Below are positions 1 through 64,000 of a stretch of DNA of 64,000 nucleotides, piece after piece. The stretch covers positions 4,712,001-4,776,000 of the forward strand of contig NZ_CP068595.1 of assembly GCF_016772475.1 (NCBI RefSeq). Direction: 5' to 3'. The notes under the pieces were generated by a model that was not told the origin of the DNA, searched no databases, and saw only the letters and a program-made list of their open reading frames with translations. Source of the DNA: Paenibacillus sonchi (GTDB taxonomy: Bacteria > Bacillota > Bacilli > Paenibacillales > Paenibacillaceae). The translations under genes were made by a program, and so were the position numbers. The stretch's first letter is position 1. The number at the start of each line of letters is the position of its first letter.

Positions 1-1079
1 GCGTGTCCCACCTCATGAGTCAGCACATCGATATCCCCGGAGGTTCCATTGAAATTAGAGAAAATGAAAGGCGCCTCATACAAGCTGAGGTAGGTACAGT
101 AGCCGCCGCCCTGCTTGCCTTTTTTGCTGACGAGATCCATCAGTTCATTCTCCAGCATGAAGCCGAAAAATTCATCGGTTTCGGGAGACAGCTCTTTGTA
201 CATTTTGGCGCCATTCGCAATAATCCAGTCGGGATCACCCTTCGGCGTCGCGTTTCCGTTGTTGAAATTCAGGCTTTCATCGTAATATTTCAACTGCTCC
301 AGGCCCAGGCGGGCCGCCTGGCGTTCCTTCAGCTTCCGGGAGACCGGAACGATATAATCCTGCACCTGCTTGCGGAAATTGGCGACCATTTCGGCATTGT
401 AGTCGGTACGCAGCATCCGGTCGTAGCCAAGCTCAACGAAGCTGTTGTAGCCGAGTTTTTTGGCGATGCCGGTACGGACCTTGACCAGCTCGTCAAAAAT
501 CCGGTCAAACTCAGCCTCATGCTCGGCCATGAATTGATACCGGGCCTCCGAAGCGCGCTTGCGCATCCCGCGGTCTGTCGACAGCTCGAACGGTGCGAGC
601 TGCGGCAGGGTGCGCTCCTCACCCTCAAACGGAATTTTCGCCGAAGCAATAATCTGGCTATATTCGGTGGAGAGCTTATTCTCCAGCTGCAAGTCTTCAA
701 TAATCTCCGGACTGAACGTCCGTAATGAAATTTCGGCAATCTGTAGCAGCTGTGTGCCCCATTCTTGTTCGAATTCGCCTCTGAACCTGGACTGCACAAG
801 TGCCCGGTAGAAGTCGGTTATATACTCCTGAATAACGGGTCCCGCTTCATCCATGTACTCTTGCTCAGCTTTGTAGAATTCATCTTCTGTGTTGATCGAG
901 TGTCTGATGCTGACCAGGGTTGCCATCGTATCAAATTCATTCCGCAGCTTGTTGAACTCGCTAAAAGCCGCTCTCTGCTCCTCCAGACTATCGGCGCTAA
1001 GACCTTTCAAAAGCTCGGCATAGCGTACCTTCAGCTTGGCAACATCCGGACGTTCATACCGGTATTCGCTAAATTTCAT
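1..1079 (-). CDS. M3 family oligoendopeptidase, N-terminal part (runs off left edge)
   Basis: The minus strand reads without interruption from an ATG at 1079 to the window edge, giving about 359 residues starting MKFSEYRYERPDVAKLK. The last visible residues are LTHEVGHA, which contains the HExxH zinc-binding motif of family M3 metallopeptidases at about residues 354-359. The helical N-terminal part with FNNGNATPKGDPDWI and YCTYLSLYEAPFIFSNFNGTSGDIDVL just before the motif fits bacterial oligoendopeptidases, which are cytoplasmic zinc enzymes that cut short peptides. Family members are about 560 residues, so roughly 200 C-terminal residues lie outside. An alternative in-frame ATG at 1119 has no better ribosome binding site; 1079 is preferred because family members begin with an FSxYxYxRP-type stretch and an AAAGGA lies upstream. 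The family call is secure; the exact substrate is unknown. Confidence 0.9.
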   Translation of the reverse strand, partial: MKFSEYRYERPDVAKLKVRYAELLKGLSADSLEEQRAAFSEFNKLRNEFDTMATLVSIRHSINTEDEFYKAEQEYMDEAGPVIQEYITDFYRALVQSRFRGEFEQEWGTQLLQIAEISLRTFSPEIIEDLQLENKLSTEYSQIIASAKIPFEGEERTLPQLAPFELSTDRGMRKRASEARYQFMAEHEAEFDRIFDELVKVRTGIAKKLGYNSFVELGYDRMLRTDYNAEMVANFRKQVQDYIVPVSRKLKERQAARLGLEQLKYYDESLNFNNGNATPKGDPDWIIANGAKMYKELSPETDEFFGFMLENELMDLVSKKGKQGGGYCTYLSLYEAPFIFSNFNGTSGDIDVLTHEVGH

Positions 1080-1271
1080 GAATTCATCAACATCCTTTCG
1101 GGTAGCTTTCCTAAACATTTCGATTTTATTATATTATCTGAAAGAGTTTTAAGCACTATGTAAAAGGAAACTCGAGAGTTATAGAGGCATTAGCGCTTGT
1201 TAATCCATCCGGCTCTTTGTATATTGGTACTATTCTGTATCACGGTTTGTCCATACAAGGGAGGAGCAAGG

Positions 1272-1730
1272 ATGAAATACGCATCAAGCAGTCCTGAAGG
1301 TTATATCAGCCAGTTGCCGGAGGAACGGAGGGAAGCCGTAACGAAGCTTAGACAGACGATTAAGGTCAACCTGCCTGAGGGGTTCCAGGAAACCATGTCC
1401 TACGGAATGATCAACTATGTAGTTCCCCATCAGCTCTATGCGCCGGGCTATCATGTTCATCCGGAGCAGCCGCTTCCCTTTGTCAGTATAGCCTCGCAGA
1501 AGAATTTTATTGCACTCTACCATATGGGGATGTATATGTTCCCTGAACTGCTGACATGGTTCAAAGCGGAGTATCCGAAACATGTCCAGACCAAGCTGGA
1601 TATGGGTAAATCCTGTGTCCGGTTCAAAAAAGTAAACAGTCTTCCCTATGATCTCATCGCTGAACTATGCAGGAAGGTTACTGTGGAAGAATATATTCAG
1701 TTGTACGAGAAAGTAACAGGCAGACACTAA
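1272..1730 (+). CDS. DUF1801 domain protein
   Basis: A 152-residue protein beginning MKYASSSPEGYISQLPEERR. The start is the ATG at 1272, preceded by GGGAGGAGCAAG; a longer reading frame upstream has no ribosome binding site. The pattern of an N-terminal YI..LPEERREA..LR stretch, then LPEGFQETMSYGMINYVVP and a central PLPFVSIASQKNFIALYHMGMY, is that of DUF1801 (YdhG-type) proteins. These are small cytoplasmic alpha/beta proteins of uncertain function. It stands alone between the divergent peptidase gene and the GNAT gene. The family call is confident and no biochemical role is claimed. Confidence 0.85.
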   Translation: MKYASSSPEGYISQLPEERREAVTKLRQTIKVNLPEGFQETMSYGMINYVVPHQLYAPGYHVHPEQPLPFVSIASQKNFIALYHMGMYMFPELLTWFKAEYPKHVQTKLDMGKSCVRFKKVNSLPYDLIAELCRKVTVEEYIQLYEKVTGRH

Positions 1731-1886
1731 GCCAGACCATCTAATCCATAGGATGCCGCTTCAGGTGCACGATTGTAATGCGGCAATCCGCGCGGGCAAA
1801 AACTTTTTTCATACAAACTGGGCATACCGCTGCTTCACCTGCCACATTACAATAAAGGAAATATGATGTTAGGGAGATGAGTGCAT

Positions 1887-2780
1887 ATGGGGACCCAATA
1901 TAGAGCCTATACACATGACGACCTGATGAAGGTGAGCCGGTTTCTTTCACATGTCCATTCAAGGCTGAACCGGCCGAACAGCTGGACGATTGCCCGTTTT
2001 CAGTTCGAGATTTTTTTCTACCAGTTGAGGGCGGGCTTACTTCCCGGGTGGGAACAAAATATCGGGCTGTGGGAGCACGACAATGGTGAACTGGCTGCTG
2101 TCGTCTGCAGGGATGGGGATTTCTATTTCCAATTGGATACGGACCAGCCGGAGGAGGAGCTGCTGCGTGAGATGTTCGAATTCATTGAAAAGAAGTCTGC
2201 GCCCGGTGCCGTGAAGCTGGCAGTTCCGAAGGTAATGACAAAGCTGGAAGAGGCGGCTCAGAGCAGAGGCTATGTGCTTCTCCCGAATGAAAGTGATAAT
2301 TTTGTCTCTATCCGGCTGGAGAAGGAGATGAAGGTGGTTATCCCTGAGGGTTTCTCGCTTCAATGCGGGGAAGAGGTATCGGATCAGGCGAAAGCGCAGG
2401 GGCATATCATGGCCTTTAACTATCCGGGGACTGCTCATGCGGAGAAGATGCTGCAGTTATACGGGGGAATCCGCCAAGCCCCAGGCTACTGTCCCGAACT
2501 CGACTTGTCTCTGGTTAACGGGCAGGGGGAGGTCGTGGCGTTCTGCAATGCTTTTGTGGACGAGGTGAACCGGATCGGGATTCTTGAACCTGTGGGAACC
2601 CATGCGGATTATCGGCTGAGGGGGCTCGGCCAGACGGTAATCTATGAAGCTCTGAACCGCCTGCGGTCGCTCGGTATGGTTAAGGTATATACAGGTCCTA
2701 TGCAGCCGTTTTACCAGCGTATCGGTTTTGAGATGGATGTGGAGTTCGGGGTGTGGGGTCTTGGAGAAGTTGATTACTAG
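1887..2780 (+). CDS. GNAT family N-acetyltransferase
   Basis: About 297 residues. The C-terminal half has a GNAT acetyl-CoA-binding pattern: a central strand (IGILEPVGTHADYRLRGLGQTVIYEAL) carrying the R-x-x-G-x-G loop, followed by TGPMQPFYQRIGFE, the usual YxRxGF end of the fold. The N-terminal part (residues 1-150) resembles a second, degenerate GNAT-like domain, so this is probably a tandem-domain acetyltransferase. The substrate cannot be read from the sequence. The ATG at 1887 lies 10 nt after AGGGAG; an in-frame GTG at 1881 is closer (4 nt) and cannot be excluded. Upstream, 1774-1851 contains a distant imperfect inverted repeat of unknown meaning. Confidence 0.85.
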   Translation: MGTQYRAYTHDDLMKVSRFLSHVHSRLNRPNSWTIARFQFEIFFYQLRAGLLPGWEQNIGLWEHDNGELAAVVCRDGDFYFQLDTDQPEEELLREMFEFIEKKSAPGAVKLAVPKVMTKLEEAAQSRGYVLLPNESDNFVSIRLEKEMKVVIPEGFSLQCGEEVSDQAKAQGHIMAFNYPGTAHAEKMLQLYGGIRQAPGYCPELDLSLVNGQGEVVAFCNAFVDEVNRIGILEPVGTHADYRLRGLGQTVIYEALNRLRSLGMVKVYTGPMQPFYQRIGFEMDVEFGVWGLGEVDY

Positions 2781-2782
2781 TT

Positions 2783-2810
2783 TGACTGCACTTTGTGCAA
2801 TAGAATGCGG
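2783..2810 (+). repeat. Dispersed repeat, TGCACTTT-type, copy A
   Basis: The stretch TGACTGCACTTTGTGCAATA followed by GAATGCG recurs, with few changes, twice and in opposite orientations at 50509-50532 and 50554-50578. It lies just after the stop codon of the GNAT gene and contains a small dyad (TGCAC...GTGCA). It looks like a copy of a short dispersed intergenic repeat. Confidence 0.6.
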
Positions 2811-2917
2811 GTTCTGCCCGAATTACATAGAGATTCGCACCGGTATCAGCCCGGCAGCTGGGTTGGATTTTAGGTTGGATTTTAGCTTGGATTCTGGATC
2901 GGTATCAGCATCGGGTA

Positions 2918-2948
2918 TTGACTCTCCTCTTAGGGGAGCCTGTAAACT
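2918..2948 (+). promoter_or_regulatory. MerR-type promoter with 19-bp spacer and central dyad
   Basis: A -35 box TTGACT (2918-2923) and a -10 box TAAACT (2943-2948) are separated by 19 bp. That is the over-long spacing that MerR-family activators correct by DNA distortion. The spacer holds the dyad CTCCTCTTAGGGGAG (2924-2938). The GTG start of the MerR/TipAS gene is 23 bp downstream, so the promoter is most simply autoregulatory. Confidence 0.8.
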
Positions 2949-2971
2949 CGTCAAGGAAAGGAGGAAACAGA

Positions 2972-3727
2972 GTGCTGTACACAGTAAAAGAGGTAGCCGT
3001 ATTGTCCGGAACTACGGTGAAAACCCTGCATCATTATCACAAAACAGGTCTGCTGGTGCCGGCAGAGATCAGTGAAGCCGGGTACCGGCTGTACGGGATG
3101 GCGGAGCTGGAGCGCTTGCAGCAAATTATGCTCTATAAGGAGCTTGACTTCACGCTTGAGCAGATCGGGCAGCTGCTGAAGGAGGAACCGGACCGCTTAT
3201 CCATACTTGTGGAGCAGGAACAGCTTCTGCTGCTGCGCAGACAAAGGATCGATACGATTATTGAGACCTTGCGGAAATCGGTAACAAGCAGAGAAAGAGG
3301 CGAACCCATGAAAGATACGGAAATGTTCAAAGGACTGGCGAGTGAGCAAGAATGGAAAGCGGCCCTGCAGGAGCAGGGAGATCACTTAAAGGAAACGTAC
3401 GATTATGACCTCTTAGCTGACGGTGCTCCGATAGATGTTCAGCACATGAACGATATGGCAGCGGAAGGCGCAGCGTTTATGACGGCTATGGCAGACGCTT
3501 TGCGGTCGGGAGTTAAGGCAGGAGATGTGAGCACGGCGGAGTTAATCCGCAAGCATCTGGATTTTTTGGGACAGCACGGGCATCCGGCATCTGCTGCGGA
3601 TTTTGCAGCGCAGAACCGTTTTTTTCTCGGCGATGACTTCCATCTCCGCATGCTTGAAGGGCAGCAGACCGGACTGGCGTACTATCTGAGCGCGGCAGCA
3701 GATGCGTTTGCGGCGCAGCAGCAATAG
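2972..3727 (+). CDS. MerR family regulator with TipAS effector domain
   Basis: A 251-residue protein from a GTG start at 2972, 7 nt after AAAGGAGG. Residues 1-70 form the MerR winged helix (YTVKEVAVLSGTTVKTLHHYHKTGLLVP, GYRLYG, then a helix ending FTLEQIGQLL), followed by a dimerisation coiled coil (about 75-115). Residues from about 130 on match the TipAS domain, an all-helical drug-binding domain known from TipA and Mta-type multidrug regulators; HPASAADFAAQNRFFLGDDFH and LAYYLSAAADAF are typical. Family knowledge: ligand binding activates transcription from promoters with a 19-bp spacer, exactly the kind seen at 2918-2948. No efflux gene is adjacent, so targets other than its own gene are unknown. 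Confidence 0.9.
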   Translation: MLYTVKEVAVLSGTTVKTLHHYHKTGLLVPAEISEAGYRLYGMAELERLQQIMLYKELDFTLEQIGQLLKEEPDRLSILVEQEQLLLLRRQRIDTIIETLRKSVTSRERGEPMKDTEMFKGLASEQEWKAALQEQGDHLKETYDYDLLADGAPIDVQHMNDMAAEGAAFMTAMADALRSGVKAGDVSTAELIRKHLDFLGQHGHPASAADFAAQNRFFLGDDFHLRMLEGQQTGLAYYLSAAADAFAAQQQ

Positions 3728-3825
3728 GCTAGTGCAGAGCAAGTAGGTAGTGTGTGCAGTACAAGCGGCTAGTGCGCAGAGCAAGTAGGTAGTGTGCAAA
3801 GCAAACGGCAAGTATGCAGAGCAAG
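3727..3825 (+). repeat. Imperfect tandem repeat, about 40 bp, 2.5 units
   Basis: Directly at the end of the MerR/TipAS gene the sequence GGCTAGTGC..AGAGCAAGTAGGTAGTGTGCA occurs twice with a period of about 40 bp, then a third partial unit (GGCAAGTATGCAGAGCAAG) merges into the following terminator stem. It has no coding quality on either strand and looks like slippage-generated intergenic DNA. Confidence 0.7.
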
Positions 3826-3857
3826 AGGGGGCCACAGTTTCTGTGGTCCCCTCTTGC
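3821..3857. terminator. Bidirectional intrinsic terminator between convergent genes
   Basis: GCAAGAGGGG(G)CCACAG pairs with CTGTGG(T)CCCCTCTTGC around a TTT loop. A T-rich tail follows on the plus strand, and the sugar isomerase gene ends only 7 bp further on, so it can serve both convergent genes. Confidence 0.85.
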
Positions 3858-3863
3858 TGTTTG

Positions 3864-4691
3864 TTATGTCTGAAGCTGGTTGAATCTGGCCTGCAGCCAT
3901 GCTGCTGATTGTTTCATGTAAGCCAGTTGATCAGCAGCATCAAAATGCTCAATGGCTGCCGTGTTCTTGTACCCGATAGCCTCCAGCCGGTCCAAAATCT
4001 CTTCAATCGGAATGCAGCCGGAACCGACAGGAGAAGGGAACAGCCGGGTCCCGTTAGTGCTGATCTTCGGAACTTCACCAGGGTGTTCTTCGAGTGAGCG
4101 GTCTTTGCAGTGAACATGAACGATTCTCGATTTCAGCTTCTCGAAGGCTTCCAGTGCATCTTCGCCCCGGTAGATGAAATTCCCTGTATCGAAGGTGATG
4201 CCAAGCTTCGGAACCTCATTCAGGAACCATAGCAATTCTCCGGAAGTGGAAAATGGCGCCCGGCTGTCATCGAAATCTTCCAGGGTGACAATCAGCCCTT
4301 TGCGCCCGGCATACTCGCTCATTTCCCTGAGTGCCGCAGCCATGTGCCGCAGCGAGCGTTCCCGCAGCTCCTGGTCTGCCGGCCCGTCGATGAAGCCGGG
4401 AATCACAAGAACTTTGCCCGCACCCAAAAATGCAGCCGTATCAATGAATGTAAGGCCGGGCCGGACATCAGGAGCATTGCCGAAATCAAAAAAAGCGTAC
4501 ATGGAAGCTACGGAAATTCCGGCTTGCTCCAGCAGTTTTTTCATAGCCTCAGGGCTTGGCTGCACCTCATCCAGATCCAGCTCTACAGCCTGAATGCCAT
4601 ATCCGCGCGCCAGACCCAGCACCTCCGGCAGCGGCAGTCCCGTTTGTTTGCTTGCAGTCACTATATGGTTGTAAAACACAGAAATTTGCAT
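3864..4691 (-). CDS. Sugar phosphate isomerase/epimerase (xylose isomerase-like TIM barrel)
   Basis: A 275-residue protein with the order of conserved stretches of the AP-endonuclease-2/xylose-isomerase-like TIM barrel: AVELDLDEV, LVIPGFID, LIVTLEDFDD, LGITFDTGNFIY, IVHVHCKDRS and AAIEHFD. The Glu, Asp, His and Glu side chains in these strands are those that bind the divalent metal in the family. Proteins of this type act in the cytoplasm on sugars, inositols or hydroxypyruvate-like compounds. The gene is divergent from a Gfo/Idh/MocA dehydrogenase at 4896, a common partnership in polyol or inositol catabolism, but the substrate cannot be named. The start at 4691 follows a GAAAGGAG sequence. 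Confidence 0.88.
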   Translation of the reverse strand: MQISVFYNHIVTASKQTGLPLPEVLGLARGYGIQAVELDLDEVQPSPEAMKKLLEQAGISVASMYAFFDFGNAPDVRPGLTFIDTAAFLGAGKVLVIPGFIDGPADQELRERSLRHMAAALREMSEYAGRKGLIVTLEDFDDSRAPFSTSGELLWFLNEVPKLGITFDTGNFIYRGEDALEAFEKLKSRIVHVHCKDRSLEEHPGEVPKISTNGTRLFPSPVGSGCIPIEEILDRLEAIGYKNTAAIEHFDAADQLAYMKQSAAWLQARFNQLQT

Positions 4692-4895
4692 CCTGAGCTC
4701 CTTTCATTCTGTGAGATTCTGCAATCGCTTCCTTGATTAGTATAGGGGATATCCGGCAGGGGTTCCACTGGAATTCCGCGGGGAGGACAGGCGTCCTTTT
4801 TTGATTCATCAGAAAGGATATATTAGGATCAACGCAAAGTACATGGATCATTCCATGCAAAGGCCAAGAATCATTATACAAGGGAGAGAACACAT

Positions 4896-5888
4896 TTGAA
4901 TACAACAAAGCTCAGTTTTATCGGTGCAGGATTTCATGCATCTATGAATATTTACCCGTCGGCCATCCAAGCGGGTGCAGAAATTGTTGCGGTTGCGACC
5001 CGGAATCTGGAGCGTTCCAGAGCTGCACTCCAGCGGTTCGGCAGCAGCGGCATACCTTACAGCGACTACCGGAAAATGCTGCAGGATACAGAATGCGATG
5101 GAGTCGTGGTAGTCGCACAGCCACAGGATCAAACCGCCCTGGTGCTGGATTGTATCCATGCCGGAAAAAATGTCTATGTGGACAAGCCGCTTGGCTGGAA
5201 TGGTCCTGAAGCGCTTCAGGTTGCAGATGCAGCCGAGCAAGCCGGAGTGGTGCTGATGGTGGGATTCATGAAGCGTTATGCCCCCGTCTACTTGAAGCTG
5301 AAGGAGCTGATTGCGGGAGGAACGCTGGGCACAGCCCGTTCTTTCCAGGCCCTCTTCGCAGTGGACAGCACGCCTTTCTGCAAAGATGAAGAGCAGTTCT
5401 TGAAGCTTGCCGCCATTCATATTGTGGATTTATTGCGTTTTTTGTTCGGTGAAGCCGTGCAAATCTCGGGGTTCACGAACAATGACAATGAACGGATCGC
5501 CCAGAGCATTTCGCTGAAATTCGCCAATGGCGTCGTGGGCAGTGTCTATTTTGCCGGAATGAGCGCATGGTCCAGAGAAAGCGAAAGCCTGACAGTTACC
5601 TTCGACCACGGTTTTGTCTGTGCGGATGAAGTCGTGAAGCTGTCGGTTCACCATTCGCTGGCGGGCAGCGGACTGCCCTGGCAATCGCTTGCGGAGCAGG
5701 ATGTGGTGTTCACCCCATCCGCATCTGCGATGTCCGGCGGCTACAGAGATCTGTATCTGCGGGGCTTCGTCGGCGAAATGGCGCATTTCATGAAATGCTG
5801 CCGTGAAGGGATGACGCCTGTCTCCAGCGGCCGGGATAATGTGAGAACCATGGAGCTGTGCGATGCCATATTGTCTGCTTTGATGTAG
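4896..5888 (+). CDS. Gfo/Idh/MocA family oxidoreductase
   Basis: A 330-residue protein from a TTG start at 4896, 7 nt after AAGGGAGAG. The N-terminal Rossmann fold (residues 5-120) begins LSFIGAGFHASMNIYPS, a slightly unusual nucleotide-binding loop (GAGFH rather than GxGxxG). It continues through VAVATRNLERS, YSDYRKML and NVYVDKPLGWN; VDKPL is the family EKP-type motif whose Lys is catalytic. The C-terminal substrate-binding domain includes HIVDLLRFLFGE. These enzymes oxidise or reduce sugars and cyclitols with NAD(P). The divergent isomerase suggests a shared small catabolic unit. No membrane or signal segments were seen. Confidence 0.88.
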   Translation: MNTTKLSFIGAGFHASMNIYPSAIQAGAEIVAVATRNLERSRAALQRFGSSGIPYSDYRKMLQDTECDGVVVVAQPQDQTALVLDCIHAGKNVYVDKPLGWNGPEALQVADAAEQAGVVLMVGFMKRYAPVYLKLKELIAGGTLGTARSFQALFAVDSTPFCKDEEQFLKLAAIHIVDLLRFLFGEAVQISGFTNNDNERIAQSISLKFANGVVGSVYFAGMSAWSRESESLTVTFDHGFVCADEVVKLSVHHSLAGSGLPWQSLAEQDVVFTPSASAMSGGYRDLYLRGFVGEMAHFMKCCREGMTPVSSGRDNVRTMELCDAILSALM

Positions 5889-6252
5889 TAATCACCCACA
5901 ACGTGCCGCTTATTTGGCTTCGGGACTGTAGATCCGTATTTCTGAAATTTAAGCAAATCCGAAACTTGCTTCTATTCTACGGCAAATAAAAAAGCCGCCT
6001 CACTGCAGCCCGCCCGGTAAATCTCAGGCAGTAATGCAGTAAAACGGCGTGTACTTCACGTCATCTATAGTTCATTAAATATCATTTATGAGTTCATCAG
6101 ATCTGTATCTTGGATCGGAGTTTGAGTCCCCGCGTATGGCCTTTTTTGGACCCACGATAATTGCATAATACTACAGCGGAAAGTATAAGTCTATATTTTT
6201 TTTGGTTTCTCTCTATACTTATGAGTATTCTCATCAGGAAAAGAGGGGCAAT
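5889..6252. other. Intergenic region upstream of helD
   Basis: About 360 bp without a convincing gene on either strand. It is AT-rich towards helD, with TATACTTATGAGTATTCTCA close to the gene, but a full promoter with both boxes could not be assigned. No clear terminator for the Gfo/Idh/MocA gene was found. Confidence 0.5.
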
Positions 6253-8306
6253 ATGATTGTTAATCGAAGTGAAACGGATGAAAAAGTATATTTGCAGAAA
6301 GTAGCAGCAAGGCTACAGAACGCGTTGGAAGCAGCAGACAGGCGTATACACTCAGCCGGGGAAGAGATTCTTGCGGCCAAAAAATACCTCTGGGCGAACT
6401 CCGCGCAGATCGATCCTGCGGAACGGGCAGCCAACAAAGTTGAGATTTCCTTGAGCATTGATCATGGTGAACAAGCAGTAGTCAAGCGGGACAGGCTGCG
6501 GAAGCTGCTTCAGACACCTTATTTTGGCAGAGTTGATTTCCTGGAAGACCATCATCCGGAAGCCTTGGCCTGCTACATCGGGGTGCATGCTTTTGCCGAA
6601 GAAGACAGTCAGGAGAATGTAATCTATGACTGGCGTTCTCCCATCGCAAGCATGTTCTATGATTTCAATGCCGGCAAGGCCGGCTATTCCGCACCTTCCG
6701 GAGAGGTGGCCGGGGAAATCACGCTAAAAAGACAATACAGCATCAAAAACAGTGAGCTGGAATATATGATCGAAAGCTCTATGAACATCAATGACGATGT
6801 GCTGCAAAAGGAGCTCAGCCAGACCTCGGACGAGAAAATGAAAAATATTGTCGCCACCATCCAAAAGGAGCAAAATGTGATCATCCGCAATGAATCCGCC
6901 CATGAGCTGATCATCCAGGGTGTTGCCGGGTCGGGTAAAACCTCTGTTGCCCTGCACCGTGTGGCTTATCTGCTGTACCGTTATAAGGAAACCTTAACCT
7001 CGCAAAATATCCTGATTATCTCTCCGAATAAAGTGTTCTCCGATTATATTTCGAATGTCCTGCCGGAGCTGGGTGAAGAGAAAATCAGGGAACTCAGCTT
7101 CGATGAGCTTGCTTCTGCAGAGCTTGCAGGAATATGCGGTTTCCAGACCTTTAACCAGCAGGTGGCAGAGCTGGCCGGTTCGGTGGATGACTCCGTAATT
7201 GAACGGATCGGATACAAGGCGGATATGGATTTTGTTCAAGCGCTGGAGAGCTACATTCTGCACATTAGCGAAGCCTATTTTATTCCTGCGGGGATCTGTG
7301 TTGCTCAGGTGCAGATTCCCGCAGAAGAAGTGCAGAGCGCCTATCAGTCCGCACGCAGTCTGCCGGTTAGACAAAGGCTGGAGAAGACGGCATCGATCCT
7401 GTCAGGCCGGACCCGGGATGAGAACGGGCGGAGCTTACCTTCAGCCACAGCCAATAAAATCAAAACCGCTGTCAAAAAAATGTTCAAATCGCTTAATATG
7501 CTTACTCTCTATAAGGATTTCTACGGGCATACCGGCAGGCCGGAGCTGTTCAAGCCGAAAAAGGCAAAGCTGCTGGAATTCTGCGACGTCTTTCCCTGGT
7601 CTATCTGAAGCTTCGAATGGAAGGAACCGCAGGCTTTGATTCTGTAAAACATCTTTTGGTGGATGAAATGCAGGACTATACTGCCATCCAATACAAAGTT
7701 TTATCACTTCTTTTTAAATGCAAAAAGACGATACTCGGCGACAGCAGCCAATCCGTGAACCCGTATTCTTCTTCATCAATCTCGGAGATCAAACAGGTTT
7801 TTCCCGGAGCCGATACGGTTGAATTGCTGAATAGCTACCGCTCCACCCTCGAAATTATTCATTTTGCCCAGAAAATTAATCATAACAGCCGGATCGTTCC
7901 GGTCGAACGCCATGGTGAACCTCCGGTAATCATCGGTGCAGAGACGCCTGAAGGAGAATTGTCGCAGATCAACAGGCTGATCGCGAGCTTCCGCGAATCG
8001 GGGCATCATTCCCTGGGGGTGGTCTGCAAGACACAGGAGCAGGCGCAAAGTTTGTACGAAGTTGTAAAAAGGGTCCACAAGGATATAGCTCTGCTGGATT
8101 TCAGCAGTGACAGATTCCATGAGGGGATTATGATCACCTCCGCACATATGGCTAAGGGGCTGGAGTTCGATCAGGTGATTATCCCTTTTTGTGATGCAGT
8201 GAATTATAGGACAGAGCTTGACCGGAATATGCTCTATATTGCCTGTACCAGAGCGATGCACGGGCTTGCGTTAACTTTTTGCGGTGAAGCCTCCGGATGG
8301 TTATAG
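6253..8306 (+). pseudogene. helD: RNA polymerase recycling ATPase HelD (UvrD-like), one frameshift
   Basis: The repaired protein is about 684 residues. The ATG at 6253 follows AAGAGGGG. Residues 1-60 are a charged coiled coil, as in Bacillus-type HelD, which inserts into the RNA polymerase channels. Then come YDWRSPIASMFYDF, a Walker A motif GVAGSGKTS at about 223, the Walker B-like VDEMQDYT at about 469, and C-terminal helicase motifs (SAHMAKGLEFDQVI, LYIACTRAM). HelD releases stalled RNA polymerase from DNA using ATP. The frame breaks near 7594-7596: reading after CCC goes to a stop at 7608, while a one-base-shifted frame continues FPLVYLKLRMEG smoothly. One base missing from the C run explains it, so a sequencing error is plausible. 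The protein is shorter than B. subtilis HelD. Confidence 0.85.
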
Positions 8307-8429
8307 CCATCCTGCCCTGCTTATACAGCAGCTTAATGTCCTCCGGGTGCAGCTTGCGCAAAGCCCCTTGAAGATGCAGTTTTACAAAAATATACTGGGA
8401 TTGTAAGCAGAAGCGCGGGAGGGACGCTC

Positions 8430-8873
8430 ATGAAAATCACCATTGAGAGCATACCGGAAGATAGCGAGCCTGAGATTATTTTAAGGTGCAATGATCCGGA
8501 TGAAGCGGTGCTGAAGCTGCTATATTCGATTCAAGCCATGGCGGCTTCCAGGAAGCTGATCGGGATGACCGATCTTCAAATGCATATCATCGATCCGGAT
8601 GAGGTGTATTATTTCGAGGCGGTGGACCACAAAGTTTTTATCTATTGTGCCGAGAAGGTGTATGAATCCAGGCTGAAGCTGTATGAGATTGAGCTGGCTT
8701 ATGCGCACAGGGATTTTTTTAGAGCCTCGAAGTCGACTGTCCTGAATATTGCCAAAATTAAGTCCGTCAGCCCGCTCCTTTATGGCAGATTCGAAGCTTT
8801 GCTGCACAATGGCGAAAAGGTCATCATTTCCCGGCAATATGTTCCTGTGCTCAGGCAAAAACTAGGACTCTGA
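8430..8873 (+). CDS. LytTR family DNA-binding regulator
   Basis: A 147-residue protein with a C-terminal LytTR domain (about residues 50-147): DEVYYFEAVDHKVFIYC, then the YEIELAYAHRDFFRASKSTVLNIAKIKSV stretch and the final FEALLHNGEKVIISRQYVPVLRQKL. These are the beta-strand signatures of LytTR proteins that bind short direct repeats. There is no receiver domain; the first 50 residues are a small alpha/beta region. The start follows GGGAGGG. The stop is 12 bp before the DUF3021 gene, whose ribosome binding site overlaps the stop, so the two are one operon. LytTR-DUF3021 pairs are a recurrent Firmicute module in which the membrane partner modulates the regulator. Confidence 0.92.
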   Translation: MKITIESIPEDSEPEIILRCNDPDEAVLKLLYSIQAMAASRKLIGMTDLQMHIIDPDEVYYFEAVDHKVFIYCAEKVYESRLKLYEIELAYAHRDFFRASKSTVLNIAKIKSVSPLLYGRFEALLHNGEKVIISRQYVPVLRQKLGL

Positions 8874-8885
8874 GGAGGCTCCATC

Positions 8886-9323
8886 ATGAAAACCGGTAAA
8901 TTTGTATCCCATATTGTGAAGGATTGGTTTGCGGTGTGTGGATGTGTAACCATTCTGGTGGCCATTGTGCAGTTTTTGAGTTCAACCGGTTCTGTAAAAG
9001 CATCGATCCTGTGGCAGATTATTGTGGCGGCTTCGGCATTTACGTGCTTCAAATATGCTTTGGTGAGCACACCCGGGCTTGGTAAAAAAGCGCAAACGTT
9101 CTGCTTTTATATCTGTTTTTTGCTTGCCGATGTTTTTGTGATCGTGTGGCTGTGGCTTTTCAGCTCCGGTCCGTTTAGAGAAAATGAGCGCTTTCTCCCT
9201 TTTCTGATTACCAGCCTTGTGATCAAAGGAATGGTATACACGATGCTGCATATTGACGGCCAGAAGGAAGCCAAACGGCTGAATGAGAAGCTGGGCGAAT
9301 ATCAGAAGGGAGGCAAGGCATAA
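8886..9323 (+). CDS. DUF3021 family membrane protein
   Basis: A 145-residue protein with four predicted membrane segments (about residues 15-35, 40-60, 70-95 and 105-125) and a charged C-terminal tail (QKEAKRLNEKLGEYQKGGKA) expected in the cytoplasm. Size, topology and position directly behind a LytTR gene match DUF3021. Such proteins are thought to act as inhibitors or sensors for the neighbouring LytTR regulator; this is inference from the module, as no catalytic residues are present. The ribosome binding site GAGGAGG overlaps the stop codon of the upstream gene, suggesting translational coupling. Confidence 0.88.
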   Translation: MKTGKFVSHIVKDWFAVCGCVTILVAIVQFLSSTGSVKASILWQIIVAASAFTCFKYALVSTPGLGKKAQTFCFYICFLLADVFVIVWLWLFSSGPFRENERFLPFLITSLVIKGMVYTMLHIDGQKEAKRLNEKLGEYQKGGKA

Positions 9324-9389
9324 ACCAAAAAATAAGCCTGGAAATTTATCTGCAAAAAATATGCAAATCTGCCCGGGGCAGGTAGTTAA

Positions 9390-10646
9390 TCATCTCTTTC
9401 CAAGCAGAAACCGCATATTGACCTCCCCGCTGCCTGCGGTATTCGGCTTCAGGCCTAGGCGGAAAGCATTTTTTTTCAGTCTGGCCTTTACCTGGCGGGG
9501 CGTGAGCGAAGGACAGCTCTGCAGCAGCTGGGCGGCGGCCCCGGAGACGATAGGAGTAGAGACACTGGTGCCTGACAGCACGAAATATTGTTTGCCGATC
9601 CGCAGGTACGGGGAATTCCGGGACAGCTGGGAGCCGGGGGCGCGAAGTGAAATGACGGATTCTCCCGGGGCTACAAGATCCGGTTTAATTTTCCCGCAAG
9701 GTGTTGGACCCCGGCTGGAGTAGAAAGTAATGCGGTCATCTTTTTGCGTGAGGGTCCGGCGGTCATCTACAGCTCCAACCGTAACCGCCGCAGGGCTGAT
9801 GCCCGGTGACTCAATCGTCTTGCGGCCGGGGCCGCTGTTGCCTGCGGCGATTACAACGGTAAGTCCGGCCCGGACGGCTTTTTCAACAGCCTGGCAGAGC
9901 AGATCGTCCCTGCAGGATGTGCTTATAGATCCGCCGAACGACATGGACAGAATGCGCAGCTTTAACCGTTTCTTCTCCGCAATACACCATTCTATGCCTT
10001 TTATAATCGTAGAGTCATAGCCATCTCCGTTGATATCCAGCACTTTAACGCCTACTATGCCTGCTTCAGGTGCAGGTCCTCTGTACTTTCCTTTGCTGCT
10101 CCAGCCGTTGCCGGCTGCATCCCCGGCAATATGTGTGCCATGGCCGTTATCGTCATAAGGACGTTTCCGGTGGTTGACGAAATCCTTGAAGGCTAAGATA
10201 CGGTTCACGGGACGGACCAGATCGGGGTGGGGGAATACTCCGGTGTCGAGTACGGCGATATTGATGCCTTTTCCGGTAAGTCCCCGCTTGCTTTGAACAG
10301 CTGCCGCACCAATGGAAGGAGTGGCAATATCCAGCGATATGGATTTGATATGATCCAGATGTACCTTATGAACACCTTCCCAGCAGCACAGCCGTTTCAG
10401 ACAATTCACGGAGACATGGGAGGAAAGGGAGTTAAGCATAGGAATACGGTGTTTAATAGCAAAACTATGTGCGCCTAGATGCTTGTGTAAGGCCAACATT
10501 CTGCTTGGGGTTATCTTGTGTTTGAATTGAACAATAACAGGCAGCGCCGCTGATGACTTGGCCGAATGATATGTTTTACGAATTTCGGCCCTCAGCGGAC
10601 GGTTCATTTTGGAAGCATACTGCTTCAACCACAGTTTTTCGCGCAT
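9390..10646 (-). CDS. aprX: Subtilisin-like serine protease, AprX type (S8)
   Basis: A 418-residue protein. The catalytic triad is visible: Asp in IAVLDTGVFPHPDL (about 134), His in NGHGTHIAGD (about 168) and Ser in LSGTSVSTPIVSGAAA (about 360), with the oxyanion Asn in VIAAGNSGPG. An N-terminal inhibitor-like region precedes the catalytic domain, and there is no signal peptide or membrane segment. The layout closely resembles Bacillus AprX, an intracellular subtilase expressed late in growth; the stretch YDDNGHGTH...YRGPAPEA is typical. The ATG at 10646 has GGAGAGGTGGGG upstream; an in-frame upstream start would add 19 residues without a better site. The gene is divergent from the small basic protein at 10814. 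Confidence 0.9.
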   Translation of the reverse strand: MREKLWLKQYASKMNRPLRAEIRKTYHSAKSSAALPVIVQFKHKITPSRMLALHKHLGAHSFAIKHRIPMLNSLSSHVSVNCLKRLCCWEGVHKVHLDHIKSISLDIATPSIGAAAVQSKRGLTGKGINIAVLDTGVFPHPDLVRPVNRILAFKDFVNHRKRPYDDNGHGTHIAGDAAGNGWSSKGKYRGPAPEAGIVGVKVLDINGDGYDSTIIKGIEWCIAEKKRLKLRILSMSFGGSISTSCRDDLLCQAVEKAVRAGLTVVIAAGNSGPGRKTIESPGISPAAVTVGAVDDRRTLTQKDDRITFYSSRGPTPCGKIKPDLVAPGESVISLRAPGSQLSRNSPYLRIGKQYFVLSGTSVSTPIVSGAAAQLLQSCPSLTPRQVKARLKKNAFRLGLKPNTAGSGEVNMRFLLGKR

Positions 10647-10813
10647 GGCTATCGCCCCACCTCTCCGATACAGGGTATGCGCGAAAAGGCACAATGGGTA
10701 CATATCTATAATTCTAAGACACTACCACATTTCTCGATTGATAGGCATTAACGGTTTCGCTGCGCGTATAAATTGCATCTACTACTGTATCCTATCAGAA
10801 AGTGGTGAAGCAA

Positions 10814-11185
10814 ATGAAAGCTCCTGACAAAAAAGCAATAATGGCAAAAAAAGCATTACTGGCCAAAAAAGCAATGATGGCCCGCAAGGCGAAGGCTACT
10901 CCGGTGAGAAGAAGACGCAGAATCAGACAAACCTTTGACAGATTCGTAGTGCTGGCTACAGACTTGAATAATGTGCCAAAGGATTCCACCGGCTGGACAG
11001 CTTCCTTGACTAGCGGTGCAACAGTGGTAACTGCCGATTTTGACGAATTTGGTGTCGTTCGGTTCCCTACGATCAGCACGCTGACAACGGTATCTTATAT
11101 CCTGAGAATCAGAGATTCAGCCGGCAATCAATTAGTACAAAGAAACATCCCGCCCAACCGCGAGTTTTATGTAGCCAGATTCTAA
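10814..11185 (+). CDS. Small protein, Lys/Ala/Met-rich N-terminus plus beta-rich domain
   Basis: A 123-residue protein I do not recognise. The first 30 residues are a repeat-like basic stretch built on KKA and AKKA units with Met (AIMAKKALLAKKAMMARKAKA), followed by PVRRRRRIRQ. The remaining 85 residues are rich in Val, Thr, Asp and Phe and look like a single beta-sandwich (FVVLATDLNN, TVVTADFDEFGVVRF, TTVSYILRIRDSAGN, FYVARF). There is no signal peptide. The combination of a polycationic tail with a beta domain recalls some spore-surface or nucleic-acid-associated proteins of spore formers, but that is only a suggestion. The ATG at 10814 is 6 nt after GGTG; an in-frame GTG at 10802 is less likely. 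A terminator follows. Confidence 0.75.
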   Translation: MKAPDKKAIMAKKALLAKKAMMARKAKATPVRRRRRIRQTFDRFVVLATDLNNVPKDSTGWTASLTSGATVVTADFDEFGVVRFPTISTLTTVSYILRIRDSAGNQLVQRNIPPNREFYVARF

Positions 11186-11204
11186 TCCCGATAAAAGAGT
11201 GAAT

Positions 11205-11242
11205 CCAAAAAGCGCGTACCCTTGACGGTATGCGCTTTTTGG
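11205..11242 (+). terminator. Intrinsic terminator
   Basis: CCAAAAAGCGCGTACC pairs with GGTATGCGCTTTTTGG across a 6-base loop. The U-run is within the descending stem. It lies 20 bp after the stop of the basic small protein gene. Confidence 0.8.
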
Positions 11243-11411
11243 AGTTGTTGCTCAAATCATATGAATGTCCGGGATGGCTATCCCCGGGAATAGTAGTTTG
11301 TGAAACATCAGCCATGTTTTATATTTCCAGCCGCCATGATATGGTATAAAAAGAAATTACTATATGTATAGATAAAGTCACTTTGTTTCCAGGTAAGAGG
11401 GGGGCTAACCG

Positions 11412-12404
11412 ATGTATGAGTGGATCAAGGGCTATAATCTGGTGGAATACAGCGAGCAAGCAGAGAGGATGGATTTCCGCGGGCATGAAAGCTTCCATAT
11501 GGAGAGGCTGGAGCTGGAATCGCCACCTGTCGGCATGACCGCAGCTGCGCAATATTTTATTGCCCAGCAGGCTTGGCTGTCTGATGATTTCCAGCAAATG
11601 ATTCCTGCGGATAACGCTAATATCCGGGAGTTAATCCTTGCGGAAGTTGCACCGCATTTTACCGATGTGAAGCAGGTTATACGTGAAGGAAACATTGAAA
11701 CGATCTATCTGCAGGAGCTGAAGCCCGAATCCAGGCAGCTTTTCGTGGATACGCATACGGGAATTCTGCCGGTGCTGGAGGATCTGTACAGACACCATGA
11801 TATAAGGGACAGTTTCAGTGGAGTTAAGCGGACGATAGTTAATTATGTGGTGGACCCGGCTGCCTTGGAGCCTTATGAAACGCCGGGCACCGAAACACTT
11901 CAAGCTCTGCTGAATGCGTATCTGGAGCTGCCGGACGGGGAATACGCCTTGATGCCGCTCGGCTGGAAATTTGACGATCATTTGCAGAATTCAGCGGCAC
12001 TGCGTTTTTTTGCCGGTTGGGCTCCCCATCTGATGCTTGGAGTGGATGCGGACACCGATGAAGTCATTATTCTGCACATGTCCGGCAAGGAATTCACCCG
12101 TGAGGTTCTGCTGAATTCAGCGCGTCCCAAGCCGCCCCGCAGAAGGGGCAGCTATTTATATGTGGATACAGGCCATGCACTGGTAAATGTGATTGATCTG
12201 AGCAGGCAGTCTCACATCAAGGCATGGAATGAACTGAAGGACGTTAAAGTGTATCAGCTTCCTGAAGGCATGGATTTTACCGACTTCAATCATGAAACCG
12301 CAGAGCCCCTTCCCGCCAGCATCGCGTTCTTATATGACCAGGATTCGTTGCAGTCCATGATCGGCAGGGTCAATCAGGAGCTGGAGGACTTCGGCGGGCC
12401 TTGA
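11412..12404 (+). CDS. Hypothetical protein, 330 aa
   Basis: A full-length, well-formed gene whose product I do not recognise. It is acidic, has no signal peptide and no membrane segment, and is probably cytoplasmic. Visible stretches include HFTDVKQVIREGNIETIYLQELKPESRQLFVDTHTG, LPDGEYALMPLGWKFDDHL, LMLGVDADTDEVIILHMSGKEF and SYLYVDTGHALVNVIDL. The latter half could be a beta-rich domain of the knot or immunity-protein type, but no family motif is clear. The ATG at 11412 follows AAGAGGGGGGC. The stop codon overlaps a 13-bp palindrome (12402-12414) and the next gene, an AadA-like nucleotidyltransferase, begins 54 bp later. Confidence 0.7.
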   Translation: MYEWIKGYNLVEYSEQAERMDFRGHESFHMERLELESPPVGMTAAAQYFIAQQAWLSDDFQQMIPADNANIRELILAEVAPHFTDVKQVIREGNIETIYLQELKPESRQLFVDTHTGILPVLEDLYRHHDIRDSFSGVKRTIVNYVVDPAALEPYETPGTETLQALLNAYLELPDGEYALMPLGWKFDDHLQNSAALRFFAGWAPHLMLGVDADTDEVIILHMSGKEFTREVLLNSARPKPPRRRGSYLYVDTGHALVNVIDLSRQSHIKAWNELKDVKVYQLPEGMDFTDFNHETAEPLPASIAFLYDQDSLQSMIGRVNQELEDFGGP

Positions 12405-12414
12405 CATAATGTCA
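12402..12414. promoter_or_regulatory. Perfect palindrome TGACATAATGTCA before the AadA-like gene
   Basis: TGACAT-A-ATGTCA is a perfect dyad 45 bp upstream of the nucleotidyltransferase start and overlaps the previous stop codon. A TATAAT follows at about 12421, but the spacing to the TTGACA within the dyad is only 14 bp, so it is not a standard promoter. It may be an operator; no regulator is assigned. Confidence 0.35.
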
Positions 12415-12458
12415 TTCAAATATAATGGAAGCTAGTGATTGCAAGGAGGCGCAAAACA

Positions 12459-13229
12459 ATGAATATTCAGGTGGAGCCGATTCTGGACCGGTTTACGGCG
12501 ATTTTCAGAGAAGAATTAGAAGCAGACCTGGCAGGGATATACCTGCATGGCTCTCTGGCAATGGGGTGCTTCAATCCGGTTGGGAGTGATATCGACATTC
12601 TGGTGGTAATCCGCACACCGCTTCCCCATGCCCGCGCAGCAAGAATTGCACAAAAGCTACTGGCCCTGCGTGATGATATAGCAAACGGCCTGGAGATTAG
12701 TGTTATCCGGGAAGCAGTACTTGCATCGGTGGCCTGTCCGACGCCATGTGAGCTGCATTTCTCCGATTACCACCGGGAGAGGTACCGGGCTGATGCGGAT
12801 TATCTATGTGGAGGTTATGAGGACGCAGATCTGGCCTCACAAATCGCTGTCGCTTATTACCGGGGCAGAACGTTATACGGGGAACCTCTGGCCAGGCAAT
12901 ATCCTCCGGTTAATCCCAGCGCCTACTTGTCCTCTATCCTGCATGACATCGCGGATGCGGCAGCTGAGATTATGGATAACCCGATGTACATAACCTTGAA
13001 TTTATGCCGCGTGCTGTATTACTTACAGGAGGGCAAGATCGCTTCGAAAAGAGAAGGCGGAGAGTGGGGAACAGCGGGTCTGCCGCCGGAGTTCAAGGAG
13101 CTCGTGCAGGTCTGCCTGAATCAATATAATGGAGTTCCAGAGGACAGACAAGTGCAGCCCGGTCAGTGGGCCGCTTTTGCCGGATATATGCTGGGTGTTA
13201 TTGATAAGAAAGCGGCAGGTGATGCATGA
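12459..13229 (+). CDS. AadA-like aminoglycoside nucleotidyltransferase (DUF4111)
   Basis: A 256-residue protein. Residues 25-50 carry the nucleotidyltransferase motif LAGIYLHGSLAMGCFNPVGS plus DIDILVV: Gly-Ser at 31-32 and two Asp at 44 and 46 that bind the metal-nucleotide. The C-terminal helical half matches the DUF4111 domain of ANT(3'')/ANT(9) enzymes (HFSDYHRERYR, DLASQIAVAYYRGRTLYGEP, LTLNLCRVLYYLQEGKIASKREGG-like stretch with ASKREGGEWG). The family adenylylates aminoglycosides such as streptomycin or spectinomycin. Chromosomal Paenibacillus members are often uncharacterised, so resistance is possible but not shown. The ATG at 12459 lies 9 nt after AAGGAGG; an in-frame GTG at 12435 would place that site inside the gene and is rejected. 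Confidence 0.88.
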   Translation: MNIQVEPILDRFTAIFREELEADLAGIYLHGSLAMGCFNPVGSDIDILVVIRTPLPHARAARIAQKLLALRDDIANGLEISVIREAVLASVACPTPCELHFSDYHRERYRADADYLCGGYEDADLASQIAVAYYRGRTLYGEPLARQYPPVNPSAYLSSILHDIADAAAEIMDNPMYITLNLCRVLYYLQEGKIASKREGGEWGTAGLPPEFKELVQVCLNQYNGVPEDRQVQPGQWAAFAGYMLGVIDKKAAGDA

Positions 13230-13239
13230 GGAATATAGG

Positions 13240-13317
13240 GCGATTCTGATTATATTGATCCATCAGGACATTTGATCTACCGCCAGCGTAATTATGATGG
13301 CTTTGAGCGGTTTCAGT
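13240..13317 (+). pseudogene. Possible C-terminal gene remnant
   Basis: Between the nucleotidyltransferase gene and the TetR gene one frame reads GDSDYIDPSGHLIYRQRNYD followed by GFERFQ and a stop at 13315-13317. It has protein-like composition but no start codon or ribosome binding site, and a stop lies directly upstream. It may be the tail of a decayed gene. The family is unknown and chance is not excluded. Confidence 0.3.
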
Positions 13318-13335
13318 AAACGTACTTTTTGTCTA

Positions 13336-13379
13336 AAACAGCCCCGGCAGGATCTATGCGATCTGTGCCGGGGCTGTTT
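13336..13379. terminator. Bidirectional intrinsic terminator
   Basis: AAACAGCCCCGGCA pairs with TGCCGGGGCTGTTT; the loop region contains a second small GATC...GATC pairing. A-runs and T-runs flank both sides. It ends 1 bp before the stop codon of the convergent TetR gene and serves both directions. Confidence 0.88.
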
Positions 13380-13380
13380 A

Positions 13381-13938
13381 TTACACTCTGATGGCCTTCC
13401 AACAAGCCTCCAGCGTCTGCTGTACCTGCAGCTCGTCCAGGGGGTATTTTTGAATGATGAAGCCCTTGACAATGGATACCATAATCCCGTGAATAATCTG
13501 ATGGGACAAGTGCGGGTCCATTTCCTTGAATATTCCCTGAGTTTGTCCTTCTTCAATCAGAGCGAGCATGATCTCCCGCGAAGCATCCTCCATTTTGCGG
13601 AGATCGGCCGAAATGTAAGGAGAATAGGAATAGCTGTCGATGAACAGAAATTCCTTTGGAGAGGATAATCCAAAATGCAGCCTGTTCAGCTGCAGGCATT
13701 TGAATCTTTCATACAGGCTTAGACCGGGATTGTAATTGCGCAGCAGGGCTTCGCCCATATGTTGGCGCGCTGCCTTGTACACCTCGTTCACTAACTCTTC
13801 TTTATTGCTAAAATAGTTGAAAAGCGTGCCGGAGCCCACCTTTGCTCTCTTCATGATTTTGGCAATGGTCACAGACTGCAGCCCTTCCTCATCAATCAGA
13901 TCCAATGTGGCGCTAAGGATATCGTCGCGTTTACTCAT
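13381..13938 (-). CDS. TetR family transcriptional regulator
   Basis: A protein of 185 residues. Residues 1-50 are a standard TetR helix-turn-helix: RDDILSATLDLIDEEGLQSVTIAKIMKRAKVGSGTLFNYFSNKEELVNEVY. The rest is the helical ligand-binding and dimerisation domain. It is divergent from a short-chain dehydrogenase gene. Three related palindromes lie in the intergenic region (13994-14009, 14077-14094, 14134-14153) and flank the SDR promoter, so the protein very probably represses both genes until an unknown ligand binds. Start codons at 13938, 13941 and 13947 are possible behind ACGAGG; 13938 gives the best spacing. Confidence 0.92.
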   Translation of the reverse strand: MSKRDDILSATLDLIDEEGLQSVTIAKIMKRAKVGSGTLFNYFSNKEELVNEVYKAARQHMGEALLRNYNPGLSLYERFKCLQLNRLHFGLSSPKEFLFIDSYSYSPYISADLRKMEDASREIMLALIEEGQTQGIFKEMDPHLSHQIIHGIMVSIVKGFIIQKYPLDELQVQQTLEACWKAIRV

Positions 13939-13993
13939 CATATACACCTCGTAAGCTTAAATGTAGTGTCCGTGTGCTGAAGTGTCAAGTTAG

Positions 13994-14009
13994 TGGAATG
14001 TTTACTCCG
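13994..14009. promoter_or_regulatory. TetR operator site 3 (nearest the tetR gene)
   Basis: TGGAATGTTTACTCCG shares TGGAATGTTTAMTCC with the two stronger palindromes of this intergenic region. It lies about 56 bp upstream of the TetR start and could mediate autorepression. Confidence 0.6.
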
Positions 14010-14076
14010 GAAATCTGAGGATAATCTTATGTTTTTATGCGATTTAACCTATTTTATTTACTTATGCTCATTATTG

Positions 14077-14094
14077 TTGGAATGAATAATCCAA
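14077..14094. promoter_or_regulatory. TetR operator site 1, upstream of the SDR -35 box
   Basis: TTGGAATGAATAATCCAA is an 18-bp near-perfect palindrome with half-site TTGGAWT. It ends 8 bp before the -35 box of the SDR promoter. Confidence 0.75.
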
Positions 14095-14101
14095 AAAATG
14101 C

Positions 14102-14130
14102 TTGATCTTTGTCTTTTGGAGGACTATACT
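14102..14130 (+). promoter_or_regulatory. SigA-type promoter of the TetR-linked SDR gene
   Basis: The -35 box TTGATC (14102-14107) and the -10 box TATACT (14125-14130) are separated by 17 bp. The promoter is bracketed by operator sites 1 and 2, the latter starting 4 bp after the -10 box, an arrangement suited to repression. Confidence 0.75.
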
Positions 14131-14133
14131 TGC

Positions 14134-14153
14134 TTTGGATTAAACATTCCAAA
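14134..14153. promoter_or_regulatory. TetR operator site 2, at the SDR transcription start
   Basis: TTTGGATTAAACATTCCAAA is a 20-bp palindrome; read on the other strand it gives TTTGGAATGTTTAATCCAAA, matching site 3. It covers the expected transcription start of the SDR gene. Confidence 0.78.
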
Positions 14154-14168
14154 TTGAAGGAGATCATA

Positions 14169-15058
14169 ATGATGAGTAAAGTATGGCTGATTACAGGCAG
14201 CTCGCGTGGTTTAGGTCTGGAAATTGCTAAAGCGGTCTTAAACAATGGGGATAAAGTGGTGGCAACTGCCCGCCGTCCAGAGCAGCTTAATAGTCTTGTA
14301 CAGAAATATGGCGATCAGGTACGCACAGCTGAGCTGGATGTCACAAATGCTGCTTCAGCCAAAGCGGCAGTCCAGCTGGCACTGGATGAATTCGGATCGC
14401 TGGATGTGATAGTGAACAATGCCGGTTATGCGAACAGCTCTCCCATTGAGGAGACGCCTGACGAGGATTTCCGGGCACAAATTGAAGCCAATCTGTTCGG
14501 CGTGATCAATGTGACCAAAGCTGCGCTGCCGGTCCTGCGCAAGCAGCGCAGCGGACATTTCATTCAGATTTCATCCGTCGGCGGACGGGTGGGAGGGACA
14601 CCGGGGCTTGCAGCCTATCAGGCGGCTAAGTTTGCGGTTGCGGGCTTCTCGGAGGTGCTTCATAACGAAGTAAAACCGCTCGGCATCAAGGTCACCATCG
14701 TAGAACCGGGAGCCTTCCGAACTGATTGGGGCGGGTCTTCGATGAGCATCCCTCCCGTCGGAGAGGACTATGAGCAGACCGTGGGGGCGATGAATAGATA
14801 CCGTATATCCGTAAACGGAAAAGAGAACGGCGATCCGGTCCGTGCCGCCGGGATCATCGCAGGCCTGGCCTGGCTGGAGGAGCCCCGCTGCGTCTTTTGC
14901 TAGGTCCCGAAGCAGTAGCACTGGCCCGTGCAGCCTCGGAAGCCCGTGCGGAAGAAATGGAGAAGTGGGCTGACATAAGCATATCCACCAATTATGAGGG
15001 TCTGAGTGAAAGGGTAGACAATCCAGTTCTTCAGCAGATCAAGAACCCGGCGCTCTGA
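14169..15058 (+). pseudogene. Short-chain dehydrogenase/reductase, one frameshift near the C-terminus
   Basis: A classical SDR with the NAD(P) loop TGSSRGLG (residues 9-16), NNAG, catalytic Ser in ISSVGG and YQAAK with Tyr and Lys. Of the repaired protein of about 296 residues, the first 240 read through to PVRAAGIIAGLAWLEEP. There the frame meets a stop at 14903, while the frame one base earlier continues EPPLRLLLGPEAVALARAAS, the normal tail of this SDR subfamily, to a stop at 15058. A missing C in the run 14883-14886 explains it. The gene is divergent from TetR and under its operators, so it probably detoxifies or modifies the inducing compound. ATG 14169 follows AAGGAG. The active site is intact even without repair. 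Confidence 0.88.
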
Positions 15059-15234
15059 ACGTGCGGGGCATTGAAACAGTCCAGCAGTGGAGGGAACCTA
15101 ACACAGAAACCTTTTGTATAGCCGGATTTTATCTTTTGTCAATATAATAGTCGGGTCAGGCCTCAAATGTTAGTGATCGGATACAATCCGGTGGAGGAAT
15201 TTTGGATATAATGACAATAAACCTGACATAACAG

Positions 15235-15263
15235 TTCAATAGACGGGGTTTACACGCTATAAT
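15235..15263 (+). promoter_or_regulatory. Probable promoter of the flavoprotein gene
   Basis: TTCAAT (15235-15240), 17 bp, TATAAT (15258-15263). The -10 box is perfect and the -35 box is weak. The start codon is 33 bp downstream. Confidence 0.5.
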
Positions 15264-15296
15264 ATGGCCTAAAGATCTATCCGAAAGGTCTGAGGA

Positions 15297-16724
15297 ATGA
15301 TGAGCCTGGAAGCCTTAAATGAACGTGTAATCACCGATCTTTCCTATCTTGCTTATGGAGGCGCAGACTGGGTAAGGCCGCTGAGCCACCCTGAAGGCCA
15401 TGTATATGATGTTGTGATTGTCGGCGGCGGACAAAGCGGCCTGGGGGCGGCTTTCGGGTTGTTGCGTGAACGGATATCCAACATTCTGGTCATTGACGAG
15501 AACAGCGAAGGAGCCGAGGGACCCTGGGAGACTTATGCGCGGATGGCCACCCTGCGGACACCCAAACATTTAACTTCTGTGGATCTCGGAATTCCTTCAT
15601 TGACCTTCCGTTCCTGGTGGGAGGCGCAGAACGGGGCTGAGGGCTGGGAAGCCATAGACAAGATCCCGCGCGGCGAGTGGATGAACTATCTGCGCTGGTA
15701 CCGCGGGGTCCTGGGCTTGCCCGTAATCAATGAGGTTCAGCTTAAGCTGATAGAGCCGTGCGAAAAGGGGATTCACCGCCTGCATATCGCAGGTGCAGGG
15801 GCACCGGCCGGGCAATTGCTGGCGCGCAAGGTTGTGCTGGCCACGGGCATCCAGGGCGGAGGCGAATGGCATGTGCCACCGATGGTGGCTGACCATCTGC
15901 CGAAAGCTCTATACGCCCATACCTCCGAAGCGATAGATTGCAATTCCCTGCGCGGGAAACGAATTGCGGTTCTCGGCGGCGGAGCCTCGGCCTTCGACAA
16001 TGCGAATTTTCTGCTCACGGAGGGGGCGGCGGAGGCCCATGTGTTTGTCCGCCGCGAGCAGCTTCCGAATATCAACCCCATCCGCCAGATGGAGGTATCG
16101 GGGATGATTGAACGCTTTCATACCCTGCCTGATTCTGATAAGTACGCTGTAATTTCGCATTTCTTCAAAACCAATCAGCCGCCGACCAACGATACCTTCG
16201 CCCGTGCGGCGGCTTGGCCGGGCTTCCAGCTTCACCTCGGTTCACCGTGGCTGAAGGTGGAAGCGATCGGCGACAAGGCGGTGGTGACAACGCCGAAAGG
16301 GGAATGCTCCTTTGACTTTCTGGTGGTCAGCACCGGACTGCTCAGCGACCCGGGGCTGCGTCCGGAGCTGCGGCTGGTAGACAGCCATATCGCCCGCTGG
16401 AGCGACCGCTACGAGGCGCCGCCGGAGCTGGCGAACCCGCTGCTGGATGCGCATCCGTATCTCAGTCCGGGCTTTGCGCTCCAGAGCCGGGATGAAGCAG
16501 GCCAGGCGCTTGTTCACGGGCTGTTCGTTTTCAACTATTCAGCGCTGGCCAGCTGCGGCCTGTCGGCTTCGGCCATCTCCGGCATGAAAAATGCCGTGCC
16601 GAAGCTTGTAGCCGGGGTGGCCGACCAGCTGTTCACGGATGACCGCGAAGCCATCTTGAATGCTTTTTTCACTTATGATGAGGTTGAATTTACCGGAGTG
16701 TGGCCTTTGAAAACGCTGGGCTGA
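15297..16724 (+). CDS. FAD/NAD(P)-binding flavoprotein (monooxygenase-like)
   Basis: A 475-residue protein with two dinucleotide-binding folds: an FAD fingerprint VVIVGGGQSGLGAAFGLL at about residues 39-56 and a second NAD(P) fold RIAVLGGGASAFDNANFLL in the middle, with VVSTG towards the end. This two-dinucleotide arrangement is that of flavin-containing and Baeyer-Villiger-like monooxygenases and YpdA/CzcO-type flavoproteins. The region between (PRGEWMNYLRWYRG, VVLATGIQGGGEWHVPP) fits. The substrate is unknown. A transport helix is absent and the protein is presumably cytosolic. Two adjacent ATGs (15297, 15300) are possible starts after GAAAGG. The gene appears monocistronic: its own promoter lies upstream and a strong terminator follows. 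Confidence 0.85.
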   Translation: MMSLEALNERVITDLSYLAYGGADWVRPLSHPEGHVYDVVIVGGGQSGLGAAFGLLRERISNILVIDENSEGAEGPWETYARMATLRTPKHLTSVDLGIPSLTFRSWWEAQNGAEGWEAIDKIPRGEWMNYLRWYRGVLGLPVINEVQLKLIEPCEKGIHRLHIAGAGAPAGQLLARKVVLATGIQGGGEWHVPPMVADHLPKALYAHTSEAIDCNSLRGKRIAVLGGGASAFDNANFLLTEGAAEAHVFVRREQLPNINPIRQMEVSGMIERFHTLPDSDKYAVISHFFKTNQPPTNDTFARAAAWPGFQLHLGSPWLKVEAIGDKAVVTTPKGECSFDFLVVSTGLLSDPGLRPELRLVDSHIARWSDRYEAPPELANPLLDAHPYLSPGFALQSRDEAGQALVHGLFVFNYSALASCGLSASAISGMKNAVPKLVAGVADQLFTDDREAILNAFFTYDEVEFTGVWPLKTLG

Positions 16725-16751
16725 TGAACCGCAATTGTAAAATTTATAGTC

Positions 16752-16800
16752 AGGGGGCTGTCTCATTGCAGGATGTTCTGCTATGAGACAGCCTCCTTTT
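16752..16800 (+). terminator. Intrinsic terminator after the flavoprotein gene
   Basis: AGGGGGCTGTCTCAT pairs with ATGAGACAGCCTCCT around a 16-base loop and is followed by TTTT. Confidence 0.82.
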
Positions 16801-16953
16801 AGTGATTGCATTAACCGCCAAAAGCATGAACAAAGCAGAAATTACCGGTCCACGTTTGATTCTTCGGTTGGACAAACATGCTTCGCCCATCGGCGCCATC
16901 CGGCTGAAACAAAGGTATTTTTACCTTTATTCAAATCGGCACTCGGCCTAGCG

Positions 16954-16982
16954 TTGACCTTGCGCGTTCCCTCACTGATAAT
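16954..16982 (+). promoter_or_regulatory. Probable SigA promoter of the ubiD-like gene
   Basis: TTGACC (16954-16959), 17 bp, GATAAT (16977-16982). The UbiD start codon lies 41 bp downstream, which gives a short leader. Confidence 0.65.
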
Positions 16983-17023
16983 AAGGAGAGTTCACATTTC
17001 TTCTGGAGATTGGAGTAAGACCC

Positions 17024-18886
17024 ATGAGATACCGCAGTATGGAAGAATGTATTGTTGATTTGGAGAAACATGGACATTTGGTCCGCATACAGGAGGAAGT
17101 CGATCCTAATCTGGAGATGGCCGCGATTCATCTGAAGGTCTATGAGGCAGGCGGTCCAGCCCTGCTTTTTGAGAAGGTCAAAGGCTCGCGGTACCGCGCA
17201 GTGTCAAACCTGTTCGGGACTATAGAACGAAGCAAATTTATCTTCCGCGATACCTGGGAATCGTCCCAGGATGTGATCGCTTTACGCAGTGATCCCATGA
17301 AGGCGCTCAAGCAGCCCTTCAAATACATCGGGACAGGGTTGGCTGCCAGAAAAGCGCTCCCGCTGAAGAAAGGAAACGGTGTACCGGCCGGCTTCGAGGA
17401 GATTCAGATCTCGGATCTGCCGCAGATTAAGCATTGGCCCGGCGATGGCGGCGCTTTTGTCACTCTGCCGCAGGTCTATTCCGAGGACCCCGACAAGCCG
17501 GGGATCATGAATTCCAATCTGGGCATGTACCGTATCCAGCTAAGCGGCAATGAGTATGAGATCAATAAGGAAGTCGGTGTGCATTATCAGATTCACCGGG
17601 GCATTGGCATTCATCAGACCAAGGCTACGAAAAGAGGACAGCCGCTCAAGGTCAGCTGCTTCATCGGAGGACCTCCCGCGCATACCTTGTCGGCAGTTAT
17701 GCCTTTGCCTGAAGGGCTAAGCGAGATGACCTTTGCCGGGCTGCTGGCGGGCCGCCACTTCCGGTACAGCTATGTGGACGGCTTTTGTGTCAGCCGTGAC
17801 GCCGATTTTGTAATCACTGGCGAGATTCATCCCGGCGAGACGCGGCCGGAGGGGCCTTTTGGCGACCATCTGGGCTACTACAGCCTGACCCATCCGTTCC
17901 CTGTGATGAAAGTGCATAAGGTTTATGCCAAGCAAGGGGCGATCTTCCCGTTCACTGTCGTCGGACGCCCGCCGCAGGAGGATACCTCTTTCGGGGAACT
18001 GATTCATGAATTGACGGGCGGTGCGGTGAAGCAGGAGGTACCGGGAGTTAAAGAGGTGCATGCTGTAGATGCCGCAGGCGTGCATCCTCTACTGTTCGCT
18101 ATTGGCAGTGAGCGCTATACCCCTTACCAGCAACTGAAGCAGCCGGCGGAGCTGCTGACCATCGCGAACCGGATACTGGGTACCGGCCAGCTTAGTCTAG
18201 CCAAGTATCTGTTCATTACTGCCGAAGAAGAGCGGCCGGTCAGCACGCACAACATCGAGGACTTCCTGGCCTATATTCTGGAGCGGATTAATCTGCACCG
18301 GGACATTCATTTTCAGACCAATACTACAATAGACACACTGGATTATTCCGGCACAGGGATTAACAGCGGCAGTAAAGTGGTATTTGCAGCGGTGGGAGAA
18401 CAGAAGCGGACCTTGTGTACGGAGGTGCCGGTGATACTGGAGAATCTGGAGAATCTGGAGAATCTGCAAGAGTTCGGACAGGCCAAAATGATTATGCCGG
18501 GGATCGTGGCCCTGCAGGGACCGAAGTTCACGGATTATGCCGAAGCACGGAAGGAAACGGACAAGCTGAGCGCCGCGATTCAAGAGCAGGGGGCTCTGGA
18601 TACCTGTCCAATGATTATTTTATGCGATGACAGCACGTTCATGAGTGAAACATTGAGCAACTTCCTCTGGGCGACCTTCACGCGCAGCAATCCTTCGCAT
18701 GATATCTATGGGGTGAACAGCGGCGTAGAGAACAAGCACTGGTTCTGTGATAATGTGATTATTGATGCACGTGTGAAGCCGCATCAGGCACCGCCGCTGG
18801 TCCCGGATGCGGAGGTGGAGCGGAAGATTGAGCGCTTTTTTGTACAGGGAGCTGTGCTGGGCGGATTGAACGTGAAGAAGATCTGA
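17024..18886 (+). CDS. UbiD family decarboxylase
   Basis: A 620-residue protein. The UbiD signature is clear: FVTLPQVYSEDPD, NLGMYRIQL, GVHYQIHRGIG, CFIGGPPAHTLSAVMPLPEG and, at about residue 271, GETRPEGPFGDHLGYYS, which supplies the Arg-Glu-Asp catalytic network that works with prenylated FMN. UbiD enzymes reversibly decarboxylate aromatic or unsaturated acids. The length exceeds E. coli UbiD (about 500) and fits the longer Firmicute form. No UbiX flavin prenyltransferase gene is adjacent, so the cofactor must come from elsewhere. An oddity is an in-frame triple repeat of Glu-Asn-Leu (residues about 473-481), caused by three 9-bp units near 18440-18466. The start at 17024 follows TTGGAG. 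Confidence 0.9.
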   Translation: MRYRSMEECIVDLEKHGHLVRIQEEVDPNLEMAAIHLKVYEAGGPALLFEKVKGSRYRAVSNLFGTIERSKFIFRDTWESSQDVIALRSDPMKALKQPFKYIGTGLAARKALPLKKGNGVPAGFEEIQISDLPQIKHWPGDGGAFVTLPQVYSEDPDKPGIMNSNLGMYRIQLSGNEYEINKEVGVHYQIHRGIGIHQTKATKRGQPLKVSCFIGGPPAHTLSAVMPLPEGLSEMTFAGLLAGRHFRYSYVDGFCVSRDADFVITGEIHPGETRPEGPFGDHLGYYSLTHPFPVMKVHKVYAKQGAIFPFTVVGRPPQEDTSFGELIHELTGGAVKQEVPGVKEVHAVDAAGVHPLLFAIGSERYTPYQQLKQPAELLTIANRILGTGQLSLAKYLFITAEEERPVSTHNIEDFLAYILERINLHRDIHFQTNTTIDTLDYSGTGINSGSKVVFAAVGEQKRTLCTEVPVILENLENLENLQEFGQAKMIMPGIVALQGPKFTDYAEARKETDKLSAAIQEQGALDTCPMIILCDDSTFMSETLSNFLWATFTRSNPSHDIYGVNSGVENKHWFCDNVIIDARVKPHQAPPLVPDAEVERKIERFFVQGAVLGGLNVKKI

Positions 18887-18982
18887 AATACCGTGAGAAG
18901 TGCGCGGCGGTATGGGGAAGTAGATAAGGGAACCACGGCAGGCGTGGTCAAGCCCCTATTTTGTAGACACTGAAAAAAGACC

Positions 18983-19873
18983 CTAGGCTGTAAGCTGCTT
19001 CCGGTACTCCACCGGAGGCAGCTTATTTAGTCTTCGTTGCGGTCGATACTGGTTGTAAAATTGAATATAGGCTTCAATTCGTCTTTGTGCCTCGTCCAGA
19101 TTTCGGATATCATAAGGGTAGAGCCCTTCCGTTTTGAGATGCGAGAAGAAGCTCTCCATGGAGGCATTGTCATAACAATTTCCTCGGCGGGACATGCTGA
19201 TTCGGGCGCCAACCTTTGGCAGCATGTCATGGTATGCATGAGATGTGTATTGGAATCCCTGGTCGCTGTGAACGATCAGTCCGGTCACGTCTTTTGTCTT
19301 GTTAAAGGCTTTCTCAAAGGTCTGTAGAACCAGTGGATTGTCATTTTTCTGACTCATGTGGTAGGCTACAATTTCATTGTTAAACAAATCTTTCACCGCA
19401 GAAAGATAGAGCCACGATTCTCCCACCCGGTATTGAGTCACATCGGTAACCCATTTTTGGTTAGGAGCATCCGCCTTGAAATCTCGCTTCAGTAAGTTTT
19501 TAGCGACTCGCCCTCCGTCCGAAGATGCGTAATTACAGCGATGTTTTCGCCTTATTCGTGACCGGATTCCAAGTACCTGCATGAGCCGTAGCACCTTCTT
19601 ATGATTCATCCAGACTCCATGATCCTGCAACAAGAATAACTGGATCTGTCGGTATCCGTAAACTCCGTTGTAGTGCTCGTAAACCTTCTTCACAAGTTCT
19701 CTATCTTCTCGGTCCCGATCGAATGCTTTGCGCTTTAGAAAGGCGTAATATCCGCTTCTGGAGACCCCAAACACTTTGCACAAATGACGAACCGGATATT
19801 CACTTGAGGCTCTCTCAATCGTTACATACCGCTCTGTTTCATCTCCTGCATCCAGATTTCCAAGCACTTTTTT
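18983..19873 (-). CDS. IS3 family transposase OrfB (DDE integrase)
   Basis: About 295 residues of catalytic integrase, expressed as an OrfAB fusion. It has an HTH_21-like start (EYPVRHLCKVFGVSRSGYYAFLKRK), then the rve core: the first Asp in WVTDVTQYRV, the second in LIVHSDQGFQYTSHAY and the Glu in NASMESFFSHLKTE, followed by FYNQYRPQRRLNKLPPVEYR. All three DDE residues are present, so the element looks active. The frame is open further upstream to 19993 but without a ribosome binding site. Entry is most likely by -1 slippage on AAAAAAG (minus strand, 19873-19867) from orfA. Confidence 0.9.
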   Translation of the reverse strand, partial: KKVLGNLDAGDETERYVTIERASSEYPVRHLCKVFGVSRSGYYAFLKRKAFDRDREDRELVKKVYEHYNGVYGYRQIQLFLLQDHGVWMNHKKVLRLMQVLGIRSRIRRKHRCNYASSDGGRVAKNLLKRDFKADAPNQKWVTDVTQYRVGESWLYLSAVKDLFNNEIVAYHMSQKNDNPLVLQTFEKAFNKTKDVTGLIVHSDQGFQYTSHAYHDMLPKVGARISMSRRGNCYDNASMESFFSHLKTEGLYPYDIRNLDEAQRRIEAYIQFYNQYRPQRRLNKLPPVEYRKQLTA

Positions 19874-20136
19874 AGCATTTCGTTCTCCTGTTTGAGCCAT
19901 TTGACCTGTCTTTCTTGATCGACATATTGTTCTCGCCGTCCTCGCTGGTCCACAAGTCCGAACTCTCCCAGTTCCCGGTATTTCCTCATCCATGTTTTCA
20001 ACCGATGCCTGTCTGTAATTTCGAACTTCTCCATAATTTTACGATAGGTCCAACCTTCGACCATATGAAGACGTATTGCCTCCAGCTTTGTTTCATAAGA
20101 ATACGTTTTAGACTTCTTTCCTTTAATCGCTGGCAT
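19822..20136 (-). CDS. IS3 family transposase OrfA
   Basis: A 104-residue protein with the helix-turn-helix of IS150/IS3 OrfA proteins (YSYETKLEAIRLHMVEGWTYRKIMEKFEITDRHRLKTWMRKYRELGEFGL) and a C-terminal leucine-zipper-like stretch (VKWLKQENEMLKKCLEIWM). It binds the element ends and regulates transposition. It overlaps the OrfB frame and carries the slippery heptamer AAAAAAG in its ENEMLKK codons. Confidence 0.9.
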   Translation of the reverse strand: MPAIKGKKSKTYSYETKLEAIRLHMVEGWTYRKIMEKFEITDRHRLKTWMRKYRELGEFGLVDQRGRREQYVDQERQVKWLKQENEMLKKCLEIWMQEMKQSGM

Positions 20137-20318
20137 AAAAAATGCACCCCCTAGAATTCATCGGATAAACCAGGGGTTTATTCCAATGTCTATTCTAAGG
20201 GGTGCACTTCACCGTTCAGGACGCGGGCCGTGGTTGTTTTATTGTTTAGAAAATTATGCCATGTCAAAAAATGCGGAGATCTTGGAGGCGTCAGAGGATA
20301 TAAACGATGCAGGAGAAT

Positions 20319-20590
20319 GGGGCTCCGTCCGCGGGCTGAAGGGGGAGCGGACTGAGGAGCCCTTATTTTGCCAAAAGTCTTGTTTTTTCAGCGGATACGG
20401 ACTCAGGAGCCGTTATATTGTTCGATGGAGCGTGGAATAAAGGGGAAAGGGACAAATAAAGGCATCTCAGTCCGCTGTCCTGCGGAATAGACGAATCTTC
20501 CTTCAATAACGGCTTTCCTGTCCGCAACGGTTGCGGATCGAGCGTGAAGGGAGCTCATCCTGTCCGCAAGGGCTGCGATAGAGCGTGAAG
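20319..20590. repeat. Cluster of degenerate intergenic repeats in both orientations
   Basis: A gene-free stretch holding at least six copies of a motif GCGGACnnAGGAGCCsTTATTTTG or its shortened form: plus at 20347-20370 and 20397-20420, minus at 20319-20332, 20461-20475, 20504-20525 and 20549-20567. A companion GAGCGTGRARRG occurs near 20428, 20539 and 20580. Opposed copies can pair into stems. The role is unknown; it lies between the IS and the GNAT gene. Confidence 0.65.
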
Positions 20591-20849
20591 GAGTACAACG
20601 GTCCGTCTTCAGTATGCCCCCCCGTTGATTTTGGAGTGGTGGGGAATCCCTGCGGCCGTAAGCTCCGTGTTGTTATTCACCCGCCAGGGTGATTATGTTC
20701 CTGTTACACACAATAAGCATAGTGGACTGAGAAAACGCTATTCGGCGAAAACGGGCGCTCATAAGAAATGTTATGGAAAATTCCGCATTACCTTTGCTAT
20801 ATTGTGGGTGAATCTAACACCGTGAAGTAAGAGATGAGGAGATAAACCT
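20591..20849. other. Intergenic region upstream of the GNAT/WYL pair
   Basis: No credible gene on either strand. A ribosome binding site GAGGAG precedes the GNAT start at 20850. A promoter could not be assigned with confidence. Confidence 0.4.
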
Positions 20850-21422
20850 ATGGAAGTTCTGGAAACACAGCGGTTAACGATAAGAGGCTTCCAGCCGGAG
20901 GACTGGGAGGATCTGCATGAATATCTTTCCCGGGAAGAGGTGGTGAGGTACGAGCCTTATGGGGTTTTTGATGAGCAAGCGAGCCAAGCGGAGGCACTTC
21001 GGCGGTCTGCTGACCCTGCCTTTTGGGCGGTATGCCTGAAGGAGTCCGGGAAAATGATCGGAAATCTGTATTTTCAGCAGCAGGAGCCGATGACATTCCG
21101 GACTTGGGAGCTTGGCTATGTCTTCAACAGTGCATTCCATAACAAGGGTTATGCGGCGGAGGCTTGTCAAAGGTTACTGGAATACGCTTTCTGTGATCAG
21201 CAGGCCCGAAGAGTGACCGCACACTGTGATCCCCGCAACACTCCCTCCTGGCGTCTGCTGGAGCGTCTGCAGCTGCGCCGGGAAGGGCATTTGCTTCAGA
21301 CCGGATATTTTAAACACGACCATGAAGGACATCCGCTCTGGCATGACACCTATGCCTATGGCATCCTAGATAGTGAATGGCTGGACAGCAGCCAGGCAGA
21401 TTCGCAGAGGCAGAAGGTATAG
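20850..21422 (+). CDS. GNAT acetyltransferase, RimJ/RimL-like
   Basis: A 190-residue protein starting MEVLETQRLTIRGFQPEDWEDL, the typical N-terminus of the RimJ/RimL branch (LxTxRLxLRxxxxxD). The acetyl-CoA loop is in ELGYVFNSAFHNKGYAAEACQRLLEYAF (pattern NKGYAAEA), followed by VTAHCDPRNTPSWRLLERLQLRREGHL, in which Asn-xx-Ser is typical. Family members acetylate protein N-termini, amino acids or antibiotics; the substrate here is unknown. The stop lies 3 bp before the WYL regulator start, so the two are co-transcribed. Confidence 0.92.
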   Translation: MEVLETQRLTIRGFQPEDWEDLHEYLSREEVVRYEPYGVFDEQASQAEALRRSADPAFWAVCLKESGKMIGNLYFQQQEPMTFRTWELGYVFNSAFHNKGYAAEACQRLLEYAFCDQQARRVTAHCDPRNTPSWRLLERLQLRREGHLLQTGYFKHDHEGHPLWHDTYAYGILDSEWLDSSQADSQRQKV

Positions 21423-21425
21423 CGG

Positions 21426-22343
21426 ATGAAAATTGACCGTCTGCTGGGGATCGTGGTCTATCTACTTAACCGTGAAACGGTTAGTGCCCGGGTGCTGGCT
21501 GAGAAGTTCGAAGTGTCGCCGCGCACCATCCAGCGGGATATGGCGTCCATCAGTCTTGCCGGAATTCCTGTAGGCTCGCAGCAGGGGCTGAATGGCGGCT
21601 ACTACATTATAGACAGCTATAAAATGAACAGACAGCTCCTCCAATCCGAAGATTATACATATATTCTTGCTGCGCTGAAAGGCCTGCTAACCGGGTATGA
21701 CAGCCTGCGGGCACAGAGCACCGTTGAGATTATGACTTCCCTCGCTCCCGATAAAGCGGCACTTGGGCCAATGCTCCAGCTGAACCTGGGCGTGCTGCGT
21801 GAAGGAGAGGGGACGGGCGGGAATATAGCTCTTGTGGAAAAGGCCATAAGAGAGAAAAAACGGCTTGGATTTCAGTATACGAATACCCGCAGCGGCGTAA
21901 CGGACAGGGGGGTGGAGCCGCTGCTCCTGACCTATAAATGGTACGCCTGGTATCTGTTCGCATATTGCTGCGACAAGCAGGATTACCGGCTGTTCCGGCT
22001 CTCCCGGATGCGGTCCGTTCACCTGATGTCCCAGACATTTACTCTGACGCATAAGGATGCGGAGCTGCTCCTGTCAGAGCATAGCGACCTCCGGCCGCAA
22101 ATAAAAGTCCGTCTGGCCTGTATGGCAGAGCACAGGGTGCTGCTCCAGGAGGCGTTTCCGCAAGCCGGGCTGCTAGAGGAGCGCGAAGGTGAAATCCTGA
22201 TGTCCTTTGCGGTCCCGGAAGAGGAGCAGGGCTGGTTCGGAAAGCTGCTGGAGTACAGTCAACTGATTACGGTGCTTGAACCAGAGGATCTGCGGCTGAG
22301 AATGCACACCCAAGCTGCATTCATATTGAAAAAGTACCGCTGA
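21426..22343 (+). CDS. YafY-type regulator, HTH_11 plus WYL domain
   Basis: A 305-residue protein. Residues 1-60 are an HTH_11 domain (IDRLLGIVVYLLNRETVSARVLAEKFEVSPRTIQRDMASISLAGIPVGSQQGLNGGYYI), as in DeoR-like and YafY regulators. The middle carries the WYL sandwich (VEPLLLTYKWYAWYLFAYCCDKQDYRLFRLSRM), which binds nucleic acid or small ligands. A WCX-type C-terminal extension follows. The gene is coupled to the GNAT gene at a 3-bp gap. Targets are unknown; it might control its own operon. Confidence 0.93.
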   Translation: MKIDRLLGIVVYLLNRETVSARVLAEKFEVSPRTIQRDMASISLAGIPVGSQQGLNGGYYIIDSYKMNRQLLQSEDYTYILAALKGLLTGYDSLRAQSTVEIMTSLAPDKAALGPMLQLNLGVLREGEGTGGNIALVEKAIREKKRLGFQYTNTRSGVTDRGVEPLLLTYKWYAWYLFAYCCDKQDYRLFRLSRMRSVHLMSQTFTLTHKDAELLLSEHSDLRPQIKVRLACMAEHRVLLQEAFPQAGLLEEREGEILMSFAVPEEEQGWFGKLLEYSQLITVLEPEDLRLRMHTQAAFILKKYR

Positions 22344-22568
22344 AATGACGGTGATGGCCAGGCGAGAGATTGTTCTTCATGCGGAAATATGGTTTCGAAT
22401 GGAAGAGTGAACCGAGCCGGTGAATGCCATTATCGGCATGGGCGCATGGGCATGTCCCATTTGGCCTTGAAGACGGGTGAAATGCCCAGCAGCGGAAGAT
22501 TTTCAGGGGCAGGGAGTCAAGTGGAATTAGTTCACTTAAGGGGATCAAAAAGCTTGCTGCAGAGGGAT
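22344..22568. other. Intergenic region after the WYL regulator
   Basis: No gene with start, ribosome binding site and coding character was found. The stretch TGGAATTAGTTCACTTAA near 22520 resembles parts of the intergenic inverted repeats at 22569 and 58798. Confidence 0.4.
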
Positions 22569-22650
22569 TAGTGGGAAAATGTAGACTTATTTTAAACGAA
22601 TTCACCTAAACGGGGGTGGATCGTTCAGATTGGTTATCCTTTTTCCAACT
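22569..22650. repeat. Inverted-repeat intergenic element, copy 1
   Basis: About 80 bp with imperfect inverted ends (TAGTGGGAAAATG near 22569 and CCTTTTTCCAACT near 22638-22650) and an AT-rich middle with ATTTTAAACGAATTCACC. A better conserved element with the same ends lies at 58798-58853. It is probably a small non-coding repeat family. Confidence 0.5.
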
Positions 22651-22682
22651 ATTCCTTGCGGGGAAGTGGAGAGGGGAAACGC

Positions 22683-22713
22683 TTGCCTTAAAGTGAACTT
22701 TAAGGCATATAAT
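22683..22713 (+). promoter_or_regulatory. MerR-type promoter of the SDR gene, 19-bp spacer
   Basis: TTGCCT (22683-22688), 19 bp, TATAAT (22708-22713). The spacer is filled by the palindrome CCTTAAAGTGAACTTTAAGG. The architecture is that of MerR-activated promoters. The MerR gene downstream (23910) has a promoter of the same layout with a related dyad. Confidence 0.82.
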
Positions 22714-22745
22714 GATCCCGGAGAATAGAATGGAGGGATCATCAT

Positions 22746-23765
22746 ATGGAATCACAAACCAAATCTTATCTAACGGTTCAAGCGCCGCTCGCAAGCGGGT
22801 TCGATGCCCGGACGACAGCCGCTGAGGTGATCGGCGGCCTGGATCTGACCGGCAAGGTAGCGATTGTAACGGGCGGATATTCCGGGATTGGACTGGAAAC
22901 CTCGCGTGTGCTTGCCGAAGCGGGAGCCACTGTAATCGTTCCGGCACGGACTCCGGCAAAGGCCAAGGCTGCCGTCACCGGCATCCCCCGCCTGGAGCTG
23001 GAAACTCTTGATCTGATGGACCCCGCCTCGATCGACAGCTTTGCCCGGCGGTTCATTGCTTCTGGGCGGCCGCTTCATTTCCTTATTAACAGTGCAGGCA
23101 TCATGGCTGCGCCGCTGGCACGTGATGCACGCGGCTATGAGTCGCAGTTCGCCACCAACCATCTGGGGCATTTTCAGCTGACGGCCCGCCTCTGGCCTGC
23201 TTTGCAGCAAGCGGATCAGGCCCGGGTCATCTCGGTTTCATCCCGGGCGCACCGTCTGGGCGGCGTTGATCTCAGCGACCCGAATTTTGAGCGGCGGGAA
23301 TATGACAAATGGAAGTCCTATGCCCAGTCCAAAAGCGCCAATGTGCTGTTCGCGGTTGCCCTGGACGAGAAAGCCAAAGCGTATGGAGTCCGTGCCTTTG
23401 CCGTTCATCCGGGCCTAATCCCTTCCTCGGGAATCGGCCGTTTTCTGAAGACGGAAGAAGTTGGTGTTAAACCCGTCAAGGTTCAGCCGGCGCAAGAAGG
23501 CGAGAAGGGGGAGCCTGCAGGCAACGCAAACTCCGACTTCATGAAAAACACGGAGCAAGGAGCGGCAACCAGTGTCTGGTGTGCGGTCAGTGAACAGCTT
23601 GCGGGACTCGGAGGCGTCTACTGTGAGGATGCCGATATTGCCGAAGCGGTTCCGGCCGACAGTATGCAGGGCTCGGGAGTCTGGCCTTGGGCTATCGACC
23701 GTGATGCAGCAGAGCGCCTGTGGGTGCTCAGCGAGCAGCTGACCGGAGTGAAATTCACAATTTGA
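22746..23765 (+). CDS. Short-chain dehydrogenase, retinol-dehydrogenase-like
   Basis: A 339-residue SDR. The cofactor loop is VTGGYSGIGLE (about 42-52), followed by DLMDPASI, INSAGIMA, catalytic Ser in VISVSSRAHRLGG and the Tyr-xxx-Lys in YAQSKSAN. The N-terminal extension (about 30 residues) and C-terminal part (WAIDRDAAERLWVLSEQLTG) fit the subfamily annotated as light-dependent or retinol-type oxidoreductases. It probably reduces a lipophilic carbonyl with NADPH; the substrate is unknown. It is controlled by a 19-bp-spaced MerR promoter and is followed by the MerR gene 144 bp downstream, which has its own promoter. The start at 22746 follows AATGGAGGG. Confidence 0.9.
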   Translation: MESQTKSYLTVQAPLASGFDARTTAAEVIGGLDLTGKVAIVTGGYSGIGLETSRVLAEAGATVIVPARTPAKAKAAVTGIPRLELETLDLMDPASIDSFARRFIASGRPLHFLINSAGIMAAPLARDARGYESQFATNHLGHFQLTARLWPALQQADQARVISVSSRAHRLGGVDLSDPNFERREYDKWKSYAQSKSANVLFAVALDEKAKAYGVRAFAVHPGLIPSSGIGRFLKTEEVGVKPVKVQPAQEGEKGEPAGNANSDFMKNTEQGAATSVWCAVSEQLAGLGGVYCEDADIAEAVPADSMQGSGVWPWAIDRDAAERLWVLSEQLTGVKFTI

Positions 23766-23833
23766 GCTGCTGCGGATACCCGGACGGTCCTGGCGGCAGA
23801 TAGATTGGGTTGTGAAACCGGAGCGGGAGGGTC

Positions 23834-23864
23834 TTGACTTCAAATGTACTTTTAGCCGTATACT
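23834..23864 (+). promoter_or_regulatory. MerR-type promoter of the merR gene, 19-bp spacer
   Basis: TTGACT (23834-23839), 19 bp, TATACT (23859-23864). The spacer dyad CTTCAAATGTACTTTTAG is a weaker version of the palindrome before the SDR gene, so the regulator probably controls both. Confidence 0.78.
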
Positions 23865-23909
23865 AGGAAAAAACCGGATCACGGTTGTGATCAGAGGGGA
23901 GTGAACTCC

Positions 23910-24302
23910 TTGGGAATCTCCATCAAAGAGGCTTCGGAGAAGTTGGGCCTGCCTGCGCATACCATCCGTTATTATGAAAAGGAAGGGCTGCTCCCGTTCC
24001 TTCAGCGGGACGAGTACGGGAACCGGATATTCGAGGAAAAGGACCTGGAATCCATCTCGCTGATGAACTGTTTTCGGGCAACCGGACTGCCGGTGGCCGC
24101 CTTGAAGCAGATGGTGGACCTGACGCTTCAAGGGGATTCGACCATTCCGCAGCGTGCGGCCATTCTCCGTGAATACAAGCAGGATCTGGAGCGCCAGCAG
24201 CAGGAGCTGGACCGGGCTTTTGCCATAGTGAATATGAAGCTGTCCAAGTATGACTTGCTGGAGCAAGGCCAATTGGCCCCGCAGGATCGTATGGGCCTCT
24301 AA
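23910..24302 (+). CDS. MerR family regulator (short form)
   Basis: A 130-residue protein. It starts ISIKEASEKLGLPAHTIRYYEKEGLLPFLQRDEYGNRIFEEKDLE, a full MerR winged helix, then a long dimerisation helix (QQQELDRAFAIVNMKLSKYDLLEQ) and a short tail without metal-binding cysteines. This form resembles regulators of aldehyde or redox-stress genes that sit beside dehydrogenases. The TTG at 23910 is 9 nt after AGGGGA; an in-frame GTG at 23901 directly abuts that site and is less likely. Matching 19-bp-spaced promoters before this gene and the upstream SDR identify the probable targets. Confidence 0.88.
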   Translation: MGISIKEASEKLGLPAHTIRYYEKEGLLPFLQRDEYGNRIFEEKDLESISLMNCFRATGLPVAALKQMVDLTLQGDSTIPQRAAILREYKQDLERQQQELDRAFAIVNMKLSKYDLLEQGQLAPQDRMGL

Positions 24303-24313
24303 TACCTGCATCA

Positions 24314-24344
24314 AAGAAGGGCGCCCGCCATGGGCGTCCTTCTT
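24314..24344 (+). terminator. Intrinsic terminator after the merR gene
   Basis: AAGAAGGGCGCCC pairs with GGGCGTCCTTCTT across a 5-base loop (GCCAT). The stem is strong; the U-tract is in the descending arm. Confidence 0.78.
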
Positions 24345-24435
24345 GGGATGGAACGAAGCGGGCAACGGTCACAATGCCTGCCATCCCAGATCTTCCCCGC
24401 TGTCTTAAGCGAAGATGTACCTTATCCGTCTGTCC

Positions 24436-25595
24436 TCAGGCGGTAAATATCTGCGCGCTGGCCTTGATGCGTCTGCTGTCAATTATTTCTTCATAATCCC
24501 GGATCAGCCCGTCAAAAATCTGTTCCCAGGAGCGGCCAAGCGCCTGTCTCCGTCCCTCATTCCCCATAGCCGTCCGCAGCATGGAATTGCTGGCCAGGCG
24601 GCATATTTCCTCCGCGAGTGAGCCCGGATCATGCGGCTGAAACAGCACCCCTGTAACCCCGGGCATGACCAGTTCCTTGCTCCCGCCTGCACCGGCGGCA
24701 ACGACAGGCAGCCCTGAGGCCATAGCCTCCAGCACCACATTGCCGAAGGTTTCCGTGCTGGACGGGAAGACGAACAGATCGGCGGAGGCGTACAGCTCCG
24801 CCAGCTCTTCCCGTGCTTGGCGCCGGTGAAGGTGACATTATGCGGTGCCTGGGCACGCAGCTCGGGCAGCAGCGGTCCGTCGCCAACCACCAGCAGGTGG
24901 ACTCCGGCGGCAACGGATTCCGGCAGCAGCTGCAGAGCGTGCAGCAGGGTGGCGATATCTTTTTCCGGGGCAATCCGGCCTACATATAACAGTACCAGCG
25001 GGTCGGCAATTCCATAGCGCTCCCGTACGCTGGCAGCTTGGCGTTTATCCGGGGAATACTGCCGGCAGTCAATGCCTCTGGACCAGAGGCGCAGCCGTTC
25101 GAAGCCCTGCTCCCGCAGAATCTCTGCCGTTTCCCGCGACGGGGCAAAGGTGGCACCGCAGGAGCGGTGGAACCATTTCATGTACCTCCAGTAGAGCGGA
25201 ACAATCCGGCGCATGCGGTAATATTCAAGGTAACGGTCAAAATGGGTATGGTAGGAGGCTACATGGGGCAGGCCTTGCCTGTGTGCATAACGGAGGCCGC
25301 ACAGGCCGATGTTGAACGGGGTAGCCATATGCAGCAGATCGGGTTGAAAAGTGTTCAGCTGGCTCTGAATGGAGGACATGCTCGGGAGAGCCAGCCTGCA
25401 CTCCGGATAGAGAAAAAAAGGGATACTTGCAACAGGACGGACCGGATCGGGGTAGCTGTCCTCGGGGGCGGACTTGGGCGTGAACAGTAGATGCTCAATC
25501 CCCCGGCGGTTCAGGTGACTGGTTAACTGGCCAAGCGTGCGGGCAACGCCGTTGGTTTGCGGAAGAAACGTGTCCGTGAATAAAGCCAGGCGCAT
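24436..25595 (-). pseudogene. GT4 family glycosyltransferase, one frameshift
   Basis: The repaired protein is about 387 residues. The N-terminal GT-B domain starts MRLALFTDTFLPQTNGVART with the donor-binding loop, then PDLLHMATPFNIGLCG and SYHTHFDRYLEYYRM. The C-terminal domain shows LLYVGRIAPEKDIATLL, VVGDGPLL and, after the frame break, LEAMASGLPVVAAGAGGSKELV, the usual E-x7-E motif region of GT4 enzymes. Such enzymes move a sugar from a nucleotide donor to lipid or carbohydrate acceptors at the membrane. The break is at 24810-24812: adding one G to GGG restores GAKHGEELAELYASADLFVF. A homopolymer error is likely. The gene is monocistronic and points away from the ABC cluster. Confidence 0.85.
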
Positions 25596-25766
25596 GGAAT
25601 CCCTCCCTGTATGTTACTTGCCCTAATCTTATCAGGCGAATATTTCAAGGGCGTTAACCGGAGGTTAAACAAAACACGGTGGACAAAAAGTAATTCCAAA
25701 ACATTATAAAATCTTTATTTTCTCTTGATAAGCTGTGTCCAGACAAGCAAGAGAGGATGGGATTAG

Positions 25767-26482
25767 ATGCAATACATTTTGGAGACGAAGCACTTAAACA
25801 AGCGGTTCAAGCGGCAGCAGGCCGTGGAGGACGTTTCACTGAAGATCCCGGCAGGCACGGTATACGGGCTGCTTGGGCCCAATGGGGCAGGCAAAACGAC
25901 GACACTGAAAATGATTACAGGCCTTCTGCGCCCGAGCGGGGAGAGATTCTGCTTGGCGGCAAGCCCTGGGAAAGAAAGCAGCTGGAGCGGATCGGCGCAT
26001 TGATTGAATCTCCGGCGCTGTACGGGAATCTTACGGCCCGGGAGAACCTGACGGTGCATACCAAGCTGCTGGGGCAGTCTGCGCAAAGAATCGATGAGGT
26101 GCTGCACACCGTGGATTTACAGGAGACCGGCTCCAAAAAGGCCTCCCAATTTTCCCTCGGCATGAAACAGAGACTGGGCATCGCGATTGCTCTGCTGAAC
26201 CGCCCGGAGCTGCTGATTCTGGATGAGCCGACGAACGGGCTGGACCCGCTCGGCATTCAGGAGCTGCGGGAACTGATCCGCTCCTTTCCGGCGCAGGGCA
26301 TCACGGTCATTCTCTCCAGCCACATTTTGTCCGAGGTGGAGCAGATTGCCGACTATATCGGCATTATCAGCGGCGGGCGGCTGGGCCATGAGAGCATAAT
26401 ACACAAAGGCGAGGATCTGGAGACCCTGTTCATGCAGGTCGTTGCCCGGAACCGGGAACAGGCGGGGGTGCACCATGCTTAA
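25767..26482 (+). pseudogene. ABC transporter ATPase, LanF/BcrA type, one frameshift
   Basis: The repaired protein is about 238 residues. Walker A is [15 protein letters not shown] (about 35-49), the signature region is QFSLGMKQRLGIAIAL, Walker B is LLILDEPTNGLDPLG and the switch His is in SSHILSEVEQ. The order and the sequences are those of BcrA/LanF ATPases, which power export or membrane clearance of peptide antibiotics. The frame breaks at the G run 25938-25941: RPSGE runs into a stop at 26003, while the shifted frame reads [25 protein letters not shown]. One missing G repairs it. The downstream permease start overlaps the end of this gene by 8 bp, so it heads an operon with the two permeases and the two-component system. 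Confidence 0.9.
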
Positions 26483-27233
26483 TATCTTCCAGTCTGAGCA
26501 TTTAAAATACAGACGCAGCTTTTCGGTAAAGCTGGTCTGGGCGGCCCCGCTGTTTTTTGTTCTGTTCGCGCTCGTTGCACTGCTGTATCTTCCCAAAGGA
26601 CAGAGCCTGCCGGGTGACCTGTTTCTCGGTATGGTGTTTAACTGGTGGCCGTTTATATTTGTGCCGCTCGGCACGGCGCTGCTCTGTGCTCTGGCTGAGG
26701 TTAGGGAACGCAAGGCCGGAAATTACCGCGGCCTCCGGCTGCACAATGTCCGTCCCGGAGCATTATGGTTCGGCAAAATCATAGTGCTGGCCTACTATAT
26801 GCTGCTGTCCTCCCTGGGAACTATTGCTGCTGCTCTGATTGCCGGCCTGCTGATTACGGATGCAACCCTTCCTGTTGAAAAGGTTGTGGTTGCCAGCCTG
26901 CTCACTTGGCTGGTATCGTTAAGCCTCATTCCGCTCCAGCTGCTGGCAGCGGCGTGGAAGGGCATGGCGGCATCTGTCGGGCTGGGTATTGCCGGTATGT
27001 TCGCCGGTGTAATTGCCGCACCCGGGCCGAACTGGCTCTATGTTCCATGGAGCTGGGCCCTGCGGCTGATGTGTCCGGTAGCCGGTGTGCATCCGAACGG
27101 GGTCCCGCTGGAATCCGGCAGCCCGCTGCTCGAACCCTCGGTGATTCCGGAGGGAATTGCCGTATCCCTGCTGTTTTTTGCGGCCAGCTCCTGGCTCACG
27201 GGAGTGTGGTTTGCCCGGAAAGAGGTGAAATAG
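26475..27233 (+). CDS. Lantibiotic-immunity-type ABC permease (MutE/LanE-like)
   Basis: A 252-residue membrane protein beginning MLNIFQSEHLKYRRSFSVKLVWAAPLFF, with six hydrophobic segments. The short N-terminal Ser-Glu-x-x-Lys motif and the central PFIFVPLGTALLCALAEVRERKAGNYRGLRLHNVRPGALW are typical of the EpiE/MutE permease family. These permeases pair with a LanF ATPase and a LanG permease to protect against lantibiotics or bacitracin-like peptides. The ATG at 26475 overlaps the ATPase stop by 8 bp, so translation is coupled. It lies in an intact frame, unlike its two partners. Confidence 0.9.
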   Translation: MLNIFQSEHLKYRRSFSVKLVWAAPLFFVLFALVALLYLPKGQSLPGDLFLGMVFNWWPFIFVPLGTALLCALAEVRERKAGNYRGLRLHNVRPGALWFGKIIVLAYYMLLSSLGTIAAALIAGLLITDATLPVEKVVVASLLTWLVSLSLIPLQLLAAAWKGMAASVGLGIAGMFAGVIAAPGPNWLYVPWSWALRLMCPVAGVHPNGVPLESGSPLLEPSVIPEGIAVSLLFFAASSWLTGVWFARKEVK

Positions 27234-27235
27234 CG

Positions 27236-28020
27236 ATGCTGCTGCGGTTACTATCTTCTGACTGGCTCAAAACAAAGCGGACGCCGGTCCGCTGGCTGAC
27301 GGGGGCCGCCATTCTGGGCTATCCTGCGCTTCTGCTGTGGTATTTCGCCCGCCCTGCGCGTACGGCGGAGCTGCCCTATGAGATACATCAGGCCTTTTTT
27401 CAATCGGCCAGCATTATTCTGCCTGTCGGCATAGGGTTGCTGGCCGGACTGCTCGCGGCCCAGGAAGAGAACGCCGGGCATTTCAACGGCCTGCTGGGGC
27501 AGAGCGCCCCCAGAACGCTGATCTATCTAAGCAAGCTGCTGCAGCTGGTTATGCTGGTGACGGTATTTCTGTTCGGCTCTATGCTGGTGTTGTTATCCGG
27601 GATGCGCTACCTGCTGCATATCGAACAGCCTGGCATCGGGATATTTATGCTCAGCGGCTTACTTGCACTGGCGGGCAGTCTGGCCCTGTGCGTGCTGCAT
27701 TTGTTCCTGGCGCTCGCCTACGGGCTGGGCGCTTCCGTTGGAGCAGGAGGGGCGGGACTGCTGGTTGCCGCCATCATCGGCACTACTTCCATAGGCGACG
27801 CCATCTGGCCTTGTGTGCCATGGTCCTGGCCGGCGCGGCTGGCTGGACTTCCAGCCTTGGCTATGCCCGGGCTTACGCTGCCGGAGGGTTTTACGTTATC
27901 CGGTTTTTTACGGGATCAGCTGTTCCGGGACTCGTTCCGGCTTGTGCAGTATTCATGCTGGCGGCCGTTTGTAGTATACTATGGTTTTGCAGATGGGAAG
28001 GCCGCAAAAGCTATGAGTAA
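27236..28020 (+). pseudogene. Lantibiotic-immunity-type ABC permease (MutG/LanG-like), C-terminal frameshift
   Basis: Starts MLLRLLSSDWLKTKRTPVRWLTGAAILGYPALLLWYF, 3 bp after the LanE-like gene. Six membrane segments are expected, with QEENAGHFNGLLGQSAPR between segments 2 and 3, a hallmark of LanG/MutG. After LPEGFTLSG the original frame gives a polar tail to 28039. A frame one base earlier gives FFTGSAVPGLVPACAVFMLA, then a Trp-Phe-Cys-Arg-Trp-Glu-Gly end and a stop at 28020, the normal last helix and RRWEGR-type tail. One extra T in the run 27904-27909 would restore it. This is the second broken gene of the same operon, again in a homopolymer. Confidence 0.82.
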
Positions 28021-28040
28021 CAAAAGACAGGAGGAATAAG

Positions 28041-28727
28041 GTGAGCAGAATTCTGATCATCGATGATGAGGTGGCCTTGGTTCTGCTGCTCACCGATGAG
28101 CTGCAGGCCAAGGGGCATGAGGTGCTGGCCGCTTACGACGGCAACGAAGGGGTCAGGCTGGCGGACAGGGAGCCCGATTTGGTAATCCTCGACATTATGA
28201 TGCCGGGGATGAACGGCTTTGAGGTCTGCCGCAGCATCCGCGATCGGGTAAGCTGCCCGATAATTTTTCTGAGCGCCAGGCAGTCGGAAGCGGACCGGGT
28301 CCGGGGGCTGACTCTGGGCGGCGATGATTATGTGATCAAGCCGTTTGGCCTCCGGGAGCTGCTGGCCCGGATTGAGGCCAATCTGCGGCGGGAGGAGCGG
28401 TCGCGGCAGAAACCCCAGCAGCAGAGCCGGCTGCGGTTCGGCAAGCTGGAGCTAAGCCTTAAGGAACGGCTGGTCAGCGTGGCAGGAGAGCCGGTCGCGC
28501 TGACCCGGCGGGAATACGAGATCACCGAGCTGCTGGCGCTGCATGGCGGGCAGGTGTTTTCGCGCGAGCATATTTATGAAAAGGTGTGGGGGTATGATGC
28601 CGAAGGGGATGCCTCCACCGTGGTGGAGCATGTCAAGAAAATCCGCGCCAAGCTGGCCGCTGCCGATCCATCCGGCGATTATATCTCTACTGTATGGGGA
28701 ATCGGCTACAAATGGACAAATCCGTAA
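28041..28727 (+). CDS. OmpR-family response regulator of the LanFEG module
   Basis: A 228-residue protein from a GTG start 5 nt after AGGAGGAATAAG. The receiver domain has DD at 8-9, phosphoacceptor Asp51 in LVILDIMMPGMNG, Ser/Thr in IIFLSAR and Lys in DYVIKPFG. The C-terminal winged helix (ALTRREYEITELLALHGGQVFSREHIYEKVWGYDAEGDASTVVEHVKKIRAKL) is OmpR/PhoB type. It belongs to the group of regulators encoded with peptide-antibiotic ABC transporters (SpaR/BcrR-like context) and probably activates the preceding transporter genes. The kinase gene follows by 15 bp. Confidence 0.93.
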   Translation: MSRILIIDDEVALVLLLTDELQAKGHEVLAAYDGNEGVRLADREPDLVILDIMMPGMNGFEVCRSIRDRVSCPIIFLSARQSEADRVRGLTLGGDDYVIKPFGLRELLARIEANLRREERSRQKPQQQSRLRFGKLELSLKERLVSVAGEPVALTRREYEITELLALHGGQVFSREHIYEKVWGYDAEGDASTVVEHVKKIRAKLAAADPSGDYISTVWGIGYKWTNP

Positions 28728-28742
28728 GCAAGGAGCTGCCGT

Positions 28743-30188
28743 ATGAACAAAAGACCGCTTAAAACCCAGTTTCAGCTGGCTTTTACCTATATTATCCTGG
28801 CCAGCGTAGTGGCGACGGTAATTACCTATGCATTTGCCGTGCTGCTCTTTATGCGGGTGGAGAACAAGCTGGTCTATCCCGCCAATCATTATGAGAAACG
28901 CCTGCCTGCCATCGAAAGCTATATTCTGCAGCAGCAGACGGCACTGCTTGCCTCTTCAGCCAGAACGGCGCTGGAAGCGGCGATACCGGGTGAGGGCATC
29001 ACCTACCAGGTGGTGGACAGGAATGGGGACAAAATATATGGCTCATTGGAGAAGGTGAATGTTTCCGGCCGCACGGAGCTGTACAAGCGTCTGAATACGA
29101 CCACCAGTGTTCAGGGAAGATATGTGCGCACGGTGCCGATCATCGATGGGGAAGGTGCTGTCAAAGGGGCGGTGCTGCTGTCCTATGCCCTGAAGCCTAC
29201 CTATGTGAATGAATCCGGCAACTGGTGGCTGACGGTGATTTTTATTGGCGCACTGGTGTCGCCTTTCCTTTATATCATCCTGTTCGCCCTGCTCTTCTCG
29301 CGGGTGTTGTCGAACAACATCAACAAGCCGCTGCGCCTGCTGATGGAGGCTGCCCGCAAGATTAAAGAGAAGGACCTTGACTTCGAAATCGGCTATCATT
29401 CGGACAATGAGCTGGGCCAGCTGAGCAGCGCTTTTGACGAAATGAAGACAGAGCTGGAGAGCTCGCTTTCGGCACAATGGCGGATGGAGCAGGAACGGGT
29501 GGAAATGGTCGAAGCGCTGGCGCATGATCTGAAGGCTCCGCTCTCCATCATCCGCAGCTACACCGAAGCGCTGATGGATTCAGGAGGGACGGACGATGAA
29601 AGGCTGCAGCGCTATCTTGGCGTGATTCACGAGAATGCGGGCAAAAGCAGCGAACTGGTGCGGCAGATGCAGTATACCTCGGATATGGAGCGGACGGATA
29701 CCGTACTCCATGCGGAGACTTTTGAGCTGGCGCCGTTTCTGGAACGGAAAATCAAGGCTTACGGGCTGGAGGCGGGCCAAAAAGGGATTGACATCATTTT
29801 GCGGATGGAAGACGCGGCAGGGATCTGCCTTTACACGGATGCAGAGCTGCTGGAGCGTATTCTCGACAATGTGGTGATGAACAGCCTGGAATATACACCA
29901 AGCGGAGGTTCGATTTCGGTGTCCGTTACCCTGCGCGGCAGCCGTGTCTTGTACGAAATCTGTGATACCGGCCCCGGCTTCAGCCGCAGGGATCTGGAGA
30001 AGGCTGTTCAGAAATTCTACCGGGGAGATGACGCCAGAGCCAGCAGGGACGGTCATTCCGGGCTTGGCCTGTACATTGCAAAACAGCTGGCTGCCAAGCT
30101 GGGCGGTTCGATCCGCCTGAGCAACACGCCGGAGGGCGGAGCCTGTGTGGCGGTGGAGCATGAAGGCGGCAGGCCGATAAAGGGATAA
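28743..30188 (+). CDS. Sensor histidine kinase of the LanFEG module
   Basis: A 481-residue membrane kinase. Membrane helix 1 is at about 12-36 and helix 2 at about 162-188. The extracytoplasmic part between (about 125 residues) is larger than in intramembrane-sensing BceS kinases, so it may bind its ligand directly. After helix 2 there is a HAMP domain (NKPLRLLMEAARKIKEKDLDFEI), HisKA with the phosphoacceptor His at about 260 in VEALAHDLKAPLSIIRSYTEAL, and HATPase_c with N-box (VVMNSLEYTPSGG), G1 (EICDTGPGF) and G2 (GHSGLGLYIAKQL). It presumably phosphorylates the response regulator at 28041 in response to a peptide antibiotic. Confidence 0.93.
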   Translation: MNKRPLKTQFQLAFTYIILASVVATVITYAFAVLLFMRVENKLVYPANHYEKRLPAIESYILQQQTALLASSARTALEAAIPGEGITYQVVDRNGDKIYGSLEKVNVSGRTELYKRLNTTTSVQGRYVRTVPIIDGEGAVKGAVLLSYALKPTYVNESGNWWLTVIFIGALVSPFLYIILFALLFSRVLSNNINKPLRLLMEAARKIKEKDLDFEIGYHSDNELGQLSSAFDEMKTELESSLSAQWRMEQERVEMVEALAHDLKAPLSIIRSYTEALMDSGGTDDERLQRYLGVIHENAGKSSELVRQMQYTSDMERTDTVLHAETFELAPFLERKIKAYGLEAGQKGIDIILRMEDAAGICLYTDAELLERILDNVVMNSLEYTPSGGSISVSVTLRGSRVLYEICDTGPGFSRRDLEKAVQKFYRGDDARASRDGHSGLGLYIAKQLAAKLGGSIRLSNTPEGGACVAVEHEGGRPIKG

Positions 30189-30256
30189 GTGTCAGCGGTT
30201 AATATTCCGCAAACATTTGCTTAGAACCTCCATAACGTTTCCCGTGTATAATCTGT

Positions 30257-30280
30257 CCAAGTGAATCCGAGCTCACTTGG
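30257..30280. promoter_or_regulatory. Inverted repeat in the leader of the UMF1-type transporter gene
   Basis: CCAAGTGA, 8 bases, TCACTTGG. It starts 9 bp after a TATAAT box (30247-30252) that lacks a clear -35 partner. Position and symmetry suit an operator, though a small leader hairpin is also possible. Confidence 0.45.
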
Positions 30281-30317
30281 CCTGGAAATCTGATTACACG
30301 AGAGGGAAATGACCAAC

Positions 30318-31643
30318 ATGAACAAATCTGCGGTACGCGCTTGGCTCATGTATGATTGGGCAAATTCAGCCTATGCGACAACGGTATTGGCAGCGGTACT
30401 GCCAATCTTCTACAGTTCGGTGGCGGCCAGCGGCCTAAGTGAAAATACGGCAGCATCGTATCTCGCGTATACTCACGCCATCGGGATGGCTCTGGTCGCG
30501 CTGGTGTCTCCGCTGCTCGGCTCCATTTCCGACCTGTCGGGCCGGAAAACCAGCTTTCTGACGGCATTTGCACTGCTCGGCATCGTCTCAACGATGGGCT
30601 TCGCCCTGGTCGGAGAGGGGGACTGGCTGCTCGCTTCCGCGCTGCTGGTACTCTCTACGCTTGGATTTGCCGGCAGTCTGACCTTTTATGACTCGATGCT
30701 GCCAGACCTGGTGCCCTCCGGGAAAAGAGACAATGTCTCCGCTAAAGGTTATGCTCTTGGTTATGTGGGCGGCGGGGTGCTGCTGGCGGTCAATCTGCTG
30801 ATGATTCAACAGCCGCAGCTGCTGGGCATGAAGGATACGCTAGCAGGAACACGGCTCTCCTTTGTAACTGTCGGATTGTGGTGGCTGATTTTCTCCATTC
30901 CGGTCATCCGCCGTGTGCCTAATCTTCCCCGGCAGACCGCCGGCTTAAGTGCTGGCGGATACGTCCGGGCAGCCGCCCGGAGAATCGGCGGTTCAACCCG
31001 TGACATCAAGCGTTATCCGCAACTGGTCCGGCTGATCGCTGCTTTCTGGTTCTACAATGACGGGATTAACACGATTATTCTAATGGCTACGATTTATGGA
31101 ACGACGCTGGGGATCGGCTCAAGCGACCTGATTCTGGCGCTCTTGATCACGCAGTTTGTCGGTTTTCCAAGCACAATCATGCTCGGCAAAACCGCAGAGA
31201 GGCTAGGTGCCAAACGGATGCTTCTGGTCTCGCTTTTCATCTATGTGCTGATTGTAATCCTCGGCTTCGGCATGACCCGGGCTGTGCATTTTTATATCCT
31301 GGCGGTTATGGTGGGCCTGGTTCAGGGGGGAAGCCAGTCGATTTCCCGTTCCCTGCTTAGTGATTTGATGCCGCTGAAGCGCACCGGTGAGTTTTTTGGC
31401 TTTGTGAACATTACCAGCAAATTTTCTTCGATCTTTGGCCCGTTTGTCTTTGGGCTGGTGGGGCAGCTCACCGGGAATCCAAGACTTGGCATTCTCTCCC
31501 TGCTGCTGTTCTTCGGACTGGGGATTATGATTGTGCTGAAGCTCGATGTGGAGAAGGGGAAGCAGGACGCGCTGCAGGACGGAGATCCGCCGGTCCCGCC
31601 AGCTCCGCCGCGTATTCCGGCACATGCGGCAGCAGAGGTATAA
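30318..31643 (+). CDS. MFS transporter, UMF1 / Atg22-like
   Basis: A 441-residue transporter with about 12 membrane helices. The N-terminus NKSAVRAWLMYDWANSAYATTVLAAVLPIFYSS is diagnostic of the UMF1/vacuole-effluxer Atg22-like family (WxxYDWANSAY). The GSISDLSGRKTSFL loop is the MFS motif A equivalent, and LVQGGSQSISRSLLSDLMPLKRTGEFFGF near helix 10 is also typical. Bacterial members have no established substrate; yeast Atg22 exports amino acids from the vacuole. The C-terminus is proline-rich. ATG 30318 has GAGGG 11 nt upstream; the in-frame ATG at 30309 is only 2 nt from it. A terminator follows at 31716. Confidence 0.88.
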   Translation: MNKSAVRAWLMYDWANSAYATTVLAAVLPIFYSSVAASGLSENTAASYLAYTHAIGMALVALVSPLLGSISDLSGRKTSFLTAFALLGIVSTMGFALVGEGDWLLASALLVLSTLGFAGSLTFYDSMLPDLVPSGKRDNVSAKGYALGYVGGGVLLAVNLLMIQQPQLLGMKDTLAGTRLSFVTVGLWWLIFSIPVIRRVPNLPRQTAGLSAGGYVRAAARRIGGSTRDIKRYPQLVRLIAAFWFYNDGINTIILMATIYGTTLGIGSSDLILALLITQFVGFPSTIMLGKTAERLGAKRMLLVSLFIYVLIVILGFGMTRAVHFYILAVMVGLVQGGSQSISRSLLSDLMPLKRTGEFFGFVNITSKFSSIFGPFVFGLVGQLTGNPRLGILSLLLFFGLGIMIVLKLDVEKGKQDALQDGDPPVPPAPPRIPAHAAAEV

Positions 31644-31715
31644 CCGCTGAATGGCTATCCACGGACTCAGGTGCTGCCCGGAGATAAATAAGCTTTGCAC
31701 AGAGAGGTCTTCTTG

Positions 31716-31748
31716 ACACCTGCCACTGCGGAAGCGGCAGGTGTTTTG
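31716..31748 (+). terminator. Intrinsic terminator after the UMF1-type gene
   Basis: ACACCTGCC pairs with GGCAGGTGT, 11-base loop, followed by TTTT. Confidence 0.8.
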
Positions 31749-31833
31749 CGGCTGCAGCAAAAAACAGACCTCCCTGCGGAGATCTGTCCAGCGTATGTCC
31801 TATATGGATGGTTTACGCCATACACTTACGTCT

Positions 31834-32814
31834 TTACGAGATAATACCTGCCTCCCAGATCGGCTCGGCATACAGATTCTTAAGCTTGCTGCTGCACTCT
31901 TTGCCTGTATCGTAGGAACGGTCGCCCAGCACCTGCTTGAAATGCTCCAGCGCGCGGGCAGCTTCGGCCGGGACCGTGCTGTTCAGCCACGAAGCCAGAG
32001 CGCGCAGCACTGTCCGGCCTTCCGCAAGCGCCTCCTCCCACAGGTCCCAGACACTTTCCGTCCGCACCTCGGAATAGAGCGCCGAATGCCGCCACTCGCC
32101 GTGTTTTTCGTTGAGGTAATCGAGCTTCTCTTCGGCAGGGGACAGCTGCTGTGAAAACAAGCGGCGGGCCTTGCCCCGGAGCAGCGATTTCTTCCACCCC
32201 TTGGGATCGTATAACCATTTATGCGCCAAAATCATGTCGAGGTATGCCTCATGCCAGATTTCAGAAGGGAGGCGCCGGGACTCGGGATACCAGTCTGACG
32301 CTGTTTCGCGGAGAATCATGTGGATCGGGAAGGGCAGGCGGGAGCCCACATTGATTTTTTTCCAGGCCGCATGCCGCCAGGTATCCAGCTGTTTCCGCCG
32401 CTTCATGAACAAAGTGTCAAGGACAATCTCAAAACGCTGGTGATTGCGGTGCTTGTAGCCCGCTTTCCAATTGATATAGGGATGAAGGTTGCGGTCCAGC
32501 AGATGGTGGGTAAGGAAGCCCAGAAAATATTGCTGCGCCTCCTTCAGCTCACCCGAGGGAAGGGCCAAAGCCCGCTGCCAGAAATCAACCAGTACAGGTC
32601 CGCAGTTTTCCGTGTGCATAAGGTCACCGAGGCGGATGGCCCGGGTATCCTTTTTCCAGGGCAGAAAGCTGTGGTACAGCAGGAAATCCGGTCCCTGGCA
32701 GCCCAGGTGGTACAGCTCAGGACGGTTTTTCCTCTCCGCCAGAAAAGGGAAATCGCGGCTGAATTCGTCCGCCAGCTGCTGCCCATACTCCAGATGCATC
32801 CAAATGTTCGGCAT
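31834..32814 (-). CDS. Zinc-dependent phospholipase C family protein
   Basis: A 326-residue protein beginning MPNIWMHLEYGQQLADEFSRDFPF. The early MPNIWMH and LYHLGCQGPDFLLYH, then HTENCGPVLVDFW, YFLGFLTHHLLDRNLHPYIN and HRFEIVLDTLFM-like stretches are the His/Asp zinc-ligand pattern of the Zn_dep_PLPC family. There is no signal peptide, so it is probably cytoplasmic. Members of this Bacillus/Paenibacillus group are annotated by homology only; hydrolysis of phospholipids is not shown. The start is preceded by AAGAGGGGTG. The upstream gene (VOC protein) is divergent with about 260 bp between the two. Confidence 0.85.
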   Translation of the reverse strand: MPNIWMHLEYGQQLADEFSRDFPFLAERKNRPELYHLGCQGPDFLLYHSFLPWKKDTRAIRLGDLMHTENCGPVLVDFWQRALALPSGELKEAQQYFLGFLTHHLLDRNLHPYINWKAGYKHRNHQRFEIVLDTLFMKRRKQLDTWRHAAWKKINVGSRLPFPIHMILRETASDWYPESRRLPSEIWHEAYLDMILAHKWLYDPKGWKKSLLRGKARRLFSQQLSPAEEKLDYLNEKHGEWRHSALYSEVRTESVWDLWEEALAEGRTVLRALASWLNSTVPAEAARALEHFKQVLGDRSYDTGKECSSKLKNLYAEPIWEAGIIS

Positions 32815-33072
32815 TCATTTCACCCCTCTTGATCGTTGTTACCCTCAGCATACAGGCTTCATGTTAAAAGAGATTAGATAATGCTCAAGCGGATTGTAAT
32901 TCTCTTGATGAAGCAGGAAGGAAAACCGGCGCTGCCCGTGGTGCTTCACCTTTAGGTTACTCCTCACCCTAGTCAATTTCAAGAAGTACAGCAATCGGGA
33001 AGAAACTCCTGCTGCTGTTTCATGCTATAATCGAGCGGTAAACACTCAAATTAATGCAGAGGTGATCAGAGA

Positions 33073-33489
33073 ATGGGATTCAAAGCAGGCCAGCTTTTTG
33101 TCAATTTGCCGGTAAATGATCTGCAGGCTTCGATTAACTTTTTTACCGCACTTGGTTTCGAATTCAATCTGCAGTATACCGATGAGAACGCCACATGTTT
33201 GATCATCAACGACAACACGTTTGCCATGCTGCTGACCAAAGAGTTCTTTAAGACGTTTGTCTCCAAGGAAATCGCCGACACCTCCAGCCACACTGAGGTC
33301 ATTATGGCCTTCTCCGCTTCCAGCAGAGCAGAGGTGGACGAGCTGGTGCACAAGGCGCTGGCCGCAGGCGGCAAGAAATATAATGATCCGGTCGACCACG
33401 GATTCATGTACAGCTGGAGCTTCCAGGACATCGACGGGCATCTGTGGGAAACCATGTATATGGAAGAAGACACGGCAGAGAACGCGTAA
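33073..33489 (+). CDS. VOC superfamily (glyoxalase-like) protein
   Basis: A 138-residue protein with two beta-alpha-beta-beta-beta modules: FVNLPVNDLQASINFFTALGFEFNLQYTDENATCLIIND and AAGGKKYNDPVDHGFMYSWSFQDIDGHLWETMYME. The second ends in the DxDGHxWE motif; Glu/His metal ligands of active VOC enzymes are partly preserved. It resembles the YfcK/PhnB-like cluster of glyoxalase-fold proteins often annotated as lactoylglutathione-lyase-like, whose substrates are unknown. The start follows AGAGGTGATCAGAGA. It is monocistronic with a strong terminator. Confidence 0.9.
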   Translation: MGFKAGQLFVNLPVNDLQASINFFTALGFEFNLQYTDENATCLIINDNTFAMLLTKEFFKTFVSKEIADTSSHTEVIMAFSASSRAEVDELVHKALAAGGKKYNDPVDHGFMYSWSFQDIDGHLWETMYMEEDTAENA

Positions 33490-33516
33490 ACATAGAGAAT
33501 ACGATGTCAAAAGACA

Positions 33517-33549
33517 GCAGGCCTCCTGAGACGGGAGGCCTGCTTTTTT
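33517..33549 (+). terminator. Intrinsic terminator after the VOC gene
   Basis: GCAGGCCTCC pairs with GGAGGCCTGC, 7-base loop, followed by TTTTTT. Confidence 0.92.
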
Positions 33550-33712
33550 GGATGGCTTGCGTAAGAATTCGATAAAATTGTGCGGCTTACAGCTTAGCCG
33601 GATGGCAGCTGGCATTCAGGAATATAGTGAATGCACACGTTAAATATCCTTGAATTTCAAATTATGAAAACGCTATAATTGAAAATGATTACATAATTGA
33701 AGGAGTCTACCT

Positions 33713-35953
33713 ATGAAAAAAGGCAGAATGTTCTACAAGATATTTATTCCCATTCTGACTCTCGGCATCGGTCTGGTCATCAGCTTTGGCAGTTATATTT
33801 ACTTAACGACCATCCATTCGGTCATTGACAGGGTCGCGGACAGCAAAAAAAGTCTGATCACCCAGATCAAAAACACGCTGGAGCAAAAAATCAAAACGAT
33901 TGAATATGCTTTCAATACTTACAGCACCACCAATTCCTTCCGTGAGGTCATCAAAAATCCGATCACGGAGCGGGACTTTGAGGCCTATCGCGATATTAAT
34001 TCCCAACTTAACTATATTGCCTCCATGGGAATGGACGGCGTTGAATATTCGCTGATCAGTCTGGTGAAGGACTGGCAGATTTCCGATGGCCGGTTGTCTT
34101 ATTTAACGGAGGATGGCAAAAAGAAGCTGTCCGCAAGCTACATCGGCAACCAGAGCAAGTCCCTGTTCTGGATTAAGACGGATACCGGCATCCGTTTTGT
34201 CAATACGCTGCCCGTCTTCTCACAGAAGAAGCAGGCCATCGCTCTATCGGATATTTCGCTGCAGTCGCTGCAGCACACCCTGCAGACCGAAGAGAACACA
34301 CCCGTATACCTGCTGAACCGGCAGGGGGATCTGCTCTATGAATCCGAATCCGCCCCCAGCTTGAACGGGGCCCAGCTGAACCGCATTACAGAGACCGCCG
34401 GCAGCTTGAGCCAGACGGGAAGTGTGGTGCTGGAGAAGGTGAAGCATCAGGAAGTTACGGCGATCTACGCCAAATCTTCCTATAATAACTGGATCTATGT
34501 TACGCTGCTCGACGAGCAGGAGATAGCGGATGCCCTCAAGACCACACGCTTCGGCTTGTTTATGATGGTCCTGGTCATTACGCTCCTGATTGTGATCGTG
34601 GCCTATGTAATCGCTGTTTATTTCAACAAGCCGATCCAGAAAATCCAGCGGCGGCTCTCGGGCAGCACCCAGCCGGTGCTGAAGAATGAGATCGACTGGA
34701 TTATCAGCTCCATCGACAACATCCTTCTGGAGAAGGAAAGCCTGGAGGATTTGCTGGAATCGGAGCTGCCGCAGCTGGAAACCCAATTCATTCTCAATCT
34801 GTTCCACAGCCGGATTACGGCGGAGGAGCTGGATCATAATATGTCCCGTTTCGGGTATTCCCTTGCCCAAGGCACGGTGTATGCAACGCTGCTGATTCAG
34901 CTCGACAATTACGGGGAACGGCAGGCCAGCGACAAGGATCTGCTGCTCGTTGCCGTGAACAGGCTGGTGGAAGAGCTGATTCCGGATTCACGGCGGATGA
35001 TCCCGATTCTGTTGAATGACCGGACGCAGGCCACGATTCTGATCTTTGAGGGTGGCAGCGGACCCGGAAGCCGCAAGCAGGTGCTTGAGGATGCGAAGCG
35101 GATCGTCACCACAGTCAGGGATATCCTGAAGCTGTCGGTCAGCGTTGGGATCAGCGATTTTTACGCTGATCTTACCTTCAGCAAAGAGGCCTGTGAGATG
35201 AGTAAGCAGGCGCTGCATCACCGGCTGAATCTGGGCAAGGAATCTATTATTTTCTATGAGGATATTTCCAGGGTAATCTCGGGTCCGGTGCTGCTGCATT
35301 ATCCGGCGGAGCTGGAGTCGCAGCTGTTCGATGCCATCCGGCTTGGGCATGAAGAGCAGGTGTCGCGAACGCTCTATCCGCTGCTGGGTGAAATGATGAA
35401 GCATAGCAAGAACCCGCTTAATTTCGAGGTGATGCTGATCCGCTTCGTGAACAATCTGATCCAACTGGAGCAGCTGATCGGCGTGGAGGTATTGTTGACT
35501 GAGGATAATTACGCCCTGTATCACCGCCTGCTGGATATCCGCAACCCGGAGGAAATTGAGCGAATCCTGGTGAAGGAAGTCATTCAGCCGATGGTTGCCG
35601 CTATGAAGGAGAAGACCACCCGCCAGTTCCGCAGCCTGTCCGAGCAGATTGCGAACATTGTACGCACCGAATATGATCAGGATCTGTCGCTGGAGCTGAT
35701 CGGTGAGCGCCTGCATTACAGTCCGAACTACTTAAGCAGCATCTTCAAGAAGGAATTCGGCATGACCTTCAGTGAATATGTAATGGGCTATCGGCTGCAA
35801 ATGGCCAAGAAATGGCTGGTGGAGACCGAGATGACGATTAAGGAAATTGCAGAGCGCCTCCAATACCATAACCCGCAGAATTTCATCCGCTCCTTCCGCA
35901 AGAAGGAGCATGTCACACCGGGTGCTTACCGTGCCTTGAGACAGGACAAATGA
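33713..35953 (+). CDS. Membrane-bound AraC-type regulator (YesS-like)
   Basis: A 746-residue protein. A membrane helix lies at about residues 9-33 and another at about 280-302, enclosing an extracytoplasmic sensing region of about 245 residues with Cache-like character. A short HAMP-like linker (YFNKPIQKIQRRLSG) and a central cytoplasmic region follow. The C-terminal 100 residues are an AraC double helix-turn-helix (LSLELIGERLHYSPNYLSSIFKKEFGMTFSEYVMGYRLQMAKKWLVETEMTIKEIAERLQYHNPQNFIRSFRKKEHVTPGAYR). This layout is that of YesS-like regulators encoded next to Lpl-type oligosaccharide importers; here the permease and binding protein genes follow immediately. It presumably senses an extracellular sugar and activates them. 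Confidence 0.92.
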   Translation: MKKGRMFYKIFIPILTLGIGLVISFGSYIYLTTIHSVIDRVADSKKSLITQIKNTLEQKIKTIEYAFNTYSTTNSFREVIKNPITERDFEAYRDINSQLNYIASMGMDGVEYSLISLVKDWQISDGRLSYLTEDGKKKLSASYIGNQSKSLFWIKTDTGIRFVNTLPVFSQKKQAIALSDISLQSLQHTLQTEENTPVYLLNRQGDLLYESESAPSLNGAQLNRITETAGSLSQTGSVVLEKVKHQEVTAIYAKSSYNNWIYVTLLDEQEIADALKTTRFGLFMMVLVITLLIVIVAYVIAVYFNKPIQKIQRRLSGSTQPVLKNEIDWIISSIDNILLEKESLEDLLESELPQLETQFILNLFHSRITAEELDHNMSRFGYSLAQGTVYATLLIQLDNYGERQASDKDLLLVAVNRLVEELIPDSRRMIPILLNDRTQATILIFEGGSGPGSRKQVLEDAKRIVTTVRDILKLSVSVGISDFYADLTFSKEACEMSKQALHHRLNLGKESIIFYEDISRVISGPVLLHYPAELESQLFDAIRLGHEEQVSRTLYPLLGEMMKHSKNPLNFEVMLIRFVNNLIQLEQLIGVEVLLTEDNYALYHRLLDIRNPEEIERILVKEVIQPMVAAMKEKTTRQFRSLSEQIANIVRTEYDQDLSLELIGERLHYSPNYLSSIFKKEFGMTFSEYVMGYRLQMAKKWLVETEMTIKEIAERLQYHNPQNFIRSFRKKEHVTPGAYRALRQDK

Positions 35954-35983
35954 AGCGGGATTAGCCCGCCAATCATGAAAATT

Positions 35984-36025
35984 AAAAAACAGCCAGCTGC
36001 CATTTACGGAAGCTGGCTGTTTTTG
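35984..36025. terminator. Bidirectional intrinsic terminator
   Basis: AAAAAACAGCCAGCT pairs with AGCTGGCTGTTTTT around a 12-base loop. It lies between the convergent AraC-type regulator and permease genes and has A- and T-runs for both directions. Confidence 0.9.
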
Positions 36026-36058
36026 TGCCACTGCTGAAGAATGCGGGCTGCCGGTTGT

Positions 36059-36943
36059 TCAGCCTTTGACTGCTCCCAGGAGGGCGCCTTTGGTGAAATG
36101 CTTTTGCACAAACGGATAAGCGATCAGCATCGGCACAGTAGCTACAACAATAACGGCCATCTTGATCGTCTGGGCCGGCGGGATGACATCGACCGACGTG
36201 CCTTCGGCCTGCATCCCGCTGGAGACGATGACGATCTGGCGCAGCAGGACTTGAATCGGCCATTTCGCGGAATCGGTGATGTACAGGATAGCAGTCATGT
36301 AAGTGTTCCAGTAAGCTACGCCGTAGAACAGGGACAAAGTAGCGATGGATGGCAGTGCCAGCGGCAGCATAATTTTGAGAAAAACGCCAAAGTCGTTGGA
36401 CCCGTCAATTTTGGCCGATTCCTCCAATCCCTCTGGAAGTGCCTGAAAGAAATTGCGCATGATGATCAGGTTGAAGGCGTTGATGGCGACCGGGAAGATC
36501 AGAGACCAGTAGGAGTCGATCAGCCCGAAGGCTTTGACCACTAGAAATGTAGGTATCATCCCCCCGCTGAACAGCATGGAGAACACGACGATAAAATTAA
36601 TGATATCGCGGCCTGCCAGATACTTTCGGGACAGTCCGTAGGCCATCAGGGCAGTCAGAATCATGCTTACTGCAGTTCCGGCAAGAGTGACGCCGATGGA
36701 TATGCCAAGGCCCCTGAAGATTGTGGGGGTAGACAGGATATAACGGTAGGCATCCAGGGAGAAGGTGGTCGGGAACAGAATGAATTTTTTCTCCACAACT
36801 TCCCGGGTTGAGGCAAAGGAACTGGCAAACACGTTGACAAAAGGTAAAAGACAGATGAGGGCAATGAATGCCAGCAGGGTGGTGTTGACTATGGTGAACA
36901 GTTTGCTGCCCATAGTTTCTTTTTTTAATGAAGATTGTGCCAT
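36059..36943 (-). CDS. Sugar ABC importer permease, LplC/YtcP type
   Basis: A 294-residue permease with six membrane helices. It has the CUT1 MalG-like EAA loop: ALPEGLEESAKIDGSNDFGVFLKIMLPLALPSIATL. The N-terminal LLCLLPFVNVFASSFASTREV and the C-terminal PFVQKHFTKGALLGAVKG are typical of the LplC/YtcP subgroup of carbohydrate importers. The start follows AAGGAGG at 8 nt. It is divergent from the partner permease at 37220, an unusual split of an otherwise standard permease pair. No ATPase is nearby; such importers generally use a shared MsmX-type ATPase encoded elsewhere. Confidence 0.93.
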   Translation of the reverse strand: MAQSSLKKETMGSKLFTIVNTTLLAFIALICLLPFVNVFASSFASTREVVEKKFILFPTTFSLDAYRYILSTPTIFRGLGISIGVTLAGTAVSMILTALMAYGLSRKYLAGRDIINFIVVFSMLFSGGMIPTFLVVKAFGLIDSYWSLIFPVAINAFNLIIMRNFFQALPEGLEESAKIDGSNDFGVFLKIMLPLALPSIATLSLFYGVAYWNTYMTAILYITDSAKWPIQVLLRQIVIVSSGMQAEGTSVDVIPPAQTIKMAVIVVATVPMLIAYPFVQKHFTKGALLGAVKG

Positions 36944-37219
36944 GCGGTTATCCTCCTTGTTATCGTTTCAAAGACACTGTATCAGGGGGCCTGCATTCCG
37001 TATATAATCATTAGCTATGGCTTTGTCCAGGGCGGAAGAAGCAGGCGGAATCCGGCATAATCCTTATGTGCGATCGGTATCCCTGCATGGGGTGAGCTTA
37101 CGGAAAACGGCATAACGGCGCGGCTTCGTAGCCTAGAGTAACTAATGATTATTTACGTAACAGGCAAAGGGCCGTAATCTGGGAAGCGTTACAGAAATGC
37201 GCTCAAGGAGGACGGTAGG
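36944..37219. other. Divergent intergenic region between the two permease genes
   Basis: 276 bp that should carry the promoters of both permease directions and binding sites for the AraC-type regulator. An AT-rich TAATGATTATTTACGTAACA lies near 37140-37160, but no box pair is convincing. No gene seen. Confidence 0.45.
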
Positions 37220-38185
37220 GTGGAAGAAGCAAAGGTCACCACGATGAAGATGAAAGTGACGCCGGAAAGGAAAAAGCGGACGAAACATAGCCTGCTGAGT
37301 CTAAAAAGAAACAAGTTATTGTATTTGATGATACTTCCCGGATTTTTGTATTTTGTTATTTTTAAGTACCTGCCTATGGGCGGGCTAATCATCGCTTTTC
37401 AGGATTACCAGCCTTTCCTCGGGATTACAGGCAGTCCCTGGGCCGGACTCAAGCATTTCATAAGGCTGTTTACAGAGCCCACCTTTTTTATGCTGCTGAA
37501 GAATACGCTGATTCTGTTTGCGCTGAATATCGTGATTTTTTTTCCGCTGCCGATCATTCTGGCGCTGATGCTTAATGAGGTCAGGCATAAGATGTTCAAA
37601 AATGTGGTCCAGACGATCATCTACATTCCGCACTTTCTCTCATGGGTCATCATCGTTTCCATTACTTATGTATTCATGAACGTGGACGGCGGGGTATTGA
37701 ATGAGATCATTGCCGCCATGGGCGGACACAAAATCAGCTTCCTGACCTCTCCCGAATGGCTGCGCACCGTTTATATCGGCCAGATTATCTGGAAAGAGCT
37801 GGGCTGGTCCACGATTATTTATCTCGCGGCTATTACCGTCGTAGATACACAGCTGTACGAGGCTGCGGAAATGGATGGAGCGGCACGGCTGCGCACGACC
37901 TGGCATGTTACCCTGCCGGCGATCCGTCCGGTTATCATTACTCTGCTGATTCTCAAAATCGGACATACCCTGGATCTGGGCTTCGAGCATATGTATCTGC
38001 TGATCAACTCCCTGAACCGGGAGGTCGGGGAAATCTTTGATACCTATATCTATACCGCCGGTCTCAAGAACGGCCAGCTCAGCTTCAGTACGACGGTTGG
38101 CCTGTTCAAAGGGGTTGTGGGGCTGATCCTTGTTATGCTGTCGAACAAACTGGCGAAGAAAATCGGGGAAGACGGTGTCTATTAA
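37220..38185 (+). CDS. Sugar ABC importer permease, LplB/YteP type
   Basis: A 321-residue permease from a GTG start 8 nt after AAGGAGG. A basic N-terminal tail (KVTPERKKRTKHSLLSLKRNK) leads into six membrane helices. FKYLPMGGLIIAFQDYQPFLGI is the signature of LplB/YteP permeases, and YEAAEMDGAARLRTTWHVTLPAIRPVIITLLIL is the EAA loop that contacts the ATPase. It pairs with the permease at 36059 and the binding protein at 38274 to import an oligosaccharide into the cytoplasm. The binding protein gene follows by 88 bp. Confidence 0.94.
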   Translation: MEEAKVTTMKMKVTPERKKRTKHSLLSLKRNKLLYLMILPGFLYFVIFKYLPMGGLIIAFQDYQPFLGITGSPWAGLKHFIRLFTEPTFFMLLKNTLILFALNIVIFFPLPIILALMLNEVRHKMFKNVVQTIIYIPHFLSWVIIVSITYVFMNVDGGVLNEIIAAMGGHKISFLTSPEWLRTVYIGQIIWKELGWSTIIYLAAITVVDTQLYEAAEMDGAARLRTTWHVTLPAIRPVIITLLILKIGHTLDLGFEHMYLLINSLNREVGEIFDTYIYTAGLKNGQLSFSTTVGLFKGVVGLILVMLSNKLAKKIGEDGVY

Positions 38186-38273
38186 GCAGAGCCGCACTTT
38201 TGAATTCGTACCCACGCCAATGGCGGGGTGGAAGATACAGCAATGCCAATTCGTAGTCAAAGGGGTAATGATC

Positions 38274-39812
38274 ATGAATCGCAATTACAAGAAACTGGCT
38301 GCTCTAATGCTGTGCAGCGGGCTGCTGCTTACGGCTTGCGGCGGAAACGCCAACAACAGCAAGGACGGAGCAGACAAAGCGGCAGCCGGCGCTGGAGCAA
38401 ATGGGGGAACGCAGGCCAAAACGAAGATCTCCTGGCTCAACGTTCTGCATACCGCTTCACCGCCAACCGATACCGTTCTGAACAAAATTGAAGAATTCAC
38501 CAACGCGGACATCGAGTTTTCCTGGATTCCCGATGCTTCCAAGGAAGAGCGGATCAACACCTCACTGGCCTCCGATTCCCTAGCAGATATCGTAACGCTG
38601 ACGATTCTCGATAACTCTTCGGTCCGCAATGCATTGAAATCCGGCATGTTCTGGGAGGTAAGCCCGTATCTCGACGAATTCCCGAACCTGGCAGCGATTT
38701 CCCGGGATACCCGCAGCTCAGCCTCCATTGAAGGCAAGCTGTACGGCGTGCCGTTCCAGAAGTCCAAAGCCAGAAACGGAGTCATTATCCGCAAGGACTG
38801 GCTGGATAAGCTGGGGCTTGCCGTTCCCAAAACAACCGCCGAGCTGAAGGAAGTTGCGAAAGCGTTTACCGAACAAGACCCGGACGGCAACGGCAAAAAG
38901 GATACCACCGGATTCATGGACCGCAGCGACCTGGTGTACGGGGCATTCAAAACGCTCGGCTCCTATTTCGGAACCCCGAACAACTGGGCGGTGGATAATG
39001 CCGGTGTAATGACGCCCGAATTCGCAACGGAGGGCTACATCCAGACGATGGACTATATGAAAGCCCTGTATGACGGCGGCTACATTAACCAGGACTTTGC
39101 CGTGACGGCTAAAAACGATCAGCAGCAGAATTTCGCGCAAGGAAAAGCCGGCATTTATGTAGGCGCACTGTTTGACAGCAAAAACCTGCTGAACCTGGCC
39201 AAAGGCATCCAGGACGGCATGGAGCTGGTGATGGTCAATGACATCACTTCCACCGGCAAACCTGAAGACCGGGCCATCTGGTCATCGAGCAATGGCATCG
39301 GCGGCCTGCTGTCCTTCCCGAAATCGGAGGTTAAGGATGAGGCCGAACTGAAGCGGCTCCTGAAATTTGTCAACGACCTGATGAGCGATGAAGTGTATGC
39401 TCTGATGACATATGGTATCGAAGGCGTGCATTATACAGCAGATGCAGACCTCGCGGTAACCATCAAGGATACCGATCTGTGGCAGCAGGAGGTACAGCCG
39501 TTTGCGGCTTCCCGTCCGAATGAAACCGGATACAAGATCCATGATGCCGATCCGCTGAAAGTGGAGGCCGAACGGCTGATCCAGGAGAATGCGGAATACG
39601 GGGTACTGAACCCGGCCTATTCGCTTGAATCCGAAACCAATACTGCACAAGGCTCCGAACTCCAGAAGATTATCACTGACGCAACCTATAAATACATTCT
39701 CGGTAAAATCGGTCTGGATGAATTCAAAGGCGAAATTGATCAATGGAAGAAATCCGGCGGCAGCAAAATCATTTCCGAATACGAGGCTGCCTACAAAGCT
39801 GTAAACCCGTAA
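38274..39812 (+). CDS. Sugar-binding lipoprotein, LplA type
   Basis: A 512-residue extracellular solute-binding protein. The lipoprotein signal is MNRNYKKLAALMLCSGLLLTACGG with the lipobox LTAC and Cys at 22, followed by a flexible Ala/Gly/Asn linker. The mature part shows the features of large Lpl-type binding proteins: PDASKEERINTSLASDSLADIV, GKLYGVPFQK, GVIIRKDWLDKLGLAVPKT, FTEQDPDGNGKKDTTGF and a calcium-like DPDGNGKKD loop. The start at 38274 is 8 nt after AAAGGGG; an in-frame ATG at 38268 is also possible. It captures the sugar on the outer membrane face and delivers it to the two permeases. The exact sugar is unknown. Confidence 0.94.
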   Translation: MNRNYKKLAALMLCSGLLLTACGGNANNSKDGADKAAAGAGANGGTQAKTKISWLNVLHTASPPTDTVLNKIEEFTNADIEFSWIPDASKEERINTSLASDSLADIVTLTILDNSSVRNALKSGMFWEVSPYLDEFPNLAAISRDTRSSASIEGKLYGVPFQKSKARNGVIIRKDWLDKLGLAVPKTTAELKEVAKAFTEQDPDGNGKKDTTGFMDRSDLVYGAFKTLGSYFGTPNNWAVDNAGVMTPEFATEGYIQTMDYMKALYDGGYINQDFAVTAKNDQQQNFAQGKAGIYVGALFDSKNLLNLAKGIQDGMELVMVNDITSTGKPEDRAIWSSSNGIGGLLSFPKSEVKDEAELKRLLKFVNDLMSDEVYALMTYGIEGVHYTADADLAVTIKDTDLWQQEVQPFAASRPNETGYKIHDADPLKVEAERLIQENAEYGVLNPAYSLESETNTAQGSELQKIITDATYKYILGKIGLDEFKGEIDQWKKSGGSKIISEYEAAYKAVNP

Positions 39813-39864
39813 GAAGAGCGAAATTAATTCATACGCTTGGTACTTCATATCCTATCGGATTCTT

Positions 39865-39912
39865 AAGAGCAGTGCTTCTCCCTTTACTGGAGAGTCGCTG
39901 CTCTTTGTTTTT
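39865..39912 (+). terminator. Intrinsic terminator after the sugar-binding lipoprotein gene
   Basis: AAGAGCAG-TGC-TTCTCC pairs with GGAGAG-TCG-CTGCTCTT, followed by TGTTTTTG. Confidence 0.85.
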
Positions 39913-40113
39913 GGCTTTTCCTTCAGAGGAGAGCCTTCGCAGGTGCTGCTTCGGTAATGTCGTTGGCAATTGAATTTCCTTTATAAACAAAAGAAGGGAA
40001 TTTAAGGGTTTATGCAGAATGTATTAAACTTACATATACGGCAGTTAGAACATTAAAAGGCAAGTTTGGTTAGGGAATGCCAAAATCACGATGGAAAAGA
40101 GAGGAGAGATTTT

Positions 40114-41403
40114 TTGATTAAGCGGTCTTTTTATTATTTGTGGGGGTCTCAGACGATCTCTAATATCGCAGATATTATCTACATTTTGAGTATAACGGTA
40201 TTGGTGTTCAGCTCCAGCAACTCTCTAATGCAGACCACTTTAATTCCGTTGTTCCGTTTGTCTGCCCAAGTGGTTAGCGGGCTGGTCGCACCTATCATTC
40301 TCGGCCGGTTCAGGCTCACGCGGATTTTGCTGTTCTCCCAGCTTGGGCAGTTTGTCATTTTTACGCTGCTGCTGCTTTATTTACGGGCCGTGCCTGAGCA
40401 AAGGTCGTTTCTTTTTATTTTTATGCTGGTGTTTGGCATGTCGTTTCTGGATGGCTGGACCAATCCGGCGCGGAATGCGCTGATTCCCCGCTTAGCCGCC
40501 GGTGAGGGGCTCATGCGCGCCAATGGCTTGACGGCAGTCAGTGATCAAGTCGTTAAATGTGCAGGCTGGGCGCTCAGCGGGATTATTGTAGCCTGGCTCG
40601 GTACATTGAATACGCTTCTGATCGCATCCTGCTGCTATTTGGTGGCTGCAACTGTCACCTCATTCATTCGTGATCCGCTGGATCATCAGAAATCAGGCTC
40701 CGAAGCTCCAGCATCCGCTGCCCGTCCGGCAGCAGCCGAATCCAAAGGAGGGTATTGGAAAGAACTTGGGGAAGGGTGGAGGATTATCTGGCATAACCGC
40801 CGCATTCGTTCTCTGATGATCGTGGACAGCATAGACACCGTTGGAGGAACCTCCTGGCTTGGTGTATTTATTCTCGCGTATGTGACTCAGGTGCTGCATA
40901 AGGACGCAAGCTGGTGGGGGTTCATGAATGCCTCGTTCTTTTCCGGTACGATTCTAGGCGGGGTGCTTGTTGTCGGCTTGGTTAAACGGCTGCAAAAGAA
41001 CAGCTTTTTGTACATGCTTGGAGCATTGTTTGTGTATGTGCTGATTACAGTAGTATTTGCTCTCAATACGATCCCGGCTGCTGCGCTTGTTCTTTTTGCT
41101 GTCTCAGGTTTACCGGTGCAAATGGCTGGAATTATTCGCCGTACCCTGCTGCAGACAAGCGCTCCGGCTGTTCAGCTCCCAAAAGTGATGGCAGGCATTG
41201 ATGTGCTCACGAACCTTGCCTTTGGCTTATCATTGTTGTTCTTGGGATGGTATGCAGACCGCTTTGGAATGGTACAAGTGTATCTGCTGGCTGCGGCTAT
41301 GACGACAATTGCTGTCTTGATCGGGTGGTTCTACCGGAGGGAGTTTCAGGAACGTGAGCAAGCGGGTCATCCAGCTGTCATGGACGAAAGGGTAAGCAGC
41401 TGA
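40114..41403 (+). CDS. MFS transporter (MFS_3-like exporter)
   Basis: A 429-residue transporter with about 12 membrane helices. The TTG at 40114 lies 6 nt after AGAGGAGA; the frame is open further upstream without a ribosome binding site. LIKRSFYYLWGSQTISNIADIIYILSITVLVFSS, the SFLDGWTNPARNALIPRLAAGEGLMRANGL loop and a cytoplasmic spacer of Ala/Pro-rich residues near 195-215 are typical of MFS_3-type proteins related to macrolide or enterobactin exporters. The substrate is unknown. The downstream aminotransferase gene begins about 150 bp later with its own ribosome binding site, so co-transcription is possible but unproven. Confidence 0.85.
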   Translation: MIKRSFYYLWGSQTISNIADIIYILSITVLVFSSSNSLMQTTLIPLFRLSAQVVSGLVAPIILGRFRLTRILLFSQLGQFVIFTLLLLYLRAVPEQRSFLFIFMLVFGMSFLDGWTNPARNALIPRLAAGEGLMRANGLTAVSDQVVKCAGWALSGIIVAWLGTLNTLLIASCCYLVAATVTSFIRDPLDHQKSGSEAPASAARPAAAESKGGYWKELGEGWRIIWHNRRIRSLMIVDSIDTVGGTSWLGVFILAYVTQVLHKDASWWGFMNASFFSGTILGGVLVVGLVKRLQKNSFLYMLGALFVYVLITVVFALNTIPAAALVLFAVSGLPVQMAGIIRRTLLQTSAPAVQLPKVMAGIDVLTNLAFGLSLLFLGWYADRFGMVQVYLLAAAMTTIAVLIGWFYRREFQEREQAGHPAVMDERVSS

Positions 41404-41555
41404 GACCTGTAGCGGGTCCGTCCTTGCGGAAAATGAGCCATTCAAGGATTTCTGTCCTCATTCTTGGGGTTGAATTGACTTTCAGGTAGGATTGGTATGC
41501 CAAGTAAGTTATACTGATACCAAAAGTTTATTCAAGCTCCAGAGGAGGTACATAC

Positions 41556-42727
41556 ATGAATTATTCTTTTTCCAACCGTATCGCGGCGCTGCAGCCGTCC
41601 ATTATCAGAGAAATTTTGAAAGCGACATCGGGCCAGGATGTGATCCCGTTTTCTGCAGGCAATCCGGCCCCGGAGACCTTTCCGATCGAAGCTATCCGGT
41701 CGTTTACGAGAGACATTCTGGAACAAGACCCGGTGACGGCGCTCCAGTACGGGATAACAGAGGGATATTCCCCCTCCGTCAGGCGCTGACTGATCATTTA
41801 AGATCAGGATTCAATACGGGAAAAGATGCAGACGGCCTGTTCATCGTATCCGGTGCCCAACAGGGGATAGAGCTGGCTTGCAAAGTATTCTGCAACGAAG
41901 GCGACACGATTATTTGTGAGAGTCCCAGCTTTATTGGCTCGCTCAATTCATTCCGCTCTTCCGGCGCAAGGCTGGTTGGCGTTCCGATGGAACCGGACGG
42001 AATCAGTCTTGACAGGCTGGAGCATGCCCTTAAGACAGAGCCCAATGTAAAGCTGCTGTATTTGATTCCAAGCTTCCAGAATCCGACGGGAATCACAACA
42101 AGCCTGGAGAAACGGAAAGCGGTTTATACGCTGGCTAAAAAGTATGGTGTTGTCATTCTTGAAGACAATCCTTACGGAGAGCTGCGCTTTGGCGGGGAAG
42201 ATGTACCGACGATCAAATCGCTGGATGATGAAGGCTTGGTGATCTATGTGGGATCGTTCTCCAAAATTTTGTCCGCCGGCCTGCGCGTGGGGTTTGTTCT
42301 CGCCCCGGATGAAATCATTCAGAAAATGGTGGTTGCCAAGCAGGGGGAGGATGTGCATACGGCAATGCTTCCGCAAATTCTGGCGTACAAGTTCATGAAG
42401 GAATACGATTACGCAGGCCACGTCCGGCGGATCCGGGAGGTCTATCTCCGAAAATGCACGCTGATGACGGACAGCATTAAGCAATATACAGAGGGTTCAA
42501 TGGCATTTACCCGGCCCGATGGGGGATTGTTTCTATGGTGCGAACTGCCTGAGAGTATAACGATGCTGGATTATTGTAAAAAGGCGGCGGCACACGGGGT
42601 TGCTGTCGTTCCGGGAACAGCGTTCCTTGTTGATCCGGATGAGCCCTGCAACGCAATAAGACTGAATTTCTCTACGCCTTCAGATGAACAAATCGTGAAG
42701 GGGATTCAAATTTTGGGCCAGCTCTAA
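41556..42727 (+). pseudogene. PLP-dependent aminotransferase (class I, 2-aminoadipate-like), one frameshift
   Basis: The repaired protein is about 390 residues. It begins MNYSFSNRIAALQPSIIREILKATSG, typical of LysN/ARO8-like class I aminotransferases. The PLP lysine is in YVGSFSKILSAGLRVGFVLAP (SFSK), with ILEDNPYGELRFGG and the substrate-binding Arg in AIRLNFSTPSDEQI. Family members transfer amino groups among 2-aminoadipate, aromatic or branched-chain acids and 2-oxoglutarate. The frame breaks at the C run 41770-41774: TEGYSP goes to a stop at 41789, while one more C gives TEGYSPLRQALTDHLRSGF. The ATG at 41556 follows AGAGGAGG. A terminator follows at 42764, behind which two group II introns have inserted. 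Confidence 0.88.
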
Positions 42728-42763
42728 GGGAATGAGCCGGCTTCTGCGCTGGACATATTAAGC

Positions 42764-42797
42764 ACACCGCTGATTCCGGTCAGCGGTGTTTTTTTTG
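42764..42797 (+). terminator. Intrinsic terminator; apparent target of intron copy 1
   Basis: ACACCGCTGA pairs with TCAGCGGTGT around a 6-base loop and is followed by a run of eight T. The first group IIC intron starts 14 bp after the stem, as expected for introns that home to terminator hairpins. Confidence 0.92.
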
Positions 42798-43336
42798 GAT
42801 GGCGTGCCCAGAAGTACGCATTATCTAGTTGGTGAAAGTCCAACCAAGGGAGGGACCAAGCCACCTTTGTAGCTAGGATGCTTGCATATGGCGAAATCTG
42901 TGTGTAAAAGCGCATCGACAAAAGTATCAGTCAGAGACTGGGCGAGCAACAATCCAGGCCGCAACATCAAGTGAATCCTGCCGCGTCGTCAAAAAGGCCC
43001 TGCGAAGGGGAACAGAGGGAGCCGAGTCCCGCAACTATGGACGAAGGCCAAGGAAACTGTGCAGAACTTGGAACAGCAGTGAAGAACCCTCCGGCGTAAT
43101 GGGAACGGCATGGATTGAAAGATAGTGCAGTGAACTGGGGAGACCCTCCCCCACACGGGAGAATTTTTTTTTGTAGGAACCCGTAAAGAGACGCTCTATA
43201 AGTCCAGAAGACGAAGTGAACCGTCTGTGGGAAGGGAGTCCGAGGGGCTCATAGTACCGAAGAACCTAAGGACAACATAACCTTAGGGAGGGAAGGAGCC
43301 CTGCTTTGTTTATGCTTTTGGAGGAGGTACGAGTGA

Positions 43337-44629
43337 GTGAATGCCAAAGGGCTAACGACACCAAAGGAAAAAGTTCAAGAACTCCAAGAAAAGCTAGGTC
43401 ATGCGGCCAAGGAGAACAGCAAGCGTAAATTCCATGCCCTGTACGACAAAATCCACCGCTGGGACGTGCTGTGCGAAGCCTGGAAACGGGTGAAGGCGAA
43501 TAAGGGGGCTGCAGGAGTAGATGCCGTGACGCTCGCAGATATTGAGGAACAAGGAGAAACAAGCTTCCTCAAGGCTTGCGAGAGAGAATTGAAAGAAGGC
43601 AACTACTATCCCCAGCCCGTACGGCGGCACTTTATCCCAAAGAAAGACGGGAAGCTAAGACCGCTGGGCATACCCACTGTTCGCGACCGAGTCATACAGA
43701 TGGCAACTAAGCTGGTAATTGAACCCATCTTCGAAGCAGACTTCGAAGAAGTCTCTTACGGATTTCGTCCGAAACGAAGTGCGAAAGGAGCGTTGGAACG
43801 AATTCGGAAAGCCTGCAACCGCAAAGGGAATTGGGTAGTCGACGTCGATATCCAAGGTTACTTCGACAATATTAATCAAGAGAAGCTCATGAAATTGATA
43901 CAGATGCGTATCAATGACAGGCGGATCCTGAAATTAATACGGAAGTGGCTACAGGCGGGAGTCATGGAAGAAGGAAACGTAAAGCGATCTGATTTAGGCA
44001 CTCCGCAAGGTGGCGTCATTTCACCGCTGCTGGCGAATATCTACCTGCACTACTTTGACCGATTGTGGGAGAAACACGGAAGTGGATTGGGAGAGCTGAC
44101 AAGGTATGCAGACGACTTTGTAGTGGTCTGCAAAACCAAAAAGGACGCCGAACATGCGTATGAACTCATACGCAGAATCATGGAACGTCTGGAACTCACC
44201 CTACACCCGACGAAAACCCGAATTGTAGGCTTGTGGACAGGAGACGAAGGGTTCGACTTTTTAGGAATGCACCACCGAAAAACGAAAGCAGAAACTTCTC
44301 AAGGGAAGGTATATTATACCACGCAACAGTGGCTAACGAAGAAGGCAGAGGAACGGATCCGAGGCGTGGTCAAAAACAGATTAGCACCGCCGAGCATGCG
44401 CTCAAGATCGTTCGCGGAACAGGTGGAATGGCTCAATCCAAAAATTCAAGGATGGAGAAATTACTACTACACGAACTATAGCCAAAAGAGGTTAACTAAG
44501 CTGGATTGGTATATTTTGCAGAGATTAACCCGGTGGTATGCGAAGAAGAGACAACGTAGAAGATGGATGAGTTCATTATCTGAGGTTAAGTATATTGCCA
44601 ACATGTATGGACTGAAAACGCTATTGTGA
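43337..44629 (+). CDS. ltrA: Group II intron reverse transcriptase/maturase, copy 1
   Basis: A 430-residue protein from a GTG start 9 nt after GAGGAGG. Reverse transcriptase blocks: [74 protein letters not shown] and the catalytic YADDFVVV. A maturase/thumb (X) domain follows ([19 protein letters not shown]). There is no C-terminal HNH endonuclease domain, as usual for class IIC, which therefore relies on single-stranded or hairpin targets. It assists splicing of the intron RNA and copies it into DNA. All catalytic residues are present. Confidence 0.95.
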
Positions 44630-44658
44630 TCTGCATGCCCATGAATGACAAACATCGG

Positions 44659-44692
44659 AAAGCCGTATGAGGGAAAACCTCACGTACGGTTT
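44659..44692 (+). ncRNA. Group II intron domain V, copy 1
   Basis: A 34-nt hairpin beginning AAAGCCGTATGAGGGAAAAC, with the AGC catalytic triad near the 5' base, a GAAA-type tetraloop and the complementary arm CTCACGTACGGTTT. It is the catalytic core of the ribozyme. Domain VI follows directly. Confidence 0.9.
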
Positions 44693-45267
44693 GATGAGGA
44701 GGGGCTGGTTTAAATCCAGCCCTTTACTCTAGGCGTGCCCAGAAGTACGCATTATCTAGTTGGTGAAAGTCCAACCAAGGGAGGGACCAAGCCACCTTTG
44801 TAGCTAGGATGCTTGCATATGGCGAAATCTGTGTGTAAAAGCGCATCGACAAAAGTATCAGTCAGAGACTGGGCGAGCAACAATCCAGGCCGCAACATCA
44901 AGTGAATCCTGCCGCGTCGTCAAAAAGGCCCTGCGAAGGGGAACAGAGGGAGCCGAGTCCCGCAACTATGGACGAAGGCCAAGGAAACTGTGCAGAACTT
45001 GGAACAGCAGTGAAGAACTCTCCGGCGTAATGGGAACGGCATGGATTGAAAGATAGTGCAGTGAACTGGGGAGACCCTCCCCCACACGGGAGAATTTTTT
45101 TTTGTAGGAACCCGTAAAGAGACGCTCTATAAGTCCAGAAGACGAAGTGAACCGTCTGTGGGAAGGGAGTCCGAGGGGCTCATAGTACCGAAGAACCTAA
45201 GGACAACATAACCTTAGGGAGGGAAGGAGCCCTGCTTTGTTTATGCTTTTGGAGGAGGTACGAGTGA

Positions 45268-46560
45268 GTGAATGCCAAAGGGCTAACGACACCAAAGGAA
45301 AAAGTTCAAGAACTCCAAGAAAAGCTAGGTCATGCGGCCAAGGAGAACAGCAAGCGTAAATTCCATGCCCTGTACGACAAAATCCACCGCTGGGACGTGC
45401 TGTGCGAAGCCTGGAAACGGGTGAAGGCGAATAAGGGGGCTGCAGGAGTAGATGCCGTGACGCTCGCAGATATTGAGGAACAAGGAGAAACAAGCTTCCT
45501 CAAGGCTTGCGAGAGAGAATTGAAAGAAGGCAACTACTATCCCCAGCCCGTACGGCGGCACTTTATCCCAAAGAAAGACGGGAAGCTAAGACCGCTGGGC
45601 ATACCCACTGTTCGCGACCGAGTCATACAGATGGCAACTAAGCTGGTAATTGAACCCATCTTCGAAGCAGACTTCGAAGAAGTCTCTTACGGATTTCGTC
45701 CGAAACGAAGTGCGAAAGGAGCGTTGGAACGAATTCGGAAAGCCTGCAACCGCAAAGGGAATTGGGTAGTCGACGTCGATATCCAAGGTTACTTCGACAA
45801 TATTAATCAAGAGAAGCTCATGAAATTGATACAGATGCGTATCAATGACAGGCGGATCCTGAAATTAATACGGAAGTGGCTACAGGCGGGAGTCATGGAA
45901 GAAGGAAACGTAAAGCGATCTGATTTAGGCACTCCGCAAGGTGGCGTCATTTCACCGCTGCTGGCGAATATCTACCTGCACTACTTTGACCGATTGTGGG
46001 AGAAACACGGAAGTGGATTGGGAGAGCTGACAAGGTATGCAGACGACTTTGTAGTGGTCTGCAAAACCAAAAAGGACGCCGAACATGCGTATGAACTCAT
46101 ACGCAGAATCATGGAACGTCTGGAACTCACCCTACACCCGACGAAAACCCGAATTGTAGGCTTGTGGACAGGAGACGAAGGGTTCGACTTTTTAGGAATG
46201 CACCACCGAAAAACGAAAGCAGAAACTTCTCAAGGGAAGGTATATTATACCACGCAACAGTGGCTAACGAAGAAGGCAGAGGAACGGATCCGAGGCGTGG
46301 TCAAAAACAGATTAGCACCGCCGAGCATGCGCTCAAGATCGTTCGCGGAACAGGTGGAATGGCTCAATCCAAAAATTCAAGGATGGAGAAATTACTACTA
46401 CACGAACTATAGCCAAAAGAGGTTAGCTAAGCTGGATTGGTATATTTTGCAGAGATTAACCCGGTGGTATGCGAAGAAGAGACAACGTAGAAGATGGATG
46501 AGTTCATTATCTGAGGTTAAGTATATTGCCAACATGTATGGACTGAAAACGCTATTGTGA
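45268..46560 (+). CDS. ltrA: Group II intron reverse transcriptase/maturase, copy 2
   Basis: Identical to the copy-1 protein except for one residue: Thr to Ala in [12 protein letters not shown], near the C-terminal end, from A to G at 46426. It keeps YADD, all reverse transcriptase blocks and the X domain, and also lacks an endonuclease domain. The start is the equivalent GTG 9 nt after GAGGAGG. Both copies therefore look functional and could act in trans on each other. Confidence 0.95.
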
Positions 46561-46589
46561 TCTGCATGCCCATGAATGACAAACATCGG

Positions 46590-46623
46590 AAAGCCGTATG
46601 AGGGAAAACCTCACGTACGGTTT
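46590..46623 (+). ncRNA. Group II intron domain V, copy 2
   Basis: The same 34-nt catalytic hairpin as in copy 1, with no base change seen. Confidence 0.9.
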
Positions 46624-46777
46624 GATGAGGAGGGGCTGGTTTAAATCCAGCTCTTTACTCTAGTAGGCTGCACTGTAGCGGTTTCAATTTTCTGGTTCCA
46701 ATTATTTAGAATTTGTGATATTATTTATGCGAACTTACGTTCTTAAGATCAATCCCCGACGAAGGGTGGACCTTACA

Positions 46778-47563
46778 GTGACAGAACGGTTTGCAGAGAT
46801 TGACGGCGTTATCGCCTATATTCACCAGCATATGTATGATCATCTTCCGCTGGAGCGCCTGGCCCGCTACGCCGGTTACAGTCCTTATCATTTTGCCCGC
46901 ATCTTCAAAGAACGGACCGGACTTTCCCCGCTGTATTATGTTTCCTCCCACCGCCTGCAGCGGGCGAAGGACCTGCTGCTGCGCACAGGACTTACCGTCC
47001 GCGATATTTCGCTGGAGATCGGGCAGCAGAGCCTCGGGACCTTCACGTCCCGTTTTGCCGCCAGGGTCGGGATGTCTCCGGCAGAGTTCCGCAATTCAGT
47101 CCAATTTGCCGGAGATCAGATGAGCTCGCTGAGGAAGCTGCAGGACTGGCGGTCTGCTTATCCAATCAGCAGGCTGCCTTCTTCCGTACACGGGACGATT
47201 TCCGCTGAGGTTCCTTTTGACGGGGTTACTCTAATTGGCCTCTTCGCCAAACCGATACCCGAGGGACTGCCTCTGTACAGCACCCTTCTCCCCTCCCTGG
47301 GGCATTTTCACTTCGATCATGTTGCGCCCGGGACTTATTACCTGCTTGCCACCTCTATTTCCTGGGGCACGCGGACGCTGGATTTCCTGCTTTCGCATGC
47401 CACATTGCGTACCCGGTCGAAGATTCCGATCCATGTAGGGCCGGGTTCTCTGGTGCCGTATCAGCAGGTGACTCTGCATCCCCCAAGACTGGACGATCCT
47501 CCGATTCTCATTTCGCTACCGCTGCTCATGAGCCGTTTCCTGAACCGGATTGCGGTTAGATAG
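46778..47563 (+). CDS. AraC family regulator with C-terminal beta domain
   Basis: A 261-residue protein. The AraC double helix-turn-helix is at the N-terminus (about residues 8-105: IDGVIAYIHQHMYDHLPLERLARYAGYSPYHFARIFKERTGLSPLYYVSSHRLQRAKDLLLRTGLTVRDISLEIGQQSLGTFTSRFAARVGMSPAEFR), reversed from the usual order. The C-terminal 120 residues look like a small beta-sandwich (VTLIGLFAKPIPEGLPLYSTLLPS, YYLLATSISWG), possibly a ligand-binding domain. The GTG at 46778 has AAGGGTGG 7 nt upstream; an in-frame GTG at 46715 lacks a site. It lies immediately behind the tandem introns, whose 3' end is about 120 bp upstream. Target genes are unknown. Confidence 0.87.
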   Translation: MTERFAEIDGVIAYIHQHMYDHLPLERLARYAGYSPYHFARIFKERTGLSPLYYVSSHRLQRAKDLLLRTGLTVRDISLEIGQQSLGTFTSRFAARVGMSPAEFRNSVQFAGDQMSSLRKLQDWRSAYPISRLPSSVHGTISAEVPFDGVTLIGLFAKPIPEGLPLYSTLLPSLGHFHFDHVAPGTYYLLATSISWGTRTLDFLLSHATLRTRSKIPIHVGPGSLVPYQQVTLHPPRLDDPPILISLPLLMSRFLNRIAVR

Positions 47564-47718
47564 CCGGGCGGCCTCTATCGTGTTAACATTTTCGCAACAG
47601 ATTCTTTACGGTCCGCATACAAAAGTGAAGAGAGCATTTAATATCCAGCTTCTACAATGAGTGTGTTAGTAAAATATACCTATTGTATGTTGAAGCTTGA
47701 TATGAAGGGATGATTCGC

Positions 47719-49533
47719 TTGAAGGGAAACCCGCTGCACTTTTCTATGAAATGGAAGCTGATTTTAAGCTTTCTGGTCATTGCGCTTATTTTTCTGGGCG
47801 TGGCTGTGTACCAAGGAAATAAGATCGGACAAGTGGAGCTTTCTATGGAAAAGCAAAAAACGGAGATGGAAAACAGGATCACTGTCTCAACGGTTACTAA
47901 GCTGCTGCAGGAACTGAACCGTGCTGAAACGGCGCTTGCCGAAGCCAATGATCCGGAGCTGGCAGCCCCGCTTGTGGACAAGCAGCAGGAGCTTGCCCGG
48001 GAAATGGCCAAAATACATTTTGAGGCCGCAACCCCTGCACTCACAATCCTTGAACTGCTGCGGACCCAGACTGGAGAATACAGCGGGATCATGGATCAAC
48101 TGGTTCAGACCCTGGGAGACGACAGCCTCGATCCATTGACGGTACTGGAACGGACAGATGAATTACATACGAAGGCATTGGCACTGAGCCAGTCTATGCT
48201 GGAGACGAACGGCAAGCTGTATGCGGCAGCGGCGGATAATGCCGAGCGGGCGCAGAGTTATTCTTTTCTTTTGCTGGACCATACCGTTTCAGTTGTTATC
48301 TATGCGGCAGGGGGAGTATTCCTGTTCATGCTGCTGCTCGGCTGGCTGCTGATCCGTTCTTTTGTGTCGCCGGTCGGTAAGCTGCAGGCAGCCCTGCGGG
48401 AGATTGCCGAAGGAGATTTGCGGCAGCAGATCAACTCCCCCTATAACGATGAGCTTGGCCGGCTGAGCCACCATTTCGATCATATGGTGCGCCGGGTGCG
48501 CGACATGCTGCGGCAGACCTTAAGCGCGGCCTCTTCCCTGGCGGATTATTCGCACTCATTTCAGCAATCCTCCACCATTACCGCCCATACCAATCAGGAT
48601 ATTCTTCGCACCATCCAGGAGATTTCCGCAGGGGCGGAGCAGCAGGCGGTGCAGTCAGAACAGAGTACGGTGCTGCTGCAGGAACTGGAACGCGGGGTTC
48701 AGGAGATTACCGATTATACGGATATGATGCTCTCAACGAGTGAAACGGCTAATCGGAATACGCGCAAAGGCTCAGATACGGTTACCGCGCTCCGGGAGAT
48801 TTCCCGGCATTCCCGGGATTCCATCACGAAGGTATATGAGGCGCTGGAAACGCTCGTCCGGCAGTCCGGCGATATTTCGCGTATCACTAATTCCATTACG
48901 GAAATTTCCAAGCAGACGAATATTCTTTCCCTGAACGCCGCCATTGAAGCAGCACGGGCAGGAGCTTCGGGTAAAGGCTTTGCCGTCATCGCGGACGAGG
49001 TCCGGCATTTGTCTGTGCAGACGAACGATTCCTCTATACATATCAGCAAGATCATCAGTGAGCTGCAGGACAGCATGGCGGGTTTCCAGAAATATATGCT
49101 GGGGACCAAAAAAAACCTGGAGGCGCAGGATCACCAGGTGGTGGAGACGCTTGCTTCCTTCGAGGCCATTGACGAATCAATTACCGGGATCAGCCGCCAG
49201 ATCGGGCAAATTCACCAGAAGGTGGAGCAGACCCGGCACATCAATTCCCGGCTGGCCGAATCTGTGCATTCTGTAGCGGCTGTAGCCGAGCAGACGGCAG
49301 CGGGCGTGGAAGAGGTCAACGCTTCCAGCACCCAGCAGGATCAGGCGATCAGTGATATTGCCCGGCAGGCTGTGGAGATCAACGAAATTTCGCAGCAGCT
49401 GTTCCGGGAAATTAATGTGTTCCAAATCGCAGAAGAGACCGGAGCGGGTGCCCCGGCCGGCCAACTGCTTATTATGGAAGAAACCAGAGCTGAGAGTGAG
49501 GAGACAGGTCCGCTACTCGCGATCGCGGAGTGA
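47719..49533 (+). CDS. Methyl-accepting chemotaxis protein
   Basis: A 604-residue chemoreceptor. Membrane helices are at about 11-30 and 195-215, enclosing a helical four-helix-bundle-type sensor of about 160 residues rich in Leu, Glu and Ala. HAMP follows (SFVSPVGKLQAALREIAEGDLRQQI), then a signalling coiled coil with methylation regions and the hairpin tip ISKQTNILSLNAAIEAARAGASGKGFAVIADEVRHLSVQT. It passes attractant or repellent signals to CheA/CheW. TTG 47719 is 8 nt after AAGGGA; the ATG at 47710 overlaps that site and is less likely. The last 21 bp overlap the convergent epimerase gene. Confidence 0.92.
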   Translation: MKGNPLHFSMKWKLILSFLVIALIFLGVAVYQGNKIGQVELSMEKQKTEMENRITVSTVTKLLQELNRAETALAEANDPELAAPLVDKQQELAREMAKIHFEAATPALTILELLRTQTGEYSGIMDQLVQTLGDDSLDPLTVLERTDELHTKALALSQSMLETNGKLYAAAADNAERAQSYSFLLLDHTVSVVIYAAGGVFLFMLLLGWLLIRSFVSPVGKLQAALREIAEGDLRQQINSPYNDELGRLSHHFDHMVRRVRDMLRQTLSAASSLADYSHSFQQSSTITAHTNQDILRTIQEISAGAEQQAVQSEQSTVLLQELERGVQEITDYTDMMLSTSETANRNTRKGSDTVTALREISRHSRDSITKVYEALETLVRQSGDISRITNSITEISKQTNILSLNAAIEAARAGASGKGFAVIADEVRHLSVQTNDSSIHISKIISELQDSMAGFQKYMLGTKKNLEAQDHQVVETLASFEAIDESITGISRQIGQIHQKVEQTRHINSRLAESVHSVAAVAEQTAAGVEEVNASSTQQDQAISDIARQAVEINEISQQLFREINVFQIAEETGAGAPAGQLLIMEETRAESEETGPLLAIAE

Positions 49534-50418
49534 AGCAGCCAGCTCCGTTGCCAGTTCCCTGACCAGCTCCGGGAACCACTCCGCCAGCTTCAGAAACCGG
49601 AAGCCCGCCCCGCGGGCTTTTGCTGTATCCATGTACCAGGATTCTTCGATTCCAAACGGCGACATATCCTGGGCAGCTGTTTCGCTTAGAACCACCGCCT
49701 CCCGTCCTGTCTTCTGCCCGATGATGTTAAGGACCTCCCCGATTGCAAGCGTCCCGTCCGAGCAGGCATTCACAGGCCCCGCAAGCTGGGAGAAGCCCAG
49801 CCCGTACAGGAAATCCGCTGCCTCATCGGAACGGATGAACGAAATAAGCGCCCCCGGATTCGGGATGCCGATTGCTTTTCCTTTCAGCACATGCTCAATA
49901 TGAAAATGCAGCCGCTTCGTATAATCATCCGTACCGAGCACAATCGGAAACCGGACCGCAGCGGCCGGAAAAGCGGCTTGCGTCAAGAGTACCGTTTCCG
50001 CCAGTCTTTTGCCTTCCTGGTAGTTGAAATCTTCCTTTGCGCCAAGCCGCAGCGGATAGGACAGCGGATCAAAATCCGCTTCGCGGAGAATTTCGGGTCC
50101 GGGGTCATACACCGACAGGCTGGAGGTCAGGACGTAACGTTTGGCAGTCTCCGCAAATATGCGGCTGGCCGCAGCCGCCTCATCGGGAGAATAACAGATG
50201 TTGTCATAGACCACATCCCACACGGTATCTCCCACAGCCTCGGCAAGTGCCTTGGCATCCGTGCGGTCCACGTTCAGCCGGTTCACACGGCCGCCAAAGC
50301 CGTCCTTTGTGATTCCTCTTGTAAGAATCGTGACCTGGGTGTCTGCATCCTGGAGCAGGCGTTCCACCAACCGTTTGCCAAAAAAACGGGTTCCCCCGAG
50401 TACAAGTATATTCCTCAT
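49513..50418 (-). CDS. NAD-dependent epimerase/dehydratase family protein
   Basis: A 301-residue extended-SDR protein. The Rossmann loop is ILVLGGTRFFGKRLVERLL (about 3-21, GGTRFFG, a variant of GxxGxxG). VYDNICYSPDEAAAASRIF, VLTSSLSVYD, YQEGKRLAETVLL (Tyr-xxx-Lys) and AVRFPIVLGTDDYTKRLHFHIEHVLKG follow. This resembles nucleoside-sugar epimerase-like or isoflavone-reductase-like proteins of unknown substrate. The ATG at 50418 is 8 nt after AAGGAG. It converges on the chemoreceptor with a 21-bp overlap, so no separate terminator exists between them. Confidence 0.88.
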   Translation of the reverse strand: MRNILVLGGTRFFGKRLVERLLQDADTQVTILTRGITKDGFGGRVNRLNVDRTDAKALAEAVGDTVWDVVYDNICYSPDEAAAASRIFAETAKRYVLTSSLSVYDPGPEILREADFDPLSYPLRLGAKEDFNYQEGKRLAETVLLTQAAFPAAAVRFPIVLGTDDYTKRLHFHIEHVLKGKAIGIPNPGALISFIRSDEAADFLYGLGFSQLAGPVNACSDGTLAIGEVLNIIGQKTGREAVVLSETAAQDMSPFGIEESWYMDTAKARGAGFRFLKLAEWFPELVRELATELAASLRDRE

Positions 50419-50508
50419 GTTATACACTCCTTCTTAAACAGAGTCACGCTATAAATGATCCATATATTCAAAACTTATTCTGAATTCAGGACTGAACGCA
50501 CTATTCTA

Positions 50509-50532
50509 TTGCACTTTCTGCAGCAGAATGCG
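50509..50532 (+). repeat. Dispersed repeat, TGCACTTT-type, copy B
   Basis: TTGCACTTTCTGCAGCAGAA followed by TGCG; matches copy A at 2783 with few changes. It faces copy C. Confidence 0.6.
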
Positions 50533-50553
50533 ATTCGGCGCAGAGCACTGAAG

Positions 50554-50578
50554 GAATCTATTGCAGAAAGTGCAGTCA
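50554..50578 (-). repeat. Dispersed repeat, TGCACTTT-type, copy C
   Basis: On the minus strand TGACTGCACTTTCTGCAATA followed by GATTC; the same motif as copies A and B in inverted orientation to B. Confidence 0.6.
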
Positions 50579-50705
50579 TATCAAAAATGACCATTGTTAT
50601 CTGATATAAGCTCCGCTACAGCGCGGCATGTAAGCCGCCAAGCGCAGCGCCGTCATATTTCCGCATATTATGCTGCCATCCGCAGGCCGGACATCCCGCC
50701 AGCCG

Positions 50706-51434
50706 TCATGCTGGTGCCGGAGCTTCCCCGCCAAAACCCAGCATCTGCACAGTGCCGCTGCTGACCGCCATCGTCATCTCCGCCGCTGTCTCCCGGCGGA
50801 GCAGCTCCAGCATGACGGGAAGCTGGCCTTTTTCATAGGATTCCGCCAGCGCCTGGAGCAAAATCCGGAAATCCAGGTCCTGCGGCTGCGCAGGGCCATC
50901 ATCCTCCGCGAGTTCTTTGCGGACCGCCCCGAGCGCCTGACGCGCCCGGTGCAGCGCCGCCTTGACGGCCCCTTCGGTGGTTCCAAGCATTTCTGCCGTT
51001 TCACCTGCCGGGTAATCAAGCACATCGCGCATTACGAAAACCGTTCTTTGCAGCGGGGATAAATGCCGGATCAGCGCCTGAAAAGCCAGCTCGATCTCAG
51101 ACCGTCCGCTCTCCGGTGCTTGACCGGACATCTGGCCTTGAGTGAGCGCCGCCACAGCTTGCGTGTGTTCCAGCATACGTCCAAGCGAGGTTTTACGCCG
51201 CATGGCATCAATCCAGGTGTTTTTGGCGATCCGCAGCAGCAGCGCTTCGGGATTCGGGCTGTCTGCGAATTTTTTATAAGCAAGCGTTTTGGTCCAGGTG
51301 TCCTGGGCTAAGTCCTCGGCTTCAACACGGGAGCGGGTCAGCGACAGGCAATACCTGAACAGAGCCTCGCGGAGCGGCGGGAAACTTTGTTCATCCATTA
51401 ATATGGCGGTGCTGTATGGTTCAAGGATCGACAC
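50706..51434 (-). CDS. ECF-type RNA polymerase sigma factor
   Basis: A 242-residue sigma-70 family protein. Region 2 is [56 protein letters not shown]; region 4 is [49 protein letters not shown]. These are diagnostic of extracytoplasmic-function sigma factors. A C-terminal extension of about 55 residues ([34 protein letters not shown]...) goes beyond the usual 180-200 and may replace an anti-sigma factor by in-cis control. No anti-sigma gene is next to it. A GTG start at 51434 is preceded by AAAGGAG at 10 nt; the ATG at 51398 lacks a site. The gene is divergent from clpP. Confidence 0.9.
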
Positions 51435-51614
51435 CTGCGATCATCTCCTTTTTGCTCATCCTGGGTTTTCTGTTGCCTCTATTATATAAACGATCTGCAC
51501 AATGTAAAAGATACGCTGTCTTCACAGTTATTTTGCCGGGATCTCTGCCGTATCCTTTGCAGGGCCCCATCCGTTTACAGGGTATCAACCAAAGCTACTC
51601 AAGGAGGCATGAAC

Positions 51615-52196
51615 ATGAGCGTAATACCTTATGTCATTGAACAAACAAACAAGGGGGAGCGTTCCTACGATATTTATTCCCGGCTGCTGAAGGACCGGAT
51701 TGTGTTCGTAGGTGCGGCCATCGACGACCAGCTCGCAAACAGCATCATCGCCCAACTGCTGTTCCTGGCGGCAGACGAGCCGGATAAGGATATCCAGATG
51801 TATATCAACAGCCCGGGAGGTTCGACTACCGCAGGCTTCGGCATTTATGATACGATGCAGGTAATCAAACCGCAGGTCAGTACAATTTGCACCGGCTTTG
51901 CGGCTTCCTTTGCTTCCCTTCTGCTGCTGGCCGGAGCAACCGGCAAACGGTACGCACTGCCGAACAGCGAGATTATGATCCATCAGCCGCATGGCGGAGC
52001 TCAGGGCCAGGCCAGCGACATTGCCATCAGCGCACGCCGTATCCTGCAGATTAGGGAAAAGGTGGTACAGATCAGCGCAGAACGCACGGGACAGCCGGCG
52101 GAGAAGGTGGCGAAGGATATGGACCGGGATTATTTTATGTCGGCCCAGGAGGCGGTGGAATACGGCATTATTGACAAGGTCATTACCAAACTGTAA
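51615..52196 (+). CDS. clpP: ClpP-family serine peptidase (second ClpP)
   Basis: A 193-residue protein with the full ClpP core. [41 protein letters not shown] is followed by the catalytic triad: Ser (about 98) in [14 protein letters not shown], His (about 122) in IMIHQPHGG and Asp (about 171) in [20 protein letters not shown]. Most housekeeping ClpP proteins have ASMGAFLL where this one has ASFASLLL, so it is probably a paralogue rather than the main ClpP. It would form the proteolytic barrel for a Clp ATPase; none is nearby. The ATG at 51615 is 7 nt after AAGGAGG; the ATG at 51609 is too close to the site. Small genes follow directly. Confidence 0.92.
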
Positions 52197-52215
52197 GCAG
52201 AGGAGCGGATTCTAA

Positions 52216-52422
52216 ATGCTGGAAGCTTTAAAAGGCCAAGAGGTCAGTATGAATTTTCTGGATGGTTCAAGTATAAGAGGCGGTGTTCTGGAGGAAATCG
52301 ACGAGCGGTTTGTCAAATATCGTACCGAATATCAGGTGCTGTATATTCCCATTACCTCGATCCGCGCTGTGGCTGTGGAGACGAAAGAGCGCGAGCGTCC
52401 GCGGGTCGGATTTGGACAATAG
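52216..52422 (+). CDS. Small Sm/DUF2642-like protein
   Basis: A 68-residue protein: a short beta barrel-like pattern (EVSMNFLDGSSIRGGVLEEIDERFVKYRTEYQVLYIPITSIRAVAVE). It resembles YuzF/DUF2642-type or Sm-like small proteins, where a curved beta sheet with DGxxxxGxLxxIDxxxV occurs. Function is unknown. It begins 19 bp after the clpP stop with an AGAGGAG site, so it is probably in the clpP operon. Confidence 0.7.
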   Translation: MLEALKGQEVSMNFLDGSSIRGGVLEEIDERFVKYRTEYQVLYIPITSIRAVAVETKERERPRVGFGQ

Positions 52423-52438
52423 CAAGGAGAGGGAAAAC

Positions 52439-52783
52439 ATTCAATATTTAAAATCTGTTATTGATGATGAGATTTGGTATTTCGAAATTGACGGGCAGCA
52501 GACTGCTTACCGGCAGATTGTTGCCCGGCAAGAAGGGACCTGCCGTGTGTCCGGCAGCCCTGATTTTTACTTAACGGACCAGTCCGTTGAGTGGATGGAG
52601 GGAGATATCCCGATCGAATCCGCGGAATTTGAGGCGGTTTGGACCAAGGCCATGGCACCTTACCAGGAGGAATGGAACCGGACCAGGCAGAGGTATCCTG
52701 AAGGCAGGCGGGTGGCTGGTGTCATTATGTTTTTTCGATCCATGGCATTCATATTGCCTTATCTGACGGAGGTTATGCGGTGA
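52439..52783 (+). CDS. Hypothetical protein, 114 aa, probable non-standard start
   Basis: The reading frame IQYLKSVIDDEIWYFEIDGQ...YQEEWNRTRQRYPEGRRVAGVIMFFRSMAFILPYLTEVMR has good coding character but no ATG near its beginning. AAGGAGAGGG ends a few bases before an ATT codon at 52439, which would be a rare initiation codon with ideal spacing. The only standard alternative is a TTG at 52412, which has no ribosome binding site and overlaps the upstream gene. A base error at the start codon is possible. I do not recognise the family; the C-terminus is hydrophobic. It is coupled to the next small gene by a GTGA overlap. Confidence 0.6.
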   Translation: MQYLKSVIDDEIWYFEIDGQQTAYRQIVARQEGTCRVSGSPDFYLTDQSVEWMEGDIPIESAEFEAVWTKAMAPYQEEWNRTRQRYPEGRRVAGVIMFFRSMAFILPYLTEVMR

Positions 52784-52950
52784 CAGCGTATGAGCCGGTC
52801 CGTTCCCGGGTGGATCACAGCTATCTGTACCCGCACTATCTTATTGAGGGCATAGTACAAGGAGTGGACGATGTTAACTGCTGGCTGGTTCTGGGCAATT
52901 GCACCATGAGCGGCGGTACAGACGGCAAAGAGACTATTCTGCAATTTTAA
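52780..52950 (+). CDS. Small protein, 56 aa
   Basis: GTG start at 52780 overlapping the TGA of the previous gene (GTGA), with GGAGG 7 nt upstream. The product starts VTAYEPVRSRVDHSYLYPHY and continues LIEGIVQGVDDVNCWLVLGN with a Cys-Thr-Met-Ser tail ending ETILQF. It is too short for confident family assignment. Translational coupling and a proper ribosome binding site support it as a real gene at the end of the clpP-linked operon. Function unknown. Confidence 0.6.
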   Translation: MTAYEPVRSRVDHSYLYPHYLIEGIVQGVDDVNCWLVLGNCTMSGGTDGKETILQF

Positions 52951-53052
52951 GGTTTTATCATTCAAGTGATTTTACAAGGCTATTCCCCGTTGTCCTGGAA
53001 CGGAAGGAATGGCCTTTTTTGTCTGCCCCGGTAAAAATACTTTTTCCAGGCA

Positions 53053-53081
53053 TTGTTATTGAGAATGGTTATCAATATAAT
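53053..53081 (+). promoter_or_regulatory. Promoter with embedded Fur box, btr gene
   Basis: TTGTTA (53053-53058), 17 bp, TATAAT (53076-53081). The spacer and -10 region hold TTGAGAATGGTTATCAATA (53059-53077), a good match to the Fur box consensus. Iron-loaded Fur would block RNA polymerase here. Confidence 0.82.
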
Positions 53082-53121
53082 TGATATATTATACAAAGCT
53101 CAACACGGGGGATGGTCAGCG

Positions 53122-54768
53122 ATGAAAAAAACGGCAACACAGGCCGCAGGCCACAGGCAGCTTCGGGGCTGGGACAGGCTCTCCTTCAGGCTTTTGTCGG
53201 TTCAGACGGTAAAAGACAACGGGGAAGTGCAGCTCCCGCAGCAATTGCTCTTCTCCTATGCGCTGATCGTGGTGGCTGGCGGTGCAGCAGAACTACTGGT
53301 CGATCAAAAACAGTTTGAAATGACGGCTGCTTCAGCTGTGCTGTGCCTGCCTGAACAGACCTTCGGGACCGCCAGGCCGGCCCGGGGTGTGGAGATGTTT
53401 GTTTTTTATTTCGATGTATTTGAACACGGCGGGGCGGAAGACACCGGCATCTTACCCGTGAGGGACGCTCGGCTGTTCCCGGAGCAGGAAAATCTTGTGC
53501 TGAATGATATGAAGCATGTTCTTTCCATTGGGAGTGAGGTATCCGGCAAGGATCAGGCCTGTGGCCGCAATCTAAGCTTCCGCACACAAATCGATTTTCA
53601 GGAGCTGCTGTATCAGCTTCAAAATAACAGCGGCCAGCGTTCCAGGGATGCCCGTTCCGTGCTGGAGCAGGCCAAGCAATACATAGAAGCGCATTACACC
53701 GAACCGCTGACGGTGGAGCAGCTTGCCCAGACAGCAGAATTCAGCCCTAAATACTTCAATGACCTGTACAAGAAGAAATATGGCAAAAGCGCATTGGAAT
53801 ACGCTGCAGAGCTGCGGCTGCAGCAGGCCAAGCGAATGATGGCCCACAGCGGTGCCCGGCTGCGTGATATCGCCCATCAGGTGGGCTATGCGGATGAATT
53901 CTATTTCAGCCGCAAATTCAAGAAGATGATAGGCGTTCCGCCGGCAGTATATATGAAGAGCCGCCGCCGAAAGCTCGCAGCCTATACACCGGCGCTGCTT
54001 GGACAGCTGCTGCCGCTGAATATTGTCCCTTATGCGGCGGCGCTGCACCCGAAGTGGACGGAGTACTACTACCGGAACTACCGTGCAGATATTCCGGTGC
54101 ATATCAGCGCGTACCGCAGCAACCGCGATTGGCAGGCCAATCTGGCGCTGCTGCGGCAAAGCTCTGCCGATCTGATCCTGGCAGCCGGTGAACTGCACAC
54201 GGAGGAAAGAGCTGAACTGGAACGCATTGCTCCAGTCTATTATCTGCCTGCAGAAATGGAGGATTGGCGCGCACAACTGCTGCATCTGGCCCAGTATCTG
54301 GGCGAGAGCTGGCAGGCGGAGCAATGGCTGGCAACGTATGACTGGGAGGTGCGCACCGCCAAGGATCAGCTGCAGAGACAGCTGGGCGGTGAATCGGTTG
54401 TTGTGATCCGGATGCTGGGCAGCAGGCTGTATCTGCACTGCAACCGCGGAATGAGGGGGATGCTCTACCGTGAGCTGGAGCTGCGCACGGCTTATGAGAG
54501 TGAAACAGAACTCTATGATGTGCAGATTACTCCGGCAGAGCTTGCGTATGTGCCGGCAGATCATCTGCTGATGCTGATCCGCCGGGAGAGCGATACCCTG
54601 GGCGAGTGGAGCAGGCTGCAGAATGATCCGCAGTGGCTGAAGCTGCCCGCCGTGCAAAGGCATCGCGTGCATCTGCTGAATTCAGATCCCTGGCGTGAGA
54701 ACTCTGCTTATGCCCAGCTGCGGATGCTGCGGCATATGCTTCAGCTGTTCCCGGTGAATCGTCCATAG
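53122..54768 (+). CDS. btr: AraC-type siderophore-responsive activator (Btr-like)
   Basis: A 548-residue protein. An N-terminal cupin-like region (about 1-180) is followed by an AraC double helix-turn-helix (about 190-290: ARSVLEQAKQYIEAHYTEPLTVEQLAQTAEFSPKYFNDLYKKKYGKSALEYAAELRLQQAKRMMAHSGARLRDIAHQVGYADEFYFSRKFKKMIGVPPAVYMKSRRRK). The C-terminal part is a periplasmic-binding-protein-like domain (YTPALLGQLLPLNIVPYAAALHPKWTEYYY, SADLILAAGE, VVVIRMLGSRLYLHC) of the siderophore-binding type. This order is that of B. subtilis Btr, which binds bacillibactin and activates feuABC. The start at 53122 follows GGGGGATGG. The gene precedes feuA and has its own Fur-box promoter. Confidence 0.9.
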   Translation: MKKTATQAAGHRQLRGWDRLSFRLLSVQTVKDNGEVQLPQQLLFSYALIVVAGGAAELLVDQKQFEMTAASAVLCLPEQTFGTARPARGVEMFVFYFDVFEHGGAEDTGILPVRDARLFPEQENLVLNDMKHVLSIGSEVSGKDQACGRNLSFRTQIDFQELLYQLQNNSGQRSRDARSVLEQAKQYIEAHYTEPLTVEQLAQTAEFSPKYFNDLYKKKYGKSALEYAAELRLQQAKRMMAHSGARLRDIAHQVGYADEFYFSRKFKKMIGVPPAVYMKSRRRKLAAYTPALLGQLLPLNIVPYAAALHPKWTEYYYRNYRADIPVHISAYRSNRDWQANLALLRQSSADLILAAGELHTEERAELERIAPVYYLPAEMEDWRAQLLHLAQYLGESWQAEQWLATYDWEVRTAKDQLQRQLGGESVVVIRMLGSRLYLHCNRGMRGMLYRELELRTAYESETELYDVQITPAELAYVPADHLLMLIRRESDTLGEWSRLQNDPQWLKLPAVQRHRVHLLNSDPWRENSAYAQLRMLRHMLQLFPVNRP

Positions 54769-54817
54769 TTGTTCGGTATTTTGTCCATGGTGAAAAGGCA
54801 GGCCCTTCGTTATACTC

Positions 54818-54838
54818 GAAAATGATAATCATTATCAA
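54818..54838 (+). promoter_or_regulatory. Fur box upstream of feuA
   Basis: GAAAATGATAATCATTATCA contains the perfect palindrome TGATAATCATTATCA, a near-ideal Fur box. It lies about 30 bp before the feuA start and marks iron repression of the uptake operon. Confidence 0.9.
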
Positions 54839-54867
54839 TTAGATTAGCGGAAGGGGATCAACAAAAG

Positions 54868-55901
54868 ATGAAAAGATCATTTTGGATAGCAGGGCTTGTA
54901 GTCTTGTTTGTATTGGCGCTAACGGCGTGTGGAGGAAAGGGCAACAATAATCAGACGGCAGACAGTGCGGCGACAAGCGGGGCAGCGGCAAATGCGGCAC
55001 CGTCGGCAACAGCCGGAGCAGCGCAGGAGCCCTCATCATCTCCGGCCGAGGCGGAAAGCGCAACGCGAACGATTGAATACTTGGGCGAACAATATACAGT
55101 ACCCGCAAAAACTGAAAGGATTGTAATCACAGGAGCCATGGAAGCGATGGAAGACGCACTGGTGCTGGATGTGCATCCGGTGGGTGCCATTACATTCGGC
55201 GGGGCTTTCCCGGAGCGGTTCGCCGCGATTACGGACCAGGCCGAATCGATTGGGAGAAAACCGAACCGAACTTCGAAACCATTCTCAAGCTGAAGCCGGA
55301 TGTGATTCTCGGTACGACGAAATTCAAGTCTGAAGTGGTAGAGCAGCTGAAGAAAATCGCTCCGCTTATTCAGGTTTCGCATATTTCCGGCAACTGGGAA
55401 GCGAATCTGATTCTGATGGGCGAGCTGACAGGCAAACAGGACCAGGCTCAAGCAGAAATTGCTAAATACAAAGCGGATCTGGACAGTGCCAAGGCACAGC
55501 TCGGAGACAAGCTGAAGAACCAGAAGGTAGTAGCTCTGCGTATCCGTGCGGGACAAATGTTTATCTACCCGGCTAATGTATTTATTAACCCTATTCTATA
55601 TGAAGGCCTGGGTCTGAGCGTTCCGTCAGAAGTGGAGGCGGCTAAAGCGCAGGAAGCCATTTCGGTGGAGCAGCTGGCGGCAATAAATCCGGATATTCTG
55701 TTCCTGCAGTTCGCTGCGGATGAAAATGCGGAGGCCGCTACAGCGCTGAAGGATCTGCAGAATAACCCGATTATTCAAAAAATCAATGCGATGAAAAATG
55801 ATAAAACCTTCGTGAATGTGATTGATCCATTGGCTGAAGGCGGACCGGCGTGGAGCCGTGTGCAATTCCTGAAGGCTGCCGCAGAACAGCTTAACAAATA
55901 A
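54868..55901 (+). pseudogene. feuA: Siderophore-binding lipoprotein FeuA-like, one frameshift
   Basis: The repaired protein is about 344 residues. The lipoprotein signal MKRSFWIAGLVVLFVLALTA plus CGG has its lipobox Cys at 21, followed by a low-complexity Ala/Ser/Pro linker and a class III binding-protein fold (YTVPAKTERIVITGAMEAMEDALVL, LKLKPDVILGTTKF, WSRVQFLKAAAEQL). It captures ferric siderophore at the cell surface. The frame breaks at the G run 55252-55254: AESIG goes to a stop at 55293, while one more G gives IGEKTEPNFETILKLKPDV. The order btr-feuA-feuB-feuC-esterase matches the B. subtilis bacillibactin/enterobactin uptake locus. Confidence 0.9.
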
Positions 55902-55930
55902 TCCAAGTATGCGTAAAAGAGTGAGATGAC

Positions 55931-56941
55931 ATGAAATGGACTGCCGGAGCCAAGACCTCCTCCCTGCTGATGGCGGGAGCTCTGCTTATTCTATTGATCA
56001 GCCTGTTGTCACTGCTGTATGGCACCAAATCCATTAGCTATGAGACGGTTTGGAATGCGCTGTTTCACCCGGACCCGGAGAATATCGATCACCTGATCAT
56101 ACGAACCTCGCGGATTCCCCGGGCAGTGGGCGCGCTGCTGATCGGAGCTTTTCTGGCTGTGTCAGGGGCGCTTATGCAGGGAATGACCCGGAATTATCTG
56201 GCGTCTCCTTCGATTATGGGCATCAGCGACGGATCGGTATTTGCCGTTACGTTATGCATGGTGTTTCTGCCCGGGGTTTCCTCCCTGTCCCTGATCCTGT
56301 ATTCCCTGGCCGGTTCGGCGCTGGGGGCGGTTCTCGTCTTCGGCACGGCCAAACTGCTTCCCGGCGGGGCTTCGCCTCTTACATTGGCTGTGCTGGGTAC
56401 GATCATTGGCACGTTTCTCGGCGGGGTTTCCCAAGCACTTGCCACCTATTTCCAGGTGTCGCAGAATATCAGCTTCTGGTACAATGCCCGCCTGCATGCG
56501 ATGGACCCGGTTTTAATAAAGCTGGCACTCCCGTTTGCTGCTGTAGGGCTGGTGCTCGCGCTGCTGATGGCCCGCCCCGTGGCCATGCTTGCGCTTGGAG
56601 ATGAAACGGCATCAGGTCTGGGACTGAAAGTGAATGCTGTTAAAGGCCTGACCATGCTCAGTGTGGTCATTTTAACGGGTATCTCAGTAGCAATAGCCGG
56701 TAAAATCGCTTTTATCGGCTTGATTATTCCGCATATCACCCGCTATCTGGCAGGACAGGATTACCGCAAAATCATTCCTTTTTCCGCCGTGCTCGGTGCA
56801 TTATTCCTGGCTCTGTGCGACTTGATCAGCCGGTTCATGAACTTTCCGTTCGAGACGCCGATCGGGGTCGTAACCGCACTGTTTGGCGTGCCCTTCTTCC
56901 TGTATTTAATCAAGACAAGAGGGGGCGGTTCACGTGAATAA
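55931..56941 (+). CDS. feuB: Ferric siderophore ABC permease FeuB-like (FecCD)
   Basis: A 336-residue permease with about nine to ten membrane helices. The FecCD marks are LYGTKSISYETVWNALFHPDPENIDHLIIRTSRIPRAVGALLIGAFLAVSGALMQGMTRNYLASPSIMGISDGS and the ATPase-contact GKIAFIGLIIPHITRYLAGQDYRKIIPFSAVLGALFLALCD. It forms a heterodimer with FeuC to pass the siderophore into the cytoplasm. The gene follows feuA by 29 bp and overlaps feuC by 8 bp, so the three are one operon under the Fur box at 54818. Confidence 0.94.
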   Translation: MKWTAGAKTSSLLMAGALLILLISLLSLLYGTKSISYETVWNALFHPDPENIDHLIIRTSRIPRAVGALLIGAFLAVSGALMQGMTRNYLASPSIMGISDGSVFAVTLCMVFLPGVSSLSLILYSLAGSALGAVLVFGTAKLLPGGASPLTLAVLGTIIGTFLGGVSQALATYFQVSQNISFWYNARLHAMDPVLIKLALPFAAVGLVLALLMARPVAMLALGDETASGLGLKVNAVKGLTMLSVVILTGISVAIAGKIAFIGLIIPHITRYLAGQDYRKIIPFSAVLGALFLALCDLISRFMNFPFETPIGVVTALFGVPFFLYLIKTRGGGSRE

Positions 56942-57977
56942 GCGCAGGTTACCGCCGGCGCCGAAGAGCAGGATCTTTTGGATGTTGTTTTTGCTGATGG
57001 GTGCCCTGACATTATGCGGCATGTATGTCAGTCTGACGAACGGCATGTTTGATATTTCGGCCGCCAATGTCGTCCGTACACTGCTGCGGATTCATCCGAA
57101 CGCGGATCACGATCTGGTGATCTTTGATTTCCGGCTGCCCCGCATTGTATTGGGTGCGCTGGTCGGATTTGGTCTGGGGGTTGCGGGGGCGGTGCTGCAG
57201 GGCATCACCCGCAATCCGCTGGCTGATCCGGGGATTCTCGGCATTCACGCTGCTGCGGGCACTTTTGTCGTAGTGTTCATGTTCTTCACCGCAGGCACAA
57301 TGAAGGCTCCGGACTGGCTGTCGGTGCTGACCATGCCCGTGTTCGGCTTCCTCGGCGGACTGGCCGCTATCGTTCTGCTCTTCCTCTTTGCGAGGCGGGC
57401 TGGAGAATTTGATCCGCAGCAGCTGATTCTGGTGGGGATCGCTCTGGCCTCCGGGTTCGGTGCGATTACGCTGTACGTCTCGCTGAAGATGGACCCGCAG
57501 AATTTTGAGATGGCCGCCGTCTGGCTGGCCGGAAGTGTCTACAACGCTAATTGGAGACAAATCCTGTCGGCTTTGCCATGGCTCGTGGTTCTTATTCCGG
57601 TAATCTGGAGACGCGCAGCGGTTCTGGATCTGCTTCAGCTGCATGAAGTGAGTGTCAAGGGAGTGGGCGTAGCGTCTGGCAGAGAACGGCAGGTTCTGCT
57701 GCTCTGCTGTGTCGGTCTGGTCAGCGCCTGTGTATCGGTGTCGGGAAGCATCGGATTTGTAGGCCTGATCGCCCCTCATATTGCCCGACGTCTGGTCGGC
57801 AACAGCTACCGGTACATCGTCCCGCTGTGCGGAATGATCGGGATGCTGATGGTTGTTTTATGTGATTTTATCGGTAAAACAATATTTGCTCCCGCCCAGC
57901 TCCCGGTGGGGATTGTGGTTTCAATAATTGGCGTGCCGTACTTTCTGTTCCTGCTGTTCAAGACACGGAAACAATAG
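56934..57977 (+). CDS. feuC: Ferric siderophore ABC permease FeuC-like (FecCD)
   Basis: A 347-residue FecCD permease starting at a GTG (56934) inside the end of feuB. It shows RLPRIVLGALVGFGLGVAGAVLQGITRNPLADPGILGIHAAAG and SGSIGFVGLIAPHIARRLVGNSYRYIVPLCGMIGMLMVVLCD, the conserved segments of the second subunit. No ATP-binding subunit is encoded in the operon; in B. subtilis FeuABC borrows the ATPase YusV, and the same is inferred here. Confidence 0.94.
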   Translation: MNKRRLPPAPKSRIFWMLFLLMGALTLCGMYVSLTNGMFDISAANVVRTLLRIHPNADHDLVIFDFRLPRIVLGALVGFGLGVAGAVLQGITRNPLADPGILGIHAAAGTFVVVFMFFTAGTMKAPDWLSVLTMPVFGFLGGLAAIVLLFLFARRAGEFDPQQLILVGIALASGFGAITLYVSLKMDPQNFEMAAVWLAGSVYNANWRQILSALPWLVVLIPVIWRRAAVLDLLQLHEVSVKGVGVASGRERQVLLLCCVGLVSACVSVSGSIGFVGLIAPHIARRLVGNSYRYIVPLCGMIGMLMVVLCDFIGKTIFAPAQLPVGIVVSIIGVPYFLFLLFKTRKQ

Positions 57978-58033
57978 GCTGCGATGCGGCGGCAGTAACG
58001 CGCGAATACGCTTTGGGAAAGGACACTTCATGT

Positions 58034-58777
58034 ATGGAAGGAACATTTAGGCGGGAAGTGGTTCAGGGCCGCGGACTGCTGATTTATTTGCCGCTCACCT
58101 ATGGCGAAGAAGGCCGGAGATACCCGGTCGTATATCTGCAGGATGAAGGAAGCGTCATGAAGCACACGGCCAATTATCTGGAGCATCTGTTTATCGCCGG
58201 AGAGCTGCCGGAGCTGATCTTTGTCGGAATTGTTTCCCCTGACCGCAATCATGAATATACCCCGTGGCCGTCTCCGGCGGTCATGCCGGGTTCGCCTGAT
58301 TTTGGCGGAGGCGGGGGCGGTTATCTGAAGGAACTGGTGGAGGTCATCAAGCCTTATATCGACAGGCAGTATGCCACCTTGCCGGGAAGCAGCGATACCG
58401 GGCTGATCGGCTGCTCTCTCGGAGGCTTAATCTCTATGTTCGCTTATTATCTGTACCCGGATACTTTCGGCCGGATCGGGCTGCTCTCCGCTTCGTTCTG
58501 GTACGAAGGGCTGCTGGAGTATATGCGGACGAATCCGGCGCCCCGTTCAGGGCGGAAACTCTACATGTACGTCGGGGAGCTGGAGGGATTGTACAAAACC
58601 AACGTGCAGAAGCAAATGGTGCCAAAGACTCTCGAGGCGCATAGGCTGCTGCTGGAACAAGGGTTAGGTGAAGAGGAGCTGCGCTTCGATAGGGACCGGC
58701 AGGGAACCCATGACAGTGTGTTTTTCAGCCGTCAGCTGCCCGCGGCCTTGAAATGGCTGTTTGGAGCGGAGGCGTAA
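58034..58777 (+). CDS. Esterase, YbbA/BesA-like siderophore trilactone hydrolase
   Basis: A 247-residue alpha/beta-hydrolase of the esterase D (IroE/Fes/BesA) family. The oxyanion region is YPVVYLQDEGSVMKHTANYLE, the nucleophile Ser is in LIGCSLGGLISMFAY and the catalytic His is near the C-terminus in GTHDSVFFSRQLP. In B. subtilis the corresponding gene (ybbA) closes the feu operon, and BesA opens the bacillibactin ring to release iron. A role in hydrolysing the imported trilactone is therefore likely. No signal peptide, so it acts in the cytoplasm. ATG 58034 has AAAGGA 10 nt upstream. The gap after feuC is 56 bp. Confidence 0.88.
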   Translation: MEGTFRREVVQGRGLLIYLPLTYGEEGRRYPVVYLQDEGSVMKHTANYLEHLFIAGELPELIFVGIVSPDRNHEYTPWPSPAVMPGSPDFGGGGGGYLKELVEVIKPYIDRQYATLPGSSDTGLIGCSLGGLISMFAYYLYPDTFGRIGLLSASFWYEGLLEYMRTNPAPRSGRKLYMYVGELEGLYKTNVQKQMVPKTLEAHRLLLEQGLGEEELRFDRDRQGTHDSVFFSRQLPAALKWLFGAEA

Positions 58778-58797
58778 TGGCAGCAATTGCGGGATTT

Positions 58798-58853
58798 AAG
58801 TGGAAAAAGGAAAATTAATTGGGCAATCCCGATTAGTTAACCTTTTTCCACTT
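58798..58853. repeat. Inverted-repeat intergenic element, copy 2
   Basis: AAGTGGAAAAAGG and CCTTTTTCCACTT form perfect 13-bp ends of a 56-bp element with a partly paired middle (AAATTAA/TTAGTTAA). It lies 20 bp after the esterase stop and could act as a terminator (the hairpin ends in a T-run within the arm), but related sequence at 22569-22650 suggests a repeat family. Confidence 0.65.
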
Positions 58854-59458
58854 GGCATTGCCGGAGGGACCACGTGAAGTCCCCAAGGCAACAATATACT
58901 TAAATCCACAACGGCTGCGTTGTCCAGTGAAGGACGGCGCGGCTGTTTGGTTTGGCCAAAAGAAAAAGTGCCTTCTATTACATTACCAAGCTCATCATAT
59001 TCCGGCGGCAGCGGGTAATTATTTGTTTTGCGCATTGGCTTGGGATGTTCACCGTTATGATGACGGGTATTGGATTAACAGGACTACATATAATAGTAAC
59101 AATGACCGGAAGATTCTGGTGATGCAGCGGCCGGCGGCAGCATGACAGTTAATATAGGAAGGAAAACGGGTAAAAGAATATATTGCGCCGTGCAACAGAC
59201 AGGATAGGCAGGCAAGATCAGACGGGTCAGGTACGGGATGAGGAAAATGTATTATGAACTAGACAGCTGCTGTGATACAATAGTCTAGTTGTCCTGGTCC
59301 GTGAAGTTCCATTTTTTATCGTGCTTTGACACACACTGGGATTTGAAGAACAATCCGCAGGAAAATGGAGCATTTCAGTGTATTTCCATGCGTTCGGGAG
59401 TATTAACAGGAAAAACAGAAGATTTTACAGTCTCGGTATCAATTTTTGTCGGTTTTTA
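58854..59458. other. Intergenic region with no supported gene
   Basis: About 600 bp. A minus-strand frame (58796-59035, 79 codons) begins MRKTNNYPLPPEYDELGNVIEGTF with fair coding character but only a weak ribosome binding site, and runs into the repeat at 58798. It could be a decayed gene. At 59257-59290 an inverted repeat AACTAGAC...GTCTAGTT of 8-bp arms stands alone. Nothing else was recognised. Confidence 0.5.
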
Positions 59459-59487
59459 TTGATTTATTGCTGTGCATTCTGTATAAT
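59459..59487 (+). promoter_or_regulatory. SigA promoter of the carboxynorspermidine operon
   Basis: TTGATT (59459-59464), 17 bp, TATAAT (59482-59487). The first start codon is 110 bp downstream, leaving a leader with no obvious riboswitch. Confidence 0.7.
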
Positions 59488-59596
59488 CAGCCTTGTTGAT
59501 TTTTCAAATGGAATAGCCAAATGCTTCCTAAGCAAGTTTTGTACGAAGCTATTCTTATGAAGCAACGCTGACAACACTTTTAGGAGGTAATCAATT

Positions 59597-60796
59597 TTGG
59601 GAAAAGCGTTAATTATTGGCGCTGGCGGTGTAGCAAGCGTTGTTGTTCATAAATGCTGCCAGAACCCGGATGTATTTGAAGAGATCTGCATAGCGAGCAG
59701 AACCCTCGCGAAATGTGAGGCTCTGAAAGATAAATTGGCCGGAGGCCAGACGAAGATTTCTACGGCGCAGCTTGATGCAGATAACACGGATGAGGTAATC
59801 GAACTGATCAAGAGCTTCCAGCCGGATGTCGTGATTAATGTCGCTCTCCCATATCAGGACCTGACCATTATGGATGCCTGCCTGGCAACGGGAGTGCACT
59901 ATGTCGATACCGCCAACTACGAACCGCAGGATACAGCGAAATTCGAATATTCCTGGCAGTGGGCATATAAAGAAAGATTCGAAAAGGCCGGAATTACCGC
60001 GCTGCTCGGCAGCGGCTTTGACCCGGGTGTAACCGGCGTGTTCACAGCGTATGCGCAAAAGCACTATTTTGACGAAATCCACACCATTGACATTGTTGAC
60101 GCCAATGCGGGCGACCACGGTTATCCGTTTGCCACCAATTTCAATCCTGAAATCAATATTCGTGAAATCACCGCCAACGGACGTTACTTCGAGAACGGCG
60201 AATGGATCGAAACGCCGCCGCTGTCCGAAAAGAAAGTCTACGATCTCCCGGAGATCGGTCCGAAGGATATTTACCTGCTGTACCATGAAGAGCTGGAATC
60301 CCTGGCTGTTAACATCCCGGGCGTGAAGAAAATCCGCTTCTGGATGACCTTCTCGCAGAACTACCTGACTCACTTGAAGGTGCTTGAAAATGTAGGCATG
60401 ACCTCCATTGAGCCGATTGTGTATGAAGGCAAAGAGATTATTCCTTTGCAGTTCCTGAAGGCAATTCTGCCTGACCCGGCTTCTCTCGGACCAAGAACCA
60501 AAGGCAAAACCAACATTGGCTGCATTATCCAGGGCACCAAAGACGGCCAGCCAAAAACTTATTACGTGTACAATGTCTGCGATCATGAGGAATGCTACAG
60601 AGAGGTTGGCTCCCAGGCCATTTCCTACACCACCGGCGTACCTGCAATGATCGGAGCCATGCTCATTATAAAAGGCATCTGGAAGAAACCGGGCGTATAT
60701 AACGTGGAGGAATTCGATCCGGACCCATTCATGGAAGCTCTGAACAAACACGGTCTGCCTTGGCAAGAAGATTTCTCGCCAACGCTGCTGGATTAG
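59597..60796 (+). CDS. Carboxynorspermidine synthase (saccharopine dehydrogenase family)
   Basis: A 399-residue protein from a TTG start 9 nt after AGGAGG. The NADPH-binding Rossmann loop is LIIGAGGVASVVVHKC (residues 5-20), with CIASRTLAKCEAL and DADNTDEVIELI, then the signature GSGFDPGVTGVFTAYA. It closely resembles carboxynorspermidine/carboxyspermidine dehydrogenases, which condense aspartate semialdehyde with a diamine. The next gene encodes the matching decarboxylase, so together they make spermidine or norspermidine by the route that does not need S-adenosylmethionine decarboxylase. Naming relies on the pair. Confidence 0.92.
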   Translation: MGKALIIGAGGVASVVVHKCCQNPDVFEEICIASRTLAKCEALKDKLAGGQTKISTAQLDADNTDEVIELIKSFQPDVVINVALPYQDLTIMDACLATGVHYVDTANYEPQDTAKFEYSWQWAYKERFEKAGITALLGSGFDPGVTGVFTAYAQKHYFDEIHTIDIVDANAGDHGYPFATNFNPEINIREITANGRYFENGEWIETPPLSEKKVYDLPEIGPKDIYLLYHEELESLAVNIPGVKKIRFWMTFSQNYLTHLKVLENVGMTSIEPIVYEGKEIIPLQFLKAILPDPASLGPRTKGKTNIGCIIQGTKDGQPKTYYVYNVCDHEECYREVGSQAISYTTGVPAMIGAMLIIKGIWKKPGVYNVEEFDPDPFMEALNKHGLPWQEDFSPTLLD

Positions 60797-60806
60797 GCGT
60801 AAGGCA

Positions 60807-61952
60807 ATGAAGGATATAAATATTGACATCAGCACGCTTCCGTCGCCTGCCTATCTGGTTGACGAACGGCTGCTGAAGAAGAACCTGGAAACCTTGAACT
60901 ATGTGCAGGAGAAGACCGGGGCCAAGATTCTTCTGGCGCAAAAAGGATTTTCGATGCACGCGCTGTATCCGCTGGTCGGCAAATACCTGCACGGAGTGAC
61001 CTCCAGCTCCTTGTTCGAAGCCAGACTCGGGTATGAAGAGATGGGCAAAGAGGTGCATGTCTATGCACCTGCTTACATGGACCGCGAGTTCGATGAACTG
61101 CTCAGCTATACGGATCATATTGTGTTCAATTCATTCGACCAGTGGGCCCGGTTCAAGAACCGGGTTCAGAGTGCGCCCAAAGCGATCAGCTGCGGCATCC
61201 GCGTCAATCCGGAGTACTCCGAGATTGAAGTGCCGCTGTACGATCCTTGCTACAACTACTCCCGCATGGGTGTAACGCTGCCGAATTTCCGGCCGGAAGA
61301 GCTAGACGGCATTGACGGCCTGCATTTCCATACCATGTGCGAGCAGAACTCCGACACACTGGAGCGTACGCTCAAGGTGGTTGAGGAGAAGTTCGGACAA
61401 TATCTGCATGGCATGAAATGGCTTAACTTCGGCGGGGGACATCATATTACCCGTCCGGATTATGACCTGGAGACGCTGATCCGATGCATTCTCCATATGA
61501 AAGAAACCTATAATGTGCAGATCTACCTTGAGCCTGGTGAGGCGGTTGCGCTGAACACCGGGTATCTGGTAGCAACCGTGCTGGACACCATGCACAATGG
61601 AATGGATATCGCCATCCTGGATACTTCGGCAGAATGCCATATGCCGGATGTGCTGGCGATGCCATACCGTCCGGGTATTATAGGCGCAGGTGAGCCGGGG
61701 GAATATCCGTATACGTACAGACTCGGCGGCATGACCTGCCTGGCAGGCGATATCATCGGGGATTATTCCTTCAAGGAGCCGCTCAAGTACGGCGACAAGC
61801 TGGTGTTCCTCGACATGGCACATTATTCCATGGTCAAGAACCATATGTTCAACGGCGTGAACCTGCCGGCCATCGCTTCGTATAACGATGAAGAGGGCCT
61901 TAAAGTGATCCGGGAGTTTGAATACAGCGATTTCAGCGGCCGGTTGTCTTAA
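60807..61952 (+). CDS. nspC: Carboxynorspermidine decarboxylase
   Basis: A 381-residue PLP enzyme of the alanine-racemase-fold decarboxylases. The PLP Lys (about 46) is in AKILLAQKGFSMHAL. HFHTMCEQNSDTLERTL, LNFGGGHHITRPDYDL, YLEPGEAVAL and the active-site Cys in DTSAECHMPDVL follow, the last typical of NspC. It removes the carboxyl group from carboxynorspermidine or carboxyspermidine. The gene begins 10 bp after the synthase stop, with AAGG 4 nt before its ATG, so it depends on coupling. A hairpin at 61977 probably ends the operon. Confidence 0.95.
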   Translation: MKDINIDISTLPSPAYLVDERLLKKNLETLNYVQEKTGAKILLAQKGFSMHALYPLVGKYLHGVTSSSLFEARLGYEEMGKEVHVYAPAYMDREFDELLSYTDHIVFNSFDQWARFKNRVQSAPKAISCGIRVNPEYSEIEVPLYDPCYNYSRMGVTLPNFRPEELDGIDGLHFHTMCEQNSDTLERTLKVVEEKFGQYLHGMKWLNFGGGHHITRPDYDLETLIRCILHMKETYNVQIYLEPGEAVALNTGYLVATVLDTMHNGMDIAILDTSAECHMPDVLAMPYRPGIIGAGEPGEYPYTYRLGGMTCLAGDIIGDYSFKEPLKYGDKLVFLDMAHYSMVKNHMFNGVNLPAIASYNDEEGLKVIREFEYSDFSGRLS

Positions 61953-61976
61953 ACGATTATAACGATTATTCAACAG

Positions 61977-62021
61977 GACATTCTGATGTACCATGTCAAG
62001 TGGTTATCAGAATGTCTTTTT
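61977..62021 (+). terminator. Intrinsic terminator after nspC
   Basis: GACATTCTGAT pairs with ATCAGAATGTC across an 18-base loop and is followed by TTTTT. Confidence 0.8.
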
Positions 62022-62127
62022 GTGCTGTTTCGCTGAATGAATTACCTTGGCTTAATGCGGTGAGATCCCCTCAATGATCCATATAAAATATTAATGAATT
62101 GAATTGAAGTTATACAAAAATATGTAA
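62022..62127. other. AT-rich intergenic stretch before the carbamoyltransferase gene
   Basis: The bases between the nspC terminator and the next promoter become markedly AT-rich compared with the genes before them. No gene seen. Confidence 0.4.
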
Positions 62128-62156
62128 TTGACACTATATTAGTTGTGGACTAGAAT
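62128..62156 (+). promoter_or_regulatory. SigA promoter of the carbamoyltransferase gene
   Basis: TTGACA (62128-62133), 17 bp, TAGAAT (62151-62156). The start codon is about 145 bp downstream, leaving a long AT-rich leader. Confidence 0.72.
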
Positions 62157-62300
62157 GGTCTATATTATCGAATAAAGTATAAAAATAGCAAAAATATAAT
62201 AAATTTATTCAAAAACAAAAATTTAAAAGAGATGTAATGCTCAATGAAGTATTCTTGAAAAAGGCTTTAGAACGTTTACTTAATTACAAGGAGGGCGTTT

Positions 62301-64000
62301 ATGAGCAAGTACATATTAGGTTTATGTTTATCAGATCATGATTCTTCCGCGTGCTTAATCAAGGATAACCGGATTTTGGTTGCGATCAGCAAAGAAAGAC
62401 TAACCCGCATTAAACGGCATGGATGCTCCAAAGGCGACTTTGATAATGAAAGCGTTCAATATTGTCTTGACTATGCGGGAATTTCCATTGACGATGTCGA
62501 TTTAATTGTCCAGAACAGCATTTTTACATACCTCAGCGATCCTGCCTACTATGAAACTCTTCAACACTACAAAGGCAGTCATAATTACAGCGAGCGAATC
62601 ATTAATATGACACAGCATCCTGTCCTTCCTATTTCGCATCATTTAGCACATGCCTACTCTTCCTACTATTTATCTCCTTTCGATGAAGCTGCGATATTGG
62701 TTATTGATTCTATGGGCAATGAAGATCACTCTGTGATGAATTTTTTTCAGGGAGAAGATCGGGAATTTCTATTATCTTCCGGGTACCGTGCAACAGGAGG
62801 GTGGGAGAGGGAATCCGTATACACAGCCAAGGGCGGAATAATTACGCCAATAAGCAAACGTTTCGCACGGGACACACAACCGTATGACAGCTTAATAAAA
62901 GGGTTCGGCATCATGTATCATGAGGTCTCGGAATACATATTCGGAGATGGTCACAAAGCGGGGGAGACCATGGGGCTTGCTCCTTTCGGCAAAGCCGATT
63001 ATCCGTTGGGCGCTGTTTCATTTACGGAAGAAGGGTACGCGTTCAATGATCAGTGGCTGAAGAAACTGGATAAGCCGCATCTATCCATGGATCAGTGGAA
63101 CGACAGATTTGAGGAATTTGCCAGTTTGGCATATCAGGTGCAAACAGAACTTGAGGATTCGCTTATTCACATGTGCAATCGTATCCACAAAGAGACGGGA
63201 CTTGATCACCTGTGCTTGGCTGGAGGCATTGCATTGAATAGCGTAACCAACAAAAAAATTCTTGACCATACGCCGTTCAAATCCGTTTTTATCCCACCGG
63301 CTGCCGGCGACAGCGGGATCAGCATCGGCTGTGCGCTTAAAGGGTACCGGGAACTGGGCGGTTCGCCCAAGGAATTTGTTTTTCTCAATGATTATCTGGG
63401 GAAGACATATTCCAATGAGGAGATTGTGCAGGCCATTGAGAACTCCGGACTGCAATTCCGCAAATCCGAGGATATCTGCAAAGAGGTCGCAGGGTACCTG
63501 AGCGAAGATCAGATTATCGCCTGGTTTCAGGAAGGAAGCGAATTCGGGCCGAGGGCGCTGGGACACCGCAGCATTCTATGTCAGGCTACAAGTATTGAAA
63601 TGCGGGATTCCCTGAACGCGAGGGTGAAATTCAGGCAGAGCTTCCGGCCATTCGCCCCGAGTGTCATGGAAGAATATGCTCCTGATTTTTTTGAAATGGA
63701 TTTCAAAAGTCCCTTTATGCTCATGGTCACTGATGTCAAGAAGGATAAAGCTGATGTTGTGCCCGGAATAGTGCATGTAGATGGTACCGCCCGGGTCCAG
63801 ACTGTGACGGAGGAAGAAAACGGCATTTACTACAGATTGATTAAAGAATATGCCCAGTTAACCGGAATCCCATTGATTCTCAATACTTCGTTCAACGTCA
63901 ACGGCGAACCGATTGTTGAAACCCCTGCCGATGCTCTGAACTGTTATAAATCTACTAACATAGATATTCTTGTGATTGGTGATTATATCATCAGCAAATA
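62301..64000 (+). CDS. NodU/TobZ-type carbamoyltransferase (runs off right edge)
   Basis: 566 visible residues from an ATG 7 nt after AAGGAGGG. The N-terminal Kae1-like ASKHA domain begins ILGLCLSDHDSSACLIKDNRILVAISKERLTRIKR, with HHLAHAYSSYYLSPFDEAAILVIDSMG at about 112 (metal-binding His pair) and LCLAGGIALNSVTNKKIL. The C-terminal YrdC-like half has GPRALGHRSILCQATS, SFRPFAPSVMEEYA and IPLILNTSFNVNGEPIVETPADAL. The family transfers a carbamoyl group from carbamoyl phosphate to hydroxyls of natural products (nodulation factors, tobramycin, cephamycin type). Few residues are missing at the edge. The AT-rich leader suggests the start of a horizontally acquired or specialised biosynthetic region beyond the window. 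Confidence 0.93.
   Translation, partial: MSKYILGLCLSDHDSSACLIKDNRILVAISKERLTRIKRHGCSKGDFDNESVQYCLDYAGISIDDVDLIVQNSIFTYLSDPAYYETLQHYKGSHNYSERIINMTQHPVLPISHHLAHAYSSYYLSPFDEAAILVIDSMGNEDHSVMNFFQGEDREFLLSSGYRATGGWERESVYTAKGGIITPISKRFARDTQPYDSLIKGFGIMYHEVSEYIFGDGHKAGETMGLAPFGKADYPLGAVSFTEEGYAFNDQWLKKLDKPHLSMDQWNDRFEEFASLAYQVQTELEDSLIHMCNRIHKETGLDHLCLAGGIALNSVTNKKILDHTPFKSVFIPPAAGDSGISIGCALKGYRELGGSPKEFVFLNDYLGKTYSNEEIVQAIENSGLQFRKSEDICKEVAGYLSEDQIIAWFQEGSEFGPRALGHRSILCQATSIEMRDSLNARVKFRQSFRPFAPSVMEEYAPDFFEMDFKSPFMLMVTDVKKDKADVVPGIVHVDGTARVQTVTEEENGIYYRLIKEYAQLTGIPLILNTSFNVNGEPIVETPADALNCYKSTNIDILVIGDYIISK

Follow-up and report, generated by a model that had tools for sequence, protein, structure and literature searches.

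How two nearly identical group IIC introns came to lie end to end behind a single terminator is the question raised by this locus of Paenibacillus sonchi, which was analyzed within a window of 64,000 nucleotides (the whole stretch of DNA under analysis). An initial annotation had described two stretches of 1924 bp that start 1931 bp apart with three differences between them, and this description was confirmed, with the differences at positions 285, 1692, and 1918 in its numbering. The intron ends that it had assigned were displaced. A comparison of 11 copies, with which the empty sites of relatives agree, places the true start (GC) 2 bases earlier and the true end (TCTAG) 5 bases later. All 11 copies in the genome with an intact 3′ end begin with GCGTGCCC and finish with CTCTAG; GC stands ahead of GTGCCC and TCTAG behind TTTAC in each of them, and the bases outside these ends vary from site to site. 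With the ends corrected, the 7-bp spacer TCTAGGC that had been placed between the copies vanishes, as those bases are intron, and the period of 1931 bp is the intron length itself. The junction between the two copies is an exact head-to-tail abutment with 0 bases between them, and 3 substitutions distinguish one copy from the other. The match to the Rfam model RF00029 stops at 44732, the last base of copy 1; in copy 2 it extends one base beyond the intron, to 46664. It is very likely that the tandem is real, an uncommon arrangement of a known element.

42802-44732, plus strand: group IIC intron copy 1 (W1), GCGTGCCC...CTCTAG, 1931 bp, with a derived A at intron position 1694
44733-46663, plus strand: group IIC intron copy 2 (W2), 1931 bp, abutting copy 1, with T287 and T1920 in common with the copy at G000:C1:4831041

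The assignment of both copies to group IIC was borne out by Rfam matches above the gathering scores, to RF02003 with 88 bits in each and to RF00029 with 53.0 and 54.6 bits, and by an open 430-aa RT/maturase frame in each copy. The RT/maturase matches TIGR04416 with 457 bits and, in Pfam, RVT_1 and GIIM only, with no Pfam match to an endonuclease domain. Domain VI folds into a helix of 13 bp from which an A bulges out, seven bases from the 3′ end of the intron, the position at which the branch point is usually found. The following features were located within the two copies.

43337-44629, plus strand: RT/maturase ORF of copy 1, 430 aa, RVT_1 and GIIM
45268-46560, plus strand: RT/maturase ORF of copy 2, an open frame of 430 aa
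42947-42950, plus strand: probable EBS1 of copy 1, CAAC, assigned from its pairing with 5′ exons
44878-44881, plus strand: probable EBS1 of copy 2, CAAC, located by eye at the offset that it has in copy 1
44658-44732, plus strand: domains V and VI of copy 1, with the bulged A at 44726, the seventh base from the 3′ end
46589-46663, plus strand: domains V and VI of copy 2, with a C-to-T change in the domain VI stem that gives a G-U pair

When set against the class C boundary consensus quoted in PMC4028801 (5′ GUNYGCC..., 3′ CCUACYCGAU), GCGUGCC and UUUACUCUAG align in register but depart from it in having C as the second base and G as the last, and also at other 3′ positions. The subfamily represented here (42802-44732 and the family copies) has GC...AG ends compared with the GU...AU of that class consensus.

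Class C, or group IIC, introns are described as inserting behind intrinsic terminators (Robart 2007, as cited in PMC4424553 and PMC3522654). Terminator homing, as the initial annotation had invoked it, is supported at this locus, where copy 1 sits behind a terminator-like hairpin and T-run.

42764-42801, plus strand: 5′ exon, with an intrinsic-terminator-like hairpin (stem 42764-42789), a T-run, and the probable IBS1 GATG (42798-42801); found by the terminator scan and by the empty site in G048 and G026
46664-46700, plus strand: 3′ exon, TAGGCTGC..., which directly follows the 5′ exon where G048 and G026 have the site empty

Folding revealed a hairpin of this kind with a T-run at 33 further sites of the family, the weakest being L016 (-1.1 kcal/mol). 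Immediately upstream of copy 2, the sequence is intron. Copy 1 does lie behind the terminator hairpin and copy 2 behind the domain VI stem, as had been noted, but the distances change with the corrected ends: copy 1 starts 12 nt past the terminator stem instead of 14 bp, and copy 2 starts 10 nt past the 7-bp core stem instead of 12 bp, which is 3 nt past the end of the full domain VI RNA helix.

Related genomes contain the site free of introns. In the relative G048, the dimer site is uninterrupted and reads GGATG/TATGC (the slash marks the junction), compared with GGATG/introns/TAGGC in the window. The site is also uninterrupted in G026, where a few bases directly at the junction differ; G030, the third relative aligned, matched downstream only and is uninformative on the junction. 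At the site of a triple array in the same genome, described below, G048 is uninterrupted (GGTTG/GGCGCG), as are G030, whose alignment ends 6 bases past the junction, and G026, in which one base ahead of the junction is changed and gaps follow the junction. The comparison thus covers three relatives for each of the two sites; other flank matches were partial, and at the single-copy site L018 the aligned relative G048 matches only to 3 bases short of the junction. The near-identical dispersed copies, together with these empty sites, suggest that the intron is mobile.

Pairing between EBS1 and IBS1 was compared across sites. At seven recent sites of this genome, 3, 3, 4, 4, 4, 4, and 3 of the 4 possible pairs form. 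In the wider set, only 1-2 of 4 pairs form at 14 of the 28 native sites with a readable EBS1 (a putative element throughout, and unread in 6 rows), which indicates either that loose sites exist or that EBS1 was misread in some relatives. G is the first base of the 3′ exon in 6 of 27 distinct 3′ flanks, or in 5 of 26 when the tandem junction is left out.

The genome (7.78 Mb in 3 contigs) contains ten near-identical full copies of the intron, one 87% copy with a deletion, and one 225-base fragment. With the fragment set aside, the copies occupy eight sites, and two of these are multiple: the dimer in the window and a trimer. The latter consists of three abutting copies (T1 to T3) behind another terminator (C1:3965269-3971059; locus L015, G000:C1:3964271-3972054). 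The middle RT ORF alone is open; T1 and T3 carry small indels. The fragment (L021, G000:C1:5789906-5790130) is the 5′ part of a related intron, with a terminator-like stretch upstream, an intact 5′ junction, and no 3′ part.

The substitutions that distinguish the copies were polarized with relatives, which have C287 in 7 of 7 covering rows, G1694 in 7 of 7, and C1920 in 9 of 9; some of these rows share one genome and one row is the 87% copy. L017 has the ancestral state at the variable positions. The derived A1694 occurs in W1, T1-T3, L014, L016, and L018, and T287 and T1920 occur with the ancestral G1694 in W2 and in L019, which is 72 kb away. Judged by these substitutions, W1 and W2 belong to two different derived sublineages, and such a split fits two insertions. 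The probability of finding ten recent insertions on at most seven distinct sites by chance was calculated with an equal-site model, which gave P values of 0.29 for 20 sites, 0.03 for 50, 0.005 for 100, and 0.0006 for 200. A loose pattern for usable sites returned 201 matches, some of them overlapping, compared with 154 for its control, so the P values are a guide only.

Exact abutment is compatible with four routes, namely, re-insertion at the terminator, insertion behind domain VI, a template switch by the RT, and recombination. Our leading proposal, to which we assign about an even chance, is that two full-length mobile IIC introns of different sublineages inserted successively at one terminator, the order and the route being the conjectural parts. 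Most site-specific mobile introns block their own site by occupying it, and introns of other classes have longer homing sites that are split by insertion. What a IIC intron recognizes lies mainly upstream (a hairpin, a T-run, and a short IBS1), only a single base or so (IBS3) being read downstream, and the first insertion would leave such a target nearly intact. A second RNP could then reverse-splice exactly at the 5′ exon/intron junction, and the expected result would be a seamless head-to-tail array with the newer copy adjoining the terminator. Since it is the upstream exon that IIC introns read, an occupied terminator would stay a target and new copies would stack on the terminator side. 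The elements in question appear in the structure of a IIC RNP as presented in PMC10190682, with four contiguous IBS1 pairs and one from the spacer, one IBS3 base, and the stem upstream.

Several findings are consistent with re-insertion at the terminator. The zero-spacer junction is what re-insertion at the exon/intron boundary requires, and exact abutment is repeated three deep in the triple array. Occupation barely alters the triple-array site (GGTTG/GGCG when empty, GGTTG/GCGT when occupied), and at the dimer site all of the elements that are read are kept save the downstream base, which becomes G, a base that the count of 3′ flanks above shows to be tolerated at this position. Against this reading, the IBS1 of the dimer site forms just 3 of 4 pairs with the inferred EBS1, and the difference in sublineage could also be explained by a duplication followed by the spread of both copies.

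The initial annotation had suggested another target, with the hairpin and tail of domain VI of copy 1 acting as a terminator mimic behind which copy 2 was inserted. The geometry is compatible with this, as the 10 nt from the 7-bp core stem to the junction is close to the 12 nt at the terminator and falls within the range of hairpin distances. At the dimer locus, the insertion point would also be followed by the native T. Moreover, a relative's site (L084) ends with ATTAAG, which, together with the 14 of 28 native sites that pair at 1-2 of 4, suggests that a loose IBS1 is tolerated. However, the tail has only three T ahead of ACTCTAG, forms 2 of 4 pairs with the inferred EBS1 compared with 3-4 at the seven recent sites, and is absent from the list of the terminator scan that found the real terminator. 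When compared with native IIC targets, it scored -3.86 in a 5′-exon profile for which the leave-one-out range of 34 native 5′ exons is 0.8 to 18.0, although the fixed spacing of the profile penalizes a shorter T-run, so that it is not a pure IBS1 test, and sites of one genome are not independent. The input to this profile was 42 loci, L021 not among them, and the window. From these, 34 sites were used, and 9 loci yielded none, either because the start was not matched exactly or because the flank was too short. In addition, 65 copies in closed relatives have a domain VI of the same kind and the CTCTAG end, and none has an intron behind it. The occupied terminator is the better target, and we consider insertion behind domain VI to be quite unlikely. 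Template switching by group II intron RTs has been described (e.g., in PMC5566474 and PMC3280974) and could act end to end: if, during one insertion, the RT copied an intron RNA to its end and then carried on from the 3′ end of another, a seamless head-to-tail dimer or trimer would be formed in one event. This would produce the exact abutment observed and would allow for two RNAs, of the W1 and W2 types. It would also need A-type and T-type RNAs to be present together, and it leaves unexplained a pair of introns in the relative G193 that differ in state and are 2 nt apart. No dimer insertion in vivo was found in the literature searched, within searches that were not aimed at this point alone, and we regard this route as unlikely.

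Recombination could have duplicated one intron locally, or made the trimer from a dimer by unequal crossing-over, with both copies then spreading. Expansion of a dimer to a trimer by unequal crossing-over is ordinary, and with the dimer locus as founder of both sublineages the SNP pattern costs no extra mutation. The difficulty lies in the first dimer, as a single intron offers no flanking repeat from which to form it at the exact intron ends, and in the spread, as W1 must found A-type copies at four sites (the triple array, L014, L016, and L018) and W2 must found L019. Because the bases of W2 are common to a copy 72 kb away and W1 is of the other sublineage, a simple local duplication is unlikely, and recombination as a whole is rather improbable. 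An assembler might instead have placed repeats side by side, since near-identical repeats of 1.9 kb assemble poorly; the sequence comes from an assembly without reads, and the small indels in T1 and T3 could be sequencing errors. Such an error is very unlikely here, as W1 and W2 differ at three sites, the three W2 bases recur in L019, the junctions are base-exact at three places, and the genome is in 3 contigs.

Tandem junctions follow 3 of the 11 copies in this genome. Among 65 family copies in the 14 other closed (one- or two-contig) genomes of the genus with copies, the exact 3′-end pattern and the tandem pattern gave none. This rarity weighs against re-insertion at the terminator as an easy event, as more arrays would be expected if every occupied site stayed good. 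When the family was scanned with the tandem pattern, 3 of 394 genomes matched (G000, G193, and G136), compared with 1 for the control pattern; the match in G136 was rejected, as its sequence is not intron-like. G193 (L090, of the same family) has a terminator with a long T-run, an intact intron, TA, and then a decayed intron. The terminator-side intron has a 432-aa open frame and well-paired domains V and VI, and the downstream intron has no frame longer than 71 aa and a mispaired domain V. The intact copy being on the terminator side points in the same direction as re-insertion at the terminator. We infer the relative age of the two introns with caution, because G193 is a single example and movement in trans is possible for a defective intron; the gap is 2 nt and not an exact abutment, and decay is an imperfect clock. 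A general class C tandem pattern matched in 0 of 398 class genomes and also misses the arrays of this genome, as their ends do not fit that consensus; its result thus covers other subfamilies only. Several draft contigs end inside introns, so the absence of tandems from drafts says little. The pipeline outlined in PMC4028801 set aside sequences with more than one intron copy. No description of abutting IIC introns was found in the literature searched, although one may be in print.

The arrangement can be compared with known systems. It resembles the class C introns behind terminators in RNA class, in an RT/maturase without endonuclease, in the terminator target, and in boundary register; the accounts of class C introns in PMC4424553 and PMC3522654 describe insertions after terminators with no mention of abutting copies in the portions concerned, whereas here a dimer and a trimer abut. 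Bacterial twintrons, as treated in PMC4424553, likewise have one group II intron as the neighbor or host of another, but they are nested, and the introns here are side by side and both complete. In C.te.I1 of Clostridium tetani, a separate domain V/VI repeat belongs to each of four 3′ splice sites (PMC4424553, PMC3919590). This tandem resembles it in that a single 5′ splice site is followed by more than one domain V/VI unit, so that a choice of 3′ splice site is possible. In contrast to C.te.I1, every unit here is an entire intron, which in the dimer has an RT frame of its own, and no coding exons are known to be joined. In circularly permuted group II introns, an exon lies between the two parts and the outer halves are missing. 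Such introns have domains V and VI at the 5′ end and the splice sites inside (PMC8637638), and the dimer is similar in that domains V and VI of copy 1 precede domain I of copy 2; it differs in that the outer halves are present and no exon separates the copies. The same exact tail-to-head junction is found in the head-to-tail intron RNA circles reported for Ll.LtrB in PMC6248898, which are RNA of another intron, whereas the tandem is a genomic array.

With regard to splicing, what precedes the 5′ splice site of copy 2 is the CTAG with which copy 1 ends. This would be a poor IBS1, and copy 1 should therefore splice first. Copy 2 would then face a proper exon. Alternatively, the 5′ splice site of copy 1 used with domains V and VI of copy 2 would remove both introns at once. 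More broadly, we tentatively suggest, at somewhat less than even odds, that IIC introns lack target-site immunity, so that a good terminator keeps attracting insertions, head-to-tail arrays grow on the terminator side, and these hold the arrangements that splice-site choice, dimer excision, and, after loss of the outer halves and the gain of a little DNA between the copies, circularly permuted introns would require. If IIC introns leave their sites unblocked, the rules of their spread would differ from those of most such introns: several copies could accumulate at hot terminators, where a live copy would not be stopped by a dead one. Stacking would also supply tandem introns in a simple way, and these could in turn give rise to altered splicing or to circularly permuted introns. 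The element is a known one in an uncommon arrangement, and the cause suggested here differs from a domain VI mimic and is testable.

A scan of genome contigs for further tandems gave 6 stretches (L064-L069). L064, L067, and L069 were rejected, having no Rfam match at the gathering score. L066 (1180-1300, from a MAG labeled archaeal) contains a transposase-like ORF and, by eye, a domain V-like/VI-like hairpin with a group II intron directly behind it, a candidate tandem that is unconfirmed. In L068, an intron of another kind ends 15 nt ahead of an intron-like start, which lies close to where the sequence examined stops, and L065 has only the end of domain V and domain VI, at a contig start. Within the window, a small hairpin with a T-run stands ahead of each RT ORF (43146-43172 and 45077-45103); it was called terminator-like, and its fold is not unusual for its composition. 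In L018 and L019, the T-run of this intron-internal hairpin has one T fewer. Short forms of the intron family, with closely spaced 5′ and 3′ matches, occur in relatives (L073, L099, and L104).
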